Shown: piece after piece, positions 1 to 64,000 of the stretch
How positions within the stretch are numbered: position 1 is the stretch's first letter
Layout: every line of letters begins with the position of its first letter
Source of the DNA: Desulfovibrio sp.
GTDB lineage: Bacteria > Desulfobacterota > Desulfovibrionia > Desulfovibrionales > Desulfovibrionaceae
Reading direction: 5' to 3'
NCBI RefSeq assembly: GCF_009712225.1
Contig: NZ_WASP01000002.1
Span: forward strand, 1-64,000
DNA length: 64,000 bases
Translations under genes and position numbers: made by a program
The notes under the pieces: generated by a model
Seen by the model: the letters and a program-made list of their open reading frames with translations, nothing else
Told to the model about the DNA's origin: nothing
Databases searched by the model: none

Positions 1-204
1 AATCGCGAGGAGCGTTTATGCTCCCCTTTGCTTTTGAAGTCAACCACTTTTTTCCGTTTTGCGAAACTTTTTGTTTCGCCGTGGGAAGCAGTCGTTTTCT
101 TCAATCGCGAGGAGCGTTTATGCTCCCCTTTGCTTCAGGAGTCAACCGTTTTTTTCGTTTCCGCGAAATTTCATTTCGCTTGCGTTTCCGTGAAACGTTT
201 TCCC
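1..204. repeat. Two tandem ~102-bp imperfect repeats made of hairpins
   Basis: Positions 1-33 recur identically at 103-135, and the rest of the ~102-bp unit is recognisable but diverged. A shortened third start (TCGCGAGG) follows near 209. Each unit carries a GGAGC/GCTCC hairpin (9-24 and 111-126). Each also carries a second hairpin whose stem differs between copies but stays paired: GCGAAAC/GTTTCGC at 61-79 and GCGAAAT/ATTTCGC at 163-179. Another hairpin, CGTTTC/GAAACG, lies at 183-197. The block sits 3' of the lytic transglycosylase gene. A repeat-encoded open frame crosses it but has no family resemblance and is not called. Confidence 0.75.
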
Positions 205-320
205 TTGTCGCGAGGGGGCAAATTGCCTTAAAGCAGCTCCCCTGTCAAGCATCAAGAGTGAATCTTTTCAGACTTATTCTGGCTATGTAGCGCAAAGCCG
301 CTCTGGGCGCGGAATTTGGC

Positions 321-2033
321 TTATTGCTCCACCACCAGCCGGGAACCGGTGCGCAGGTTTTTCTCATCCACGCCGTTCCAGCGCTTGAGATCGTCCACGC
401 TCACATTATAGGTGCGGGCAATCTTCCACAGAGTGTCATTGGCCTGCACGGTGTAGGTTTTGCCGCCCTTGGCAGCCTTGCCTGGCTTGTCTTTATCCTG
501 CTTGCCACCCACGCGGCCATCGGGGCCAGCTACCACAGTGCGCCCAGCAACAGTGGCTGGTGCAGGGGTAACCGGCGAATGTCCCTTGCCGGGAATGCGC
601 AGCACCATTCCTGCGAACACCTTGTGCGGATCGGCAATGCCGTTCTGCTTTTGCAGATCCTGCACGCTCACGCCGTATTTGAGCGCCACAGAGCTGAGCG
701 TTTCGTCGGGCCGCAGTGTATGGCGCGGCCCGTCGTCTGCCGCCACCACTCGGGCGCTGGCACCCTGCGGTTCGCGCTCGACGGAGTTTCGTGACCCCTT
801 GCCGCCCTTTTCCTGCCCTTTGGCAGGTTTGGCATCGAGTGCGGCCACAGCCTGAGCCGACATATTGACCGATCGGGGCACCAGAACCGTTTCGCCTGTC
901 TTCAAATACGGATTGCCGGGATTGGCCGCCCGCAACGTTGCAACGGATACGCCGCACCGACGGCTGATCTTGTCCCAGGAATCGGCGTTCGTGGCCACAG
1001 TGCTCTGCCCCCACCCAGCGTAAGGCGCACACTGAGGCGAAGCCAGATAGGCACGGGCCTCGCGCTCGCGACCAGCGGGCACATATATATATGTACTACG
1101 GCTGGTATCGGTCATGGGGCGCTTGTGGTGCCTGTTGAAGGCCGAAAATTCGTCCATGTCCATGCGGCAGGCGCGCGCCATGCCCGCAAGATCGGTACCG
1201 GGCTTTGCATTCAGGCGCAGCACACCGGGCGCGTTGTCGGGATGAATGGGATCAAAACCAAGCTGAGGCAGGTTGCGCATAATCTTGGTGACGGCAAGAT
1301 AGCGGGGCACGTACTGCTTGGTTTCATCCCGCAGCTGCGCCTTGTCGTCAAGCATGTGATTGCGAGACTTGATCTCAAAAAAGTCACGCCCGCCAGTGCC
1401 CTGCTTGGCGCGGCCAATCTTGCCTTCGCCGGCATTATAGGCGGCAATGGCCGTGGGCCAGTCGCCAAAATCACCATAGAGCTTTTGCAGATAGTCTGCC
1501 GCTGCTTCAGTTGATTTAAAGGGGTCGAGGCGCTCGTCTGTCCACCAATCCTGGTTCAGACCATACTTTTGCCCCGTGTAAGGCATAAACTGCCAGGCCC
1601 CGGCAGCTCCGGCGGGCGAGCGGACCTCGCTTCGGTAGCCGCTTTCAACAATGGCAAGATAGGCCAGGTCTTCGGGCATGCCACGCGAACGGAACACCCT
1701 TTTGGCATACGCCAGAAACTGCTCCGCCCTTTTGGACGACGCGCTCATGGTGGGGCGGCCTTTACGCAAAAAGTATTTATACTGGCGAGTTACGTCAGAC
1801 ATGGCGCTTTCGGGGATGTTCCTGTCCACCTGACCAGTGGTATTCAGGGCGGCGGTTTCAGAGGCGGTAAGCGGCGGAGAAGTGTCCTCCTCCGGCACCG
1901 ACATGGAAAGACCCTTCCCGGAATCGCCCCCCTGCCGCGAGGCACACCCCCCGGCAAGCATCAGGCACAAGACAACAGCCACGATACCCAGTCTTGCCAT
2001 TGCCGCTCTGTTCGAGTCTGATGCCGCAACCAT
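321..2033 (-). CDS. mltD: Membrane-bound lytic murein transglycosylase D-like lipoprotein with LysM domains
   Basis: Predicted to cleave peptidoglycan glycan strands at the outer membrane or periplasm. The start is set at the ATG at 2033 because GGGGAGG lies just upstream; a longer reading frame to 2105 lacks one. The N-terminus is a lipoprotein signal ending in LAGGC. The SLT catalytic domain follows at about residues 85-240, with the catalytic Glu in AIVESGYRSE and the typical GAAGAWQFMP and AYNAGEGKIGRA motifs. Three LysM-like repeats follow near residues 350-390, 440-485 and 525-570. The first LysM is degenerate; the other two have clear HTL/YTV...DTL...IA cores. 570 residues is usual for MltD. 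It is divergent from the rRNA methyltransferase gene. Confidence 0.9.
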   Translation of the reverse strand: MVAASDSNRAAMARLGIVAVVLCLMLAGGCASRQGGDSGKGLSMSVPEEDTSPPLTASETAALNTTGQVDRNIPESAMSDVTRQYKYFLRKGRPTMSASSKRAEQFLAYAKRVFRSRGMPEDLAYLAIVESGYRSEVRSPAGAAGAWQFMPYTGQKYGLNQDWWTDERLDPFKSTEAAADYLQKLYGDFGDWPTAIAAYNAGEGKIGRAKQGTGGRDFFEIKSRNHMLDDKAQLRDETKQYVPRYLAVTKIMRNLPQLGFDPIHPDNAPGVLRLNAKPGTDLAGMARACRMDMDEFSAFNRHHKRPMTDTSRSTYIYVPAGREREARAYLASPQCAPYAGWGQSTVATNADSWDKISRRCGVSVATLRAANPGNPYLKTGETVLVPRSVNMSAQAVAALDAKPAKGQEKGGKGSRNSVEREPQGASARVVAADDGPRHTLRPDETLSSVALKYGVSVQDLQKQNGIADPHKVFAGMVLRIPGKGHSPVTPAPATVAGRTVVAGPDGRVGGKQDKDKPGKAAKGGKTYTVQANDTLWKIARTYNVSVDDLKRWNGVDEKNLRTGSRLVVEQ

Positions 2034-2274
2034 ATGTTTCCTCCCCTTTTGCCGCCCCGGCTTGCCATCTGCCGGGAAGATGCGTACACAGCCGCCATGG
2101 GCCACCGCTGCTTTACCAGTGCGCTGCTACACGGCATGGATTGCAAACAGCCCACACACATGCGCAACCGCGCACAATATCACATAAATTCCTTTAGTGC
2201 AGGCCTTTGCCGCACAAACCGCTCCATTCAATAATGGCCGCCTGGCGGCCAACGCACACAGCCCGGAGGCGCGT

Positions 2275-3087
2275 ATGCATAACGAAACCGAAGAAGCCCC
2301 GCTGCTGCCGGGCCTCAAGCCCGTGCTGGAGCTGCTCTCCAGCGATCCACAGCGCATAGACTGCGTCTTCTGCAAAAAAGGTCTGCGCGGTCCCGACGCG
2401 CAAGAGGTGCTGAACCTCTGCCGCCAACACAATGTGCGCTTCAGCCTGGTGGACCAGGTGGCTCTCGACCGCCTGTGCCGCGCTGGCGGGCAAGCCAGCC
2501 AGGGTGGCCGTCACGGCCGTGACAGCGTGTCGCACCAGGGCGTTGTGGCCCGTCTTGCAGCCACTGGCTTTACCGAGCTTGCCGACCTGCTGACTGGGGT
2601 GGCCAATGCTCCCCTGCCGCTCATAGTGGCTCTCGACCAGGTGCAAGACCCCGGCAACGTGGGCACAATCTGCCGCACACTCTATGCCCTTGGCGGCGCA
2701 GGCATCATTTTGCCCCAGCACAACAGCGCCTACCTTGGCCCCGCAGCCCGTAGAGCCGCCGCAGGAGCGCTGGAAAAACTGCCTGTCACCCGCGTAACCA
2801 ACCTGGGGCACGCCCTCGACAGCGCCGAAGAAGCTGGCCTGACCATTTACGGCGCTGGCGGCGATGGCCCTGCGAGCCTCAACGCCTTTGACGAGCCCAT
2901 GCAGCTACCCGCCGTACTGGTGCTGGGCAACGAAGACAAAGGGCTGCGCCCCGGCGTTGCCAAGCGTTGTGCGCACATGTTGCGCATCCCGCTTGCCCGC
3001 TCGTTCGATTCGCTCAACGTGGCCCAGGCTGGAGCTGTACTGCTGGGTCTTGCCGCCGCACATCAGGCAAAAAATTCTGATTCATGA
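2275..3087 (+). CDS. rlmB: SpoU/TrmH-family 23S rRNA (guanosine-2'-O)-methyltransferase, RlmB type
   Basis: SAM-dependent ribose 2'-O-methyltransferase with the trefoil-knot SPOUT fold. All three SpoU motifs are visible: DQVQDPGNVGTICRT near residue 120, LVLGNEDKGLRPG near 220, and LRIPLARSFDSLNVAQA near 245. The N-terminal ~75 residues look like the SpoU substrate-binding domain (GLKPVLELL...). The start at 2275 has CGGAGG upstream; a frame reaching 2197 has none. 270 residues fits RlmB/TrmH. The exact rRNA target (RlmB Gm2251 versus another SpoU site) cannot be settled from sequence alone. It ends in a strong terminator at 3172. Confidence 0.85.
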   Translation: MHNETEEAPLLPGLKPVLELLSSDPQRIDCVFCKKGLRGPDAQEVLNLCRQHNVRFSLVDQVALDRLCRAGGQASQGGRHGRDSVSHQGVVARLAATGFTELADLLTGVANAPLPLIVALDQVQDPGNVGTICRTLYALGGAGIILPQHNSAYLGPAARRAAAGALEKLPVTRVTNLGHALDSAEEAGLTIYGAGGDGPASLNAFDEPMQLPAVLVLGNEDKGLRPGVAKRCAHMLRIPLARSFDSLNVAQAGAVLLGLAAAHQAKNSDS

Positions 3088-3171
3088 CGGTTCCATGACT
3101 CAGCAAATCCAAAAGCAAAAAGCACGCCAACACAATTGGCCCCATTTACAGCTTTTAGACAAGCCCTTGAC

Positions 3172-3213
3172 GTAATAAAAAAGGAAGCGCAACTGCGCTT
3201 CCTTTTTTATTAC
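3172..3213. terminator. Strong bidirectional rho-independent terminator after rlmB
   Basis: A perfect 19-bp inverted repeat with a 4-nt AACT loop. The GC core is GGAAGCGC/GCGCTTCC, flanked by A-run and T-run so that it can act on both strands. Confidence 0.9.
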
Positions 3214-3395
3214 AAGCAAAACACTTACTAAATTTTCTCTAGATTATCACTAGAGTTAATTTATACAGTCATAACTTCCGCTCTACTGTAGATATTGCAG
3301 TCGAATCTTAACCGTCACAACACCCACACAACAGAAAACACCAGTTCCTCCTGCTGCAGTCCTCCTCACCTGCCACATGCTCGCCACCATAACGC
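3214..3395. other. AT-rich gap between two terminators, no gene seen
   Basis: About 180 bp between the rlmB terminator and the fliQ terminator. It is AT-rich and holds the short palindromic stretch TCTAGATTATCACTAGA. No open frame with a ribosome site and no clear promoter was seen. Confidence 0.5.
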
Positions 3396-3441
3396 AAAAA
3401 CCCGCCCTGCCAGTGCGCGGTGCGCAGCATGGCAGGGCGGG
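3396..3441 (-). terminator. Terminator of the fli operon downstream of fliQ
   Basis: Read on the minus strand, a perfect 12-bp stem (CCCGCCCTGCCA at 3401-3412 with its complement at 3430-3441) and a 17-nt loop precede TTTTTG. It lies about 60 bp past the fliQ stop and shows that fliR is not part of this transcript. Confidence 0.85.
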
Positions 3442-3502
3442 TCAAAAATGTGATGTCTCAGTCAGTTTTTTTGAGGTCAGCCGGGGCAGACCAGAGACGC
3501 CT

Positions 3503-3772
3503 TTAGCGGATATATATGGGAATATTGATGAAAACGTCGCGCGTAAAGGTAATCATGCGTTCCATAAGCCAGGGCAGTGCCATCAGCAGTGCCAGAAACA
3601 TGCACACAACCTTGGGGATAAAGGTAAGTGTCATTTCCTGAATCTGGGTGGCGGCCTGAATAACGCTCACAAGCACACCCACACCCAGCCCAACGCCCAG
3701 CATGGGCAGTGCCATCATCAGACAAAGCTCAATGGCCTGACGACCGAAACCAATGACAAAATCTGGGGACAT
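3503..3772 (-). CDS. fliQ: Flagellar biosynthesis protein FliQ
   Basis: Small inner-membrane component of the flagellar type III export gate, which forms a complex with FliP and FliR. The 89-residue length is that of the family. The sequence has the typical VIGFGRQAIELCLMMALP start, a first membrane helix with G-V-G repeats, and the conserved SVIQAATQIQEMTLTFIPK segment before a second helix. AGGAGT precedes the ATG. It is the last gene of fliL-fliN-fliO-fliP-fliQ on this strand and is followed by a terminator; fliR, flhB and flhA must lie elsewhere. Confidence 0.95.
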   Translation of the reverse strand: MSPDFVIGFGRQAIELCLMMALPMLGVGLGVGVLVSVIQAATQIQEMTLTFIPKVVCMFLALLMALPWLMERMITFTRDVFINIPIYIR

Positions 3773-3855
3773 GGGCTACTCCTGAAATTTGACGGTGTGC
3801 TAAACGCTATACCCCTTAAGCAAAAACAGGGCCAAAGCGACGCGCATACCTCCGG

Positions 3856-4653
3856 TCAGAGCAGAAAACTGTTCACCAGAGAACCGACCAACAGATTCCA
3901 GCCGTCCACCATAACAAAAAGCAGCAGTTTGAAGGGCATGGATACCATCATGGGCGGCAGCATCATCATGCCCATGGCAAGCAGCACGCTTGAAATGACC
4001 ATATCCAGTACCAGAAAGGGAATGTAGATGAGAAAGCCAATGGTAAAAGCGGTTTTGAGCTCGCTGATAACATAGGCGGCGGCCAGCAGCATGGTAGGCA
4101 CTTCCTCCTTGCTGCGCGGCGCTTCGATCTTGCTTATGGAATAAAAAACCGAAAGGTCTTTTTCGCGCGTGTGCTTGAACATAAACGTGCGCAGTGGCCC
4201 CTGGGCACGGTCGAGCGCCACCTTGTAGTCGATCTGCTCGGCCAGATAGGGTTGCAGGGCATTGTCGTTGATCTGCTTGCCCACGGGGTACATGATGACC
4301 ACCGTCATAAAAATGGCAAGACTGGCAAGAATCTGGGTGGGGGGCAGCTGCTGCACGCCCATGGCCTGCCGCAAGAAGCTGAAAACGATGATGATGCGGG
4401 TAAAGCTGGTGACCGTGAGCATAATGGCCGGAGCCACTGAAAGCACTGTGAGCAGAAAAAGGATTTCCAGCAGCACAGATACCTTTTCAGGCGATTGCGC
4501 TCCCCCGGCCAGGGTAAGCTGCATGGTGGGCATGGCCAGATCCTGGGCGGCCATGGCCACCGCAGGCAAAAGAACGGATATAAGGCTAGCTGCCGCCAGC
4601 GCCGCGACGGGCTTCTTCCATGACTTGCTGAAAATCGGCATTTTCTGGCTCAT
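3856..4653 (-). CDS. fliP: Flagellar biosynthesis protein FliP
   Basis: Core inner-membrane subunit of the flagellar export gate. It has an N-terminal signal peptide ending near AVAMAAQ and the conserved VTSFTRIIIVFSFLRQAMG motif near residue 85. A periplasmic loop (QPYLAEQIDY...) follows, then the C-terminal signature IGFLIYIPFLVLDMVISSVL and MMMLPPMMVSMPFKLLLFV. 265 residues is normal. GAGGAG lies ahead of the ATG inside fliO. The 68-nt overlap with fliO is unusually long and suggests coupled translation. Confidence 0.95.
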   Translation of the reverse strand: MSQKMPIFSKSWKKPVAALAAASLISVLLPAVAMAAQDLAMPTMQLTLAGGAQSPEKVSVLLEILFLLTVLSVAPAIMLTVTSFTRIIIVFSFLRQAMGVQQLPPTQILASLAIFMTVVIMYPVGKQINDNALQPYLAEQIDYKVALDRAQGPLRTFMFKHTREKDLSVFYSISKIEAPRSKEEVPTMLLAAAYVISELKTAFTIGFLIYIPFLVLDMVISSVLLAMGMMMLPPMMVSMPFKLLLFVMVDGWNLLVGSLVNSFLL

Positions 4654-5071
4654 GCTTTGCCTGCTCCTCGGTCAGTAGGGTAATCTGCTGGTCTGTAACC
4701 CCCAGCAGCAACCTTTTATTCAAGAAGCGTACCACCATCAAGCCCTTACGCGGCCCCAGAGGCAGCTGTGCCTCCATGACCAGAGCGTCTCGCGGCAGCG
4801 ACCCGGGGCGCGGCAGAAAGTTGAACTTGCCAAAGCGCCGCGCCAGCCACACGGCCAGCCACATTATGGCAACCAGCAAAAACAGTATGCCCACGGCCTG
4901 AATGTAGCTGCCCCATGAAAAAGAAGACTGCCCCAGCGCCGTCACCGGCTCGGCCACAGCGGTGGCGGCCTCCTGCGCTACAGTGCCCACGGCACCGCCT
5001 ACAGTACCGCGCACGGCGCTGCCAGCAAGGCCGCCTTCGGCAGCGGCAAGCAGTATGGGCAGGCTAGCCAA
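4586..5071 (-). CDS. fliO: Flagellar biosynthetic protein FliO
   Basis: Small single-pass membrane protein that assists assembly of the FliP ring. It has an Ala/Gly-rich, presumably periplasmic N-terminus and one membrane helix at about residues 58-78 (AVGILFLLVAIMWLAVWLA). A cytoplasmic part follows with the family pattern of a basic stretch and beta strands (LVMEAQLPLGPRKGLMVVRFLNKRLLLGVTDQQITLL). It overlaps fliN by 8 nt upstream and fliP by 68 nt downstream. FliO is poorly conserved, so much of the call rests on its place between fliN and fliP. Confidence 0.85.
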   Translation of the reverse strand: MASLPILLAAAEGGLAGSAVRGTVGGAVGTVAQEAATAVAEPVTALGQSSFSWGSYIQAVGILFLLVAIMWLAVWLARRFGKFNFLPRPGSLPRDALVMEAQLPLGPRKGLMVVRFLNKRLLLGVTDQQITLLTEEQAKHEPENADFQQVMEEARRGAGGS

Positions 5072-5606
5072 GCTGCTTCACCCTTTCAATGGGGCTGATG
5101 ATATCCGTAAGACGCACGCCAAACTTTTCGTTGATGACCACGGCCTCGCCGCGCGCCACCAGTTTGCCGTTGACGTAGACTTCAAGAGGTTCGCCAGCCA
5201 GCTTGTTGAGCTCAACCACCGACCCCTGGCCCAGCTGCAGCAGCTCGTTGATGAGCAGACGTGTGCGGCCAAGCTCTGCGGAAACATCCAGCGGAATATC
5301 CAGAATAAAGTCGAGCTCGCGCTTGAGCTTGCTGTCCTTGGGCTGGCGCGCCATCTCGGTCATATCCTGAAAATGCGCGTCCACCGCCTGACCGCCAAAG
5401 CCTGCGCCAGCGCCGCCAAACGAGGCAGGCCCCTTGTCTTCTTCATCGGCAGCCAACGATTCGGCCCACTGGGCCGCCAGAGCTTCCTCGTCCAGCGCGC
5501 CGCCAGCAGGCGCTTCCGGAGCCGCAGCGGGTTCTGCCGCATTGGCCTCGTCTTCCAGTTGCGCAGCCCACTGGGCCGCCAAGGCTTCTTGATCTTCCTG
5601 CGACAT
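5064..5606 (-). CDS. fliN: Flagellar motor switch protein FliN
   Basis: C-ring component that sets rotation direction and aids export. The N-terminal ~95 residues are acidic and Ala-rich, with a duplicated LAAQWA motif near residues 8-13 and 44-49. The C-terminal SpoA (FliN/YscQ) domain has the motifs LDFILDIPLDVSAELGRTR, ELLQLGQGSVVELNKLAGEP and VVINEKFGVRLTDIISP. 180 residues is long for FliN because of the N-terminal extension. An RBS-like AGGTGA... precedes the ATG. No fliM lies beside it; the 154 bp to fliL hold no gene. Confidence 0.93.
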   Translation of the reverse strand: MSQEDQEALAAQWAAQLEDEANAAEPAAAPEAPAGGALDEEALAAQWAESLAADEEDKGPASFGGAGAGFGGQAVDAHFQDMTEMARQPKDSKLKRELDFILDIPLDVSAELGRTRLLINELLQLGQGSVVELNKLAGEPLEVYVNGKLVARGEAVVINEKFGVRLTDIISPIERVKQLG

Positions 5607-5760
5607 AGGTCACCTCATTCTCTGTTCCGGCGCGAGCCGCCAAAATATGCAGCCGCGCTGCGGAAGGCTGGCACCCAACCGGGCACAGCCGTCAAGCCGA
5701 CATATGGAACCAGCGGTTGCGCCAAGGCCGCACTGCCCCTTTGCGCCGCGTTTGCCACTG

Positions 5761-6393
5761 TTATTCTACAACAAAATCAGTAAAATATACGCGTATAACC
5801 CTTTGCGCGCCCAAAATCTGGTTAAGGCGCGCGGCCACTTCGGCCTTCAGCAGCACCTTGCCGTCGGGCGTAGAAATGTCGTTAAAGGTCTTGCCCGCCA
5901 GCAGCATGATGATGGCGTCGCGTATTCTGGGGCTGTTGGCCTGCAGGGCGGCAGAAACATCGGCGTTGACCTCTACTTCCATGCCCAGCTTGAGATAGCG
6001 ACGCCCCGTAGGATCAGAAATATTTACCGTAATGGGCGGCAGAGGCAGTACCTGCCCGCTGCTGCGCGGCAGATCGCTTTGCCGCTCGATACGCCCGTCA
6101 GCACCACCGGCAGCGCCAGCTGCGCCACCATGACCACCGCCAGCACCAGCAGTGCCGCCAGCGCCGCCGGGCGCTCCCTTGGCGGCCTCACCAGCAGGGG
6201 CATCATGCGGCACAGCGCTGGACACGGAAGGCGTGCGTATAAAAAACCACCAGTAAGCACCAATGCCCGCACCGCTCAAGGTAATGAGCAGGATCGCCAA
6301 AATAATGACGATACGTTTGACCCTGGAAGGCTTTTTGGGATTTTCCGCCTGCCCTTCCGGCAGGGCCTTTGATTCCTTTTCTTTGGCCGCCAT
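5761..6393 (-). CDS. fliL: Flagellar basal body-associated protein FliL
   Basis: Inner-membrane protein associated with the stator and basal body. Order: a lysine-rich cytoplasmic start, one membrane helix near residues 28-50 (IVIILAILLITLSGAGIGAYWW), a long Gly/Ala-rich linker near residues 70-100, and the FliL periplasmic domain (LPPITVNISD... YLKLGMEVEV... IRDAIIMLLAGKTFNDI... IRVYFTDFVVE). The ATG at 6393 is preferred over an upstream GTG at 6399 because GGTGGAG is placed correctly for it. 210 residues; the low-complexity linker makes it somewhat longer than usual. Confidence 0.93.
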   Translation of the reverse strand: MAAKEKESKALPEGQAENPKKPSRVKRIVIILAILLITLSGAGIGAYWWFFIRTPSVSSAVPHDAPAGEAAKGAPGGAGGTAGAGGGHGGAAGAAGGADGRIERQSDLPRSSGQVLPLPPITVNISDPTGRRYLKLGMEVEVNADVSAALQANSPRIRDAIIMLLAGKTFNDISTPDGKVLLKAEVAARLNQILGAQRVIRVYFTDFVVE

Positions 6394-6468
6394 ACGCACT
6401 CCACCGACATTGTGGGGTCAAGAACGCGAACCGCTCAAGCCCTTGTAGCAGGCTTTATGCCAAAGCTG

Positions 6469-7197
6469 TCATACTCTGGCAGGACGCGGCCCGAAAATAT
6501 CCGTACCAATGCGCACCATGGTGGCCCCTTCGGCCACCGCGCCTTCAAAATCGCCGCTCATGCCCATGGAAAGTTCGGGCAGGGGCAGCCCCAGGCGGGT
6601 GCACAACATGTCGCGCAGCTCCCGCAGATGGGCAAAATGGGGCCGCGCCGCATCGCCCGCGTCAAACACCGGGGGCAGGCACATGAGGCCCTGCACATCC
6701 AGATGCGGACAATGCTCAAGTACATAATCGGCCAATTCCGGCAAATCTGCAGACATCACACCAGATTTTTGCGATTCACCACCAACATTTACCTCAAACA
6801 GCACAGGCTGGCGGGCATTGAGCTCCACCAGCCGCCGTTCCATGGCGTCGGCAAGCTTGCGTGAATCAAGCGTGTGCACAAGGCTGAAGGCCCCCGCCAC
6901 CAGCTGGGCCTTGCGGCTTTGCACGTGGCCTATCATGTGCCAGCGAATACCCGCGCACAGCTCTGCCGTGGCCGGGTCTGCGGTCAGGTCCTGCCTTTTT
7001 TGCAGGGCTTCCTGAACGTAATTTTCGCCAAAATCAATCTGCCCGGCGGCGGCCACCACGGCCAGCGATTCCGCCGGATGCAGTTTTGAAACAGCAATGA
7101 GCCTCACGCTCTGGCGCGACCGCCCGGCAGCGGCGCAGGCCGCATCCAGCCGGTCAAGCACCCGCGTGTAGCGTTCCTGCAGCAGAGTGTCGCCCAT
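6469..7197 (-). CDS. YggS/PLPBP-family pyridoxal phosphate homeostasis protein
   Basis: PLP-binding alanine-racemase-like barrel without known catalysis, involved in vitamin B6 and amino acid homeostasis. Visible motifs are LIAVSKLHPAE with the PLP lysine near residue 36, DFGENYVQEA, IRWHMIGHVQSRKAQ, and the C-terminal phosphate-binding stretch LSMGMSGDFEGAVAEGATMVRIGTDIFG. The ATG at 7197 lies 2 nt past the era stop with GGCGGAG provided by the end of era, so the two are translationally linked. The frame extends upstream into era but that part is out-of-frame shadow. 242 residues, full length. Confidence 0.92.
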   Translation of the reverse strand: MGDTLLQERYTRVLDRLDAACAAAGRSRQSVRLIAVSKLHPAESLAVVAAAGQIDFGENYVQEALQKRQDLTADPATAELCAGIRWHMIGHVQSRKAQLVAGAFSLVHTLDSRKLADAMERRLVELNARQPVLFEVNVGGESQKSGVMSADLPELADYVLEHCPHLDVQGLMCLPPVFDAGDAARPHFAHLRELRDMLCTRLGLPLPELSMGMSGDFEGAVAEGATMVRIGTDIFGPRPARV

Positions 7198-7199
7198 GC

Positions 7200-8123
7200 C
7201 TACTCCGCCATCAGGCCAAGCTCGCGCAGGAAGGCCGCGTCTTCGGTCCAGTGCTCGCGCACCTTGACCCACAGTTCAAGATGCACCTTGCCGCCCACCA
7301 GGTCCTGAATTTCCTTACGGGCATCAATGCCTATCTGTTTGATGGACGCGCCCGCGCGGCCAATGACCATGGCCTTGTGCATGGGCCGGGCCACATAGAT
7401 AACGGCATGAATGACAGTCTGGCCGCGTTCTTCGTCTTCCTGCCAGCTTTCCACGTCAACGGCCACAGAATACGGCACTTCCTGACGCAGGTGCAGAAAC
7501 AGCTTTTCGCGCACGATTTCTGCCGTCATGAAGCGCAGGGGCGCGGTAGAAATCTGGTCTTCGGGGAACTGCGCGGGTGCGGCGGGCAACTTGGAGCGGA
7601 TAAGCTTTGCAAGCTCCGGCAGGCCGTCCTTGTTCAGGGCCGACGTGGGGAAAATTTCCGCCTTGGGCCACATCTCGCTCAGACGCGTCAAAAGCGGCAA
7701 CATGCGGCTTTTGTCAGAGAACAGGTCAACCTTGTTGATCACCACAATCATGGGGCGCTCGTCGCTCGACAGGGCCTTGGCAAGGGGCGCGAGGTCGCGC
7801 TCCAGAAATTCGGGGTGGCGGATGTACAGATGCGCATCAAGCACGGGCATGATGACTTCGGCCTGGGCAAGGCTTTGCCACACGGCCTGGAGCATGGTTT
7901 TGCTCAGTCTGCCGCGCACCTGGGCAAGGCCTGGCGTATCCATAAAAATAACCTGGGCGTTTTCATCCGTAAGAATACCCACAATCTGGTTGCGCGTTGT
8001 CTGCGGCTTGGGCGTGACAATGGTAACCTTTTGACCGAGCAGGGCGTTCAACAGGGTGGATTTGCCCGCATTGGGCGGCCCCATAAGCGCCACCCAACCG
8101 CAACGATAGTTCTGATCCGACAT
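7200..8123 (-). CDS. era: GTPase Era
   Basis: Ribosome-assembly GTPase that binds 16S rRNA near its 3' end. G1 is GPPNAGKS at about residue 14, the switch region follows ([13 protein letters not shown]), G3 is DTPGL near 61, and G4 is NKVD near 122. The C-terminal KH domain has [23 protein letters not shown] near residue 245 and ends with [12 protein letters not shown]. The ATG at 8123 has GGGAGAAAG upstream. 307 residues, full length. It is first in a tight pair with the YggS-like gene on the minus strand. Confidence 0.97.
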
Positions 8124-8590
8124 TCTTTCTCCCGGCTGGAAGCATCCAGCCTCTACCGCCGACCTTGCGACGGAATAATTCTTGGCAATTGCAGGGCGCG
8201 GATACGCAAACACGCCAAAAGCCGCCCTCTGCGGGCTAACATCTTAAAGAAATTGCGCTTCCGCATTCGGGCGGGCATAGGATTTGCGCTCTCGCCCGGC
8301 ACAATCAGAGTAAGGCTACTCTAGAAACATACTATAACTGGCTTTCTGTCCCACATCCGCGCTCTGCGGTCAAGACGCAGCACACGGCACGCCCTGCTCC
8401 CTCACGGTTCAACCCGGTGAAATGCCCCCCCAAATATCAATGGAAAGCCAAGGGAATACCCACGACCTGTCCTGGGCATGTTACCTGTCCCGCACACAGC
8501 AACGCGAACAGCGCATCATTATTATACTTATCTGGAGATAGAAAATCGGGCGGCGAACCGGATTTGCCTTGCTTGACGAGACCCGCGCCA
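8124..8590. other. Divergent intergenic region between era and the YhhQ-type transporter gene
   Basis: 467 bp with no supported gene. A possible rightward promoter, TTGACG at 8573 and TACTGT at 8596 with 17 bp between, sits at the far right. No riboswitch fold, including preQ1 types, could be recognised. Confidence 0.4.
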
Positions 8591-9109
8591 ATGCTTACTG
8601 TGCCGCGCATGTTCAGCCTGTTGACCTACATTACACTCATCGTTGGCGTTAACTTCGCCTTTTCTGTCACGCCGCTCATCCCGCTGCCCAATGGCGAGAT
8701 GTGGGCGCCGCTTTCACTCGTCGTGGGCTTCATTTTTGTGGTGCGCGACTTTGCCCAACGCCGCGTGGGCCATCATGTGCTCTGGGGCATGCTGGTAGGC
8801 TGCGTGGTCAGCTGGTTCATGGCCAGTCCCCAGCTTGCGCTTGCCAGTGCTGCGGCCTTTGCAGTGGGCGAACTGGGCGACTGGGCCGTATATACCTTTA
8901 CCCGCCGCCCCTTTTCGCAGCGTATTCTTATCTCGAGCCTTGTGGGCGCGCCGCTCGACAGCATCGTGTTTCTGGGCATGATCGGCATTGCCACGCCGTG
9001 GTCGGTCGTTACCATGAGCATGAGCAAGCTGGCCGGTTCGCTGCTTGTCTGGTGGCTGGTACGCCGTCGCGAACAGCGCGAATACACGCCGGAACATCTG
9101 CAGGCCTGA
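8591..9109 (+). CDS. YhhQ/VUT-family membrane protein, probable queuosine precursor transporter
   Basis: Five to six predicted membrane helices. Family motifs visible: TYITLIVGVNFAFS near the start, the loop PNGEMWAPLSLVVGFIFVVRDFAQRRVG, ELGDWAVYTFTRRPFSQRILISSLVGAPLDSIVFL near residues 95-130, and the ending WWLVRRREQRE. Members of this family import preQ0, preQ1 or queuine. The tgt gene 470 bp away uses such a base, which supports the call; the actual substrate is inference. The start is uncertain: ATG 8591 or ATG 8609, neither with a good ribosome site. It ends in a terminator at 9144. Confidence 0.8.
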   Translation: MLTVPRMFSLLTYITLIVGVNFAFSVTPLIPLPNGEMWAPLSLVVGFIFVVRDFAQRRVGHHVLWGMLVGCVVSWFMASPQLALASAAAFAVGELGDWAVYTFTRRPFSQRILISSLVGAPLDSIVFLGMIGIATPWSVVTMSMSKLAGSLLVWWLVRRREQREYTPEHLQA

Positions 9110-9143
9110 TTTATCGCGCAGCACGGGCCCTGCCCATATTTTC

Positions 9144-9182
9144 AAACCCCGCGATGGAGCAGTCGCGGGGTTTTTGTTTTTT
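9144..9182 (+). terminator. Rho-independent terminator after the YhhQ-type gene
   Basis: The stem CCCCGCGA/TCGCGGGG with an 8-nt loop is followed by TTTTTGTTTTTT. Confidence 0.9.
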
Positions 9183-9232
9183 GGACGTGTTCCGTATAGG
9201 CTCAAAGCCATCCTTCAACGCAAGGGGATTGC

Positions 9233-9511
9233 ATGAATACCCACACCGAAAAAGAACAGGCGCAGGCGGAACTTCTGCTCCAGCGGCTGGATAATGCCGG
9301 CCTGACGGAATACGTGAAGCTCTCGCAAAAGACCGGCAAAATACTGTGGCTGAACTTCCTCTCCGGCATTGCCAGAGGGCTTGGCTTCAGCATTGGAGCG
9401 AGTCTTGTACTGGCAGTTGTTTACAAGATTCTGGCACGCATCATCAGCATGAACATTCCCTACCTCACCGAGATGCTACAGCAGGTCATGAGCATGGCCA
9501 GGGGCGGCTAG
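9233..9511 (+). CDS. Small membrane protein resembling the DUF5665 family
   Basis: 92 residues with a charged, Gln-rich N-terminus (to about residue 40) and one strongly hydrophobic helix near residues 55-72 (IGASLVLAVVYKILARII). A short amphipathic tail follows. AAGGGG precedes the ATG at good spacing. The layout of cytoplasmic head, conserved WLNF-x-GIARGLGF run-in and single helix recalls DUF5665, whose function is unknown. It lies between a terminator and the tgt terminator, apparently as its own unit. Family placement is from memory and tentative. Confidence 0.65.
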   Translation: MNTHTEKEQAQAELLLQRLDNAGLTEYVKLSQKTGKILWLNFLSGIARGLGFSIGASLVLAVVYKILARIISMNIPYLTEMLQQVMSMARGG

Positions 9512-9519
9512 CGGGTACT

Positions 9520-9557
9520 GGAAAAAGAAAGGGGAAGGAAACCCGGTTTCCCTCCCC
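9520..9557 (-). terminator. Terminator of tgt on the minus strand
   Basis: A 13-bp stem with one mismatch (9531-9543 with 9545-9557) is followed on the minus strand by TTTCTTTTTCC. Confidence 0.7.
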
Positions 9558-9581
9558 TGCGCAAATTGCGGCAAGATGCGG

Positions 9582-10721
9582 CTATGAGCCAGCAGCCGCG
9601 CGGGCGGCTTCTTCTGGATACAGGGCCGTGATCTTTGCCAGAAAGTCCATAAAGCGGCATTCCACAATGGCCTGGCGGGCGTTGCGCGCCAGATCAAGGT
9701 AGTAGGTAAGGTTGTGCAACGAATTGAGGCGGAACGACAACAGCTCCTGGCTGGCGTACAGATGCCGCAGATAGGCCCGCGAAAAATTGCGGCAGGCGTA
9801 GCAGCGGCAGTTGGGATCAAGAGGCCCGTCGTCTTCGGCAAATTCGCGGCGCTTGATGTTGATCTTGCCAAGCGAAGTGTAAAGCGTACCGTTGCGCGCG
9901 TTGCGGGTGGGCAACACGCAGTCGAACATGTCCACACCGGCATGGATGCCCGTAACGATATCCAGCGGTGTACCCACGCCCATGAGGTAGCGCGGCTTTT
10001 CGCCGGGCAGCAGCGGGGCCGTGTGGTAGAGCAGATCGTACATCTTGTCCTTGGGCTCGCCCACAGAAAGGCCGCCAATGGCAAAACCGTCAAAATCCAT
10101 ACCGCACAGTTCGTTGACCGAACGCTCGCGCAGATCTTTGTAAAAGCCGCCCTGGGTGATGCCAAAAAGCAGATTGTGCGCCGAACCCGGCGGGTAGGCG
10201 TCAATGGCGCGCTTGGCCCAGCGAGTGGTGAGGGCCAGCGATTTTTCGGTATAGGCATAGTCCGCGCCAAAGGGCACGCATTCGTCCAGCACCATCATGA
10301 TATCAGAATCAAGATTGCGCTGGATTTCCAGCACTTTTTCAGGCGTGAACAGGTGCTTTGACCCGTCGAGATGCGAACGGAACTCCACTCCTTCTTCGCG
10401 GATCTTGCGCAGCGAACTCAGGCTGAACACCTGAAAGCCGCCGCTGTCCGTGAGAATGGAGCCAGGCCACGAGGCAAACTTGTGCAGCCCCCCGCGCCTG
10501 TGCACCAGCTCGTCGCCGGGGCGCAGGTATAGGTGATAGGTATTGCCCAGAATAATGGGCGCGCCAATGGCGGCCAGATCATCGGGTGCAAGTGCCTTGA
10601 CCGAACCCACGGTTCCCACGGGCATGAAGATAGGCGTGGGAATAGTGCCATGAGCCGTGCGCAGCACGCCCGCGCGGGCCGCTCCGTCGGTATGTTCGAT
10701 GGTAAATATGGATTGGGACAT
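9582..10721 (-). CDS. tgt: tRNA-guanine(34) transglycosylase (Tgt)
   Basis: Exchanges G34 of GUN-anticodon tRNAs for the preQ1 base on the way to queuosine. Motifs: [15 protein letters not shown] near residue 25, the nucleophile/active-site Asp in [13 protein letters not shown] near residue 90, [72 protein letters not shown], and a Cys-rich zinc site ([20 protein letters not shown]). 379 residues, full length. The ATG at 10721 is used; the upstream TTG at 10757 has no ribosome site. A YhhQ-type precursor transporter is encoded close by on the other strand. Confidence 0.97.
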
Positions 10722-10984
10722 GCCGCGCACACTATCCGCAAGCGCCTCGCGGCGCAAGAGGGGCCGTAAACCCCGGTCCAGCGCCAGCCAGCGGCAAATT
10801 GTTGTGCCTTTGGGGCAATGTTGCTAAGGTTGCTGCCTTTCAACGTAGGGTGTTGCGCGCAAGGGCCGGGGCCGTTGCGCCGGGGGGATGCGCAAGGACA
10901 AACGCCCCCCTGTTGCCGCATGAGCGGTGCGCGCTTTGCCGCGCAGAGCGTCCGTCAGCAAAGTTCAAACGAGGGGAATTCCCT

Positions 10985-12121
10985 GTGAGCGATTGCACAT
11001 TTTCACCGTCGCTGTGCCACATTGATCTGGGAGCCATCCGCCGCAATTTTGGCCGCATGGGGCACCCGCAGGTGCTTATGCCTGTCATCAAATCCGATGC
11101 TTACGGTCACGGCCTTGTGCCGGTGGCACGCGTGCTGGCCGAGGCAGGCGCGCGGCGCTTTGCCGTGGGCACGGTTTCTGAGGGCATGGCCCTGCGTGAT
11201 GCCGGTTTGCGGCAGACCATCGTGCCCCTGCTGGGCGCGCTTACCGATGTGGACTGGCAGGGCGCAGTGATGCAGGGCCTTACCCCGGTGGTGGGCAACT
11301 TTGACCAGCTTGAACGCGCGGCGGCTCACTGCCACGCGGGCCGCACCCTGCGCGTGGCCATAAAGTGCGAAACCGGCATGGGCCGACTGGGCTTTTCCGA
11401 AGCAGAGCTGCCGCAGGTCATCGACCGTTTGCGCAATACGCAAGGGCTTGAACCTGTCATGGTTCTGTCGCACTTTTCGTGCGCTGACGTGCCCGAGCAG
11501 GAAGCATACACCCAGGATCAGGTACGCCGCTTTACCGCCATGTCTGACGCGCTGCGCGCGGCCTTTCCCGAAATCGAGCGCTCGCTGTGCAATACGGCTG
11601 GTACCATTGGCCGCCCAGAAGCGCACTTCGAAATCTGCCGCCCCGGCATTTCTCTTTACGGTGGCAATCCTTTTAAGGGAACCACATGGGAAGACAAGGG
11701 CGACAGGCTTGGGCTGGAATGGGCCATGAGCGTGAGCGCGCCGGTTATTGAAGTGCGTCAGGTGGCCGAAGGCCGCAGCGTTTCGTATGGCCGCCTGTTT
11801 ACCGCCCCAAAGCCCGCGACCATTGCCGTGGTGGCCATTGGCTACGCCACCGCCTTCAACCGCTCGCTCTCTACCCGTACAGCCATGATTATCAATGGCC
11901 GCCGCGTTTCGCAGGTTGGCCGGGTGTGCATGGGCATGATCATGGCCGACGTGACCGGCCTGCCCCCGGTACGCGTGGGCGACACGGCCTGGCTTGTGGG
12001 TGGACCAGCCGACCCAGGCCAGACCCAGGTTACGCCGCAGGACATTGCCGATGCTCTGGGCACGATTTCATACGAAGTTCTGTGTCTTTTCGGGGGCATG
12101 AACCCGCGTGTCTACGGCTAG
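10985..12121 (+). CDS. alr: Alanine racemase
   Basis: PLP enzyme interconverting L- and D-alanine for peptidoglycan. The GTG at 10985 is used because GAGGGG lies upstream and the homologous region begins there. The PLP lysine is in MPVIKSDAYGHG near residue 36, and the catalytic Tyr in SVSYGRLF near residue 263. LSHFSCADVPE and SLCNTAGTIG also fit. Two usually conserved sites differ: the common GYADG appears as GYATA, and the common VCMD appears as VCMG. 378 residues is normal. Altered substrate range is possible but unproven. It lies upstream of the rpsF promoter. Confidence 0.93.
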   Translation: MSDCTFSPSLCHIDLGAIRRNFGRMGHPQVLMPVIKSDAYGHGLVPVARVLAEAGARRFAVGTVSEGMALRDAGLRQTIVPLLGALTDVDWQGAVMQGLTPVVGNFDQLERAAAHCHAGRTLRVAIKCETGMGRLGFSEAELPQVIDRLRNTQGLEPVMVLSHFSCADVPEQEAYTQDQVRRFTAMSDALRAAFPEIERSLCNTAGTIGRPEAHFEICRPGISLYGGNPFKGTTWEDKGDRLGLEWAMSVSAPVIEVRQVAEGRSVSYGRLFTAPKPATIAVVAIGYATAFNRSLSTRTAMIINGRRVSQVGRVCMGMIMADVTGLPPVRVGDTAWLVGGPADPGQTQVTPQDIADALGTISYEVLCLFGGMNPRVYG

Positions 12122-12143
12122 GGGCTTTAGAGCAAATTTCGGC

Positions 12144-12172
12144 TTGACAGGCCCATTTGCCGGACGTATAAG
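12144..12172 (+). promoter_or_regulatory. Sigma-70-type promoter of the rpsF-rpsR-rplI operon
   Basis: A perfect -35 TTGACA at 12144, a 17-bp spacer and -10 TATAAG at 12167, about 60 bp ahead of the rpsF start. Confidence 0.85.
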
Positions 12173-12231
12173 ACTCGTTCCTTGCTCGCGCCCCGTGTGG
12201 CGTGGGCTGCCAATCCAAAAGGAGAATACCA

Positions 12232-12540
12232 ATGCGGAAATTTGAAACCCTGCTGCTCCTTTCCCCGGAGCTTTCCGCCGACAATCGCGAGGGCATCATC
12301 AATGCTCTTACCGCGATCATCGCGCGTGAGAAGGGCGTCATGGTGGAAGTGGACAATTGGGGCATGCGCGACCTCGCCTACCCTGTGCGCAAACTGATGC
12401 GCGGCTACTATGTGCGCCTGGTGTATCAGGCTCCGGCCGAACTTATCGCCGAGCTTGAACGTAACGTGCGCATTACCGACGGCATCTTCAAGTTTGTGAC
12501 CGTCAAGCTGGCCGACGAAGTGGCCGGGGAGGTTGCCTAA
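12232..12540 (+). CDS. rpsF: 30S ribosomal protein S6
   Basis: Binds the 16S rRNA platform with S18. It has the family features [14 protein letters not shown] at the start, [28 protein letters not shown] in the middle, and [19 protein letters not shown]. The ATG at 12232 is preceded by GGAG. 102 residues, without the long acidic tail of some bacteria. First gene of a ribosomal operon with its own strong promoter. Confidence 0.97.
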
Positions 12541-12541
12541 C

Positions 12542-12805
12542 ATGGCTTTTAAGAAAAAGTTCGCTCCGCGCCGCAAGTTTTGCCGCTTCTGCGCCGACAA
12601 GGACCTGCCCCTGGATTACAAGCGTGCCGATATCCTGCGCGATTTCATCACTGAACGCGGCAAGATCATTGCCCGCCGTATCACCGGCACCTGCGCTCAT
12701 CACCAGCGCCTGCTGACCCGCGAAATCAAGCGCGCCCGCCAGATGGCCCTGCTCATCTACACCGCGACGCACGATTCCGGCGTCAAGAAAAAGAGCACCA
12801 TTTAA
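12542..12805 (+). CDS. rpsR: 30S ribosomal protein S18
   Basis: S6 partner in the small subunit. Basic 87-residue protein with [17 protein letters not shown] near the start and the core [36 protein letters not shown]. The CXXC pair (CRFC) is of the zinc-type S18 form. It starts 1 nt past the rpsF stop, with GGGGAGG inside the end of rpsF. Confidence 0.98.
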
Positions 12806-12815
12806 GGAGGCGCAT

Positions 12816-13310
12816 ATGAAACTGATACTTCGCGCCGACGTGGAAAATCTCGGCAGCCTTGGCGATGTGGTTGAAGTGAAAGCTGGTTATGGTCGCAATT
12901 TCCTGCTTCCGCAGGGTCTGGCCATGGTGGCTTCGCCCGCCAACCTCAAAGCTTTTGAACAGGAACGCAAGAAGCTTCAGGCCCGCATGGATGCCGTGCG
13001 CGCCGAAGCCCAGGACCTTCAGGCTCGCCTTGAAGCCCTGGACGTGGTCATTCCCATGCACGTGGGCGACAACGACAAGCTTTACGGCTCCGTCACCACC
13101 ACCATCATAGGCGACGCCCTTGCCGTCCTTGGTGTGGATGTTGACCGCCGCCGCATTCTTATGGATGCCCCCATCCGCACCCTTGGCGAACACCCCGTTC
13201 GCGTGCGTCTGCACGCCAGCGTGATCGCCATGGTTCCGGTGAAGGTGGTTTCCGACCATCAGCCCATCGTTGAAGACGAGCCCGTCGCGGCTCCCGCTGA
13301 AGAAGCCTAG
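12816..13310 (+). CDS. rplI: 50S ribosomal protein L9
   Basis: Large-subunit protein with two globular domains joined by a long helix. The N-domain has ILRADVENLGSLGDVVEVKAGYGRNFLLPQGLAMVAS, followed by the connecting helix rich in Lys/Glu (FEQERKKLQARMDAVRAEA). The C-domain has KLYGSVTTTIIGDAL and HPVRVRLHASVIAMVPVKV. AAGGAGG precedes the ATG. 164 residues with a short Ala/Glu/Pro tail. Confidence 0.97.
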   Translation: MKLILRADVENLGSLGDVVEVKAGYGRNFLLPQGLAMVASPANLKAFEQERKKLQARMDAVRAEAQDLQARLEALDVVIPMHVGDNDKLYGSVTTTIIGDALAVLGVDVDRRRILMDAPIRTLGEHPVRVRLHASVIAMVPVKVVSDHQPIVEDEPVAAPAEEA

Positions 13311-13330
13311 TCCACCCTATAGGGTTTAGC

Positions 13331-14827
13331 GTGGCTTCCCGCAACGATAGCAATTCTGCCCCCGGCCACACGGCCGGGGGCGCGCCTTTTGGGCAGGGCC
13401 GCAGCAAAGACGGCCAGTCTCGTTCTGCGCACTCCCACAGTGCCGAAAAAGCCGAATCAGACATTCTGCGCCGCGTGCCCCCGCACAGCGTTGAAGCAGA
13501 ACAGGCAGTGCTTGGCGGCGTATTCATGCGCCCCCAGCTCATGCACTCCATTGCCGACCAGCTGACGGACGAAGATTTTTATCTACCCGCTCACGCTACC
13601 ATCTACCGCGCATTTCTCGAACTTTACCGCAAGTCGGCCCCGCTCGACCTCATCGCCACAGCCGAACAGCTCAAGAGCCAGAACGCCCTTGAAGAAGCAG
13701 GCGGCGCGGTCTATCTGGGCGAACTGGCCCAGGCCGTTGTTTCTGGCGCCAATGCAGAATACTACGCCACAATTGTACGCGACAAATCCCTGCAGCGCAG
13801 CCTCATCAACGCCTGCTCTGGCATCATAGTCAACTGCTATGACGCCACGCGCGAGGTGGGCGAACTGCTGGACGAATCCGAGCAGGCCGTTTTTTCCATT
13901 TCGCAACGCACCTCGGGCAAGGATTTTACCCCCACCCGTGAGCTGCTGGAGCGCGTGTTCGACAAGCTTTCCAAGCTGGCCGACGCCAAGGACGTCATCA
14001 CGGGCGTCACCACGGGCTATACCCGCCTCGACAAGCTGACTGCGGGCCTGCAGCCCTCAGATCTTATCATTGTTGCTGCGCGCCCCAGTATGGGTAAAAC
14101 AGCTTTTTCCATGTGTATGGCCCTCAATGCCGCTGTGCGGCAGAACGTGCCGGTGGCTGTTTTTTCGCTCGAAATGAGCAAGGAACAGCTCATGCAGCGC
14201 ATGCTTGCCGTGTGGGGCAAGGTGGATCTCTCCAAGCTGCGCCGTCCTTCGCTGTTGACCGACGAAGACTGGCAGCGGCTGTACGACGCGGCAGACGTGG
14301 TAGCCCGCGCGCCCATATTTATTGACGATACCCCGGCACTCACCACCCTTGAACTGCGCGCCCGTACCCGTCGCCTCAAGGCCGACAAGGGCCTTGGCAT
14401 GGTGGTGGTTGACTACCTGCAGCTCATGCGCACCAGCCGCCGAACCGACTCGCGCGAACTGGAAATTTCAGACATCTCGCGCTCGCTCAAGGGCCTTGCC
14501 AAGGAAATGAACGTGCCGGTGGTGGCGCTTTCGCAGCTTAACCGCAAGGTTGAAGAACGCAGCGACAAACGTCCCATGCTCTCTGACCTTCGTGAATCGG
14601 GCGCTATCGAACAGGATGCTGACGTTATCATGTTTGTGTACCGCGACGACGTCTACAAGTTCCAGAAACCCGCCGACCGGCCTCCCCAGGGCATAGCCGA
14701 AATCATTATCGGCAAGCAGCGCAACGGCCCCGTGGGTGTTGCCGAGCTTATGTACATGTCGCCCTACACCTCGTTTGAAGATATTGCGCCAGACTGGATG
14801 CCCCCGCCCTCGGAGGGCGGAGCCTAG
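13331..14827 (+). CDS. dnaB: Replicative DNA helicase DnaB
   Basis: Hexameric fork helicase. After a ~45-residue polar leader, the N-terminal domain starts at RVPPHSVEAEQAVLGGVF. The RecA-like domain has Walker A ARPSMGKTAFSM near residue 255, VFSLEMSKEQLMQRML, Walker B VVVDYLQLM near 360, and ALSQLNRKVEERSDKRPMLSDLRESGAIEQDADVIMFVYRD. The start GTG at 13331 has a weak AGGG site and follows rplI by 20 nt, so it is probably co-transcribed with the ribosomal genes. No intein is present. 498 residues. Confidence 0.96.
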   Translation: MASRNDSNSAPGHTAGGAPFGQGRSKDGQSRSAHSHSAEKAESDILRRVPPHSVEAEQAVLGGVFMRPQLMHSIADQLTDEDFYLPAHATIYRAFLELYRKSAPLDLIATAEQLKSQNALEEAGGAVYLGELAQAVVSGANAEYYATIVRDKSLQRSLINACSGIIVNCYDATREVGELLDESEQAVFSISQRTSGKDFTPTRELLERVFDKLSKLADAKDVITGVTTGYTRLDKLTAGLQPSDLIIVAARPSMGKTAFSMCMALNAAVRQNVPVAVFSLEMSKEQLMQRMLAVWGKVDLSKLRRPSLLTDEDWQRLYDAADVVARAPIFIDDTPALTTLELRARTRRLKADKGLGMVVVDYLQLMRTSRRTDSRELEISDISRSLKGLAKEMNVPVVALSQLNRKVEERSDKRPMLSDLRESGAIEQDADVIMFVYRDDVYKFQKPADRPPQGIAEIIIGKQRNGPVGVAELMYMSPYTSFEDIAPDWMPPPSEGGA

Positions 14828-14837
14828 GCAAAAATTC

Positions 14838-14882
14838 GAGCCGTGCACAGGCCGCTAAAGCGGTTTTTGCGCGGCTCTTTTG
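14838..14882 (+). terminator. Terminator after dnaB
   Basis: A two-part hairpin: an outer GAGCCG/CGGCTC and an inner CCGCT/AGCGG with the T-run TTTTT, then TTTT after the outer arm. Confidence 0.7.
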
Positions 14883-15317
14883 CATAACTAGCCAGAAATT
14901 TTCGCATATGCAGGGTGTAATGCTGTACCGCCTTGGTGTGATTATTTCATACGCAATAACTGTCCAATTCAATATTGGTTGAACAACCAATTCAAGTATC
15001 GGCAATGCAAATCACTCTACAGCATCTTGTTTATGCCAACAGTGTTCCATGCATGCACGGCATTTGTACCCCCCATCAGATATTGAGAATATTTGCACAA
15101 CCTTTGAAAAAAAGCTTCTCCTTTAGCCGTTTAGCCCAACGCCTATGGGGTTTTCACGGAATTTCTCCTTGTAATTTTGTACAATACCACCTTTTTTTTA
15201 GCGATTCGTTGACAAGCCCTTCAAAGCGTGTTTCCATATATTCCATGGGCCGCGTACCGGTAATACGTTTTACTGGACGGAAGCGCGGGAAGATTGTTTT
15301 TTTTGAGAGGGTGTTTC
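14883..15317. other. AT-rich leader region ahead of the RRM gene
   Basis: About 430 bp without a supported gene. It contains an operator-like palindrome at 14974-14991 and a -35-like TTGACA at 15209 with only poor -10 candidates (CATATA, 20 bp on). The RRM transcript probably has a sizeable leader, as is common for cold-induced RNA-binding proteins. Confidence 0.4.
14974..14991. promoter_or_regulatory. Operator-like palindrome
   Basis: Perfect 8-bp half-sites ATTGGTTG and CAACCAAT separated by AA. The flanking CCAATTCAA occurs as a direct repeat at 14964 and 14987. The bound factor is unknown. Confidence 0.4.
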
Positions 15318-15584
15318 ATGTCTAAGTCCATCTATGTCGGGAACCTTCCCTGGTCTGCCAATGAAGAACAGGTTCAGGACCTTTTTGCTGAATACGGCAA
15401 CGTCCTGTCTGTGAAACTCATCAGCGACAGGGATACCGGCCGTGCCCGCGGCTTCGGCTTTGTGGAAATGGAAGACGGCGATGCCGATTCCGCCATTGAA
15501 GCCCTGGATAACTTCAGCTTTGGCGGTCGCACGCTGCGCGTGAACGAAGCCAAACCCAGAGCCCCGCGCCAGCCCCGCTACTAG
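15318..15584 (+). CDS. Single-RRM RNA-binding protein
   Basis: 88-residue protein made almost wholly of one RNA recognition motif. RNP2 is SIYVGNL near residue 4 and RNP1 is RGFGFVEM near residue 45, with the usual beta-alpha-beta-beta-alpha-beta spacing, then a short Arg/Pro-rich basic tail. Such glycine-poor bacterial RRM proteins are RNA chaperones, often cold-induced. GAGAGGG precedes the ATG at 15318; the frame runs 24 nt further upstream without a better site. It is monocistronic, with a terminator 22 nt past the stop. Confidence 0.92.
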   Translation: MSKSIYVGNLPWSANEEQVQDLFAEYGNVLSVKLISDRDTGRARGFGFVEMEDGDADSAIEALDNFSFGGRTLRVNEAKPRAPRQPRY

Positions 15585-15605
15585 GGCGCTGTAACGGACA
15601 AAGAC

Positions 15606-15629
15606 ACGCCCCGACCTGGGGCGTTTTTT
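15606..15629 (+). terminator. Terminator after the RRM gene
   Basis: ACGCCCC/GGGGCGT stem with a 5-nt loop followed by TTTTTT. Confidence 0.9.
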
Positions 15630-16566
15630 GTTGCGCACACTTAAGGGACACCGTCAGGTGTCCCTGACTATTCATGAGGGTGGGGTGTTCGGTGGGCTTT
15701 TGGGTTCACAGCACACCCCACCCACCCGCTCTTCATTCATACGGCAGATCAGGGCAGCGCTTTCGCACCCGCCCGCGCCAGAGCTCCGTCTGCCATCGCC
15801 ACAACATCCTTGATGCTCCCTCAATACAATGCTGGCAACACGCCTGCGCTGGTAGTTTAGCCATTTCAGGCAATCCCATTCCGGCCAGCCTGTCGTTGAT
15901 ACCCCTCCGTTATGGCCTCACTCCCGCCCCTGCTCCACGCTTTTGCCGCCTGAGTCCCCAGTTTTTTCAGTCTGCCCGTTACAAACCCGACTGCATAAAT
16001 ACGCTTTGTCGGTGTTCAATTTCAAAACATCCGCTCTATTCCTGCGTTTGCGGCTCAAAACCGCCAATCGCTAACCTTCGCCATCCCGCAACTGGCAATG
16101 CAAGAGCTTTGCCGTAAAAGCAAAAAATGCAGAGCGCTACCGCTACTGGGCCTCACAATATATTGGCCATGCGGCGCATGTGACACTGCCAAACTCCGTA
16201 TAGTGGAAAATTGCGCCTTCTGAAAATGAACATATAATCAATCTATTAAAAAAATTTCAAACATAAATTCATTACAATAAAAAAATCTTGCGCTGTTTTT
16301 GCAAATAACTGTAGGATACTTGCAGTGATTTTCATACTATTAAACAATTTTTACAATTCATTACACGCTCAATCAAGACAGTGGGAAACATTTCACACGT
16401 CATACGCAACGTTTTAAACAAAGTATTTTTCCACAAATACCGTTTGCTATTTGTTTGAACAGTCTTTTTTACATGCGACATACTGTTTAACCATACAGCA
16501 GTACACAGGCAGCAGGTGCGGGTAGCCCTACCGGCCCCAACCCAGCGAAAAGCAATGGGATCAACC
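15630..16566. other. Long intergenic region with hairpins, no supported gene
   Basis: About 940 bp. The left part has two further perfect hairpins: AGGGACACC/GGTGTCCCT at 15644-15665, and an 11-bp stem GGGTGGGGTGT at 15678-15688 pairing with 15713-15723. Open frames here have unusual composition and no family resemblance. The right half (about 16190-16500) is strongly AT-rich and probably holds the promoter of the downstream operon; TTGAAC near 16455 with CATACT 18 bp on is a weak candidate. Confidence 0.45.
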
Positions 16567-18381
16567 ATGCCGACGACCCGCTTTGACCTTACCCACCCAC
16601 CCTTTGACCTGCTTACGCTGGCCGAGGCATCTGCCCTCTCGGCCTCTGCCGACATTCTCTACTTCAGCGACGAGCAGGAAATCCTGGCCTCGGGCAGCCC
16701 GGTAGACGCCCTGTATCTGGTCATGAAAGGGCTTGTTCGTGAAATGTCGGGCGAGGACGTTGTGGGGGCCTACCGCGAGCACGAAACCTTTGACTGCCGC
16801 GCGCTGGCCACAGGCAAAACCGCCCACAGGTATGTGGCGCATGAAGAAGTGCTGCTTTGCGTTTTCCCCGGGCGCGAGGTGCTGGCGCTCACTGAAAAGA
16901 ATTCGCTTTTTGGCGCGTACTTTTTTGCCACGGTTTCAGACAAGCTCGGGCAGCTGGCCCAGTCGCGCGACCGCAGGGAATGGCAGAGCCTCTTTGCGGT
17001 CAAAATCAGCGACGCGGGCTTTCGCGCACCCATATTTGCCGACGGCGACGAAACCATTGCCCAGGCCGCCCGCCGCATGGAGGAAAACCGCCGCAGGTCG
17101 ATCTTTGTGCGCCACGGATACCAGACGGGCATTTTTACCACCGGCGATTTTTGCCAGATCGTGGCCAACGGCATTTCCAACCAGACCCCTCTGCGCCAGT
17201 TCGCCCGGTTTTCACTGCTGTGCTGCGAAAAGGACGACTACCTTTTCAACGCACTGCTGCTCATGACCCGCCACAACATCCACCGTATTGTGGTGACGGA
17301 CAAAGGGCAGCCCGTGGGTGTTCTGGCGCTCATCGACCTGCTTTCCTATTTTTCCAACCATTCCCTGTCCATTGCGCGGCAGCTCGAGGCGGCCACCACC
17401 TTTGACCACCTGCGCGCCGCCATGCTGGACATGGAATCACTTGTAACAACCCTGGTGACGCAAGGGATAAAAACGCCGCAACTGGCGCGGCTGGTTCAGG
17501 TTCTGAACACCCAGCTCATGGCCCGGCTGTGGCAGATGGTGGCTACCCCCGCTGTATTCGCGGGCAGCTCACTGCTTGCCCTCGGCTCGGAAGGCCGTGG
17601 TGAACAGATTCTGAAAACCGACCAGGACAACGCGCTGATCCTTGCAGAAGGGCTGAACGAAAAGGAGGTGGAACAATCGGCAGAAAGCTTTACCCACCAC
17701 ATGCTCCAGTTGGGGTATCCGCCCTGCCCTGGGGGCATGATGGTCAACCAGCCACTCTGGCGGCACACGGTGCGCCAGTGGGGCCACACCCTGCACGGCT
17801 GGGCAAACAGCACACAGGGCGAGGGGCTCATGCATCTGGCCATCTTTCTGGATGCGGAAACCGTGTCGGGCCCGGCATCGTGGCTGGCGGCGTGCAGGCA
17901 GGCCCTGCGCGGCGTACTGCCCGACGATGCCGCGTGGTATTCGCGCATGGCGCTGCCCATAGAACAGTTTCCCACCCGCAAGGTGGAAACGGGATTCTGG
18001 CGGCAGTTGCTCAACCGCGAAAAAAACGCACTGCTCGACATCAAGAAGGCGGGCATCTTCCCCATAGTGCACGGCGCGCGTGTGCTCGCGCTGGAGGCGG
18101 GCATAGATGCCCCCAACACCTTTGACCGGCTGGAGGCCCTGACATCGCGATCGATTCTGGAAAAATCCTTTGCCGACGACGTGGCCGAATCACTGGCCTT
18201 TCTCATGCGCCTGCGGCTTGACGCTGGCCTTGAGATGGTGCGCAGGGGCACCCCCCTGAACAACGAGGTGGATACAGCCACCCTGTCAACGCTTGAAAAA
18301 GACCTGCTTCAGGACGCGCTGGAAGTGGTGCGACGTTTCAAGCGGCTGGTTGGGCAACGCTACGGACTGGACAGGTTCTGA
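16567..18381 (+). CDS. Cyclic-nucleotide-like/CBS domain protein with DUF294 nucleotidyltransferase domain
   Basis: Putative signalling or regulatory protein. An N-terminal cNMP-binding-like barrel (residues ~20-130, ILASGSPVDALYLVMKGLVRE) is followed by a CBS pair (~150-285: RRSIFVRHGYQTGIFTTGDF and IHRIVVTDKGQPVGVLALIDLL). Next comes the GlnD-like nucleotidyltransferase with GSEGRGEQILKTDQDNALI near residue 340, holding the DxD-type metal site, and a C-terminal helical domain (~480-600). The architecture matches DUF294/DUF294_C proteins often found next to acetate permeases. The start is uncertain (ATG 16567 or 16555), both with weak ribosome sites. The next gene begins 1 nt after its stop. 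Confidence 0.85.
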   Translation: MPTTRFDLTHPPFDLLTLAEASALSASADILYFSDEQEILASGSPVDALYLVMKGLVREMSGEDVVGAYREHETFDCRALATGKTAHRYVAHEEVLLCVFPGREVLALTEKNSLFGAYFFATVSDKLGQLAQSRDRREWQSLFAVKISDAGFRAPIFADGDETIAQAARRMEENRRRSIFVRHGYQTGIFTTGDFCQIVANGISNQTPLRQFARFSLLCCEKDDYLFNALLLMTRHNIHRIVVTDKGQPVGVLALIDLLSYFSNHSLSIARQLEAATTFDHLRAAMLDMESLVTTLVTQGIKTPQLARLVQVLNTQLMARLWQMVATPAVFAGSSLLALGSEGRGEQILKTDQDNALILAEGLNEKEVEQSAESFTHHMLQLGYPPCPGGMMVNQPLWRHTVRQWGHTLHGWANSTQGEGLMHLAIFLDAETVSGPASWLAACRQALRGVLPDDAAWYSRMALPIEQFPTRKVETGFWRQLLNREKNALLDIKKAGIFPIVHGARVLALEAGIDAPNTFDRLEALTSRSILEKSFADDVAESLAFLMRLRLDAGLEMVRRGTPLNNEVDTATLSTLEKDLLQDALEVVRRFKRLVGQRYGLDRF

Positions 18382-18382
18382 G

Positions 18383-19015
18383 ATGCCCGCATCGTGGCTG
18401 CAAACCGTGGGGCGCATATGGGGCAAGCGCCGCCTGCACGAACCCTACCGCTCGCTGCTGGACGAAGACGACGGCCAGCTGGTGAGCATAGACTGCGAGA
18501 CAACCTCGCTCAACGTAAAGGAGGCGGAACTGCTTTCCATCGCTGCCGTACGCATTGACGGGCAGCGCATCTGCACCAGGCAGGCGTTTAACGCGCTGAT
18601 CACACCGCAGCACGCCCCGGAAGGGCAAAACGTGCGCGTGCACGGGCTGCGCCCCTGTGATTTCAGCAACGGCCTGCCTCTTCAGGATGTATTGTTGGAG
18701 TTTCTTCAGTTTGTCAGGGGCAGAACACTGGTCGGCTATTATTTGCAGTACGACATAGCAGTGTTGAACAAATATTTGAGGCCAATAATGGGGGCAGCAT
18801 TGCCAAACCGCCGGATTGAAGTGTCCGGCCGTTATTACGATTGGCGATTTGCGCAATATCCTGGCGCCTACATTGATCTGCGGTGGGAGACCATGGTCAA
18901 AAACCTGAGGCTTCCCACCCTGCCAAGGCACGATGCCATGAACGACGCCATAACTGCGGCCATGATGTATCTGGCGCTGCAACCGCGCAGATACGGCACG
19001 CACAGGCTCCCATAA
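18383..19015 (+). CDS. DnaQ-like DEDDh 3'-5' exonuclease
   Basis: 210-residue RNase T/DnaQ superfamily nuclease. ExoI is SIDCETTSLN near residue 35, with the Asp-x-Glu pair. ExoII is LVGYYLQYDIAVLNKYL near 118, and ExoIII is PRHDAMNDAITAAMMY near 190, giving the DEDDh set. There is no polymerase-binding or UvrC-like extension. It starts 1 nt past the DUF294 gene and is followed by yjcH-actP. That linkage suggests a role tied to signalling or RNA turnover rather than replication proofreading, but the substrate is unknown. Confidence 0.88.
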   Translation: MPASWLQTVGRIWGKRRLHEPYRSLLDEDDGQLVSIDCETTSLNVKEAELLSIAAVRIDGQRICTRQAFNALITPQHAPEGQNVRVHGLRPCDFSNGLPLQDVLLEFLQFVRGRTLVGYYLQYDIAVLNKYLRPIMGAALPNRRIEVSGRYYDWRFAQYPGAYIDLRWETMVKNLRLPTLPRHDAMNDAITAAMMYLALQPRRYGTHRLP

Positions 19016-19064
19016 CGTCCTGCGTGTGATGTGACACAAGGACAAATAATGTACGGAGGGGACA

Positions 19065-19379
19065 ATGGCCTCAGAATTGACGCGACGGATTGAAAGAAAT
19101 GCTCAATACCAGCAATTGATCAAGGCCCGAAACTCCTTGGGCTGGAGCCTTACCATTCTTGTTTTTGCGGCCTATTATGGCTTTATTCTCATAGTGGCCT
19201 TTGACAAATCGCTGTTTGCCACGCCCCTTGCAGCGGGCATGACCACAACCTGGGGCATTCCGCTGGGCATAGGCATCATACTGCTCACCGTGCTGCTCAC
19301 GGCAATATACGTGCGCAAGGCCAATAATACGTTCGACCCTGCCCTCAAACAGATACTTGAAAAAGAGGTGCAGTCATGA
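19065..19379 (+). CDS. yjcH: YjcH-type DUF485 membrane protein, companion of acetate permease
   Basis: 104 residues with two membrane helices (about residues 25-50 and 60-85). It shows the YjcH pattern: [22 protein letters not shown] at the start, [35 protein letters not shown], then FDP. ACGGAGGGG precedes the ATG. It overlaps actP by 4 nt, as in many bacteria where the two are co-translated. Its role beside the symporter is not established. Confidence 0.93.
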
Positions 19380-21094
19380 GCACGCCAACCCGCACCATGT
19401 GGCCGCACAAAATTTACGGCTGTTCCATCTGGCGCGCCCTTGCCGCACTTGTGCTTGCAGTCTGGACAACCGCGCTGCCCGGCTTTGCCCTTGCGGCGGG
19501 CACCATTGAGGAAACACAAAAGCAGGCAACCGACTGGACGGCCATCATCATGTTCACCGTCTTTGTGGGTGGCTCGCTGTGGATCACCAAGTGGGCCGCC
19601 AAGCGCACCCGCTCCGCCGCAGATTTCTATACTGCGGGCGGCGGCATAACCGGTTTTCAGAACGGCCTTGCCATCGCCGGCGACTTTATGTCGGCTGCTT
19701 CGTTTCTGGGAATTTCCGCCGCAGTCATGGCCACGGGCTTTGACGGCCTCATCTATGCCATCGGCTTTCAGGTTGGGTGGCCGCTCATTACCTTTATGCT
19801 GGCCGAACGGTTGCGCAACTTGGGACGCTTTACCTTTGCCGATGTGGTGGCCTACCGGCTGCAGCAGGTTCCCGTGCGCATTTTTGCCGCTTCGGGCACA
19901 CTGGTGGTGGTGCTCTTTTACCTCATTGCGCAGATGGTGGGCGCAGGGCAGCTCATCAAGCTGCTCTTTGGCCTTGATTACCACTATGCGGTGGTCATTG
20001 TGGGGCTGCTTATGATGGCCTACGTGCTTTTTGGCGGCATGACGGCAACCACATGGGTGCAGATCATCAAGGCCTGCCTGCTGCTCGGCGGGGCCTCGTT
20101 CATGGCCTTTATGGTCATGGCCCGGTACGATTTCAGCCCCGAAAAACTGTTCACCGCCGCCGTGGGCATCAAGCAGAGCACGTCCATCATGGGACCGGGC
20201 GGCTTTGTCAAAGACCCCGTTTCGGCCATTTCGCTGGGGCTTGCGCTTATGTTTGGCACGGCGGGCCTGCCGCATATTCTCATGCGTTTCTTTACCGTGC
20301 CCGACGCCAGAGAAGCCAGAAAAAGCGTGCTGTGGGCAACCACCTGGATCGGCTATTTCTACATTTTGACCTTCATCATCGGCTTCGGGGCCATCGTGTT
20401 TGTGAGCACCAACCCAGAATTTCTTGATGCCAAGGGCATTTTGCGCGGCGGCAGCAACATGGCGGCCGTGCACCTGGCAAACGCCATTGGCGGCAACGTC
20501 TTTCTCGGCTTCATGTCGGCGGTGGCCTTTGCCACAATTCTTGCGGTTGTGGCAGGGCTCACCCTCTCGGGAGCTTCTGCCGTTGCGCATGACCTCTACG
20601 CCTCTGCCCTCAAGAAGGGCAAGGTGAGCTCTGCCCAGGAACTCAAGATATCCAAGCTGACAACAGTGGCGCTTGGTATCATAGCCATGTTTCTGGGCAT
20701 CGTGTTTGAAAAGCAGAACGTGGCCTACATGGTTTCGCTGGCATTTGCCATTGCGGCCTCGGCCAACTTTCCGGCCCTGATACTTTCTGTGCTGTGGAAA
20801 AACTGCACCACAAAGGGCGCGGTGAGCGGCGGCTTTGTGGGTCTGCTTGCGGCGCTGGTCATGACCGTGCTCTCTGACGCGGTGTGGGTGGGAACGCTGG
20901 GCAACCCGCCCGGCAGCGCGCCCTTTCCGTATTCGTCACCGGCCATCTTTTCCATGCCGCTGGCCTTTGCCTGCATATGGATAGTTTCCATGTGCGACCG
21001 CTCGGCTCAGGCCCGGCAGGAACGCGAGGCTTTTGACGACCAGAAGATCAGGTCTGAAACCGGGCTTGGGGCCTTCAAGCCCACCGTGCATTAA
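19376..21094 (+). CDS. actP: Cation/acetate symporter ActP (sodium:solute symporter family)
   Basis: Imports acetate and related short carboxylates with a cation. There is a signal-like first segment ([20 protein letters not shown]) followed by about 13 membrane helices. Family motifs visible: [30 protein letters not shown] near residue 82, [66 protein letters not shown] near 300, and [17 protein letters not shown] near 395. 572 residues. Last gene of the DUF294-exonuclease-yjcH-actP run. Acetate is the incomplete-oxidation product of many Desulfovibrio, so uptake or export use is open. Confidence 0.93.
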
Positions 21095-21193
21095 ATCCAG
21101 ATTCATAAAACCGGATGGGGGCGGCCCCTGTGCAAGCCGCACAAGGCGCTGCCCCCATCTGCTGTAAAAACCGGCCCATAACACCTGCACCAT

Positions 21194-21221
21194 ACCCGCC
21201 AGAACGTGCTTTCTGGCGGGT
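21194..21221 (+). terminator. Hairpin terminator after actP
   Basis: A perfect 11-bp stem ACCCGCCAGAA/TTCTGGCGGGT with a 6-nt loop, followed by ATATTACGTT. A weaker GC hairpin (GGGGGC/GCCCCC) lies at about 21116-21157. The rest of the 300-bp gap after actP holds no gene. Confidence 0.6.
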
Positions 21222-21396
21222 ATATTACGTTGTGCGGGTCGCCCCCCGCCTGAAAAACAAATACCTTTCACGGCTTTTCTTTGCGGGCTTGCCTTGCCGA
21301 CCGCTGCAAATTTTGCCATGATGGTTTTGACGCTTCTGCCGGTTATTTCGGCCCGAATATCCTTGTCCGGCGCAACAATCCTTTGAGGAGGGCAGC

Positions 21397-21951
21397 ATGC
21401 TTACCCCCAACCAGTGTGTGCTTTACAGCGGCGGCGCCGCTGGAACAGAACAGTTCTTCGGCGCTTTGGCCGAAAGCTGGGGTCTGGAAGAAGTAAATTA
21501 CAGCTTTGAAGGACACCAGATCGAACGCACGCGCGGTGTGCGGGTGCTCACTTCCGAAGAACTGGCCCTCAAGGATGTAAGTCTGACCTATGTTTCGCGG
21601 CTCATGAGCCGCGAATACACGCGCGCGCCTCTTTTCCGCAAGGTTTTGCAGTCCATCTGCTGGCAGGTCAGCAGTGGCGAGCAGATCATCGTTATCGGCG
21701 CTGTGCAGCCCGATGGCACAGTCAAGGGTGGCACCGGCTGGGGCGCAGAATTTGCCAAAATCTGCAACAAGCCCCTGCTTGTTTTTGATCAGCCCAAGAA
21801 TGCCTGGTTTTTCTGGGACAAAGATAAATGGACCCAGACAGACGAACCCCGCATCACCCATCCCCACTTTGCCGCCACCGGCACCCGTTTTCTTGAAGAC
21901 AATGGCCGTGTAGCCATTCAGGACCTTTTTGCGCGTTCTTTTTCGCGCTAG
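21397..21951 (+). CDS. Possible SLOG/Rossmann-like nucleotide-binding protein
   Basis: 184 residues, not firmly recognised. It opens with VLYSGGAAGTEQFFGALAESWGL, which resembles the glycine-rich first loop of SLOG-fold (YpsA/LOG-like) proteins. A second loop GGTGWGAEFAKICNKPLLVFDQPKNAWFFWD near residues 115-145 is also typical of nucleotide- or sugar-binding Rossmann folds. No signal peptide or membrane segment. GAGGAGG precedes the ATG. It stands alone between hairpins, so context gives no function. Alternatives are a phosphoribohydrolase-like enzyme or a molybdenum-carrier-like protein. Confidence 0.55.
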   Translation: MLTPNQCVLYSGGAAGTEQFFGALAESWGLEEVNYSFEGHQIERTRGVRVLTSEELALKDVSLTYVSRLMSREYTRAPLFRKVLQSICWQVSSGEQIIVIGAVQPDGTVKGGTGWGAEFAKICNKPLLVFDQPKNAWFFWDKDKWTQTDEPRITHPHFAATGTRFLEDNGRVAIQDLFARSFSR

Positions 21952-21975
21952 GAACATAATCCGCTTTTGCTGATA

Positions 21976-22006
21976 CGGCCCCTGGCTGCCACACGGCCAG
22001 GGGCCG
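21976..22006 (+). terminator. GC-rich hairpin after the SLOG-like gene
   Basis: A perfect 11-bp stem CGGCCCCTGGC/GCCAGGGGCCG with a 9-nt loop. No T-run follows, so termination is only probable. Confidence 0.5.
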
Positions 22007-22076
22007 CGTTTGCGGCGACCGCTGGCCTGGGCGCCAGGGATTGCGCAACGTTTCAGCCCGCATCACCGGAGAATTC

Positions 22077-22556
22077 ATGAGCCGTCAGTTTACCCCCGCA
22101 GAACAGGCTGTGCTGCGCATAGTACAGGACAACCTGCCAGATTCGCTTACTCCCTACGCCGACATCGCCGAAAAGGCGGGCATGACAGAAGCCCAGGTAC
22201 TTGAGCTGCTCAGCTCGCTCAAGGAATCAGGAGCCATCCGCCGCTTTGGTGCCAGCATTAAACACCAGAAGACCGGCTGGACCCACAACGCAATGGTGGC
22301 CTGGAAAATCAGCCCCGATATGGCCGAGCAGTGCGGCACAGAGGCCTCCCGGCACGACCACATTTCGCACGTCTACTACCGCCCGAGCTCGGCGCCCGAC
22401 TGGCCCTACGAGCTCTACACCATGATTCACGGGCGTAGCGAGGCGGAATGCCTTGGCGTGGTGGACGACCTCAAGCGCGATACCCCCCTGCGCGAGCACG
22501 CCGTGCTGCGCAGCCTCAAGGAACTGAAAAAAATTTCCATGACCTATTTTGCCTGA
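22077..22556 (+). CDS. ahbB: Siroheme decarboxylase subunit (AhbA/AhbB, AsnC/Lrp-like)
   Basis: Together with its paralogue it decarboxylates siroheme to 12,18-didecarboxysiroheme in the alternative haem pathway used by Desulfovibrio. 159 residues: an AsnC-type winged helix at residues ~5-60 ([50 protein letters not shown]) followed by a RAM-like ligand domain ([27 protein letters not shown]). CCGGAG precedes the ATG. hemL follows by 16 nt, supporting a haem role over a DNA-binding one. Whether this is AhbA or AhbB cannot be decided by eye; the partner is not in the window. Confidence 0.8.
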
Positions 22557-22572
22557 CACCAAGGAGCCTTTG

Positions 22573-23844
22573 ATGGACACCACTTCTCGGCAGCTTTTTG
22601 AAAAAGCCTGCGCTGTCATTCCCGGCGGCGTCAACAGCCCCGTGCGCGCCTGCCACAATGTGGACAGCCAACCCCTGTTTATTGCCGAAGGCCACGGCTG
22701 CCGGATTACCGATGTGGACGGTCACGAGTACATCGACTTTGTGCTTTCGTGGGGCCCCATGATTCTGGGCCACGACGAGCCCTCGGTGACAAAGGCCGTG
22801 TGCGAGGCCGCAGCGCGTGGCACGAGCTACGGCGCTCCCTGCCCGGCAGAAGTCACCCTGGCGGAAGAAGTGGTTGCCGCCATGCCCAGCCTTGAAATGG
22901 TGCGCATGGTCAACTCTGGCACAGAGGCCACCATGAGCGCCCTGCGCCTTGCCCGCGCCGTTACCGGCAAGGACAAGGTACTCAAGTTTGTTGGCTGCTA
23001 TCACGGCCACGCCGACCCGTTCCTGGCGGCCGCCGGGTCCGGCCTCGCCACGTTTTCCATCCCCGGCACGCCCGGCGTGCCCGCAGCGGTGGTGGCCGAC
23101 ACCCTGCTTGCTCCCTACAACGATCTTGAAGCGGTCAAGGGCATCTTTGAACAGCACGGCGCAAGCATTGCCGCCATCATTGTTGAGCCCATCGCCGCCA
23201 ACATGGGCCTTGTGCTGCCCAAGCCCGGCTTTCTTGAAGGGCTGCGCTCCATCACCCAGCAATACGGCAGCCTGCTTATCTTTGACGAGGTCATCACCGG
23301 CTTCCGCGCTGCCTTTGGCGGTGCGCAGGCGCGTTATGGCATCGACCCCGACCTCACCACCTTTGGCAAGATCATTGGCGGCGGTCTGCCCGTTGGGGCC
23401 TTTGGCGGCAAGCGCAAGTACATGGAACTGATCGCCCCCCGGGGCGGCGTGTATCAGGCTGGCACGCTCTCGGGCAATCCTCTGGCCATGGCCGCGGGCA
23501 TTGCCACCCTGCGTTACCTCAAGGCCGCCGACTACGCTGCCCTTGAAAAACGCACCCATGCCTTTGCCATGGAACTGCGCGATATTCTTTCGGCCAAGGG
23601 CGTGCCCATCCAGATGCCCACTATCGCTTCCATGTTCTGCCCCTACTTCAGCGAACAGGAAGTGACCGACTTTGCCACGGCAAAACTGTGCGACCAGAAC
23701 CTCTTTACCAGTTTCTACAAGCAGATGCGCAATCAGGGCATCTACCTTGCGCCTTCGGGCTACGAAACCGGCATGGTGTCCTTTGTCCACACCGCAGACG
23801 ACTTCGGCAAGGCTCTGGACGCCGCCCGCAAGGTGACGTTCTAA
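22573..23844 (+). CDS. hemL: Glutamate-1-semialdehyde 2,1-aminomutase
   Basis: PLP enzyme making 5-aminolevulinate for haem, siroheme and cobamides by the C5 pathway. 423 residues. Motifs: [14 protein letters not shown] near the start, [18 protein letters not shown] near 117, [13 protein letters not shown] near 140, [11 protein letters not shown] near 237, and the PLP lysine in [19 protein letters not shown] near 265. AAGGAG precedes the ATG at 22573. Co-directional with the siroheme decarboxylase gene upstream and with cbiG-cobJ downstream. Confidence 0.97.
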
Positions 23845-23851
23845 ATTCCGT

Positions 23852-23889
23852 ATGCCAGGGGGGGCTGAATACCGGCCCCCTTCTGGCAT
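23852..23889 (+). other. Intercistronic hairpin between hemL and cbiG
   Basis: Nested arms ATGCCAG/CTGGCAT and GGGGC/GCCCC. No T-run follows. It could be a weak terminator or an RNA-processing site separating hemL from the cobamide genes. Confidence 0.5.
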
Positions 23890-24007
23890 GTGAACGCTGC
23901 CGATTGAGACCTTGCCAGCGTTTCCGCCGCTGATCCCCTGCCTGCAGGATGCACCAGTCCCGCCTTGCGCTCTGCGGCGAACCCTACAGCCGGAAGCCGG
24001 AGACATC

Positions 24008-25180
24008 TTGCCCATCCCCCACCGCACCCACGCGCTTGCCTGCTATGCGCTCAGCCAGTCTGCCCTGCCTCTGGCGGAGCGTCTGGCGACCTGCCTGACT
24101 GCCAGCCCGTGGAACCTCCCCGGCCATACGCCCCGGCATACTCACGAAGGCGTGCCCGCCACACTGGACAGTGTGCAGATATTTTCTCCGGCCCGTTTTT
24201 GCCCCGTCGGGGCCACGCCTTTTGACAAAATCTCCTCCCTGCTGGCCGAAACATACCCCAGCTTTGCGGCCCATGCCTTTATTGGCGCAACGGGCATAGC
24301 CGTGCGCGCGCTGGCCCCACTGCTGGAGCACAAAAGCACCGACGCACCGGTACTGGTGCTTGACCCCGCAGGGGACTACGTCATCAGCCTGCTTGCCGGT
24401 CACTGGGGCGGCGGCAACGAGCTTGCCCGCCATGTGGCAAACCTGCTGCATGCCGCGCCGGTCATCACCACAGCTTCGGATGCAGCCCAGGCCATGCCCG
24501 GCGCAGTACAAACGCCAACGCCCGCGCTAGACCTGCTGCTGCGCGATGCGGGCCTGCCGCCCGTAGACTGGAACCGCTTGCCCGCCGTGCAGGCTGCCCT
24601 GCTGGAAGGCGAGCAATTTCACCTGTGGGACCCCTGCCGTGCGGTGCCCGAGCATCCCGGCCTGCTGCCTCTGCCTGTTGCGAGTACCGACACACGACCG
24701 CCAACAGATGAAATTCGGATGGTGGCCGCGCACTGGCGGCGGCTTGACCCCCGGCCCACAACCCTGCGCGTGGCTGTTCCCAGGCTTGTGCTGGGCCTTG
24801 GCTGCCGCAAGGGCATACCGGCAAGCCTTGTGCAAAACGCCGTAAACGACCTGCTTGCGCAGCAGGGGCTGGAGCCTCTGGCCCTTGCCGCCTTTGCCAC
24901 GGTGAATGAAAAACTGCAGGAACCTGCCCTGCTGGCCTTGGCCGGGAGCATGCGCATCCCCTTGCGAGGGTTTGCGGCCAGCGACCTTGCGCTCTGCCCC
25001 ACGCCCAACCCGTCAGCCGCCGCAGGCAGGCGTTTTGACCAGCCGCCCTTCAGCGTCTGCGAGGCGGCTGCGCTGCTGGCGGCAGCACATATTTTTCCGG
25101 CGGGTGCGCCCCGCCTGCTTGTTCACAAAACCACAGTGCAGGGCCAGCTGACCATGGCCATAGCCTTGGCCGCTGCCTGA
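24008..25180 (+). CDS. cbiG: Cobalt-precorrin-5A hydrolase CbiG
   Basis: Opens the delta-lactone ring and releases acetaldehyde in anaerobic cobamide synthesis. A TTG start at 24008 is proposed because CCGGAG sits 6 nt ahead of it and the protein similarity begins there (PIPHRTHALACYALS). The central region has AFIGATGIAVRALAP near residue 95 and VLDPAGDYVISLLAGHWGGGNELARHVA near 120. The C-terminal CbiG domain has LGLGCRKGIPASLVQNAVNDLL near 260 and ending motifs SVCEAAALLAA. 390 residues. The rare start codon and GC-rich 5' end leave the exact start open. cobJ follows by 16 nt. Confidence 0.88.
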   Translation: MPIPHRTHALACYALSQSALPLAERLATCLTASPWNLPGHTPRHTHEGVPATLDSVQIFSPARFCPVGATPFDKISSLLAETYPSFAAHAFIGATGIAVRALAPLLEHKSTDAPVLVLDPAGDYVISLLAGHWGGGNELARHVANLLHAAPVITTASDAAQAMPGAVQTPTPALDLLLRDAGLPPVDWNRLPAVQAALLEGEQFHLWDPCRAVPEHPGLLPLPVASTDTRPPTDEIRMVAAHWRRLDPRPTTLRVAVPRLVLGLGCRKGIPASLVQNAVNDLLAQQGLEPLALAAFATVNEKLQEPALLALAGSMRIPLRGFAASDLALCPTPNPSAAAGRRFDQPPFSVCEAAALLAAAHIFPAGAPRLLVHKTTVQGQLTMAIALAAA

Positions 25181-25196
25181 CAGACAGGATAATTCA

Positions 25197-25976
25197 ATGA
25201 CTCCAGCAAGTTTGCACGTTGTGGGCCTTGGCCCTGGCGACGCCGCATGTCTTACCCCGCAGGCCCGCTCCGTGCTTGCGCAGGCCACCTGCGTGGCCGG
25301 ATACAACCTGTACATGGAACTTGTGCCGTCGGAGCTGCTGGCGGGCAAGCAGTGCATCAGCACGGGCATGCGGCACGAAGAAGAACGCTGCATCGCAGCG
25401 GTGGAGGCGGCCCTTGGCGGCCAGCCCACGGCTCTTGTGTGCTCTGGTGACCCCGGCATTTACGCCCTGGCCGGGCTGGCGCTTGAGGTGCTGGAATCAA
25501 GGGGGCTTATGGGCACGGTTCCCTTTGGCGTTGTGCCGGGCGTGCCCGCCGTCTGTGCGGCCGCTGCCCTGCTGGGCGCGCCGCTCATGCACGACTTTGC
25601 CTGCATAAGCCTGAGCGACCTGCTCACCCCGTGGGAAACAATCGTGCGCAGGCTCAATGCCGCGCTGGAAGCTGACTTTGTCTGCGCCATCTATAATCCG
25701 CGTTCCAAGGGCAGGCCGCACCATTTGGAGCAGGCCCTTGAAATAGCACGCAGGTTCCGTGCGCCACACTGCCCCGTGGGCCTGGTGCGCAAGGCCTTCC
25801 GCCCCGGCGAAGAGGCGCGCGTGTTCAGGCTTGACCAGTTTGACGCCGGACAGGTGGACATGCTGTCCCTGCTCATCATCGGCAATGCGGAAAGCCGCGC
25901 GCTGGGCAACTTCATGCTGACGCCGAGAGGGTATGCCCGCAAAAAAGGTTCTGATCTTGGCAACTTACCAAAGTAG
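25197..25976 (+). CDS. cobJ: Precorrin-3B C17-methyltransferase (CobJ/CbiH)
   Basis: SAM-dependent ring-contraction methyltransferase of corrin synthesis. 259 residues of the tetrapyrrole-methylase fold: VVGLGPGDAACLTPQAR at the start, VAGYNLYMELV, ALVCSGDPGIYALAGLALEVLE near residue 80, GVVPGVPAVCAAAALLGAPLMHDFACISLSDLLTPWE, and FVCAIYNPRSKGRPHHLEQALEI near 160. Placed with cbiG; the preceding haem genes and following cytochrome gene make this a tetrapyrrole cluster. Confidence 0.94.
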   Translation: MTPASLHVVGLGPGDAACLTPQARSVLAQATCVAGYNLYMELVPSELLAGKQCISTGMRHEEERCIAAVEAALGGQPTALVCSGDPGIYALAGLALEVLESRGLMGTVPFGVVPGVPAVCAAAALLGAPLMHDFACISLSDLLTPWETIVRRLNAALEADFVCAIYNPRSKGRPHHLEQALEIARRFRAPHCPVGLVRKAFRPGEEARVFRLDQFDAGQVDMLSLLIIGNAESRALGNFMLTPRGYARKKGSDLGNLPK

Positions 25977-26001
25977 TTGGTATGACATTTTGCCATAGTC
26001 A

Positions 26002-26030
26002 TTGACACACTGCACAGAGGGCCGTAAAAT
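26002..26030 (+). promoter_or_regulatory. Strong promoter of the cytochrome c3 gene
   Basis: -35 TTGACA at 26002, a 17-bp spacer and -10 TAAAAT at 26025, about 45 bp before the start codon. It fits high expression of c3. Confidence 0.85.
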
Positions 26031-26074
26031 TCCACCAATTTGTTCCCATCTGCCGCACACTAAGGAGGTCTGCC

Positions 26075-26461
26075 GTGAAGAAAGTTATGGTTCTTACCTG
26101 TATCATGGTGTTTGCCCTGGCCCTGGCCGCTTTTGCCGCTCCTGCCGCTCCTGACAAACCGCTGGAATTCAAGGGATCCCAGAAAACCGTCATGTTCCCC
26201 CACGCGGTTCATGCCAAGGTTGAGTGCGTTACCTGTCACCATCTGGTGGACGGCAAGGAAAGCTATGCCAAGTGCGGCAGCTCCGGTTGCCACGACGACC
26301 TCACCGGCAAGCAGGGCGAAAAGAGCCTGTACTATGTGGTGCACACCAAGAAAGAACTCAAGCACCCCAACTGCATGGGCTGTCACTCCAAGGTTGGCGA
26401 AGAAAAGCCCGACCTCAAGAAGGACATGACCGGTTGCGCCAAGTCCAAGTGCCATCCGTAG
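26075..26461 (+). CDS. Periplasmic tetraheme cytochrome c3 (type I)
   Basis: Electron carrier between periplasmic hydrogenases or formate dehydrogenases and membrane complexes. 128 residues with a Sec signal ending near ALAAFA. Four haem sites: CVTCH, CGSSGCH, CMGCH and CAKSKCH, alternating CXXCH and CXXXXCH as in type I c3. The His ligands are in FPHAVHAK and HVVH-like positions (YYVVHTKK). From memory the mature sequence closely resembles D. desulfuricans ATCC 27774 c3. The GTG at 26075 is chosen because AAGGAGG sits 7 nt ahead; ATG 26087 is the alternative. Own promoter and terminator. Confidence 0.96.
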   Translation: MKKVMVLTCIMVFALALAAFAAPAAPDKPLEFKGSQKTVMFPHAVHAKVECVTCHHLVDGKESYAKCGSSGCHDDLTGKQGEKSLYYVVHTKKELKHPNCMGCHSKVGEEKPDLKKDMTGCAKSKCHP

Positions 26462-26481
26462 ACCGCATACCAGTTTTCTGC

Positions 26482-26509
26482 CAGAAAGCCGCCTTCGGGC
26501 GGCTTTCTG
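26482..26509 (+). terminator. Terminator after cytochrome c3
   Basis: A perfect 12-bp stem CAGAAAGCCGCC with its complement and a TTCG tetraloop. Only a short T stretch lies in the 3' arm. Confidence 0.85.
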
Positions 26510-26769
26510 CGTTATTGAAAGCATCGTCATCGCACCAGAACTGGCACAGCGGCGGGCAATGAAGAAAAAAATATTATGCCCGCGCCTGTCACCAGACCGC
26601 TGATTTTTTCACCAATCTGCAATTTTGGGCATTCTGGAGCAGACTGTTTTGGCAGGTTTGCGTCTTTTGCCATAAACTGATACGAAAATCTGTCGTTTTT
26701 GCAGTATGAAACGAGATATTTTGCAAGATTCCGGCCTTTGGCCGCTGCACATAACCCACGAGGTGGCGC
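26510..26769. other. Intergenic promoter region of the repeat-protein gene
   Basis: AT-rich compared with its neighbours. A possible promoter is TTGGCA at 26649 with TAAACT at 26673 (18-bp spacer). No gene was seen. Confidence 0.4.
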
Positions 26770-29424
26770 ATGGTTGCCCAGAACACCGCTGAAACCGATG
26801 AACAAATCATCGATCTCACAGAACTGATCGAAAAAGGCGAAGTTCCGGCAAACGATCCGTCCGAGCAATCCCGGGCCCATGCCGCTGCAGAGGCTGAAGC
26901 CGAAAAAGAAGAGCTTCAGGAACACCTGCGCGATCTTAACGATGGCTCCAACAAGGCCGATGCGGAGATTGACGACCTGCTGGCCCAGATGGACATCAAG
27001 GCCGATGGGCAGGAAGACCCAGAAGATGTGGCGCTGGATTTTTCCGCACCTTCCACGCAGACAGACCACCACATCGACCCCAACGAGCAGCTCAACATGC
27101 CCGGCATGGGTGATGTGGACAGCCTGCTGGATTCGCTGGACATTCCGCCACAGCCCTCTGACCGTGAGGCTGAAACAGCCTCGCCAGAAACTCCCGATCA
27201 GGCGGTGGATGCCCTGCTCAACGACTTCAACGCGCCCGCAGCGCCTGCCGTAGAACCCACCACGGCAGCAAACCATGATGCTCCGGATCTGGACGAGCTG
27301 CTGGCATCTGTTGGGGCTGCGCCGCAGCCTGACACCTCGAGCCCGATTGACGACCTGCTGAGCGCAGCCAGCCCGGCAGCAGCTCCTGCCGCCGCGCCGC
27401 AGACAGCGCTGTCCAACGACGACCTCGACAGCCTGCTTGAGGCTGCCACGGGTGGCCAGAGCGGTGCGCCAAGCCCCATACAGACGGCGGAGCCCGCTCC
27501 CAGACCTGCAGCTGCGCCGCAACCGGCCCCCAGCACGAGCATGGATGTTGATATCGACAGCCTGCTGGCTGCAGCGGCCAATGACATGCAGCAAGGCACT
27601 GATCTGGAACAGCCCGCAGCCGCGCCCGCACCCCAGCCTGTTGCGCCTGCAGCACCTGTTGCAGCGCCCACTGCCACGCCAGCCGATATGGGTGTTGACA
27701 TCGACAGCCTGCTGGCTGCCGCCGCCAATGACCTGCAACAGAATATTGATGCCCCCGAGCCTGCCGCCCAGGCGCCAGTTTCGGCGCCAGCCCCTGCTGC
27801 GGCACCTGCCAAGACCACGCCAGCTCCCGCTGTTTCAAACGACGATCTGGATAGCCTGCTGGCTGCCGCAACGGCCGGACTTGAAACGGCCCCCAGCCCA
27901 GCCCCGGCGGAACCGGCAGCGCCCGCTGCTCCTGCCGACATGGACGTGGACATTGACAGCCTGCTGGCTGCTGCGACCAGCGATCTGGAGCAAACCCTTG
28001 ACACTGCCCAGTCAGCCGCCCCGGCCATGCCCGAGGCTGCGGCTGAACCTGTGGCCGAGCCAACACCTCAGCCCGACATGGGCATTGACATTGACAGCCT
28101 GCTGGCTGCGGTAGATGCCAGCGCCCCGGCCCCAGAGCCCGAAGCCGCGCCTGCAATGGCCGACCCCTTTGCCGAGGCTCAGGCAGCCGTGGCCGAAGCT
28201 GTTCCCGCGCAGCCGGAAACCGAACTTTTGCCCCAAACGGAAGACATGCCGCAGCCAGAGCTTGCGGCTGACGCCCAGCCCGAAGTGGTGGATATTTTGC
28301 CGGAAGAACAGACCCCGGAAGTGGCTGCAGTTGCAGCAGAAGAACCGGCAGAGGAACTGGCGGAAGAACCCGTGGCAGAAACCGCCGCAGACATCGAAGC
28401 CCTTATGGCAGCCGCCTCTGGTGATGTTCTTTCCGCCGAAGGCTCAGCAGATCAGGATATTCCCGCCGACTCGGCTGACGACCTGCTGGCGGCCATGTCT
28501 GCCGATCTTTCCGAACGGCCCGATGCAGACCTGAAGGCCGAACCCGTTTCTGACGTCATGCCCGACATGGTAGACGGTCTGCTCGTTGCGGAACCGGCAG
28601 AAGAACCGGTTGCCGAGCATGTTATGGACTTGCTTGCCAACCCCGCCACCGAATTTGTCGAAGAACCGGGTGCCGAAACTGCCGCTATCGCTGTCGCAGA
28701 CGACATGCTGCCCGAAATTCCTGAATTCGAAACCTCTCCAGCGGCTCTTGAAGCCCAGCAGCTGGACGATACCGACCCCACCGGGCTGGAATCGCAGGCC
28801 GCGCTGAACGCAACCCTTGCAGCTGTTTCAGCAGAGGCTCTTGATGCCGTGATGGCTCAGGCTAACGAGGCCTCTTCACATGCGCTCGATGCCTTCGCAC
28901 AGGCCTTTGACGCCTCCAACCGTGCGGCAGACGCCGCAGAAGCCGTAAGCAGCCTTGCCGTGCGCGTTGAGCAGTGCGAAAGGGCGCTGCATGAGGCAGG
29001 CGAACGCATCATAGCGCTTGAAACCGCTCTGGAGTCACAGATTGCGGCCTCGCAGACCATGGCCGCAGCAGCCCTGCCCCGTCAGGAGCTGGAGGGCATG
29101 TTTATGGAAGGGCATCCCCTGCATCAAGGCCTCATGGAATGCATCAGCAAGGCCGTTGCCGAAGCTCTGGCCGCAGCCCCCGCGCTGGCCCATGCATCTG
29201 CGCTGTCCTCCGCACAGCCAGCTGCCGCAGACGTGCATGCACTGATAGACGAACGGCTGCAACCGGTCATTGCCGCAGAGCGCAGCGCCAATGCCCGCAT
29301 CGACGCCCTTGAAAGCCGTCTCGATGCCCTTGAACCCCGCTTTAACGACAGGGTGGAAAAGGCCGCGGCATCTGCGGCAGCCCGCATCCTGCGCGAAGAA
29401 ATCAGCCGCCTTCTTGAAGAATAG
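26770..29424 (+). CDS. Large acidic Ala/Pro-rich protein with ~15 D-x-D-x-LL motif repeats
   Basis: 884 residues, not recognised as a known enzyme, with no signal peptide or membrane helix. Residues 1-60 include IIDLTELIEKG and a charged helix. From about 64 to 625 it is disordered-looking, rich in Ala, Pro, Glu and Asp, and carries a recurring short motif: EIDDLLAQM (66), DVDSLLDSL (115), DLDELLASV (173), DIDSLLAAA (261, 310, 394, 440 and near-matches at 144, 193, 217, 358, 539, 567, 599, 617). Residues ~700-884 look helical and coiled-coil (VEQCERALHEAGERIIALE..., ANARIDALESRLDALE). A ribosome site GAGGTGG precedes the ATG. The motif recalls the FliM N-terminal and CheZ C-terminal peptides, but this is only a resemblance. 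Confidence 0.85.
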   Translation: MVAQNTAETDEQIIDLTELIEKGEVPANDPSEQSRAHAAAEAEAEKEELQEHLRDLNDGSNKADAEIDDLLAQMDIKADGQEDPEDVALDFSAPSTQTDHHIDPNEQLNMPGMGDVDSLLDSLDIPPQPSDREAETASPETPDQAVDALLNDFNAPAAPAVEPTTAANHDAPDLDELLASVGAAPQPDTSSPIDDLLSAASPAAAPAAAPQTALSNDDLDSLLEAATGGQSGAPSPIQTAEPAPRPAAAPQPAPSTSMDVDIDSLLAAAANDMQQGTDLEQPAAAPAPQPVAPAAPVAAPTATPADMGVDIDSLLAAAANDLQQNIDAPEPAAQAPVSAPAPAAAPAKTTPAPAVSNDDLDSLLAAATAGLETAPSPAPAEPAAPAAPADMDVDIDSLLAAATSDLEQTLDTAQSAAPAMPEAAAEPVAEPTPQPDMGIDIDSLLAAVDASAPAPEPEAAPAMADPFAEAQAAVAEAVPAQPETELLPQTEDMPQPELAADAQPEVVDILPEEQTPEVAAVAAEEPAEELAEEPVAETAADIEALMAAASGDVLSAEGSADQDIPADSADDLLAAMSADLSERPDADLKAEPVSDVMPDMVDGLLVAEPAEEPVAEHVMDLLANPATEFVEEPGAETAAIAVADDMLPEIPEFETSPAALEAQQLDDTDPTGLESQAALNATLAAVSAEALDAVMAQANEASSHALDAFAQAFDASNRAADAAEAVSSLAVRVEQCERALHEAGERIIALETALESQIAASQTMAAAALPRQELEGMFMEGHPLHQGLMECISKAVAEALAAAPALAHASALSSAQPAAADVHALIDERLQPVIAAERSANARIDALESRLDALEPRFNDRVEKAAASAAARILREEISRLLEE

Positions 29425-29518
29425 CAGGCGGTCCGGCCCCCAACTGCACCGGCAAACGGGACGGTGCAGATTGCCTGCTGCAACAAATCCGCACGCACGG
29501 CGGCAAGCCACACCGGCC

Positions 29519-29690
29519 TTGCCAATGACAGGCGGAACGCATATGCTGTTGCGCGGTTTCGCGGGCGCTGTTCCGCGTTTCTCACTACTAAAAAAAGGGG
29601 CGGGGGCTGTTGCTTCCGTTTCTTAACCCGTCCAGGCAATACCCGCTGTGGGTCTTGGCCATTCCCCAAAGGGGCGGGTTTTCATTTTTG
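29519..29690 (+). ncRNA. Candidate small RNA: promoter, structured transcript and terminator
   Basis: TTGCCA at 29519 and TATGCT at 29542 with a 17-bp spacer form a fair promoter. The predicted transcript starts near 29553. It ends at a compound hairpin (ACCCGC at 29641 with GCGGGT at 29674, inner CCCC/GGGG) followed by TTTTCATTTTT. No family such as 6S, SRP or tmRNA was recognised. It could equally be the leader of the 56-residue gene at 29723. Confidence 0.35.
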
Positions 29691-29722
29691 CCGAGCCCTT
29701 AGGGCCGGAAGCTGAGGCTCAA

Positions 29723-29893
29723 ATGGATAAGGATCGCAAGGAAGCCTTGCAGGTTGCCAAGGAACTGACCGCTAAATTCATTGAAACGCGCACGGTTTCC
29801 CCCAGCAATTTTGCCGAGGTTTTTCCCTCGGTCTACCGGGTTGTCTGCGCCGCCATCGGCGTGGAGACAGACCAGGACAAGGGCGGAAAATAA
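29723..29893 (+). CDS. Small soluble protein of unknown function upstream of menG
   Basis: 56 residues, mixed charge and largely helical by eye (KDRKEALQVAKELTAKFIETRTVSPSNFAEVFPSVYRVVCAAIGV), no signal or membrane segment. GAGG lies ahead of the ATG. It is 1 nt from the GTG of the methyltransferase gene, so it is almost certainly co-translated with it. The preceding RNA can form a GAGCC/GGCTC stem that covers its ribosome site. Function not recognised. Confidence 0.7.
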   Translation: MDKDRKEALQVAKELTAKFIETRTVSPSNFAEVFPSVYRVVCAAIGVETDQDKGGK

Positions 29894-29894
29894 C

Positions 29895-30635
29895 GTGGAA
29901 ACCTCCCGCAACACCGCCGCAGAATCCACAGCCAAGCCCGCGCACGATGCCGCTGTGGCTGGCATGTTTGGCCGCATTGTGCCTTTTTACGATCTGCTGA
30001 ACCGCGTGCTGAGCCTCGGCCTTGACCAGTACTGGCGCAAGGTGCTGGCGCAGAATGTGCGTATTGGCGATACGGGCCGCGTGCTCGACCTGGCCGCCGG
30101 TACACTTGATGTTTCGCTGGCCATTCGCCGCCGCTACCCCACGGCCACGGTTCCGGCCATGGATTTTTGCCCGCCCATGCTGGTGCGTGGCAGCCGCAAA
30201 CTCAAGGACGACAACGCACGCAGCATCCTGCCCGTGGCAGCCGATGCCAAGCGCCTGCCCCTGCCCGACTCCTCTGTTGACTGCATTACCATTGCTTTTG
30301 GCATTCGCAATATCCTGCCCCGCGAGGCGGCCTTTGCTGAGATGCTGCGCGTTCTGCGCCCCGGCGGCAGGGCTTGCATTCTTGAATTCGGTTCCGGGCA
30401 GGAACGCATCTGGGGTGGACTGTACAATGTGTACCTCAACCACCTGCTGCCGCGCGTGGGCAAAATTTTTTCAAAAGACCCCGGCGCATACGAATACCTT
30501 GCCGATACCATCCGCAAGTTTCCGTCTGCCCGCAGCCTTGAGCAGGAAATGCGCACCGCTGGCTTTGAACGCGCATGGCACGAAAAGCTCACCTCGGGCA
30601 TTGTATGTCTGCATGTGGGGGAAAAGGCGCGCTAG
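29895..30635 (+). CDS. menG: Demethylmenaquinone methyltransferase (UbiE/MenG)
   Basis: SAM-dependent C-methyltransferase for the last step of menaquinone synthesis. GTG start at 29895, 246 residues. Motifs: VAGMFGRIVPFYDLLNRVLSLGLDQYWRK near residue 22, SAM motif I VLDLAAGTLDVSLAI near 60, VPAMDFCPPML, the UbiE signature CITIAFGIRNI near 130, LRVLRPGGRACILEFG, and the ending LTSGIVCLHVGEK. Close to mqnB and a polyprenyl synthase gene, which supports a menaquinone rather than ubiquinone role in an anaerobe. Confidence 0.92.
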   Translation: METSRNTAAESTAKPAHDAAVAGMFGRIVPFYDLLNRVLSLGLDQYWRKVLAQNVRIGDTGRVLDLAAGTLDVSLAIRRRYPTATVPAMDFCPPMLVRGSRKLKDDNARSILPVAADAKRLPLPDSSVDCITIAFGIRNILPREAAFAEMLRVLRPGGRACILEFGSGQERIWGGLYNVYLNHLLPRVGKIFSKDPGAYEYLADTIRKFPSARSLEQEMRTAGFERAWHEKLTSGIVCLHVGEKAR

Positions 30636-30768
30636 CAATCACACCGCCACTGCACTGACATGCGGGCGGCTCAAAGTGAAGAGACGTCAGGGGCTTTGAT
30701 ACTATGAGAAACTTTGTACCCTGCTTGCGTCAGGCAGCAGAGTGCAAGCGCCATAGAATAAACAGCCC

Positions 30769-30966
30769 CTAGGGGCAGGCCAGAGCCACAAGCCCAAGCC
30801 CCACGGCCAGAGCGATCAGGCCAATGGCGCGCAGGCGGCTTTCTGGCTGCGGCAGCAGTTGCAGCAGAGCGCGGCGCATGCCGCCGGGAAACAGCGTCCA
30901 GCAAAGGCCTTCAATGATGATGGCCAGCCCCAGGGCTCGCAAAAACAGGGTGTAATCGAATTTCAT
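30769..30966 (-). CDS. Small DUF2065-like (YjeT) membrane protein
   Basis: 65 residues with two membrane helices joined by a Pro/Arg-rich turn, in the pattern seen in DUF2065: LFLRALGLAIIIEGLCWTLFPGGMRRALLQLLPQPESRLRAIGLIALAVGLGLVAL. The ATG at 30966 is chosen over 30990, though neither has a strong ribosome site. It is antiparallel to the menaquinone genes on both sides. Function unknown. Confidence 0.75.
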   Translation of the reverse strand: MKFDYTLFLRALGLAIIIEGLCWTLFPGGMRRALLQLLPQPESRLRAIGLIALAVGLGLVALACP

Positions 30967-31127
30967 GGTTTTCTGGTGACGGAAAATCACTGATTTGTAA
31001 AGGAACGAATCATGGCTGCCTGCACAGCGCCGCGCACAAGCCCCACCCCGCCATGCCGCAAATGCGCTGCACGACGGCCCTTGCTGGCACCGCGCCCTGT
31101 GTACCGCGCATGGAGGGCCGAATCCCT

Positions 31128-31868
31128 GTGAGCCTGCTACTCTGCGCTGCCACTGGCCCGGAACTGGCGGGCCTTGTACCGGGATTCGTTCCGGAAGGAT
31201 TTTCTGCCTCTGCGGCCAAGAACTGGCCAGAGATGACCTTGTGGCCCCTGCGCCTCAAGTGCGGCCCTGCTTTGTGCTGCACCACCGGCGTGGGCCCGGT
31301 CAACGCTGCGCTTGCCATGGGTCTTGTGCTTGCCAGGGCCGATGCCGAGGGTACGCCCGCTACGGCAGTGCTCAATTCGGGCCTTGCCGGTGCCTTTGAT
31401 CTGGCGCAGCACCCCCTGCTGGCCCTGTGCCGTGTGCAGGAAGAAATCTGGCCCGAATACGGCCTGCACGACGGGCACTCGGTAACAGCAGAAGCTTTTG
31501 GTTTTCCGCAGTGGCAGCCCTCGCAGGGGCCTGCAGTGCGCGACCGCATCCAGCTTGCCGGGCTTGAGGCTCTGACGGCCCTGGGTGCAAACCCACAAGA
31601 CCCGGCTTTTTTGCCCTGCACCTCGCTTACGGTGGCCGGGGTCAGCGCCAGTTTTGCCAGAGCATCCGACCTGCGCGTCCGCTATGCCGCCGGTCTTGAA
31701 AATATGGAAGGCTTTGCCGTGGCATACGCCTGCGCCCGCATGGGCATTCCCTGTGTGGGAATACGCAGTGTTTCCAACAAGGTTGGGCCGCGAGCCCAGG
31801 ACGAAAAGGATTTTCCCGGTGCGCTGGCAGCGCTCACGCGGGTATTACCCGCGCTTAACCTCATCTGA
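31128..31868 (+). CDS. mqnB: Futalosine hydrolase (MqnB)
   Basis: Nucleosidase that removes the base from futalosine in the alternative menaquinone pathway. A GTG start at 31128 is proposed with GGAGG 10-11 nt upstream; the ATG at 31110 has no site of its own. 246 residues of the PNP/UDP phosphorylase fold: LLCAATGPELAGL, TGVGPVNAALAMGLVLA, VLNSGLAGAFDLAQHPLLAL near residue 85, ENMEGFAVAYACARMGIPCVGIRSVSNKVGPR near 190. Followed within 8 nt by the polyprenyl synthase gene, which fits a quinone cluster. Confidence 0.88.
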   Translation: MSLLLCAATGPELAGLVPGFVPEGFSASAAKNWPEMTLWPLRLKCGPALCCTTGVGPVNAALAMGLVLARADAEGTPATAVLNSGLAGAFDLAQHPLLALCRVQEEIWPEYGLHDGHSVTAEAFGFPQWQPSQGPAVRDRIQLAGLEALTALGANPQDPAFLPCTSLTVAGVSASFARASDLRVRYAAGLENMEGFAVAYACARMGIPCVGIRSVSNKVGPRAQDEKDFPGALAALTRVLPALNLI

Positions 31869-31875
31869 GTAGCAT

Positions 31876-32841
31876 ATGATCCAACTGAAAGCACGTCTGG
31901 CTCTTGAGCTGCCCGGCATCAACCGCGCCCTGAACAAGGCCGTGGATACCCTGCCGGAACCCGTACGGCCTGTGGCCCGCCACATTTTTGATGCGGGCGG
32001 CAAACGTCTGCGCCCACTGCTTACCGTGCTTACGTCGCGCCTTTTGGGCCACGAGAGCAAGAACATACAGGATCTGGCCATCACGCTGGAAATGCTGCAT
32101 GCCGCAACCCTGCTGCACGACGACGTGCTCGACAATGCCGTAAGCCGCCGGGGTAAACCCGCCGCGCACACGATTTTTGACGTTTCGAGCGTTATTCTTG
32201 CGGGTGATGCCCTGCTGGCCGGGGCCAATGCCCTGGTGGCAAACTACGGCGATACCCGCCTGACCCGCTGTTTTTCAGAGGCCACCAGCCGCACGGCTGC
32301 GGGCGAAATACTTGAAATTGCGGCCCAGCGCCGCGTGGATTCTAGCAGCGCCGACTATGAAGAAATGGTTCGCGGCAAAACTGCCTGGCTTATCCGCGCT
32401 GCCTGTGAAATGGGCGCACTTGCCGCCGGGGCGGACGACGCCTCTGTGGCGGCGGCTGCAGCGTACGGCGAAAATCTCGGCATGGCCTTCCAGATGGTGG
32501 ATGATGCCCTCGATTTTGCCCCCGAAAGCGTCACGGGCAAACCCACCGGCGGCGACGTGCGCGAGGGCAAGCTTACGCCGCCCCTGCGCCTGCACCGCGA
32601 CAGCCTGAGCACCGATGAACGCAGCGCCTTTGACGCCGCCTTCTGCGCCGGGCTGATGACCGAATCCGACGCCGCCAGCATTGCCGAAAGCATCCGGCAG
32701 GCCGGTTATGACGACGCCGTGCGCCGTCAGGCAGATGAATTTCTTGACGCGGCAAGGCAGGCATTGGAAACTCTGCCTGACAGACCCGAGCGTGAGCTCA
32801 TGCGCCAGATGGCCGACTACGTGCGCGACAGAAAAAAGTAA
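31876..32841 (+). CDS. Polyprenyl diphosphate synthase (menaquinone side chain)
   Basis: Trans-prenyltransferase that builds the isoprenoid tail. 321 residues. GGKRLRPLL near residue 40, first Asp-rich motif LLHDDVLDNAVSRRGKPA near 77, AGDALLAGANAL, SRTAAGEILEI, RGKTAWLIRAACEMGA near 170, second Asp-rich motif AFQMVDDALDF near 207, then GGDVREGKLTPPLRLHR. A small residue run before the first DDxxD is expected to allow a long product, but chain length cannot be read reliably. Co-directional with mqnB; purL follows by 27 nt. Confidence 0.92.
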   Translation: MIQLKARLALELPGINRALNKAVDTLPEPVRPVARHIFDAGGKRLRPLLTVLTSRLLGHESKNIQDLAITLEMLHAATLLHDDVLDNAVSRRGKPAAHTIFDVSSVILAGDALLAGANALVANYGDTRLTRCFSEATSRTAAGEILEIAAQRRVDSSSADYEEMVRGKTAWLIRAACEMGALAAGADDASVAAAAAYGENLGMAFQMVDDALDFAPESVTGKPTGGDVREGKLTPPLRLHRDSLSTDERSAFDAAFCAGLMTESDAASIAESIRQAGYDDAVRRQADEFLDAARQALETLPDRPERELMRQMADYVRDRKK

Positions 32842-32868
32842 GCAGCCAAACCAAGAGGAATGCAAACC

Positions 32869-35868
32869 ATGCTCTATAGGGTGGAAACCGGCCCCCGCGC
32901 CGGACTCGACGATACCCAGGGTCGCAAAACGGCCCAGCACCTGCGCAAGGCGCTTAACATTTCTGTTTCCGGCGTCCGCCAGATCAAGGTATTTACGGTG
33001 GACGGCCTTGATGCCGCGCAGGTGGCGCGTCTGCTGGACGAAAGCATCTGGCACGACCCCATTCTTCAGGAAGCCTCACTTGAGCCGCTGCCCCTGCTCG
33101 ACACCACGGCAGACTGGTTTGTGGAAGTGGGTTTTCGCCCCGGCGTGACCGACAACGAGGCCCGCACCGCGCGCGATACCGCCGCCATGGTGCTGGATAT
33201 TCCGCGCGACAGCCTGCGCGTGTACACGGCCGTGCAGTACCGCATCAGCAGCGACAAGGCAGCGCCCCTCACCCTCGATCAGGTGGACGCACTGGCCCGC
33301 GACCTTTTGTGCAATACGCTTATCCAGCGTTACCGCATCAAGAGCCGCCAGGAGTGGGACGCACAGTCGGGCTTTGAGGCCCAGGCCGCCAGGGTTACGG
33401 GCGAAATCAACGAGGCCGTTGACACCATCAACCTGTCCTCCATGGGCGACGATGCCCTCACCAAGGCCAGCCGCGAAAATACCTGGGCCCTGAACCTCAG
33501 GGAAATGCACTGCATCCGCGAGCAGTTCACTGCCCCGGAAGAGGCTGACCGCCGCAAGGCTCTGGGCCTGCCTGCCGACCCCACCGATGTGGAAATGGAA
33601 GTGCTGGCACAGACCTGGTCCGAGCACTGCAAGCACAAGATCTTTGCCTCGCGCATCAATTATACCGATGCCGCCACAGGCCGCCGCGAAGTGGTGGACA
33701 ACCTGTACAAGACCTGCATCCGCGACGCTACGGCCATGCTGCGCGAGCGCATGGGCGAAAACGACTATTGCAAGTCCGTCTTCAAGGACAACGCGGGCGT
33801 TATCTCGTTCATCAACGGCTACGATGCCTGCATCAAGGTTGAAACCCACAATAGCCCCTCGGCGCTCGACCCTTACGGTGGCGCCCTTACCGGTATTGTG
33901 GGCGTAAACCGCGACCCCATGGGCACGGGCATGGGCGCGGAACTGGTGTGCAATACGGACGTTTTCTGTTTTGCCTCGCCCTTCCACGACAAGAACCTGC
34001 CCCCGCGTCTGCTGCACCCCCGCCGCGTGCTTGAAGGCGTGCGTGAAGGTGTGGAACACGGCGGCAACAAGTCGGGCATTCCCACGGTCAATGGTTCGCT
34101 GGTGTTTGACGAGCGCTACCTTGGCAAGCCGCTGGTGTACTGCGGTACGGTGGGCATTATTCCCGCCGAGCTGCACGGCCGCCCCGGCTGGTTCAAACAG
34201 GCAGAGGAAGGCGACTATATCGTCATGACCGGTGGCCGTATTGGCAAGGACGGCATCCACGGCGCAACATTCTCGTCTGAAGAGCTGCACGAAGGCTCGC
34301 CCGCCACGGCCGTGCAGATTGGCGACCCCATCACCCAGCGCAAGATGTACGACTTCATCATGCGCGCCCGCGACATGGGCCTGTACCATGCCATCACCGA
34401 CAACGGCGCTGGCGGCCTTTCCTCCTCTGTGGGCGAAATGGCCGAAGATACGGGCGGCTGCGTGCTCGACATCGCCAAGGCCCCGCTGAAGTACGACGGC
34501 CTGCGCCCCTGGGAAATTCTGCTTTCAGAAGCCCAGGAACGCATGACCCTGGCCGTGCCCGCTGAAAAACTCGACGAATTCATGGCCCTTGCGGCCCGCA
34601 TGGATGTGGAAGCCACGGCTCTTGGCCGCTTCACCACCTCTGGCTACTTTGAAGTGCGCTACCACGACCGCATCATCGCTTCCATGCCCATGGAATTCAT
34701 GCACGAAGGCGTGCCGCAGCTGGAGCTTGAAGCCGAGTGGAAGGCCCCGGAAACCACCGACATTACCATGGACGTGGCCGCCGTTGAGCAAACCGCCTTT
34801 TTGCAGCGCATGCTGGGCACGCTCAACATCTGCTCCAAGGAATATATCATCCGCCAGTATGACCACGAAGTACGCGGCGGCAGCGTGGTGAAGCCTCTCG
34901 TGGGCGTCAAGCGCGATGGCCCCGCCGACGCGGGCGTTATCCGCCCCCTGCTGGAATCGGACGCTGGCCTTGTGATTTCGCACGGCATCTGCCCCAAGTT
35001 CAGCGATTACGATACCTACTGGATGATGGCCAACGCCATGGACGAAGCCATCCGCAACGCCGTGGCCGTGGGTGCAGACCCCGACGCCCTGGCCGGCGTG
35101 GACAACTTCTGCTGGTGCGACCCTGTGGTCAGCCCCTCCAACCCCGATGGCCGCTACAAGCTGGCCCAGCTGGTGCGCGCCTGCCGTGCCCTGCGGCAGT
35201 TCTCGCTGGCCTTTGGCGTACCTTGCATTTCGGGCAAGGACTCCATGAAGAACGACTACACCGGCGGCGGCGAGCGCATTTCCATTCCGCCCACGGTGTT
35301 GTTCTCCATCATGGGCGTCATCCGAAATGTCACCGCCGCCCAGACCTCTGACTTCAAGCAGCCCGGCGACGCCATTTACGTGCTTGGCGGCACCTGGCGT
35401 GAAATGGCCGGCAGCGAAGCCGCCACCGAGCTGGGCCTCAAGGGTGGCCGAGTGCCCCATGTTGAAGCCGCCAGCGCCATGCAGCGCTACCGCGCGGTCA
35501 ACGCCCTCATGGGGCAGCGCGCCTTTTCGGCCTGCCACGACTGCTCTGACGGCGGCCTTGCCGTGGCCATTGCAGAAATGTGCATAGGCGGACGCCTGGG
35601 CGCGGAAATTGACCTCAATGCCGTGCCCGCCCTGGACGCCATGAACGTGACCGAACTGCTCTACAGCGAAAGCGCCAGCCGTCTGGTTGTGAGCGTGAAG
35701 CCCGACATCGCCATGATTCTTGATGCCCTTGGCCAGTGGCAGCTTTGCGCACGCATCGGCACGGTCACCGGAACTGGCCAGTTGACCATGAAATCCGGCG
35801 ACAGCGTGATTGTCGATTCTTCGGTGGAAGATCTGGCCCGCGCCTTCAAGAGAACGCTGGACTGGTAA
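32869..35868 (+). CDS. purL: Phosphoribosylformylglycinamidine synthase, PurS-PurL type
   Basis: ATP-dependent amidation of FGAR in purine synthesis. 999 residues. The first ~170 residues hold two PurS-like segments (YRVETGPRAGLDDTQGRK... and WFVEVGFRPGVTDNEARTARD). The PurM/PurL catalytic part follows: EMEVLAQTWSEHCKHKIF near residue 240, VKVETHNSPSALDPYGGALTGIVGVNRDPMGTG near 325, GDPITQRKM, DNGAGGLSSSVGEMAEDTGG, and a second AIRS-like half with PCISGKDSMKNDY near 785. There is no C-terminal glutaminase, so a separate PurQ must exist. The second ATG (32869) is used, with AGAGGA upstream. It ends in a terminator. Confidence 0.95.
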   Translation: MLYRVETGPRAGLDDTQGRKTAQHLRKALNISVSGVRQIKVFTVDGLDAAQVARLLDESIWHDPILQEASLEPLPLLDTTADWFVEVGFRPGVTDNEARTARDTAAMVLDIPRDSLRVYTAVQYRISSDKAAPLTLDQVDALARDLLCNTLIQRYRIKSRQEWDAQSGFEAQAARVTGEINEAVDTINLSSMGDDALTKASRENTWALNLREMHCIREQFTAPEEADRRKALGLPADPTDVEMEVLAQTWSEHCKHKIFASRINYTDAATGRREVVDNLYKTCIRDATAMLRERMGENDYCKSVFKDNAGVISFINGYDACIKVETHNSPSALDPYGGALTGIVGVNRDPMGTGMGAELVCNTDVFCFASPFHDKNLPPRLLHPRRVLEGVREGVEHGGNKSGIPTVNGSLVFDERYLGKPLVYCGTVGIIPAELHGRPGWFKQAEEGDYIVMTGGRIGKDGIHGATFSSEELHEGSPATAVQIGDPITQRKMYDFIMRARDMGLYHAITDNGAGGLSSSVGEMAEDTGGCVLDIAKAPLKYDGLRPWEILLSEAQERMTLAVPAEKLDEFMALAARMDVEATALGRFTTSGYFEVRYHDRIIASMPMEFMHEGVPQLELEAEWKAPETTDITMDVAAVEQTAFLQRMLGTLNICSKEYIIRQYDHEVRGGSVVKPLVGVKRDGPADAGVIRPLLESDAGLVISHGICPKFSDYDTYWMMANAMDEAIRNAVAVGADPDALAGVDNFCWCDPVVSPSNPDGRYKLAQLVRACRALRQFSLAFGVPCISGKDSMKNDYTGGGERISIPPTVLFSIMGVIRNVTAAQTSDFKQPGDAIYVLGGTWREMAGSEAATELGLKGGRVPHVEAASAMQRYRAVNALMGQRAFSACHDCSDGGLAVAIAEMCIGGRLGAEIDLNAVPALDAMNVTELLYSESASRLVVSVKPDIAMILDALGQWQLCARIGTVTGTGQLTMKSGDSVIVDSSVEDLARAFKRTLDW

Positions 35869-35898
35869 CCCACCACAGCACCTGCAAAGAATGCAATT

Positions 35899-35934
35899 GG
35901 GCAGACGGCTTTGGCTGTCTGCCCTTTTTATTTT
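35899..35934 (+). terminator. Terminator after purL
   Basis: GGGCAGAC/GTCTGCCC stem with a 10-nt loop, then TTTTTATTTT. Confidence 0.9.
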
Positions 35935-36210
35935 CGTTTTCCCGCCCATTGCCATTTGTTATTTTCACGCCATTCTTTATAAAAAAACGCTGCAGGCACA
36001 CCATAACGCATGCCGGTCAACAGCCGGCCAGCCTCCGCCCGAGCATCACCGGAAGCGGAAATTTCCCCCCCACAAAGGCCGCCTTTTTACCCTCCTCTTG
36101 CCGTTTTGTTTGCATCAAAGTGGCGGCAATTTCCTACCGCCATACTGCCCAATTTGGCATTCTCTAGACTATTTTTTGTATAACATGCTGATTTAAAAAG
36201 GCTTATCAGT
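35935..36210. other. Intergenic region between purL and the rlpA leader
   Basis: About 275 bp, mixed composition, AT-rich at the right. No supported gene. The stretch TTCTCTAGACTATTTTTTGTATAAC near 36160-36184 could hold a second promoter. Confidence 0.35.
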
Positions 36211-36240
36211 TTGACACGCGGTATTTTTTTACTGTATATT
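36211..36240 (+). promoter_or_regulatory. Strong promoter upstream of the RlpA-like gene
   Basis: -35 TTGACA at 36211 and -10 TATATT at 36235 with an 18-bp spacer (17 if GTATAT is read). It predicts a leader of about 150 nt before the rlpA start. Confidence 0.8.
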
Positions 36241-36276
36241 CCCCGTACAAAGAACAGGCACTCCCCTGGGGAACCG

Positions 36277-36318
36277 ATGGACGTGGAGCGCAAGGCGCGC
36301 TTGCTGCCATCATTGTAA
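36277..36318 (+). CDS. Possible 13-residue leader peptide in the rlpA leader
   Basis: ATG at 36277 preceded by TGGGGAA at workable spacing, followed by 12 codons and TAA at 36316: MDVERKARLLPSL. It lies inside the transcribed leader, 15 nt before a perfect hairpin, the arrangement expected for translation-coupled regulation. No run of one amino acid is present, so classical amino-acid attenuation is not suggested. Very short frames arise by chance, so confidence is limited. Confidence 0.35.
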   Translation: MDVERKARLLPSL

Positions 36319-36332
36319 GGTTTCTGGGGTCA

Positions 36333-36350
36333 GAACCGCGGGCGCGGTTC
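36333..36350 (+). promoter_or_regulatory. Leader hairpin between the leader peptide and rlpA
   Basis: Perfect stem GAACCGC/GCGGTTC with loop GGGC. No T-run follows, so it is a structure rather than an obvious terminator. Confidence 0.5.
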
Positions 36351-36398
36351 GCCCGGCAATTTCGCTGGTCAGCCTCGAACTCTAACAAAGGAACGATC

Positions 36399-37223
36399 AT
36401 GAAGTATTCACGCTGGCCATTAGTGCTGGCGGCCATAGCCCTTTGCATGCTTTTGGCCCCCCCCATGAACGCCGACGCGGCTTCACAAAGCGCTCCCTCT
36501 GATCAAAAGCACAAGAACGCTGCCTCTTCCGCCGCCAAAAAGTCTTCTGGCGACACTGATACTCGCAAATCCAAACGCGAAAAATCCAGTGAAAAATCCG
36601 CCTCTTCGTCGCACAGCTCGCGCTCCAAGCGCGATAAAGCTGAATCGCGCTCCAAATCCAAGCAACGCAATTCTTCGTCCAAGCAGTCGGCCTCCATTGA
36701 TGCAGACCGCAGGGACAGTACCGACAGCCGCGATATCTGGCTGAAGCGTGCTCAGGAGAGCGAAATCATGACCGGCAAGGCATCATGGTACGGACGTGAT
36801 TTTCACGGCGGCCCCACTGCCAGCGGCAATGATTACGACATGTATACCTTCACCGCCGCACACCGCACCCTGCCCATGGGCACGGTTGTTCGCGTCACCG
36901 ACCAGGAAAACGGCAAGAGCGTTATGGTCTGTGTGACGGACAGGGGTCCCTTTGTGCGCGGGCGGGTTATCGACCTTTCTTTTGCGGCCGCCCAGCAGAT
37001 TGATATTGGCAACCGCGGCGTCAGCCGGGTTGAGCTGGAAGTGGTCAGCGATGAGAGCGGCACGCCGCTGAAGCCCGACGAAGCATTTTTTGTGCGCTAC
37101 AATGCGGCGCAGAGCGATGAAAAAATCGGACCCTACCGCGCCTTTGCTGATGCCGCCGCCATGCACGAAGCCCTGCGTCAGGTTCACCCTGAAGCCGAGG
37201 TGGTCATAGACCAGTCCCGCTAG
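36399..37223 (+). CDS. rlpA: RlpA-like septal-ring lytic transglycosylase family protein
   Basis: Periplasmic protein with a double-psi beta-barrel related to RlpA, which cleaves naked glycan strands. 274 residues: Sec signal (LVLAAIALCMLLAPPMNADA), then a ~75-residue low-complexity Lys/Ser linker (about residues 30-110), then the RlpA domain. In that domain GKASWYGRDFHGGPTASGNDYDMYTFTAAHRTLPMGTVVRVT starts near residue 125, and VCVTDRGPFVRGRVIDLSFAAAQQI near 180 carries the catalytic-type Asp. The signal lacks a lipobox Cys, unlike E. coli RlpA. AAAGGAA precedes the ATG. Preceded by an elaborate leader and followed by a terminator. Confidence 0.88.
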   Translation: MKYSRWPLVLAAIALCMLLAPPMNADAASQSAPSDQKHKNAASSAAKKSSGDTDTRKSKREKSSEKSASSSHSSRSKRDKAESRSKSKQRNSSSKQSASIDADRRDSTDSRDIWLKRAQESEIMTGKASWYGRDFHGGPTASGNDYDMYTFTAAHRTLPMGTVVRVTDQENGKSVMVCVTDRGPFVRGRVIDLSFAAAQQIDIGNRGVSRVELEVVSDESGTPLKPDEAFFVRYNAAQSDEKIGPYRAFADAAAMHEALRQVHPEAEVVIDQSR

Positions 37224-37281
37224 TTCTCACGCAGGCCCACAATGCTGACTGCCATACGGCAGGCACGCAGATTTTGCAGTA

Positions 37282-37315
37282 AAACGTCCCCGGTATCAGC
37301 TGGGGACGTTTTTTT
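37282..37315 (+). terminator. Terminator after rlpA
   Basis: 10-bp stem AAACGTCCCC/GGGGACGTTT with a 10-nt loop and seven T residues. Confidence 0.9.
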
Positions 37316-37391
37316 GTCATGCTGCGGGCTTGCCACCCTGCTTCTTCCCCGGTATGGAATCTGATTGTCATTTACCACCAAGAAGGATGCA

Positions 37392-38294
37392 ATGGGCTTC
37401 TTTTACAGTATCGTGTCGTCAGCGGCCTTTGGTCTGATTCCACTGTTTACCCTGCCGCTCATGAAGCTTGGCGTATCTGGGCCCACGGCGCTTTTTTACC
37501 GCTTTGCCATTGCCACGGTCGTGCTGGGCATTGTGCTTGCCATGCGCGGCGAGCGCTTTGGCGCGCGCGGCATTGACCTGTGCAAGCTGGCAGGCATGAG
37601 CTTTATGTACACCATGGCGGCCCTGCTGTTTTTCTGGGGCTTCAAGCACATGCCCAGCGGCGTTGTGGCGACCATACAGTTTACCTACCCGGTCATGGTC
37701 ATGCTGATCATGACGGTTTTTTACCACGAGCGATTTTCGTGGATAACGGCCACATCCATTGCCTTTGCCATTGCGGGCGTCTACCTGCTCAGTGGCGGGG
37801 GCGACGGCGATGGCGGCACAGAAATGGGCATGAGTCTGCTGGCCATTTCGCTGCTGCTGCTCTCTGCCCTGTGCAACGCCATTTATATTACCACCATCTA
37901 CGCAGCACGCATACCCAACATGAGCGGCCTTGTGATGACGTTTTACGTGCTGGCATTCGGCGCTGTCATATCTGGCGGCAATTCCCTGCTTTCCGGCACG
38001 TTCCAGCCCCTGCATTCGTGGTGGGAGCTGCTGCTTGCCACCCTTCTGGCCGTGGTTACGGCTGTGGTGTCAAACCTCACCCTCATTCTGGCGATCCAGC
38101 GCATCGGCTCTACCCTGACGTCCATTCTGGGCGTCATGGAACCGGTTACGGCCGTTGCCGTAGGCATTCTGGTGTTCAACGAGCCCTTCAGCCTTTCGCT
38201 GGTGGTGGGTGTGGGGCTTATCGCTGCCTCTGTGGTGTTGGTGATGCTGGGCAAACAGATAACGGAATTTTTCCAGCGGCATAAACCTGCCTGA
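37392..38294 (+). CDS. EamA/DMT-family transporter
   Basis: Ten predicted membrane helices in two EamA repeats (residues ~1-140 and ~150-295), the 10-TMS drug/metabolite exporter pattern. Features: GLIPLFTLPLMKLGVSGPTALFYRFAIATVVL in repeat 1, MPSGVVATIQFTYPVMVMLIMTVFYHERF, and QRIGSTLTSILGVMEPVTAVAVGILVFNEPF in repeat 2. The start ATG 37392 has AAGGA upstream; a frame beginning at 37365 does not. 300 residues. Substrate unknown. Monocistronic and facing the leu operon, sharing a bidirectional terminator. Confidence 0.9.
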   Translation: MGFFYSIVSSAAFGLIPLFTLPLMKLGVSGPTALFYRFAIATVVLGIVLAMRGERFGARGIDLCKLAGMSFMYTMAALLFFWGFKHMPSGVVATIQFTYPVMVMLIMTVFYHERFSWITATSIAFAIAGVYLLSGGGDGDGGTEMGMSLLAISLLLLSALCNAIYITTIYAARIPNMSGLVMTFYVLAFGAVISGGNSLLSGTFQPLHSWWELLLATLLAVVTAVVSNLTLILAIQRIGSTLTSILGVMEPVTAVAVGILVFNEPFSLSLVVGVGLIAASVVLVMLGKQITEFFQRHKPA

Positions 38295-38314
38295 TGAGCG
38301 TCAGATTAAAAAAT

Positions 38315-38351
38315 AAAAAAGGCCACCCACAGAATAGGGGTGGCCTTTTTT
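38315..38351. terminator. Bidirectional terminator between the EamA gene and leuB
   Basis: 14-bp stem AAAAAAGGCCACCC with its complement and a 9-nt loop. A- and T-runs on both sides serve the converging transcripts. Confidence 0.9.
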
Positions 38352-38372
38352 ATGATCGCGTTGCAGGGGAGG

Positions 38373-39446
38373 CTACAGCCGTTCCACAACCTTGTCGCCC
38401 ATTTCCTTGCAGCCCAGCAGGGTTTTGCCGGGCTCCATTATATCGCCGGTGCGGAACCCGTCTGCCAGGGTTTTGCGCACGGCTGCTTCAATGGCGTCGG
38501 CTTCCTTGCCCATGTCAAAACCGAGGCGCAGCATCATGGCCCCGGAAAGAATTGTTGCAAGGGGGTTGGCCTTGTTCTGGCCCGCGATGTCGGGCGCAGA
38601 GCCGTGGATGGGCTCGAACAGGCCGGGACCCGTGGCACCCATGGAGGCGGACGGCAGCATGCCCAGCGAGCCGGTGATGACCGAGGCTTCGTCGGACAGA
38701 ATGTCGCCAAAGATGTTGCCCGTGAGGATCACGTCAAACTGCGAGGGATCGCGCACCAGCTGCATGGCGGCATTGTCCACGTACATGTGGGTCAATTCCA
38801 CATCAGCATACTGACGGTGTGTTTCGAGGACCACTTCCTTCCACAGGCGCGAGGTTTCGAGCACATTGCTTTTTTCTACCGAGCACACCTTGCCGCGGCG
38901 CTTGCGGGCCGTTTCAAAGGCCACCGTGGCGATACGGCGAATTTCTTCTTCGTTGTAAACCATGGTGTTGTAGCCGGTGCGCAGACCGTCGCGCACTTCC
39001 TGCCCGCGCGGTTCGCCAAAATAGATGTCGCCGGTGAGCTCGCGCACCACCACAAGATCAAGCCCCTTGGCGGCAATATCCGCGCGCAACAGGCAGGCCC
39101 CTGCCAGCTCGGGCAGCAGCATGGCCGGGCGCAGGTTGGCAAAAAGGGCCAGTTCCTTGCGGATTCGCAGCAGGCCTTTTTCCGGCCTTTTTTCTGGAGC
39201 AAGGGCGTCCCACTTGGGGCCGCCCACGGCTGCCAGAAAAACAGCGTCGGCAGCGCGGCACTTGCGCACGGTTTCTTCCGGCAGAGGATCGCCGGTGGCG
39301 TCGATGGCAGAGCCGCCAATGTGGGCGGTTTCAAACACAAAATCGTGGCTGAATTTTTCAGCGGCGGCCTTCAGAACCTTAACACCCTCGTCCAGAATCT
39401 CCGGGCCGATGCCGTCACCCGGCAAAAGGCAGATGGTCTTTTTCAT
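38373..39446 (-). CDS. leuB: 3-isopropylmalate dehydrogenase
   Basis: NAD-dependent oxidative decarboxylation of 3-isopropylmalate in leucine synthesis. 357 residues. [20 protein letters not shown] at the start, [15 protein letters not shown] near 95, [14 protein letters not shown] region, [17 protein letters not shown] near 190, [28 protein letters not shown] near 240, and the NAD-binding [24 protein letters not shown] near 275. AAGGAT precedes the ATG. Last gene of psd-pssA-leuA-leuC-leuD-leuB. Confidence 0.97.
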
Positions 39447-39548
39447 GGTATATCCTTGAACTCAATTCTTTCTGTTGATGCTTATCTTCCTGTAACTATA
39501 CACTTATCAGCTATTTTTCTAAATTGGATTGTTGTTCTCTGGCAAGGT

Positions 39549-39614
39549 AGAGAGTTCTTTTTTACGCAGGGAGTGTACTCTCATGGTACTCGACCGGAGT
39601 AAAAAGGACTCTCT
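39549..39614. repeat. Long imperfect hairpin between leuD and leuB
   Basis: Arms at 39549-39565 and 39599-39614 pair nearly throughout (AGAGAGT...TTTTTTAC with GTAAAAA...ACTCTCT). The loop holds a smaller GAGT/ACTC hairpin. The 195-bp gap holds no gene. Possible mRNA processing or partial terminator within the operon. Confidence 0.5.
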
Positions 39615-39641
39615 AACGCAGCCAGAGAGCAAAAGGCCAAT

Positions 39642-40133
39642 TTAGGCAAGGCGTTCCTTGACATAGCCGACAAGCCCACCCTTATCGAGGATAGCCGCCA
39701 TAGACTTGGGCAACGGCGGGCAGGTGATTTCCACGCCGTTAGTGAGGTCGCGTATAACACCGGTGGTGGCGTCAATTTCGAGATCGTCACCATCGTTGAT
39801 CTTGTCCACATCGTCGCCCACTTCCATGAGCAGCAAGCCCATGTTGAACGAGTTGCGGTAAAAGATGCGAGCAAAGCTGTGACCGATAACCACCTGCATG
39901 CCAGCGCCAAGAATGGCTATGGGCGCATGCTCGCGCGAGGAACCGCAACCAAAGTTGCGGCCCGCAACCATGATGTCGCCGGGGGTGACGCGCTTGACCC
40001 AGTCGGGCTCAAGGCCGGACATGCAGTTTTCGCCCAGTTTTTTGGCATCGATGGTAACCAGAAAACGCGCGGGAATGATGGCATCTGTATCAATATGTTC
40101 GCCCACTTTGTGGGCCTTACCCTTGTAATTCAT
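39642..40133 (-). CDS. leuD: 3-isopropylmalate dehydratase small subunit
   Basis: Swivelling subunit that pairs with LeuC. 163 residues, the short form common in bacteria with a LeuC of about 420 residues. Motifs: [22 protein letters not shown] near residue 3, [45 protein letters not shown] near 55-100. AAGGAC precedes the ATG. It is separated from leuC by 66 bp. Confidence 0.97.
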
Positions 40134-40199
40134 GCGGCTGTCCTTCTTTCTCTGCGCCGGGGCAGGGCCGGGGCGCAGGCAGGTGCTGTTTTTTGCTGC

Positions 40200-41462
40200 C
40201 TACAGCTGATCGGGCCCGGCCACGCAACCCGCAATGGCCGAAGCGGCTGCCACAATGGGGCTGGCCAGATACACTTCTGAGCTCAGGCTGCCCATGCGGC
40301 CCTTGAAATTGCGGTTGGTGGTGGCCACGGCGCGTTCGCCATCGCCCAGAATGCCCATGTGACCGCCAAGGCAGGGGCCGCAGGTGCAGGGACCGACCAC
40401 ACAGCCGGATTCCATAAAGATTTCGATGAGGCCTTCCTTGAGGCACTGCTTCCACACCGTGGGGGTGGAGGGCAGCACGATACAGCGCAGATGCTTGGCA
40501 ACCTTGCGGCCGCGCAGCACTTCGGCGGCATCGCGCATATCGCTGATGCGACCGTTGGTGCACGAGCCGATGACCACCTGCTGGATGGGCGTGTCACGCA
40601 CTGCGGAAACAGGCTTTACGTTGGAAGGCAGGTGCGGGCAGGCCACCACGGGCTCCTTACCGGTCACATCAATGTTGACCACGCGCTCGTACACTGCGCC
40701 CGGGTCGGCGGCCAGATCCTGCGTAAGACCGGGGCGCTTGTGCTCCGCGCAGTAGGCACGGGTTTTGGCGTCCACCGCAAACAGGCCCACCTTGCCGCCA
40801 GCCTCGATGGCCATGTTGGCCATGCACAGGCGGCCTTCAACCGAAAGGCCGTCGACCACAGAGCCGCCAAATTCCAAAGCCTTGTACAAAGCACCGTCCA
40901 CACCTATGGCGCCGATGAGCATGAGCATAAGGTCTTTGCCGCGCAGCCACTTGGGCATCTGACCGTCAATATTCACGCGAATGGTGGACGGCACCTTGAA
41001 CCAAGTTTCGCCCAGAGCCATGGCGGCGGCGATATCGGTAGAACCCATGCCCGTGGCAAATGCGCCAATGCCGCCGTAGGTGCAGGTATGACTGTCTGCG
41101 CCGATAACCACATCGCCGGGGCCCACAAGGCCCTGCTCAGGCAGCAAGGTGTGTTCCACGCCGCAGTCGCCGCCTTCATAATAATGGGTGATATTCTGTT
41201 CCTGTGCAAACTTGCGGGTCACCATGACCTGATTGGCGGAATCGATATCTTTTTGCGGCGTAAAGTGGTCCATGACCAGAGCGATCCTGTCTTTGTCAAA
41301 AACCTTTTCCGCGCCCATTCCCTTGAAGGATTTGATGGCAAGAGGGCCGGTAATGTCGTTGGCAAGCACCAGCGACACGCGGCACTGAACAATCTGGCCG
41401 TCCTGTTCCACAACTTCGTCTGTGTGGGCTTGCAAAATTTTTTGCGCAAGCGTCTGTGGCAT
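40200..41462 (-). CDS. leuC: 3-isopropylmalate dehydratase large subunit
   Basis: Aconitase-family [4Fe-4S] subunit. 420 residues of the archaeal-like (LeuC2) length. DHFTPQKDIDSANQVMVTRKFA near 70, GVEHTLLPEQGLVGPGDVVIGADSHTCTYGGIGAFATGMGSTDIAAAMALGETWFKVP near 105-160, IGSCTNGRISDMRDAAEVL near 300, and the cluster cysteines in VGPCTCGPCLGGHMG near 355. AAGGAG precedes the ATG. A 220-bp gap without a gene separates it from leuA. Confidence 0.97.
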   Translation of the reverse strand: MPQTLAQKILQAHTDEVVEQDGQIVQCRVSLVLANDITGPLAIKSFKGMGAEKVFDKDRIALVMDHFTPQKDIDSANQVMVTRKFAQEQNITHYYEGGDCGVEHTLLPEQGLVGPGDVVIGADSHTCTYGGIGAFATGMGSTDIAAAMALGETWFKVPSTIRVNIDGQMPKWLRGKDLMLMLIGAIGVDGALYKALEFGGSVVDGLSVEGRLCMANMAIEAGGKVGLFAVDAKTRAYCAEHKRPGLTQDLAADPGAVYERVVNIDVTGKEPVVACPHLPSNVKPVSAVRDTPIQQVVIGSCTNGRISDMRDAAEVLRGRKVAKHLRCIVLPSTPTVWKQCLKEGLIEIFMESGCVVGPCTCGPCLGGHMGILGDGERAVATTNRNFKGRMGSLSSEVYLASPIVAAASAIAGCVAGPDQL

Positions 41463-41682
41463 GGTCTACTCCTTTCATCCTGAACTTCACCGAGGGGGGC
41501 GCGGCGAATACGGTTTCACTGTGGCGCAAAAAAAGTGTGCGCCCGGTGTTTGTTGCGAAAAGCTGCGGCAGGTTCATGCCTGCCCGTGGCTGGCTGCGCG
41601 TAGCGGGTTGCGCCTTGATCTTACAGGCCAGCCGCCCCTTGCAGGAGACGGCCAGGCCCGTTGCAACCAGAGTAAACAGCCG

Positions 41683-43230
41683 CTAACAGTGCTGGCAGTG
41701 AAGACGTGGGCCTTCCTGCTCCTTTTTGAACAGATGGTTCAGCGCGTTGACATAGGCACGGGCGCTGGCCACGAAAATATCGGGGTGGGTACCGCGGCCC
41801 ACAGCGCTGATATCGCCCTCGCGCAGACGCACGGTCACTTCGCCCTGGGCGTCCGTGCCGCCGGTGATGGCGTTGATAGCGTACTGCTCAAGTTCGGGCT
41901 GGCGGCCCACCATATCTGCAATGACGTTGAACAGGGCATCCACAGGGCCAACGCCAAAGCCTGCGCCGCTGCGCTCAATCCCCTTAATGTCCATGATAAC
42001 GGCGGCCGTGGGCGGCACACCGCCCGCATCGGAGCTCTGCACGCTCACATGGCGCAGGCGGAAGAGATCGGGCATGCGGTACACTTCTTCCTGCACAAGG
42101 GCCATGAGGTCATCGTCGTGCAGGGTCTTTTTGCGGTCAGCCAGCTGTTTGACGGCTTCAAACACGAGGTTGAGCTGGTCGTCGTCGAGCTTGTAGCCCA
42201 TGCTTTCAAACTTGTTGCGCACTGCGTTGCGGCCAGAGTGTTTGCCAATGACAAGGTTGCTCTCTGTGCGGCCCACAGACTGCGGGGTCATGATCTCGTA
42301 AGTTTCGCGGTTCTTGAGCATGCCATCCTGATGGATGCCGGACTCGTGGGCAAAGGCGTTGGCGCCCACAATGGCCTTGTTGTTGGCGATGGGCTGACCA
42401 ATGGTCATGGAAAGCAGGCGGCACGAGGGGTAGAGCTGCTCGGTCACGATGTTGTGCTCAAGCTTGAAGTAGTCGTGGCGTACACGCAGGTTCATGACTA
42501 CTTCTTCAAGGGCGGCGTTACCGGCGCGTTCGCCAATGCCGCACAAGGTCACCTCTGCCTGACGCACGCCCACGCGGAAGGCAGCCAGGGTGTTGGCCAC
42601 GGCAAGCCCAAGGTCGTTGTGGCAGTGCACGCTGAAGATGGCCTTGTCGCTGTTTGGCGTATTGCGGATCACATGGTCGATGAGGGCGGCGTATTCTTCC
42701 GGCACCGCGTAGCCCACGGTGTCGGGCAGGTTGATGGTGGTGGCGCCGGCATTGATGGCGGCCTCAACCACGCGGCAGGCAAAGTCGCCCTCGGTGCGCG
42801 AAAAATCCTCAAGGGAAAATTCCACGTTGCTGGTGTAAGAGGCGCAGCGCTTTACGCCCTCGACGATCATTTTAAGGACGTCTTCGGGCTCTTTGCGCAG
42901 CTTGTGCTTCATATGGAGGGGAGAAGTGGACAAAAAGACATGGATGCGGGGATTCTTGGCCACTTTAACGGCTTCCCAGCAGCGGTCGATATCGTTGGGA
43001 ACGCAACGGGCAAGGCCCGCCACCTGAATATCCCCGGCCTGGGCGGCTATGCGCTGCACGGATTCAAAATCGCCGGGGCTGGAGGCGGGAAAGCCCGCTT
43101 CCATGATGTCCACGCCCAGCACTTCAAGCTGGTGCGCAACACGCAATTTTTCCTGCAAATTCATGGTGGCGCCGGGCGACTGCTCGCCATCGCGCAAAGT
43201 AGTATCGAAAAAATAGACACGGTTGTTCAT
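41683..43230 (-). CDS. leuA: 2-isopropylmalate synthase
   Basis: First committed step of leucine synthesis, condensing acetyl-CoA with 2-oxoisovalerate. 515 residues. DTTLRDGEQSPGATMN near residue 9, the metal site HCHNDLGLAVANTLAAFRVG near 200, and NAALEEVVMNLR. The C-terminal LeuA dimer domain (about 385-510, with VSVQSSDAGGVPPTAAVIM and DAQGEVTVRLREGD) provides leucine feedback. AGAGGAG precedes the ATG at 43230. Downstream of pssA by 116 bp. Confidence 0.96.
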   Translation of the reverse strand: MNNRVYFFDTTLRDGEQSPGATMNLQEKLRVAHQLEVLGVDIMEAGFPASSPGDFESVQRIAAQAGDIQVAGLARCVPNDIDRCWEAVKVAKNPRIHVFLSTSPLHMKHKLRKEPEDVLKMIVEGVKRCASYTSNVEFSLEDFSRTEGDFACRVVEAAINAGATTINLPDTVGYAVPEEYAALIDHVIRNTPNSDKAIFSVHCHNDLGLAVANTLAAFRVGVRQAEVTLCGIGERAGNAALEEVVMNLRVRHDYFKLEHNIVTEQLYPSCRLLSMTIGQPIANNKAIVGANAFAHESGIHQDGMLKNRETYEIMTPQSVGRTESNLVIGKHSGRNAVRNKFESMGYKLDDDQLNLVFEAVKQLADRKKTLHDDDLMALVQEEVYRMPDLFRLRHVSVQSSDAGGVPPTAAVIMDIKGIERSGAGFGVGPVDALFNVIADMVGRQPELEQYAINAITGGTDAQGEVTVRLREGDISAVGRGTHPDIFVASARAYVNALNHLFKKEQEGPRLHCQHC

Positions 43231-43346
43231 GACAAACTCCTCTGGTGCTGACAAAGATGGCTATATCTTGCATAACGGCCACCGTAAAGGGCGGCTGTCC
43301 AGGGGAGCGTTTCCGCCCTATGGGGGCGGCGAACCGTTACGCAACC

Positions 43347-44108
43347 TCAATCGCTCTGGGGCGATAGGGCGCGTAGTAGCTGACGATTGCGGCGGGGAAG
43401 GATAACGAAGGTGTAGACAATGCCGCCCACGATATAGACGGCGCAAAGCACAAAACCCATGACGCGCGGAAAGGAAACAACCGTTCCGAGCACAAGCAAA
43501 AAGCAGAGCATGGTGCGGATGGGGTGGGCGCGCAAGAAGTCGTATTCCTTAAAGGAAAAGTAACGCACCTTGCTGACCATCAAAACCCCAACGCCGATGG
43601 CGAGCACCAGGGTCATGTAGGGCAGGGCCCCAAGCATGGCATCGGGAAAATGCGCGGCGCAGAAAACAAAGGTAACCACCGTGCAGCCTGCCGCAGGAAT
43701 GGGCAGACCGATGAAAAAGCGCTTGCCCACAGCAGCCGTGCTTACGTTGAACCTTGCGAGGCGCAACGCGCCGCAGGCGGCGTAAATAAAGGCGGCGGCA
43801 ATTCCCATGCGGCCAAGTGACGAAAGCTGCCACTGCCACATGAGCATGCCGGGGGCAATGCCAAAGGCCACAAGGTCTGAAAGGGAATCGTACTGAACGC
43901 CAAACTCGCTGGCGGTATTGGTAAGGCGGGCCACCTTGCCGTCCAGCCCGTCCATGACGGCAGAAAGCAGAATGGCGAAACAGGCCGATTCATAACGGCC
44001 CTGCACAGCCCAAACCATAGACAAAAAGCCAAGAAACATGCTCAACGTCGTGATCATGTTCGGCAGGAGGTAAACTCCCTTGCGCGGCTTTTTAACTTCG
44101 GGGGCCAT
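43347..44108 (-). CDS. pssA: CDP-diacylglycerol-serine O-phosphatidyltransferase
   Basis: Makes phosphatidylserine for phosphatidylethanolamine. 253-residue membrane protein with about eight helices. The CDP-alcohol phosphotransferase motif is MDGLDGKVARLTNTASEFGVQYDSLSD near residue 50, followed by VAFGIAPGMLMW and GALRLARFNV, characteristic of the Gram-positive-type PssA. It follows psd by 49 bp and precedes the leu genes on the same strand. Confidence 0.95.
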   Translation of the reverse strand: MAPEVKKPRKGVYLLPNMITTLSMFLGFLSMVWAVQGRYESACFAILLSAVMDGLDGKVARLTNTASEFGVQYDSLSDLVAFGIAPGMLMWQWQLSSLGRMGIAAAFIYAACGALRLARFNVSTAAVGKRFFIGLPIPAAGCTVVTFVFCAAHFPDAMLGALPYMTLVLAIGVGVLMVSKVRYFSFKEYDFLRAHPIRTMLCFLLVLGTVVSFPRVMGFVLCAVYIVGGIVYTFVILPRRNRQLLRALSPQSD

Positions 44109-44157
44109 TATTCACCATCTTTGAAAACTGCCGCCAATTGCGGCTTTGCGGGTTGGG

Positions 44158-44799
44158 CTACTTTGCCCTTGCCACCACAGTCTGCCCGGCGAATACCTGT
44201 TCGCCGATGCGTGTGGCCGCAACATATCCCTGCGGAAGGTAAAGGTCAACTCGCGAACCAAAACGAATCATGCCATAGCGCTGCCCGCGGGCAAGGGCCT
44301 CACCCTCGTCAACACGGCAGACAATGCGGCGGGCGATGAGCCCGGCAATCTGTACCATGGTCCAGGGGTTGCCCTGCTCGTCGCGCATGCTGTAGGCGCA
44401 GCGCTCGTTGTGCGTAGAGGCCTTGTCAAAGGCGGCATTTACAAACGCACCGGGAAAATACTTGATGCCCTCTATTGTTCCCGCCACAGGGGCCCGGTTA
44501 ACGTGCACGCTGAACACATTCATAAAGATGCTCACGCACAGTTTGGGCTCGTCGGTGAAGGGATCGGGGCGTTCTTCGATGCGGATAACCTTGCCATCTG
44601 CGGGGCTGACGGCAAGCCCCTCGCCCTGGGGCACTACCCGCTCGGGATCACGGAAAAAGTGCATGCTGAACCAGCACAGGGCCAGAAAGACCACAGCCAG
44701 CGGCCACCAGCCCATGCAGGCAAAAACCAGCGCGCTCAGCGCGGTAAGGCCTATGCAGGGCCAGCCCTCGGGGGTTATGCCGCAGTTGGGTGTACGCAT
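44158..44799 (-). CDS. psd: Phosphatidylserine decarboxylase proenzyme, short (psd-B) type
   Basis: Decarboxylates phosphatidylserine to phosphatidylethanolamine. 213 residues, single N-terminal membrane segment ([24 protein letters not shown]), then [28 protein letters not shown] near 50, [16 protein letters not shown] near 90 and HNERCAYSM. The self-cleavage site is [12 protein letters not shown] near 185, where the Gly-Ser bond yields the pyruvoyl group. AGGAGT precedes the ATG at 44799. Pairs with pssA. Confidence 0.95.
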
Positions 44800-45067
44800 G
44801 GCGACTCCTGTGTTGCTTGGCGCGGGCAAAACGACGATATGACCAGCCCGCAAAATCTGTTTCGGCCACATGCCGAATGTTTTACATACCCCGCCCTTGG
44901 CCCCAAGGCAAGCCCCGCAGCATCCACGCCCTGCCATGCCGTTGCATGTTTTGCCCGCACTGTCGGACAAAGGCTTCAGCAGCCCCGCAACACATACCGC
45001 CACCGCTACCCGGCCCGGCTCAGGCCCGCCTATTGCGAAGATGTCATGAGGAAGCTATACTGAAATT

Positions 45068-45406
45068 ATGAACAGAAAGACCGCTGCCTGCCTCCTGGTA
45101 CTGCTGCTGGCCGCCTCTGGCGGCATGGGTGGTTGCGGCCCCAAAGATATTGGCGAGGGCTCATCTGCCAGCTACGACTCACAGCCCCAGGGCGTGAGCG
45201 TGGAAGATCAGCTGCGCTACCCCATCTATGGCTCAAGCAACACGCAGCGCATGCTCTATATGCAAAACCGACCGGATGTAATGGCGAACGTGCAGCAGTG
45301 GCGCATTAACCAGTTTCGCCGGGCCAACAGATTTGACAACGCAACAGACCCCGAAGACCCGCAATACAGGGCTGTTCCCAAGCAGCGCAGTCCTTTCAGG
45401 CAATAA
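45068..45406 (+). CDS. Small putative lipoprotein of unknown function
   Basis: 112 residues. A lipoprotein signal runs to the Cys in SGGMGGCGPK near residue 23. The mature part is polar, with QLRYPIYGSSNTQRMLYMQNRP, then FRRANRFDNATDPEDPQY and a basic end. No domain recognised. The start has no good ribosome site (GAGGAAG is 17 nt away). The next gene starts 3 nt after its stop, so the two are probably one transcript. Confidence 0.75.
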   Translation: MNRKTAACLLVLLLAASGGMGGCGPKDIGEGSSASYDSQPQGVSVEDQLRYPIYGSSNTQRMLYMQNRPDVMANVQQWRINQFRRANRFDNATDPEDPQYRAVPKQRSPFRQ

Positions 45407-45409
45407 CTG

Positions 45410-46618
45410 ATGGACCCGATTACCCATGCCGCCAGCGGCGCGGTGGCCATGTTCGCCATGCCCAACCGCCCCGCAAGCCGTCTGGCCGTTCCCTTGGCCG
45501 CTCTGGCCGCACTTTCACCCGACGTGGACGTGGTTTTTGCTCAAACGCCTCTGCTGTTTTTGCTGCTGCACAGGGGCATCACGCATTCACTGGCGGCGGC
45601 CCCCCTGCTTGGCCTTGTGTTTGCGCTGGCCGGTTACGCATTGTGGCGTCCGTCTACCGCGCGGCACTGGAGCTTTGCCGGGGCATGGCTGTTTATGACT
45701 GCCATGATCCTGCTGCACATCTGGCTTGATTGCATTACCACCTACGGAACCATGATTCTTCTGCCTTTTTCAGACCTGCGCGTGCGGCTGAACGGGGTTT
45801 TTATTATTGACCTGCTGCTGACCTTGCCCCTGCTGTGGGCCATCTGGCGATGGCGTGCGCGACGGGGCCTCATGCTGCTGGCAGCGACGTGGATTTTTAT
45901 CTATCCCGCCATTTCCATCGGCCTCAATGCCTGGCACACGGCACAGACACGCGAGCGCCTCACGGCGCAAGGCCGCGCGCCCCAAAATCTTGTGGTGCTG
46001 CCAGATGCCTTTTCGCCTTTTTTCTGGCGCGCCCTATATACGGAACCAGCCTCCGGCGGCCTGATGGTCCACACCCAGGGCATGAACGTACTGGGCACAC
46101 CCTTTGGCCCGGAAACAGCCACCCCATCCCTGCCCGACAGCCTGGCCCGCGACCTTGCACTGCAATCTACAGCGGCAAAGGCCTTTTTGCAGTTTACCCT
46201 GCTACCCGTGGTGGCCCCCCTGCCAGCCAGCATGCTGCCCGCAGACATTTCGCAGGCAACGCAGCCAGCAGACGCCCCGTCTCCCAGCTTTATACTGGTG
46301 CACGACCAGCGTTTTGGTACCAACATTGCTTTGGTGCGCAGTATCATGGACATGCGCCCCAGTGCAGATATTCCCTTTAAATACATGGCAGAGCTGGCCC
46401 CAGCACCCGCTCCGGCCGAGCAGGAAACACCTTCTGCCGAATCCGCGCCCGAAAGCGGCAAATCAGCTGCGCCAGCCATATCTGCTACGCAGGCCTTTTC
46501 TCAGCGCCTGCTGCGTGAGCGCCTGCGATTTTCTGACAGCCGCCGCGATTCCCTCTGGCAGGCACCCCGCCCGCCCACACAGCCGAGCCTGCTGCAATGG
46601 CTGACAGGCCTGCGCTAA
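45410..46618 (+). CDS. YdjM/DUF457-type membrane-bound metal-dependent hydrolase family protein
   Basis: 402 residues. The N-terminal half has four to five membrane helices and the family's conserved polar residues: MDPITHAASGAVA at the start, LSPDVDVVF near 40, LHRGITHSL near 55, and HIWLDCITTYGTMILLPFSDLRVRLNG near 105-130, which could bind metal. The C-terminal half is soluble with an Ala/Pro/Glu-rich segment near 340-360. Biochemical activity in this family is unproven. Downstream of the small lipoprotein gene. Confidence 0.85.
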   Translation: MDPITHAASGAVAMFAMPNRPASRLAVPLAALAALSPDVDVVFAQTPLLFLLLHRGITHSLAAAPLLGLVFALAGYALWRPSTARHWSFAGAWLFMTAMILLHIWLDCITTYGTMILLPFSDLRVRLNGVFIIDLLLTLPLLWAIWRWRARRGLMLLAATWIFIYPAISIGLNAWHTAQTRERLTAQGRAPQNLVVLPDAFSPFFWRALYTEPASGGLMVHTQGMNVLGTPFGPETATPSLPDSLARDLALQSTAAKAFLQFTLLPVVAPLPASMLPADISQATQPADAPSPSFILVHDQRFGTNIALVRSIMDMRPSADIPFKYMAELAPAPAPAEQETPSAESAPESGKSAAPAISATQAFSQRLLRERLRFSDSRRDSLWQAPRPPTQPSLLQWLTGLR

Positions 46619-46808
46619 ACCGCCCTCTACTGACCAGCGGGGTGGCGTACGGCGCATTCTCTGCCAGCTACCCTGCCATTTGCTTCAATGACTCCTGTGC
46701 CTTTTTGGGGTAGTGTTGATTTTCTCCCCCGCCAGCCCTGCGGCCAACGGGTGTGCCCTAAAAATTGCCCTCCGGCAGACAGCCGCCGGGGACGACCCAG
46801 AGGTAGCA

Positions 46809-47300
46809 ATGAACGACAACTTTACGCATCTCGACAGCCACGGCAATGTAACCATGGTGGACGTGGGTGCCAAAACCCATAGTGAACGTGTGGCCATTGC
46901 CGAAGCAGTGGTTGAACTGGCTCCGGCCACCATGGAGTTGCTGCGCAAAAACGCCCTGCCCAAGGGCGATGTGCTCACCTGCGCCAAGATTGGAGGCATC
47001 ATGGCCGCCAAACGCACCGGCGAGCTTATACCCATGTGCCATCCCCTCAATCTGACCTATGCGGATGTGCGCTTTACGGTGACCGAAATGCCGCCCACGG
47101 TGCGCATAGTGGCAGAAACGCGCACGGTGGGCCCCACCGGCGTTGAGATGGAAGCAATCGTTGCCGCCCAGACAGCGGCGGCCACCATATACGATATGTG
47201 CAAAGCCGTGCAGCGCGATATTGTTATCAGCGGGGTACGCCTGCTGCACAAGCGCGGCGGCAAAAGCGGCGAATTTAACGCTCAGGATTTCAAAGCATGA
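46809..47300 (+). CDS. moaC: Cyclic pyranopterin monophosphate synthase MoaC
   Basis: Second step of molybdenum cofactor synthesis, converting 3',8-cH2GTP to cPMP. 163 residues: [18 protein letters not shown] near 16, [29 protein letters not shown] near 60-90, [33 protein letters not shown] near 115-145, and [12 protein letters not shown] at the end with the substrate-binding lysines. AGAGGT precedes the ATG. Overlaps lgt by 4 nt. The molybdoenzyme NapA is encoded in this window. Confidence 0.97.
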
Positions 47301-48142
47301 ATCTTGCCCAAATAGACCCCGTAGCCCTTTCCATAGGCAGCCTGCAGCTGCGCTGGTACGGGCTGATGTATCTGGCCGGTTTTGGTCTTGGCTGGCTGCT
47401 CGGCCGCTGGCGTGCCTCACGCCCCGGTTCCGGCTGGACAGCCCCCGACGTGGACGACCTGCTGACCTGCGTGATGATCGGCATTATTCTGGGCGGCAGG
47501 CTCGGCTACGTGCTGTTTTACGACCTGCCCGTGTACATCAACGATCCCATGGAAATCATGCGCATCTGGAACGGCGGCATGTCGTTTCATGGCGGGCTGT
47601 TGGGCGTGCTTGGCGCGTTTTGGTATTTTGCCCGCTCGCGTGGCAGAACTTTTCTGGAAGTCTCCGATTTTATTGCGCCGCTGATTCCACAGGGCCTGTT
47701 TTTTGGCAGGCTCGGCAACTTTATCAACGGCGAATTGTGGGGCAAGGTCAGCGATGTGCCGTGGGCCATTGTGTTTCCCGGTGCGGGACCGCTGCCGCGT
47801 CACCCCTCGCAGCTTTACGAGGCCGTGCTTGAAGGGCTGGTGCTCTTCATCATGGTGTGGGTATTTTCGCTAAAACCCCGCAAGCTGGGAGCGGTTTCTG
47901 GCCTGTTTGCCCTCGGCTACGCTGTGTTTCGTTTTGCCGTGGAATTTGTACGCATGCCCGACGTGCAGCTGGGCTATCTGGCCTTTGGCTGGCTGACCAT
48001 GGGGCAGCTTTTGTGCGTACCGCTTATGCTGGCGGGTGGATGGCTGCTGTGGCGCAAGGCTCCGGTACTGGCCCCGCATTTGCCACAGGCCGAACAAAAG
48101 GATGCCCACCGCAACAAACAGTCCAAGGGCCGCAAGAAATAA
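47297..48142 (+). CDS. lgt: Prolipoprotein diacylglyceryl transferase
   Basis: Attaches diacylglycerol to the lipobox Cys of lipoprotein precursors. 281-residue membrane protein with about seven helices. Motifs: [17 protein letters not shown] near 13, [35 protein letters not shown] near 95, and the Lgt signature [25 protein letters not shown] near 137 with [14 protein letters not shown] near 170. Starts within the end of moaC (ATGA overlap). Lys/Gln-rich tail. Confidence 0.96.
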
Positions 48143-48277
48143 CTTTTGCACAGGTATGCATAGCGGGCGCTGTCTGCACGCGGTGCCGCCCAAATTCAGG
48201 GGCACCGGCGTGTTGACAGCGCCACGCTTTTTTGTGAAGCTGACCGGCGTTTATCCACATCATATTTTGGAGTACAC

Positions 48278-48496
48278 ATGGCCAAGGAAGGATCAATCGA
48301 AGTAGACGGCGTGGTGCAGGAAGCCCTGCCCAACGCCATGTTCCGCGTGGAACTGGAAAACGGCCACGAAGTTCTGGCCCACATTTCTGGCAAAATGCGC
48401 AAGTTTTATATCCGCATTCTGCCCGGCGACCGCGTTAAGGTCGAACTTTCTCCTTACGACCTCACCCGCGGGCGCATCACCTACCGCATGAAGTAG
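48278..48496 (+). CDS. infA: Translation initiation factor IF-1
   Basis: 72-residue OB-fold protein, nearly invariant in the family: [72 protein letters not shown] features start to end. TTGGAG precedes the ATG. It is 135 bp past lgt and convergent with pgpA. Confidence 0.98.
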
Positions 48497-48596
48497 CTGC
48501 GGGCGCGGCGGCTTTTTCCGCCACCAGAGTGGCCTTTTGCGCCATTGGCCGCGCCCCCTTGCAGACCTACGCCCTCAGTGGCCCGTGCCCTCGGCC

Positions 48597-49067
48597 TTAT
48601 ACAAGGCCAACCACACGCAGCAGGGCCACGCACAGCAAGGCCCACACGCCAGCCACAACATCATCTATCATGATGCCGAACCCGTCGGGCAGCCAGTTTT
48701 CCGAGGCCCGTACGGGCCATGGCTTGCAGATGTCAAAAAGCCGGAAAAAGGCGAACGCCGCCAGCACCAGCCAAAAGCTGGGGCTTTCAAAGGGCAGCAG
48801 CACAAGCCATACCCCTACCAGCTCGTCGATAACCACCTCGCCGGGGTCTTTGCGTTCAAGCAAATGCTCGGCGCGGGTGGCGGCCAGCCCCCCCAGCACA
48901 AAAATAACCACCAGCAGCACTGCCCGCCAGGGCAACGACAGCGGCAAAAAGATATACGGGGCCAGCAGGCAGGCTATGGCCGTGCCCCATGTCCCCGGGG
49001 CCTTGGGATCAAGCCCGGCTACCCCCAGGCGGCAGAACGACAGAATCAGCTTGTCAAAAAAACTCAT
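48597..49067 (-). CDS. pgpA: Phosphatidylglycerophosphatase A
   Basis: Dephosphorylates phosphatidylglycerol phosphate. 156 residues with about four membrane helices. Family residues visible: DPKAPGTWGTAIACLL near 20, KDPGEVVIDELVGVWLVLLPF near 75, and FRLFDICKPWPVRASENWLPDGFGIMIDDVVAGVWA near 110-145 with the conserved Asp set. CGGAGG precedes the ATG at 49067. It stands alone on this strand between infA and the unknown gene at 49189. Confidence 0.94.
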   Translation of the reverse strand: MSFFDKLILSFCRLGVAGLDPKAPGTWGTAIACLLAPYIFLPLSLPWRAVLLVVIFVLGGLAATRAEHLLERKDPGEVVIDELVGVWLVLLPFESPSFWLVLAAFAFFRLFDICKPWPVRASENWLPDGFGIMIDDVVAGVWALLCVALLRVVGLV

Positions 49068-49188
49068 GCGGCCTCCGCGATGTGCGTGTTTTTTGTGCAC
49101 CTTACGCTCAAAGCCCGCGTAAGACCAGCACAGAAGACATCCACGCGCAATTATTGCCTAAAGAGTTTATTTGCCGTATATGCAGCCC

Positions 49189-49629
49189 ATGGACAAGAAC
49201 CGCAGCGAACTTTTCGCCCACTTCAGCTACGACGACAGCCTCACTTACGAGGCGCTGCTTGAAGTGGAAGAAGACCTGACCCGCGATGTTGAGCTGCTGC
49301 TCCAGCGGGCCGGGGCTGCCCACCTTGATTTTACCCCCTTGGGTGACGCCCTCATGTTCCAGTGCGTTTTTGAAGCGCACCGGCTCTATGTGTACCGCAA
49401 AATTGCCCTTGAAATTGCCGCTCTTCTGCCTCAAGGTGTACGCGGCAGACTGCTGTGCGTAGACAAAAATTTTGAGTCCATGCACGTTTTCTGGCTGCGG
49501 CCCGGCGAATGGCAGGAAGAAGAGCGCCCGGTCCCTGCAGACCCGCCAGCCAACCTCAAAACCTGGCGCATCGCCTCAGCAGACGCTCCGGATGCCGCCG
49601 CTGGCGAGACTGAAGACGGGGAAGAATAA
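49189..49629 (+). CDS. Unknown acidic soluble protein
   Basis: 146 residues, not recognised. Highly acidic at both ends (EALLEVEEDLTRDVELLLQRAG near 25, and a Glu/Asp tail). A central stretch LGDALMFQCVFEAHRLYVYRKIALEIAALLPQGVRGRLLCVDKNFESMHVFWLRPGEW looks like a mixed alpha/beta fold. No signal or membrane segment. Start uncertain: ATG 49189 is used, with ATG 49180 and TTG 49171 as alternatives; AAAGAG fits only the TTG. Codon use is like neighbouring real genes. Confidence 0.65.
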   Translation: MDKNRSELFAHFSYDDSLTYEALLEVEEDLTRDVELLLQRAGAAHLDFTPLGDALMFQCVFEAHRLYVYRKIALEIAALLPQGVRGRLLCVDKNFESMHVFWLRPGEWQEEERPVPADPPANLKTWRIASADAPDAAAGETEDGEE

Positions 49630-49749
49630 AAGGAATACTCATGGGGCAGAAGCAGAAAAGCAGGGTATCGAACCTGCCATAATTTTGCCTAAGTTTACCC
49701 CAAGACCAGATCAATTGAGCGGCGCGCGCCGCTAGCCACCGCAACACAT

Positions 49750-49835
49750 GCCCGGATGGTGGAATGGTAGACACAAGGGACTTAAAATCCCTCGGCCGCA
49801 AGGCTGTGCGGGTTCAAGTCCCGCTCCGGGTACCA
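49750..49835 (+). tRNA. tRNA-Leu, anticodon UAA
   Basis: 86 nt including an encoded CCA. The acceptor GCCCGGA pairs with TCCGGGT (ending in a G-U pair). The D-arm is followed by the anticodon loop CTTAAAA with TAA. A long variable arm (CGGCCGCAAGGCTG region) marks a class II Leu tRNA, and the T-arm GCGGGTTCAAGTCCCGC is perfect. It supports decoding of UUA and UUG. Confidence 0.95.
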
Positions 49836-49849
49836 TTAAATATCAAGGG

Positions 49850-49886
49850 AATTCCCGGATTCGTTAAGACGACGAATCCGGGAATT
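49850..49886 (+). terminator. Hairpin after tRNA-Leu
   Basis: A perfect 15-bp stem (AATTCCCGGATTCGT with its complement at 49872-49886) and a 7-nt loop, then TGATTTCTT. Probable terminator. Confidence 0.8.
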
Positions 49887-50349
49887 TGATTTCTTGGTCC
49901 ACTTTAGCTCCAGCGCTTCCACCGACAAGGAGCAAGCATGGACACAATTTCGCATTGTGGAGGTCTCCCAAGAGACTCCTGCGAAGGGCCTGGGCTTCAG
50001 CAAAATTAACGCAGAGGGCATAACTCTGCGATACGCAATTTCCTTTCCATACCCCTCAAAAAACCGCAATTTTGAAAATATCAACATCTGTGATATGGTC
50101 TTTCAGCCAGCCTGAAGTCTATAATTAATCTGAGCATAAAACCACGATCTCGCAATCTACGCTCGATACACACTTGCATTACACTTCAGGCTGGCATCAT
50201 AAATCAGAAACATTGCCTTGTATTCACAGCAATACATGTTCAATTTCAGCTATATTTGCCTCTAAATATCACCGCTTAATTTCTTGCTGTTTTTCAATTT
50301 TATTGAGCAGTACACGTTTTATCCATTCCTGCCAGCAAAGGGAGAATGC
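49887..50349. other. Lower-GC region between the tRNA and the PAS-LuxR gene
   Basis: About 460 bp. Short open frames on both strands (49894-50115 plus, 49836-50087 minus) have no family resemblance and are not called. From 50100 on it is AT-rich and probably carries the regulator's promoter. Nothing like an integrase was seen. Confidence 0.4.
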
Positions 50350-51579
50350 ATGCCCCCAAAAAAGCACCTCGCCAACAAGCCCAAACCCCACCCGAAACAG
50401 TCTGAACAAAAAGCAAGCAGCAACACCACAAAACTGCATGAAGAACTCATTCTTTTTGCTGACAGTTCAGGCAATCTTACCGACTTTGACATGACCAGGC
50501 TGCAAGACATTGTAAGACAGGCAAAAAAACATACACTTTTCTGGAAAACCCTGGCTCTTGGCACAGATTCGCTCGCCGAAACACTCGCACAATTCCCTCC
50601 TTTCCAAAGTCACAAGATCACTTGCAGCGATAGCCCCGGCTATACATTGCGAATTGCCCCTCTGCCTGACCAGCTTTCCACAAGCGGTGGATATGCCCTC
50701 GCCATAACAGCAGGGCGCTCACTGGAAGCGATTTGTCAGACATACAAGGAACGCCTCGACGACAACATAACGGCATGGTCCGACTCCATCACTCTTTTCA
50801 ACGCGCTTTTTGATACGGCTAAAGATTCCACCTTGCTGCTGGACGAATCTGGCGTTGTTCTTACAGCAAATCTTGCCGCTCTTGGCAGGCATGCCCCAGA
50901 AGGACAGGTTCTTGCTGGCACGCCAGCCATGGCTCTTTTTGGCAAACGGTTTCGCCCATCCCTGCAGCGGGCGCTCACCTCCATACGGCCCAAAGACATC
51001 CATACTGAAAAAGTTGTCGCTCTTGATCGCAATGGGCAAGCCTTCCCTGCTGAAGCAATACTGCGCAAAATCACGTTTTCTACACACAGCCTGTACCAGC
51101 TCATATTGCATGACCTGACCACACAGGAAGAACTGCGCGGCAAAAAAGCTGAAGTGGAAGAAATGAATATCACCCTGCGGCAGGTAATTCGATCTGTGGA
51201 GGAAGAACGCCAGGAACTGCGCGAGCAGCTCAGCAATCAGGTCAAAAAACGCATGCTGCCGGCTCTGGAACAGGTAGCCAAGGCCGATTCTGCCGAAATT
51301 CGCGATGGATACATCAGCCTTATTGAAGAGCACCTGACCGGCCTGACAGAAGAGGGAGCCAGCAGCTGTGCCCCCGAGCTGCTGCGCCTGTCGCCGCGAG
51401 AATTCAGGGTTTGCCAGCTTATCCAGGTGGGCCAGAGCGGAAAAGAAATTTCTCGGGCCTTGAGCATTTCGTTTGAAACCCTGCAAACCCACCGCAAAAA
51501 TATTCGACGCAAGTTGGGCCTTCGTGGAAAAAGCACATCTCTCTACCAGTATCTACGCCAAACAATGCCCATGACCTAG
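50350..51579 (+). CDS. PAS-LuxR family transcriptional regulator, probable regulator of ablAB
   Basis: 409 residues. Polar N-terminus; PAS-like sensor at about 160-285 (LFDTAKDSTLLLDESGVVLTANLAALGRHAPEG... VVALDRNGQAFPAEAILRKI... LILHDLTTQEE). A coiled-coil connector lies at 285-330 (KAEVEEMNITLRQVIRSVEEERQELREQL). The C-terminal LuxR HTH is LSPREFRVCQLIQVGQSGKEISRALSISFETLQTHRKNIRRKLGL near 350-395. GGGAG precedes the ATG at 50350. There is no receiver domain, so it probably senses a ligand or redox state directly. Upstream and co-directional with ablA, hence the inferred target. Confidence 0.85.
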   Translation: MPPKKHLANKPKPHPKQSEQKASSNTTKLHEELILFADSSGNLTDFDMTRLQDIVRQAKKHTLFWKTLALGTDSLAETLAQFPPFQSHKITCSDSPGYTLRIAPLPDQLSTSGGYALAITAGRSLEAICQTYKERLDDNITAWSDSITLFNALFDTAKDSTLLLDESGVVLTANLAALGRHAPEGQVLAGTPAMALFGKRFRPSLQRALTSIRPKDIHTEKVVALDRNGQAFPAEAILRKITFSTHSLYQLILHDLTTQEELRGKKAEVEEMNITLRQVIRSVEEERQELREQLSNQVKKRMLPALEQVAKADSAEIRDGYISLIEEHLTGLTEEGASSCAPELLRLSPREFRVCQLIQVGQSGKEISRALSISFETLQTHRKNIRRKLGLRGKSTSLYQYLRQTMPMT

Positions 51580-51584
51580 AAAAC

Positions 51585-51604
51585 CGGGTATGACATCATA
51601 CCCG
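51585..51604 (+). terminator. Short hairpin after the PAS-LuxR gene
   Basis: Perfect 9-bp half-sites CGGGTATGA/TCATACCCG with 2 nt between, just past the stop. Either a terminator without a T-run or an operator. Confidence 0.45.
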
Positions 51605-52039
51605 ATCATTACCCGCATATCCCCCTTGATGGCTTTTTACATTACTGATTCAATATATATATCGAATCATTACTGCCGACTATTCGTTATTTCTATCCTA
51701 TGAAACGGCGCATGTATTATGCATTTTCCGCGCATAACCCCATATTTTTGAATCAACAGCTTAAAACTATAATGAATTTTTATATCTTTTAGAATCTATA
51801 ATTATCCGTGCAGTCGTCTATTGAAATTCTGCACCACATTATCCAAATCATACAGTCAATTACAAAATAGGTTTCACAAAAAAACCTGTACTACAACCTG
51901 TTTTTTGGGGAGGGACATGCCCCTCTTGCTCAGTGCGAGCGCATGCACAGAAACCATGACTGCACCATTTTTTTGAAAATCCCCGCAAGCCCCAAATTCA
52001 CGAGCTTTTGGGGCAAATCCTTTAATCAGGAGACCATGC
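51605..52039 (+). promoter_or_regulatory. Long AT-rich leader of ablAB with alternative hairpins
   Basis: About 435 bp with no gene. AGGTTT at 51869 can pair either with AAACCT at 51882 or with AACCT at 51895, the latter followed by GTTTTTT like a terminator. Next are GAGGG/CCCTC at 51910-51925, and a perfect GCCCCAAA/TTTGGGGC stem at 51989-52014 directly ahead of the ablA ribosome site. The layout suggests leader control, but no experiment or known riboswitch supports it. Confidence 0.4.
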
Positions 52040-53356
52040 ATGGGTATATTTAACGATCATCAGCAGGATCTTGCTGAAACCCTCAGCGACAATACTTCCA
52101 AATCGGACTGGACAAACTGGAAGTGGCACATACGCCACGCCATAAAAAATGTGGATGCTTTTGAACGCGCGCTCGGCATTGCCTTTTCACCGCGCGAAAA
52201 AGACATTTATCAACAAACCCTCGATAAATTCCCCATGTCGGTAACGCCGTACTATCTTTCGCTCATCGATGCTGAAAATTACGCCACCGACCCAATTTTC
52301 ATGCAGTCTTTCCCTAGTCCGGAAGAACTGAAAATAGAGCGCTATGACATGTCCGATCCTTTGCATGAGGAAAAGGACAGCCCCGCCCCCTGCATCACGC
52401 ACCGATACCCCGACCGTGTTCTCTTTCATATCAGCAACACGTGTTCCATGTATTGCCGCCACTGCACACGCAAACGCAAAGTTGGCGATGTGGAGTCCAT
52501 ACCCTCCCGGGCAAACATGGAGCAGGGGCTCGAATATATTCGCAATACCCCGCAAATACGCGATGTGCTTCTTTCAGGTGGCGACCCCTTCATGCTGTCA
52601 GATGAAAGGCTCGACTGGATACTCACAAGAGTGCGAGAAATTGAGCATGTGGAGGTGGTGCGCATTGGCACCCGCATGCCCGTGGTACTGCCCTATCGCG
52701 TTACGGATGAGCTGGTGGCAATGCTCAAAAAGCACCACCCGCTGTGGATCAATACCCATTTCAACCACCCGCGCGAAATAACCGAATCTTCTCGCAAAGC
52801 CCTGCGCAAGCTCGCCGATGCCGGCATTCCGCTGGGCAATCAGAGCGTGCTGCTGGCTGGGGTCAACGACTGCCAGCGCATCATCAAGACCCTTAACCAG
52901 AAGCTGGTCAAAAACCGCGTGCGCCCATATTATCTCTATCAGTGCGACCTTTCCGAAGGACTCACCCATTTCAGAACGCCAGTCAGCAAGGGTATCGAGA
53001 TACTGGAGAGCCTGCGGGGCCACACCAGCGGTTTTGCTGTGCCCACCTATGTGGTGGACGCGCCCGGTGGTGGGGGCAAAATTCCGGTCATGCCCAATTA
53101 TATCGTTTCGTGGGGAACCAACAAGGTAGTGCTGCGCAACTACGAGGGTGTTATCACCATTTATAACGAACCCCATTCGTATGAGCCCACGTACTGCGAC
53201 AGAGAGTGCTCAAAATGCAACCTGCTGCTCAAGGAAGACGACGCAGTTGAAAAGGCCGTAGGCATAGAAAAGCTTCTTTCTGACTGGGACGACACAATCA
53301 GTCTTACGCCAGAAAACAACGCACGCCTTGAAAGGAGAGAAGATGCAGACGGATAG
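52040..53356 (+). CDS. ablA: L-lysine 2,3-aminomutase (AblA)
   Basis: Radical SAM, PLP-dependent conversion of L-lysine to beta-lysine. 438 residues. The cluster motif [16 protein letters not shown] lies near residue 135. [27 protein letters not shown] near 185, [22 protein letters not shown] near 215, [16 protein letters not shown] near 265 and the PLP-lysine segment [21 protein letters not shown] near 340 follow. The C-terminal zinc-type Cys set is CDRECSKC near 390. AATCAGGAG precedes the ATG. Overlaps ablB by 14 nt. Together they give the osmolyte N-epsilon-acetyl-beta-lysine. Confidence 0.95.
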
Positions 53357-54182
53357 CATTGTCAGCATGGGCAATTCGCTTGTGCAGCATGGCCCGGCCA
53401 ACAACCGCGTGTATCTGCTCAAGCTCGACCCCCGTGATCTCCCCGACATAATAGATGCCATCTGTGATCTTGGGCATACCAACGGTTATTCCAAGCTTTT
53501 CGCGAGGGTACCGGCCACGGCTTACAGGCAGTTTACGGCGAGAGGATTTATTGAAGAAGCTCTGGTGCCTGCAATGTGCAAGGGCAAATGCTCGGGAATT
53601 TTCATGAGCAGGTATCTGGATAAGGCACGCGCTGTTCCGCGCGACAGCAAGCTGATTGCCAGGGTTCTGGAAACCGCACGCCGTAATGCCCAGCAGCCGA
53701 CAAAACTCTATGACACAGATAATGTTGTGCAACTGGACGCGGCCCACGCCGATGAACTGGCCGGAATATACAGCCGGGTATTTGAATCATACCCATTTCC
53801 CATCCACGATCCTGAATTTATCCGCCAATCCATGAAGAACAACGTGATTTTCTTCGGCATTCGCAACAGCGGAAATCTTGTGGCCGTTGCGTCGGCCGAA
53901 ATGGACAAATCCTGGGGATGCGCAGAAATGACAGACTTTGCCACCTTGCAGGAGCATCAGGGAACAGGCGCTGCAGGCACACTGCTGACCCGCATGGAAA
54001 CAGTCATGCATGCCAGAGGCATTCACACAACATACACCATAGCCCGCGCGGAAAGCTTTGGAATGAATATTGTTTTCGCAAAAAGGGGGTATATGTTCAG
54101 CGGAACCCTGTATAATAATACCCAGATTGGCGGCACGCTTGAAAGCATGAACGTATGGCACAAAAAAATTGCTGCCAGATAA
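53343..54182 (+). CDS. ablB: Beta-lysine N6-acetyltransferase (AblB)
   Basis: Acetylates beta-lysine to N-epsilon-acetyl-beta-lysine, a compatible solute. 279 residues: an N-terminal part ([50 protein letters not shown]) and a GNAT domain in the second half. The GNAT domain has [36 protein letters not shown] near 140 and the acetyl-CoA loop [25 protein letters not shown] near 205. AAAGGAG precedes the ATG inside the ablA end, so translation is coupled. Confidence 0.93.
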
Positions 54183-54287
54183 CCCAGCACAGACTATCTG
54201 CAATAATTCATCACCTCGCGAGTACAGGGGCAGCCCCCCCTGTGCTTGCAACATTCCCTCTAATTGAAACTGGGGTTTTTCGCCCAC

Positions 54288-54326
54288 GGCTCCTCACAAC
54301 AAAAAACGATTTGCTGTGAGGGAGCC
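54288..54326 (+). terminator. Hairpin after ablB
   Basis: GGCTCCTCACA pairs with TGTGAGGGAGCC with one bulge and a 16-nt loop. No clear T-run. The remaining 280 bp to the diguanylate cyclase hold no gene. Confidence 0.5.
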
Positions 54327-54462
54327 CGCCCAGATCTCACATCTATTTGTTTTGTATATACATTTTTAAAAAATATTTGCCGAGCATACGTTCCAAGCGG
54401 TGTGACGGCTCATCTGCCACAATAATACGGGCAGCCATCACTGAATCTGGGCATAAAAAGCA

Positions 54463-56049
54463 CTAGGCCACGTTGCGCGCGCATGTTTCAGGCCATACGC
54501 CAACCACCTGATTGCGGCCGCAATTTTTGGCTGCATAAAGCGCCCGGTCCGCCCGGCCGAGCATGTCGGCAAAGGTGGCATCATCCGGAGCAGATGTGGT
54601 TACCCCCACACTGACAGTAAACCGCACAATCTGGTTGTCGTCCGAGGTTACCGACACCATGTCCTGAATGGTCTCGCGCAGCCGTTCGGCATTGGCGAGA
54701 GCCCCCACGCCGTCTGTTTCGGCAAGAATGAGCAAAAATTCTTCGCCCCCAAGACGGCCAACCACATCCTGCCCGCGCGTAATAGCCACCATTGCATCGG
54801 CGACGGCCTGTATGACCCGGTCACCTGTGGCATGCCCCCAAAGGTCGTTGATGGATTTGAATCTATCAATGTCTACCATCAACAGTGAAATATGCCCCTG
54901 ATAGCGGCGGCTTCTTGCCATTTCCTTTTCGCCGCACAAAACTAGCTGCCGTCTGTTGGCGACACCGGTCAAAGGATCGGTGGCAGCCAGATCACGCATG
55001 TCATCCCATTGCCGCAGGGTCAAAAGATGCTCCCGCAGTGCAAGCGTGTACAGCAGCAGCATTCCCAAAAAACCGCCCCCAAACTGCCATGCACGCCGCC
55101 GCCATTCGTGAAGGCTGTCGTGCAGGTCAAAGCCCACAATGCACAGCAGGGGAATATTTTCTACCTTGCTCACCCCATACACCCTGGTGCGTCCGTCCAG
55201 AGGCGACACGGCAATCAGGCTGGCGCTTGAGCGCTGTCTACCAAAATTTGGCAATTCTTCCAGTGAAATGATGCGTTTTTCAAAGTTGGCTGATGTGGGA
55301 GGATTGTGCGCCACTATCATGGCATCGCTGTCGGCCAGGGCCAGCACATCGTGATCACCCAAAGGAAAGGACTGTATCCAGCGCTGAAATTCCCCAATAT
55401 GAAATGCGGCCAGGGCACCGCCAAGAAAGTGCCCCTCGGAAGAAATACGTGGGCGGGTAACGGCGATGGTTGGAACTTTTGAGGCAGATTTGATGGCAGG
55501 CAGATATTGCGTGTAGGCCCGGTTTTCGGTCATGACAGGTGATGAGGCGCAGAATGACAGATTGCTTTTCAAACCGATCTTTGTGGTGTCTGCCACCAGC
55601 CGATAAATGCATTCCGCGTCGTACAGCCCAAGGCCGATGGCACCGGGCACGGTAGAAATTTTTTTTGCCAGCCAGGGGCAGACTCGCTGTATTTCATCCT
55701 TGTTGCCAACGCTGCTGTTCACCTCATCTGCCGTAACTTTTTCAAGAACATCGCGCAGAACATAATCGGCAGCAACAACTGTCGTTCCAAACCACTGGCT
55801 CATAAACTGGCTTTGCTGAACTGCAAGAGCAGACCTTTCCTGAATAATCTGTTCACGGCTCAAGGCCATGTCAAAACCCAGCCATACGGCTGCACCAGCA
55901 AGCATCACCAGCATTGTGCCGTAAATGCACACCGTTGAAAACAATACCTGCCAGGTATACCTGCCGGGCCTGTAATAAGCAGCGCGAAGAGGCCTCCTGA
56001 AACCAGAAGGCATATCCACACCCTTGCACGTATGCTTTCGCCATTTCAT
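54463..56049 (-). CDS. Membrane-anchored diguanylate cyclase (GGDEF)
   Basis: Makes cyclic di-GMP. 528 residues: first membrane helix near residues 32-55 (LFSTVCIYGTMLVMLAGAAVWLG). A ~240-residue periplasmic sensor follows, resembling the dCache-type two-lobed domain (AVQQSQFMSQWFGTTVVAADYVLRDVLEKV... LVADTTKIGLKSNLSFCASSPV... FLGGALAAFHIGEFQRW). The second helix is near 310-335, then GGDEF with DPLTGVANRRQL and the active site GRLGGEEF near 450. RGQD five residues before it is an intact product-inhibition I-site. The start is uncertain (ATG 56049 or 56013, both with sites). Located between ablAB and nap. Confidence 0.92.
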   Translation of the reverse strand: MKWRKHTCKGVDMPSGFRRPLRAAYYRPGRYTWQVLFSTVCIYGTMLVMLAGAAVWLGFDMALSREQIIQERSALAVQQSQFMSQWFGTTVVAADYVLRDVLEKVTADEVNSSVGNKDEIQRVCPWLAKKISTVPGAIGLGLYDAECIYRLVADTTKIGLKSNLSFCASSPVMTENRAYTQYLPAIKSASKVPTIAVTRPRISSEGHFLGGALAAFHIGEFQRWIQSFPLGDHDVLALADSDAMIVAHNPPTSANFEKRIISLEELPNFGRQRSSASLIAVSPLDGRTRVYGVSKVENIPLLCIVGFDLHDSLHEWRRRAWQFGGGFLGMLLLYTLALREHLLTLRQWDDMRDLAATDPLTGVANRRQLVLCGEKEMARSRRYQGHISLLMVDIDRFKSINDLWGHATGDRVIQAVADAMVAITRGQDVVGRLGGEEFLLILAETDGVGALANAERLRETIQDMVSVTSDDNQIVRFTVSVGVTTSAPDDATFADMLGRADRALYAAKNCGRNQVVGVWPETCARNVA

Positions 56050-56310
56050 GGGGCATCCTGCATTGCCATGCGCCAAAAAATGTTAAACACTCGAATATTG
56101 TGAGGGAGTTATAAACTTAGTGGAGGAGGGAAGAGAAGGTGCGCCACTACCCGCATGGTCACTATACGCCCAGGCGTGAATAGCTTCCAGACAATATTAT
56201 GCCGTTTTTTGTAATGCTCTTGCTTAAAAGACAATACGGCACAAAATGGACAATCAATAGGTGTGCAACGGTGTTATCTGACACTATCTGCCTGACACTG
56301 CCGGTGTTTT

Positions 56311-57135
56311 CTACCCGTCATTCTTTTTTACGAACCATTCCAGCGCGCTGCCATAGCCAGCGCAGGTGCTGACGCAGTCGCCGCAGTGGGTACAGTCGTG
56401 CCTTTCAGGGCCGCCCTTGCGGCGCGGGTTCAGGTCGAGCGAACAGGCTTTCTGGCAGGGAGCCTTGCCCTTGCAGGAGCACCTCTCTGCCCGCCAGACA
56501 ATACGCAGGCCCAAAGCCTTCTCGGGCAGGCAACTGGCCGTGGCCCCCAGCAGCACAGATTGCGGGCACACAAAACGGCACCACAGACGCTTGCCTGTGG
56601 CAAATTCCAGCAGCAGGGCAACCAGCGGCACGGCGACAGCCACAAGCAGCAGCCACATGTCATCCCCCTGCCATGCAAGCACGGGCAGCAACGAGAGCTC
56701 GCCGGGCAGCGAAACAATGCCCAAAACCGGAAATCCTACCCCTAGCGCCGCCACCAGCCCCATGGCCAGCAGCAGAACCTTGCCCCAGAAGGCCTGCCGC
56801 ACCACCAGGCGCCCGCCATCCCGCCGCCAGCGCAGGGCATACACAAGTTCGGACAGCAAACCGTAGGGGCATATCCACGAGCAGAAAACCCGCCCAAGCA
56901 GCAGGGCCACAACCAGCGAAAGCAAGGCTCCGGCCAGCAGTCGTCCGGCAGACAAAAAGCCCATGGCGGCAATCTGGGCCGCGCCCACGGGGTCGGCAAA
57001 GGGTACGCCAAAAAAATCCAGCGCAAAAAAACTGCCGCTCACCCCGCGCCAGCCAGCCGCATTTACCCAGGGCAGCAGACACAGGCCCGCCACCACCAGC
57101 ACCTGCACCGCCCGCCGCACCACAATCAGCCTCAT
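56311..57135 (-). CDS. napH: Quinol dehydrogenase membrane component NapH
   Basis: Polytopic iron-sulfur protein that with NapG passes electrons from menaquinol toward NapA. 274 residues. Four or five membrane helices carry two CXXXCP motifs: VFCSWICPYG near 80 and LWCRFVCPQS near 190. Ferredoxin-like clusters follow at the C-terminus: CSCKGKAPCQKAC near 225 and CTHCGDCVSTC near 250. GGGAGG precedes the ATG at 57135. It overlaps napG by 4 nt. Last gene of the nap operon. Confidence 0.94.
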   Translation of the reverse strand: MRLIVVRRAVQVLVVAGLCLLPWVNAAGWRGVSGSFFALDFFGVPFADPVGAAQIAAMGFLSAGRLLAGALLSLVVALLLGRVFCSWICPYGLLSELVYALRWRRDGGRLVVRQAFWGKVLLLAMGLVAALGVGFPVLGIVSLPGELSLLPVLAWQGDDMWLLLVAVAVPLVALLLEFATGKRLWCRFVCPQSVLLGATASCLPEKALGLRIVWRAERCSCKGKAPCQKACSLDLNPRRKGGPERHDCTHCGDCVSTCAGYGSALEWFVKKNDG

Positions 57136-57656
57136 GCCTTGCCTCCCGGCGCTTTTTCTACAGGTATGCCCGTGGGCGGCTTGAGCCGCGACGATGCGGG
57201 CACAATTTCCACAGCCTGCACCGGGCATACGTATTCACATATGCCGCAGCCCACACAGGCAGTGGTCATGGCAGGCACAAGCCCGCCAGAAAGCACCACC
57301 GCAGAACCGCGCAAGGGGCACCGGTCATAGCAGGTCATGCACATGACGCCAGTTGCAAAATTGTGGCAGCGGTTTTTGAGAATATAGGCCTGCCCCATGC
57401 CCGCCCGCTGCATTTCAGTGACAGCGTTGTCCAGCGCCCCACTGGGGCACACCGGCGGGCACTTCATGCACAGGTAGCAGGGTTTTCTGCGGGGCCGCAC
57501 CTGCGGCGTACGCCGCGTGCGCCCAAAGCCGCCAGCCAGCTCGATACTCTCGTACGGGCAGACGGTCGCACACTTGCCGCAGCGCACGCACTTGCGCAAG
57601 AATGATTCCTCATCCCCAGCTCCCGGTGGGCGCAGGGGCGGCATAAAAAGACTCAT
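57132..57656 (-). CDS. napG: Ferredoxin-type protein NapG, short form without Tat signal
   Basis: Iron-sulfur electron carrier with four [4Fe-4S] sites: CVRCGKCATVCP near residue 23, CYLCMKCPPVCP near 61, CMTCYDRCP near 105 and CVGCGICEYVCP near 136. 174 residues. Typical NapG has a twin-arginine signal, but here the first Cys motif follows only 22 residues (MSLFMPPLRPPGAGDEESF) with no RR motif or hydrophobic core. The upstream frame does not supply one. The protein may be cytoplasmic like NapF. GGGGAG precedes the ATG. Overlaps napD and napH by 4 nt each. Confidence 0.88.
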   Translation of the reverse strand: MSLFMPPLRPPGAGDEESFLRKCVRCGKCATVCPYESIELAGGFGRTRRTPQVRPRRKPCYLCMKCPPVCPSGALDNAVTEMQRAGMGQAYILKNRCHNFATGVMCMTCYDRCPLRGSAVVLSGGLVPAMTTACVGCGICEYVCPVQAVEIVPASSRLKPPTGIPVEKAPGGKA

Positions 57657-57991
57657 TCCTGCTCCCCTGCTCCAAACGGCATGGCACTGCCATCGGCCAT
57701 ACTGCATCGCGGCTGGTGAGCCGGGCATTCCATGTGGCCCTGCGCGTCCATGTCTTCCTCGTAATTGGCAAAAACCAGATGCAGCTCTTCAACGCCCGGC
57801 AGTTTGCTGAGCGCGCCGAGCTCCTGCTGAATCTTGTCAGAGGGCTGCTCCACAACCAGTACAAGGCCGCCAATCTCCGCATCTGCGGGCGTGCGCTGCA
57901 CATCCACAATGCCCGTGCGGCCCCGCACGGCGGCTTCCAGCCCGGCAAGCGCACCAGCGGGCGCACTCAGAATTATCCCAGCAATGGCCAT
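57653..57991 (-). CDS. napD: NapA-specific chaperone NapD
   Basis: Cytoplasmic chaperone that binds the NapA Tat signal and coordinates cofactor insertion. 112 residues: IAGIILSAPAGALAGLEAAVRGRTGIVDVQR at the start, EIGGLVLVVEQPSDKIQQELGALSKLPGVEELHLVFANYEED in the ferredoxin-like core to about residue 85. It then has an unusual ~27-residue tail containing CPAHQPRC. GGAGG precedes the ATG. Overlaps napG by 4 nt. Confidence 0.92.
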   Translation of the reverse strand: MAIAGIILSAPAGALAGLEAAVRGRTGIVDVQRTPADAEIGGLVLVVEQPSDKIQQELGALSKLPGVEELHLVFANYEEDMDAQGHMECPAHQPRCSMADGSAMPFGAGEQE

Positions 57992-58071
57992 ATATCCTCC
58001 AGCATTACCCCGCCCGCATGTCATGCACACGGGCGGGGATCTCTATCTGAACAGGAACATGCTGCCGCGTG

Positions 58072-60342
58072 CTAAACCTTGCGCACCCGCGCCGCGCATA
58101 TTTTGTATTCCGGCTCGCGCGAACCGGGGTCGGTGGCGTCCAGAAACAGCTTGTTGACCAGCTTTTTGGGATCAAAAAACGGCACGGCCACAAGCCCCGG
58201 CCTGCACACGTCGCTCACGCGAGCGGGCAGTTCCATCTTGTCGCGCCGGGTTTCGAGAATGACATTGTCGCCGTGCTTGATGCCCAGGGCGGCGGCGTCC
58301 TTTTCGTTAATTTCCACAAAGGCCGCCGGATTTGCCTTGAGCAGTTCGGGCACTTTGCCCGTCATGGTCGAGGTGTGCCAGTGGTCGATAACGCGCATGG
58401 AGGTAAGATACAGAGGATATTCTGCATCGGGTTCTTCCGCCGCGCCCTTGGCCGGGCGCATGAAGATGGTGGGCTTGCCGTCGGGTTTGCCGTAGAAAAA
58501 GAACTTGTCCGGATGGTCGGCTGGCACCAGCGGATCATGCCCGCGCACGTAGCGCAGGTTGGTTCCGGGGTGATCCTCCGAGGGACAGGGCCAGATGATG
58601 CCCGATTCCTTGCGCAGGCGGTCGCGGGTCATGCCATAGAAATCGTAGGTGGTTCCCTTGGCAACCATACGCCACTCGTTCCACACGTCTTCGGCATTCC
58701 TGAAGTTCACCAGCTTGGGGTCAACACCCGCGCGCTTGGCGAATTCCACAAGGGTATTCACGGTGGGGCGGCACTGGCCGGGCGAATCCACAGCCTTTTC
58801 TGTCAGCGAATAGCGCCGTTCGCCGCAACCGTACACGCCGTCGCGCTCGCACCAGAAAGAAGGCGCAAGTACAAGGTCGGCGTACTGCAGGGTTACGGCA
58901 TCGGGGAATGCCTCGATGCACACAAGGAACGATTCCGGGTTCGACATGGCCTTGTGAACCTTGTTCAGGTTGGGCAGGGTATGCGCGGGGTTGGTCTCGC
59001 AAATAACCATGCACTTCACGTCGCCACGGCCAAGAGCCTCAAACATCGCCACCGTATGGGGGCCGGGATTAGGCGAAATACGCCCTTCCGGCAGGTCCCA
59101 CAGTTTTTCCATTTCTGCTCGGTGCTTGGGGTTGGCAATGGCGCGGCCAGCGGGCAGCAGATGTGCCAGCGCGCCGGTATCGCGCACGCCGCCACAGGCG
59201 TTGGGCTGACCCGTGAGAGAAAATGGCGTAGCGCCGGGGCGGCAAATCTGCCCGGTCAGCAGATGCAGGTTGTGGATAAGATTATTGGCAAAAACACCCT
59301 GCACACGCTGGTTGATGCCCATGCACCACAGGCTCATGGTGGCGGATGATTCTGCAAAGGCGCGGGCCGCCGTATAAATCTGCTCTACGGGTACGCGGCA
59401 TATCTCGGCCACTTTTTCGGGCCGGTAGTTTTCCAGAAAAGCCTTGTACCCCTCAAAATCAGAAGGCTTGCCTTCCGGGTCGGCAAAACTCACATGGCGC
59501 TGCCAGAAGCGGGGGTTATCCAGTTCTTCATTGATGATGACCCAGGCCATGCTGTGCATGAAGGCCAGGTCTGTGCCGGGGCGAAAGGCCACATGCATGT
59601 CGGCAATACGGGCCGTGTTGGTGCGGCGCGGGTCGGCCACAATGATCTTGATGCCCGGCTCCACCTGCTTGCGACGGGCAATGCGGCGGAACAGCACAGG
59701 GTGCGCCTCTGAGGTATTGGAACCGATGATGAAAAAGCAGGTGGCCTGGTCAATATCGGCATAGGTTCCCATGGGCTCGTCCTTGCCGAACGTGGTGGTG
59801 TAGCCGCCCACAGCCGATGCCATGCACAGGCGGGGGTTGCCGTCCACGTTATTGGTGCCAAAGCCGCCCTTGAAAATCTTGTTGGCAAGGTAGCTCTCTT
59901 CGGTCAGGCACTGACCCGAGCCATACCAGGCAACGGAATTGGGGCCAAAGTTATCAATACTGTGCCGGAATCTGGAAGCCATGAGGTCGAGGGCTTCGTC
60001 CCAGCTTATGGGCTCGAGGGGACCGCCCTTGGTGCGGCGCAGCATGGGCTGGGTGACGCGCTCTTTTGAATTAAGCACAGGAATGAGCAGCGAACCCTTC
60101 AGACACAGCAGGCCCGCGTTGTGGTTGTTGGGGTCGCCCTGAATGGCCACGGCCTTGCCGTTTTTAACCCCCACCATCACACCACAGCCTGTGCCGCAGT
60201 AGCGGCATACGCCCTTTACCCATTTGTCCGGCTTGTTGTCGTCTGCCGCAAGGGCCAAAGTGGGCAAACCAACGCCCGTAGCAGCCGCCATGGCGGCCGA
60301 CATGGCAAAAAACCGTAAAAAATCACGACGCGATGAATTCAT
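58072..60342 (-). CDS. napA: Periplasmic nitrate reductase catalytic subunit NapA
   Basis: Mo-bis-MGD nitrate reductase. 756 residues with a Tat signal (SRRDFLRFFAMSAAMAAATGVG, cleaved near ALAADD). The [4Fe-4S] site is CRYCGTGCGVMVG with a later Cys in GLLCLKG. The Mo-ligand Cys is in WYGSGQCLTEESYLANK near residue 170. Molybdopterin regions include RLCMASAVGGY, FIIGSNTSEAHPVLF, ADPRRTNTARIAD and the C-terminal GDNVILETRRDKMELPARVSD. Length matches the monomeric enzyme of D. desulfuricans; there is no napB gene here, so NapM/NapC would be donors. GAGGTT precedes the ATG at 60342. Confidence 0.97.
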   Translation of the reverse strand: MNSSRRDFLRFFAMSAAMAAATGVGLPTLALAADDNKPDKWVKGVCRYCGTGCGVMVGVKNGKAVAIQGDPNNHNAGLLCLKGSLLIPVLNSKERVTQPMLRRTKGGPLEPISWDEALDLMASRFRHSIDNFGPNSVAWYGSGQCLTEESYLANKIFKGGFGTNNVDGNPRLCMASAVGGYTTTFGKDEPMGTYADIDQATCFFIIGSNTSEAHPVLFRRIARRKQVEPGIKIIVADPRRTNTARIADMHVAFRPGTDLAFMHSMAWVIINEELDNPRFWQRHVSFADPEGKPSDFEGYKAFLENYRPEKVAEICRVPVEQIYTAARAFAESSATMSLWCMGINQRVQGVFANNLIHNLHLLTGQICRPGATPFSLTGQPNACGGVRDTGALAHLLPAGRAIANPKHRAEMEKLWDLPEGRISPNPGPHTVAMFEALGRGDVKCMVICETNPAHTLPNLNKVHKAMSNPESFLVCIEAFPDAVTLQYADLVLAPSFWCERDGVYGCGERRYSLTEKAVDSPGQCRPTVNTLVEFAKRAGVDPKLVNFRNAEDVWNEWRMVAKGTTYDFYGMTRDRLRKESGIIWPCPSEDHPGTNLRYVRGHDPLVPADHPDKFFFYGKPDGKPTIFMRPAKGAAEEPDAEYPLYLTSMRVIDHWHTSTMTGKVPELLKANPAAFVEINEKDAAALGIKHGDNVILETRRDKMELPARVSDVCRPGLVAVPFFDPKKLVNKLFLDATDPGSREPEYKICAARVRKV

Positions 60343-60436
60343 ATCCGCAACCTCGCTGTTAGCTTGGCATGATTGTTCTGTTACCTTGGCTGCCCCGCGC
60401 TGGGGCAGACCAAACCCGGCAAACCGCAGGTGCGGG

Positions 60437-60883
60437 CTACAAATCCGTCTTGCCGCTGGGCATGCGGTATTCGTAGGCCTTGCCATGCATGGGGCTCTGG
60501 TGGTTGGGATGACAGGTGGAACAGTCATCACGCTTGCCAAACTTGGCCTCCATGCGCTGCATGGAAAGCGAGTGGCAACGGGCGCACACCTCAACCCCGG
60601 GCCTGCGCGTAAAGGGAATGGCTCCCTTGCCGTCGGGCATGCCATGACAGGTCTGACAGCGCACAAGCGTTATGCCGTGCTTGCTTTCAAACCATTCCTG
60701 CGCCACGCGGGGCGTGCTTTTCATATGGCAGGAGTAGCAGTCACCAGCCATCTGCGGCGCATCGAGATGCTTTGCCGCCTCGCACCGCTCAGCCGGAAAG
60801 GCCCAGGCCATGTACAGAAAATAGCCGCCCGCCAGCACCGCCAGGGCAAGCAGAACGATGAGCAGTTTCTTGTTGCGGGTCAT
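60437..60883 (-). CDS. napM: Tetraheme cytochrome c NapM
   Basis: Electron carrier of the Desulfovibrio nap operon, standing where other bacteria have NapB. 148 residues: an N-terminal membrane anchor or uncleaved signal (LLIVLLALAVLAGGYFLYMAWAF) and four CXXCH sites: CYSCH near 49, CQTCH near 76, CARCH near 98 and CSTCH near 120. Overlaps napC by 4 nt upstream; 94 bp to napA. Confidence 0.92.
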   Translation of the reverse strand: MTRNKKLLIVLLALAVLAGGYFLYMAWAFPAERCEAAKHLDAPQMAGDCYSCHMKSTPRVAQEWFESKHGITLVRCQTCHGMPDGKGAIPFTRRPGVEVCARCHSLSMQRMEAKFGKRDDCSTCHPNHQSPMHGKAYEYRMPSGKTDL

Positions 60884-61452
60884 GGCCGTATCTCCTTGAT
60901 TTTCTGTGCGAACTTATGGTTTGCAGGAATGCGCTCGTCAAAAACCGGCAGATGAGCGAGGTTGCGGTGGCACCCCACACAGCCGCTGCGGGCCTGACCG
61001 TTCTTGCCCTCGTAGTTTTCGTGGGCAAGGCGGCCCTCAACCGAAATGGGACCGTCGGCCTTTGCGTTGCGGGTCAAGTCCTGGTGGCAGGCGCGGCAGT
61101 TGGCATCGTCCGTAAACCGGCGGGCAATGGGCTGCATGGCGACGCGGTTCAGATCTGTGCCGCCCTCCACGTTGTGCACCCACAAGTCCTTGATGCCCAT
61201 CCATGCCTTGGCGCTGAGCATGCGGGCCAGGTTGCCCGACGGGATATGGCATTGCGAGCATCCAATGGCTTTGCCCTGTGCGTCCTTGGCGTGCGGTGAC
61301 AGCATCAGTTCGTCCTGATACACGCGCATTTCGTGGCAAGACAGACAAAACGCCGTCTGCGACGAATACGACACCCCCGCTGCCGCCAGGCCCACGCACG
61401 CGGCCAGGGCAATACAGCCCACAATCCAGACGCGCTTAGAAGGATACGGCAT
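60880..61452 (-). CDS. napC: NapC/NrfH-family tetraheme quinol dehydrogenase
   Basis: Membrane-anchored menaquinol-oxidising cytochrome feeding NapM/NapA. 190 residues: one N-terminal helix (VWIVGCIALAACVGLAAAG), then CLSCH near residue 36, CSQCH near 62, CRACH near 117 and CVGCH near 155. The first site reads CXXCHEM, as in NrfH, where Met can ligate the haem. The ATG at 61452 is chosen because GGAG lies 9 nt ahead; other ATGs at 61467 and 61485 fit less well. First gene of napCMADGH. Confidence 0.92.
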   Translation of the reverse strand: MPYPSKRVWIVGCIALAACVGLAAAGVSYSSQTAFCLSCHEMRVYQDELMLSPHAKDAQGKAIGCSQCHIPSGNLARMLSAKAWMGIKDLWVHNVEGGTDLNRVAMQPIARRFTDDANCRACHQDLTRNAKADGPISVEGRLAHENYEGKNGQARSGCVGCHRNLAHLPVFDERIPANHKFAQKIKEIRP

Positions 61453-61636
61453 GGTTTTGGTCTCCATGGCTGATGGTTCCGCCATACCTCTGGGCATCGT
61501 TGTCCGAAAAAGCCCACGGCTGACGCAAATTGTGAATTTCGCCACAAAAAGCAAAACCAATGCCAAATACACCATTTAAATTTTTTGTGTGATTAACGGC
61601 GCTTTGAGGTTTCTTTATCAGCAGGGGCTTGGGGCA

Positions 61637-61656
61637 TTGTCATAAAAATATGACAA
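61637..61656. promoter_or_regulatory. CRP/FNR-type palindrome upstream of napC
   Basis: Perfect 8-bp half-sites TTGTCATA and TATGACAA separated by AAAA. The TTGTCA...TGACAA form and spacing suit a CRP/FNR-family regulator such as the HcpR proteins of Desulfovibrio. It lies about 185 bp before the chosen napC start. The identity of the factor is inference. Confidence 0.55.
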
Positions 61657-61696
61657 ATTTCATCTGCGCCTGACAGGCTGAAACCATAAGATGACA

Positions 61697-61730
61697 AACC
61701 CCCGAATCCGTCAAAACGGACCCGGGGGTT
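61697..61730 (-). terminator. Hairpin after the exported hydrolase gene
   Basis: 15-bp arms AACCCCCGAATCCGT and ACGGACCCGGGGGTT with one internal mismatch and a 4-nt loop. On the minus strand it follows the hydrolase stop by about 60 bp; TTTGTCAT comes after. Confidence 0.65.
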
Positions 61731-61788
61731 AGGGGCTCTGCAGCCTCATGTTTTTGAGTCAGAACAGGGAAAAAGGATCAGCGGCGCG

Positions 61789-62712
61789 CTATTTTCCTGC
61801 CGATGGAACGCTGGAAAACAACCAGCCTGCAATGGTCGAAGCCGCCTGTTCCTCTACCCCAAGGTAGCCATGGGCCGACATGCCCTGACAGGCATCACCG
61901 GTAGCATCGCCGTGTGAGAGGCTGATAATGTCCTTGCGGGGGGCGCTTTTGAGCGCCCGTTGCAGAGCCTGCACGCCAGAATAAGGGCTGACTTTGCAGG
62001 CATCCTGCTCGTTATGAAAAATGAGCACTGGTATGGCAATGCGACCCACAGCGGCATCATAGATGGTACCGCTTGCCTTTTTATTGTTCTGCGTAACAGT
62101 TGAGGTAAGTACCAGAGCGTCGGCATTGCCACGCTCAAGCCGGGAGGCCGTGTTGGCGGCAGAGATGGTTCCGCGGCTTGTTCCCACCAGTGCCACGGGC
62201 ACGTGCCACTGCCTGCGTACATAATCCATCACCATGGCGGCATCCTGCGCCTGCTCCGCACTGGTGCGATAGCTGTTGGCATTCTGGCCGCTCACGTCTG
62301 ATGGCACGTCCACAAGCACTGTGAGCAGGCCTTCCCTGACAAAAAGAGCTCTGGAGCGGGCAAGAAAATTACCCTGCAGGCTGGTTTGCTCTCCGTTTTC
62401 CGTCAGGCCAAGGCAGCCGTTGTCGCCAGCAAACAGTATGACCGCCGCTCTGGGTTTTGTGGGCACGTCTACCAGAGCCCGCAGGGTTGCCTTTTTAGCA
62501 GTTTGCCACTGCACCAGCAGCTTTTCGGGTGAGGCTGAAAGCTTTTTTTGCACCATGCCCGGCATGTCCGCACTGGCCGCCCCACTCCATGCTGGCATAG
62601 CCAAAAAAACCAGCAGGGCAAAAAACAGACAAAAAGCTGCAGTACATACAGGGCCCTGCATCCTTTCTTCCACCACCCGAGCCGCTGACAGACGAGAACC
62701 GTGACCTTCCAT
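61789..62712 (-). CDS. Exported alpha/beta hydrolase of unknown substrate
   Basis: 307 residues. The start at 62712 has AAGGAAGG upstream. A long basic N-region is followed by a signal helix (FCLFFALLVFLAMPAWSGAASA), probably cleaved after ASA. The mature enzyme shows alpha/beta hydrolase features: RAAVILFAGDNGCLGL near residue 90, the nucleophile elbow VALVGTSRGTISAAN near 180, an Asp-bearing loop IPVLIFHNEQDACKVSP near 235, and a late His in SLSHGDATGDACQGMSAHGYLG near 265. Resembles periplasmic dienelactone-hydrolase-like proteins. Monocistronic on this strand, upstream of the nap region. Confidence 0.82.
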   Translation of the reverse strand: MEGHGSRLSAARVVEERMQGPVCTAAFCLFFALLVFLAMPAWSGAASADMPGMVQKKLSASPEKLLVQWQTAKKATLRALVDVPTKPRAAVILFAGDNGCLGLTENGEQTSLQGNFLARSRALFVREGLLTVLVDVPSDVSGQNANSYRTSAEQAQDAAMVMDYVRRQWHVPVALVGTSRGTISAANTASRLERGNADALVLTSTVTQNNKKASGTIYDAAVGRIAIPVLIFHNEQDACKVSPYSGVQALQRALKSAPRKDIISLSHGDATGDACQGMSAHGYLGVEEQAASTIAGWLFSSVPSAGK

Positions 62713-62901
62713 TGCGCCTTCCTTGGTATGTGCGAATATCATCGCCTTCAAAACATCTTCCCCGGCCATCTGCACAATGCCCCGCGCAGGGTGCGCGCAT
62801 TGGCTGTTTCTATTCCACCTGCTGTAAGCCTTGCGTTAAGATTCGTCCGACATGTCGGGCATACCTCTTGCCGCCCGCCGCGAATCGGCTACAGTGGCCC
62901 C

Positions 62902-64000
62902 ATGATACGATACGGATTTGCCTGCAAGACCATAGGGGTTCCCCAAGCGGATCTCTCCGCCATTACCCTGGCCCGCGCCACGCACGAAAACATGCTGGGC
63001 GTGTGCCGCCACAACCTGCGGGCGCTGGAAGCCATGCTGCACTACTGCGCAGAGGCGCGCATACCCCTCATGCGCATCAGCTCTGACATCATTCCGCTGG
63101 CTTCACATCCCCAGAACAGCTTTGCCTGGCAGCATGAATTGCACCAGGAGCTGGCCTCGGCGCGGGCAACACTGGCGCAAACGGGCATTCGTGTTTCCAT
63201 GCATCCGGGGCAGTACACAGTGCTCAATTCGCCCCGACAGGATGTGGTAGAACGCGCCGTTGACGACCTGACCTTTCACGCCGGTTTTCTTGATGCCCTG
63301 GGGGCTGATGGCAGCGCCCGCATCATCCTGCATCTGGGCGGCGGATACGGCGAACGGGCCTCGGCCCTCGAACGGCTGACGGATAACATCCACGCCCTGC
63401 CCCTGCAGGTGCGAAACCGCCTTTCACTTGAAAACGACGAGCGCGTTTTCAACATAGAAGACGCCCTTGCCATCTGCGGCAAGTGCGGCCTGCCAGCCAT
63501 CTTTGATGTGTTCCACCACTCGCTCAACCCGCCGCGCCACGGCACACAGGACTACTGGCTTGACCGGGCCATGGAAAGCTGGTGCCCGCAGCATGGCCGC
63601 CCCAAACTGCACTACAGCCAGCAGCTGGCTGGCGGCAAACCGGGCATGCACTCGCGCTTCATCGGCATGAAGGATTTTCTGGAATTCCACAGCTCGCTGG
63701 ACGGACGCGAACTGGACGTGATGCTTGAGGTCAAGGACAAGAACCTTTCCGCAGTAAAGTGCATCAACCTCACGAGCCCCCGCTTGTCCCGCAACGAGCT
63801 GACCCGTGAATGGGCCAGATACAAGTATCTGATACTTGAGCGCGAACAGGCGGCGTACAATGCCTTTCGCGCCATGCTCAAGGCGGACGCGCCCGATGCC
63901 CGCGAGTTTTACAGCCTTGTGGAGCAGACCCTGGAAAAGGAAATTTGCGGCCCGCAGGCGCGTAACGCCGCCGAACACGTATGGGGCTATGTGGACAATC
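62902..64000 (+). CDS. uvsE: UV DNA damage endonuclease UvsE/UvdE, cut by the window end
   Basis: TIM-barrel endonuclease that nicks 5' of UV photoproducts and abasic sites. At least 366 residues are visible and the frame is still open at the edge. YGFACKTIGVP at the start, NLRALEAMLHYCAEARIPLMRISSDIIPLASHP near 40-70, RVSMHPGQYTVLNSPRQDV near 97, ILHLGGGYGERASALERL near 140, RLSLENDERVFNIEDAL near 170, AIFDVFHHSLNPP near 195 and DVMLEVKDKNLSAVK near 275 carry the metal-binding His, Glu and Asp. ATG 62902 has only a weak ribosome site (CAGTGG). Confidence 0.93.
   Translation, partial: MIRYGFACKTIGVPQADLSAITLARATHENMLGVCRHNLRALEAMLHYCAEARIPLMRISSDIIPLASHPQNSFAWQHELHQELASARATLAQTGIRVSMHPGQYTVLNSPRQDVVERAVDDLTFHAGFLDALGADGSARIILHLGGGYGERASALERLTDNIHALPLQVRNRLSLENDERVFNIEDALAICGKCGLPAIFDVFHHSLNPPRHGTQDYWLDRAMESWCPQHGRPKLHYSQQLAGGKPGMHSRFIGMKDFLEFHSSLDGRELDVMLEVKDKNLSAVKCINLTSPRLSRNELTREWARYKYLILEREQAAYNAFRAMLKADAPDAREFYSLVEQTLEKEICGPQARNAAEHVWGYVDN

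Follow-up and report, generated by a model that had tools for sequence, protein, structure and literature searches.

The window, by which we mean the whole stretch of 64,000 nucleotides that was analysed, contains a gene for a protein of 884 residues in which a short hydrophobic-D-x-L-L motif is repeated along a disordered region. The motif resembles the peptides of FliM and CheZ that dock on CheY. What does such an array serve, and is the resemblance meaningful? A sequence-only reading of the locus had proposed a multivalent scaffold or buffer for response regulators.

The motif array

The motif was counted as a strict core, [ILV]DxL[LF], and as a looser core, [ILVMF][DE]x[LIM][LFIM]; these patterns, and the two-core cut-off by which an array was called present, were chosen after the sequences had been seen. 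Residues 1-824 contain 12 strict cores, compared with a mean of 0.10 in 1000 shuffles, and 14 looser cores, compared with a mean of 0.72; 0/1000 shuffles reached 14. The sequence-only reading had counted about 15 D-x-D-x-LL-like repeats, which these numbers confirm. It had also placed a motif every 20-60 residues. The repeated spacing is there, but its measured range is wider, 19 to 101 residues, between the 13 looser cores of residues 1-660 (at 67, 116, 146, 174, 193, 219, 262, 311, 360, 395, 441, 542 and 601). An extra degenerate copy, ADDLL, is found at residue 569, and motif 1 reads AEIDDLLAQM in context. Ala makes up 24% and Asp 10% of the protein, and residues 24-640 have a pI of 4.05, with 129 D+E, 10 K+R and 37% A+P. 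The coordinates are given in Table 1.

Table 1. Features of the 884-residue protein and its gene in the window
Feature	Residues	Position	Strand	Remark
Gene (disordered motif array and coiled coil)	1-884	26770..29424	+	ATG start
Conserved N-terminal motif (QIIDLTELIEKG)	12-23	26803..26838	+	Retained also in array-less orthologues
Motif 1, IDDLL then AQM	67-71	26968..26982	+	Near CheZ C-termini of the lineage
Motif 2, VDSLL then DSL	116-120	27115..27129	+	Inside conserved block VDPNE..MPGMGDVD.LL.SLDIP
Motif array, 13 looser cores	67-605	26968..28584	+	Acidic, Ala/Pro-rich, largely disordered
Predicted long helices (coiled coil)	670-883	28777..29418	+	AlphaFold2
Conserved C-terminal helix	860-883	29347..29418	+	Retained also in array-less orthologues

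At the DNA level, the motif had 103 matches in the window's genome, compared with 89 for a reversed control. Nine of the matches listed are on the + strand, no more than 1.2 kb from the array gene, and no second cluster of three within 2 kb was found among the matches listed for this genome. We also considered a tandem amplification still visible in the DNA and rejected it; the one array returned by Tandem Repeats Finder, of 35 bases, is not the motif. The array gene is overlapped by minus-strand ORFs as long as 403 aa, and the one minus-strand frame that was read across it contains stops. Among orthologues, it is the + frame that is conserved.

Predicted structure

An AlphaFold2 model of the protein was built on an alignment of 15 orthologues. 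Its mean pLDDT is 54.3 and its pTM 0.26, and it is therefore readable for disorder and helix positions only. Most of the array lies below pLDDT 50. Helices are predicted at 11 of the 13 motifs, with motif 1 inside a longer helix (residues 35-79). Within residues 81-660, 10/12 motifs coincide with a predicted helix, compared with a helix cover of 0.23 (p 2e-5). Long helices follow at 670-768 and 819-883. Thus, composition and model agree with the acidic Ala/Pro-rich disordered region, followed by a coiled coil, that had been read from the sequence, as the model predicts a disordered array and then long C-terminal helices. No likely membrane span was found in the protein (highest 19-residue hydropathy, 1.27).

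Orthologues

The window protein and six orthologues had no match at the curated cut-offs of Pfam and NCBIfam, so that no known family with another role was found by these cut-offs. At E up to 1, the sole Pfam match of the window protein was CLZ (E 0.86), and a search of solved structures gave one match (E 0.44). Orthologues share an N-terminal motif with the consensus IIDLTELIEKG and a C-terminal helix, EKAAAAAAARILREEIARLL. The family search profile, built from the last 60 residues, matched in 39/61 relatives and in 124/199 same-family genomes, with weak matches included on profile score alone. Start codons were assigned by hand. Fragments (G011, G012, G013, G015, G022, G023, G063, G210 and G224) were excluded from the counts. 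So were six complete proteins from close relatives, which served in the comparison of motif number among close relatives and, for three of them, in that of cores with linkers.

The number of repeats varies among homologues, from 0 to 20 looser cores per full-length orthologue. Close relatives G201, G128 and G100 have 12, 12 and 13, where the same count gives 14 for the window protein. In close-relative comparisons, identity was 0.87-0.95 in cores and 0.50-0.54 in linkers, whereas dN/dS showed no clear contrast (0.08-0.17 in cores, 0.15-0.20 in linkers with one value undefined). The core/linker contrast is weak evidence, because dN/dS is similar and the alignment was anchored by the motifs. Two orthologues stand out in length or repeat number. 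That of G024 (L044:8813-11791) has 20 looser cores and a long regular repeat of alternating DLDALLGEM and DLEALMSQM units. That of G014 (L081:2389-6450) is 1309 aa long and has a very long repetitive C-terminal half, with only 5 looser cores.

Outside the family, six CheW-positive genomes from other families of the order have 1 to 4 looser cores, often of the type DLF, and for 4/6 of these proteins shuffling gives no clearly lower count (P 0.09 to 0.58). G038, which lacks CheW and lies outside the family, has kept one looser core. Motifs are thus few outside the family, and therefore the amplified array is a feature of this family.

Array, chemotaxis and flagellum

CheW (PF01584) was used as the chemotaxis marker, and an array was scored as present at two or more looser cores. 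CheW is present in 52/61 relatives and 176/199 family members. The CheW-negative side comprised 31 genomes, three of them (G237, G244 and G250) assigned by absence from the positive list; 25/31 gave a full protein, no profile match came from G009, G031, G066, G136 and G218, and a broken partial one from G231. The CheW-positive side covered a spread of genera and comprised 45 full proteins, 39 of them from the family and 6 from outside it.

Among the 63 full-length family orthologues, the array was present in 39/39 from CheW-positive and 1/24 from CheW-negative genomes (Fisher p 2.6e-16, with kinship ignored). Counted by strict cores, the figures are 35/39 and 1/24, and in genomes at least 90% complete, 32/32 and 0/18. 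The exception is G141, a genome 76% complete, which has no CheW, MCP or flagellin yet retains 2 strict and 4 looser cores. For some CheW-positive family members the looser count does not stand out clearly from shuffles (G014, P 0.09; G073, P 0.10). The CheW-negative orthologues kept the N-terminal motif in 23/24 cases and the C-terminal motif in 24/24. Therefore, these genomes retain the gene but not its array.

An RpoB tree covered 60/70 genomes. The minimum number of changes on this tree, in either direction, was 8 for CheW, 10 for the array and 9 for FliM. In 8 independent pairs differing in CheW, a comparison that takes kinship into account, the array changed in the same direction in 7.8 on average and never in the opposite one (sign test p 0.0078), and in near-complete genomes 6/6 independent pairs agreed (p 0.031). 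The absence of FliM and that of CheW track the array about equally well (8/9 independent pairs for FliM); FliM was scored as absent in G006 and G243, where its matches, above the curated cut-off, are weak (E about 1e-7). In CheW-negative genomes flagellin was found in 0/25 and some MCPs in 2/25. Thus flagellin and CheW are missing together, as are most MCPs and, as a rule, FliM, and therefore the array is tied to swimming and chemotaxis as a block. Genome reduction as the cause of array absence was not supported: genome size did not clearly differ between the CheW classes (median 2.6 vs 2.4 Mb, p 0.17), and G107 (1.7 Mb) has 8 cores whereas its tree neighbour G133 (3.6 Mb) has none.

Some genomes have an unusual gene complement. 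G036, which has FliM but no flagellin, MCP or CheW, was considered as a case separating motor from chemotaxis and was dropped because flagellin is absent. The weak FliM-domain matches of G006 (C1:2508881-2509363) and G243 occur in genomes with no flagellin, MCP or CheW match, and are perhaps C-ring proteins of type III secretion. MCPs in genomes with neither a CheW nor a flagellin match were seen at G161:C75:4462-7137 and G225:C3:905-1411.

Resemblance to FliM and CheZ peptides

CheZ C-terminal tails bind CheY. In the window's genome, FliM, whose gene lies elsewhere (contig C1), starts MNKVLAQDEVDALLRGL, and CheZ, a separate gene also on contig C1, ends GAIDDMLSQLGL. Motifs 1 and 2 of the array match both peptides of this lineage, the C-terminus of CheZ and the N-terminus of FliM. 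It has been described that the EIDALL motif of FliM/FliY binds CheY-P and that the FliM N-terminus occupies the alpha4/alpha5 groove (PMC9126983).

We also used a FliM/CheZ profile, independent of the motif patterns, which was trained only on 17 FliM N-termini and 8 CheZ tails (10 distinct peptides) and read at freely chosen cut-offs of 10, 12, 14 and 16. At cut-off 12, it found 61 sites in the 39 CheW-positive proteins (shuffles, 1.2) and 0 in the 24 CheW-negative ones. At least one site was present in 27/39 CheW-positive proteins and none in 12/39, and the rate in 35 other ORFs of the window was 0.07 per 1000 residues. At cut-off 10, there were 80 sites on the CheW-positive side (shuffles, 2.4) and 3 on the CheW-negative side (shuffles, 0.4); only 2 sites fell in the window protein, in which the DIDSLLAA copies share the core alone. 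The likeness to FliM and CheZ that had been noticed at first thus holds for the first two motifs and for the profile excess in CheW-positive orthologues, whereas the later motifs of the window protein match in the core only.

CheW co-loss, tree pairs and FliM/CheZ profile sites agree. Therefore, the array is a module of motility/chemotaxis that sits on a core conserved in its own right, and it is absent together with swimming and chemotaxis.

Comparison with known systems

The FliM/FliY N-terminal peptide has the same hydrophobic-D-x-L-L core, with preceding acidic residues, and occurs with chemotaxis. Such a CheY-docking-like peptide is present in the window protein (12 strict cores). In FliM, however, the peptide belongs to a folded C-ring protein, whereas array proteins carry up to 20 copies in a disordered arm, and neither the FliM domain (PF02154) nor the CheZ domain (PF04344) was found in the window protein by Pfam at E up to 1. 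Compared with CheZ tails, motif 1 (IDDLLAQM) has two differences from IDDMLAQL of a relative's CheZ, and motif 2 has V-D-x-L-L-x-x-L in common with others of these tails.

PopZ has an N-terminal helix, an acidic proline-rich disordered middle and oligomerising C-terminal helices. From this description its layout is similar, with a disordered acidic middle and helical ends; no Pfam match to a PopZ-type C-terminal domain was obtained at E up to 1 for the window protein and six orthologues. HubP has a long, acidic, unstructured cytoplasmic region with acidic repeats that vary in number between close species, and a link to flagellum and chemotaxis (PMC12918733). The array protein is likewise acidic and disordered, with variable repeats, but differs from HubP/FimV in having no LysM or FimV/TPR domain (Pfam, NCBIfam) and no likely membrane span. 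CheO of Campylobacter is a polar accessory chemotaxis protein that touches signalling proteins and the rotor, and CheO-CheY binding was not confirmed by pull-down (PMC9665402). It differs in that no motif array figures in the part of its description drawn on here (PMC9665402).

A proposed docking hub for CheY and its alternatives

CheY docking is our best reading of the array. The link to CheY, at first a short likeness, now has strong but indirect support from an association that recurs in evolution. On sequence grounds, we put a probability of about 0.55 on a coiled-coil hub to which a disordered arm of FliM/CheZ-like peptides that dock CheY is added in swimmers. The core hub would be defined by the N-terminal IIDLTELIE motif and the conserved C-terminal helix, and in swimming species it would gain a disordered arm bearing many hydrophobic-D-x-L-L docking peptides. 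In the alpha4/alpha5 groove of CheY, each motif may become a short helix, and the motifs probably prefer CheY-P. One hub could hold several CheY molecules, and CheY-P would either be concentrated near the motor and the receptor array or be buffered. On a separate hub, the array could act for an entire pole.

The array might instead serve swimming through another partner, such as a C-ring protein, a polar flagellar GTPase or CheZ, its likeness to CheY peptides being convergence on an acidic amphipathic helix. We regard this as rather unlikely. Genomes without the array generally also lack flagellin, CheW, most MCPs and, as a rule, FliM, which fits such a partner too, and co-loss alone cannot name the partner because flagellum and chemotaxis genes disappear together; most motifs of the window protein, moreover, match FliM/CheZ in the core only. 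Against it, a profile built from FliM and CheZ alone finds sites in 27/39 CheW-positive and 0/24 CheW-negative proteins at cut-off 12.

Improbable in our view is a general hub at the pole or envelope, with a disordered arm that lengthens by repeat slippage and shrinks in non-swimmers through relaxed selection on the whole hub. It would fit the freely varying motif number, and 17/22 tabulated CheW-negative family members are indeed short (103-344 aa). But long CheW-negative proteins exist with 0 or 1 looser core (G030, 733 aa; G133, 479 aa; G016, 465 aa), both protein ends remain conserved, and close relatives keep their cores similar while linkers diverge. The small genome of the swimmer G107 has 8 cores, whereas the large non-swimmers G133 and G202 (3.5 Mb) are without the array. 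It had also been allowed that the resemblance is due to chance. In that case, a low-complexity sequence rich in D, L and A would yield DxLL strings through its composition. The Ala and Asp content invites this explanation, which can hardly be true: same-composition shuffles give 0.72 looser cores against 14 and refute a chance origin of the motifs in the window protein, and the excess is repeated in most CheW-positive orthologues.

If the CheY-docking reading is true, this lineage possesses a chemotaxis protein that binds CheY at many sites per chain, and its species, which naturally range from 0 to 20 sites, offer a ready-made series for how CheY-P buffering tunes the motor response. The role of the array as scaffold or buffer is a guess. 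It is possible, though we hold it only tentatively, that the array is a multivalent CheY-P sponge with 3 to 20 docking sites, whose fast-evolving number would set how much CheY-P is held near the motor. This would be an undescribed layer of chemotaxis control, gained and shed on a conserved coiled-coil core. In Pseudomonas, polar confinement of CheY-P is argued to avoid cross-talk (PMC12410967). By analogy, local CheY-P of this type could be one reason why such a hub would pay in the window's genome, which has 46 MCP matches. A description of such an array in the literature was not found among the matches listed. Loss of the array with chemotaxis, while the ends persist, suggests an undescribed part of the steering system. 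It is also a clean evolutionary pattern, a client-docking arm present on or absent from a hub with conserved ends.

Gene neighbourhood

The array gene is surrounded by genes of haem, cobalamin and menaquinone metabolism and not by che genes, which counts against the CheY-docking reading. From its gene content, the host is probably a Desulfovibrio or a close relation of that genus. Recurring neighbours are hemL, cbiG, cbiH, cytochrome c3, ubiE, a phosphorylase-family gene, polyprenyl synthase and purL-like genes, and their recurrence extends in part to other families of the order. Pfam matches of the genes in the window support these names; the exact identities beyond the Pfam match, and purL altogether, are presumptive. 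Between the array gene and ubiE lies a small ORF (29648-29893, + strand; MDKDRKEALQVAKELTAKF...), whose product matches ORFs adjacent to the gene in L035 and L046. Pfam gave no match at E 1e-5 for a 184-aa ORF (21397-21951, + strand), which in relatives recurs close to hemL.
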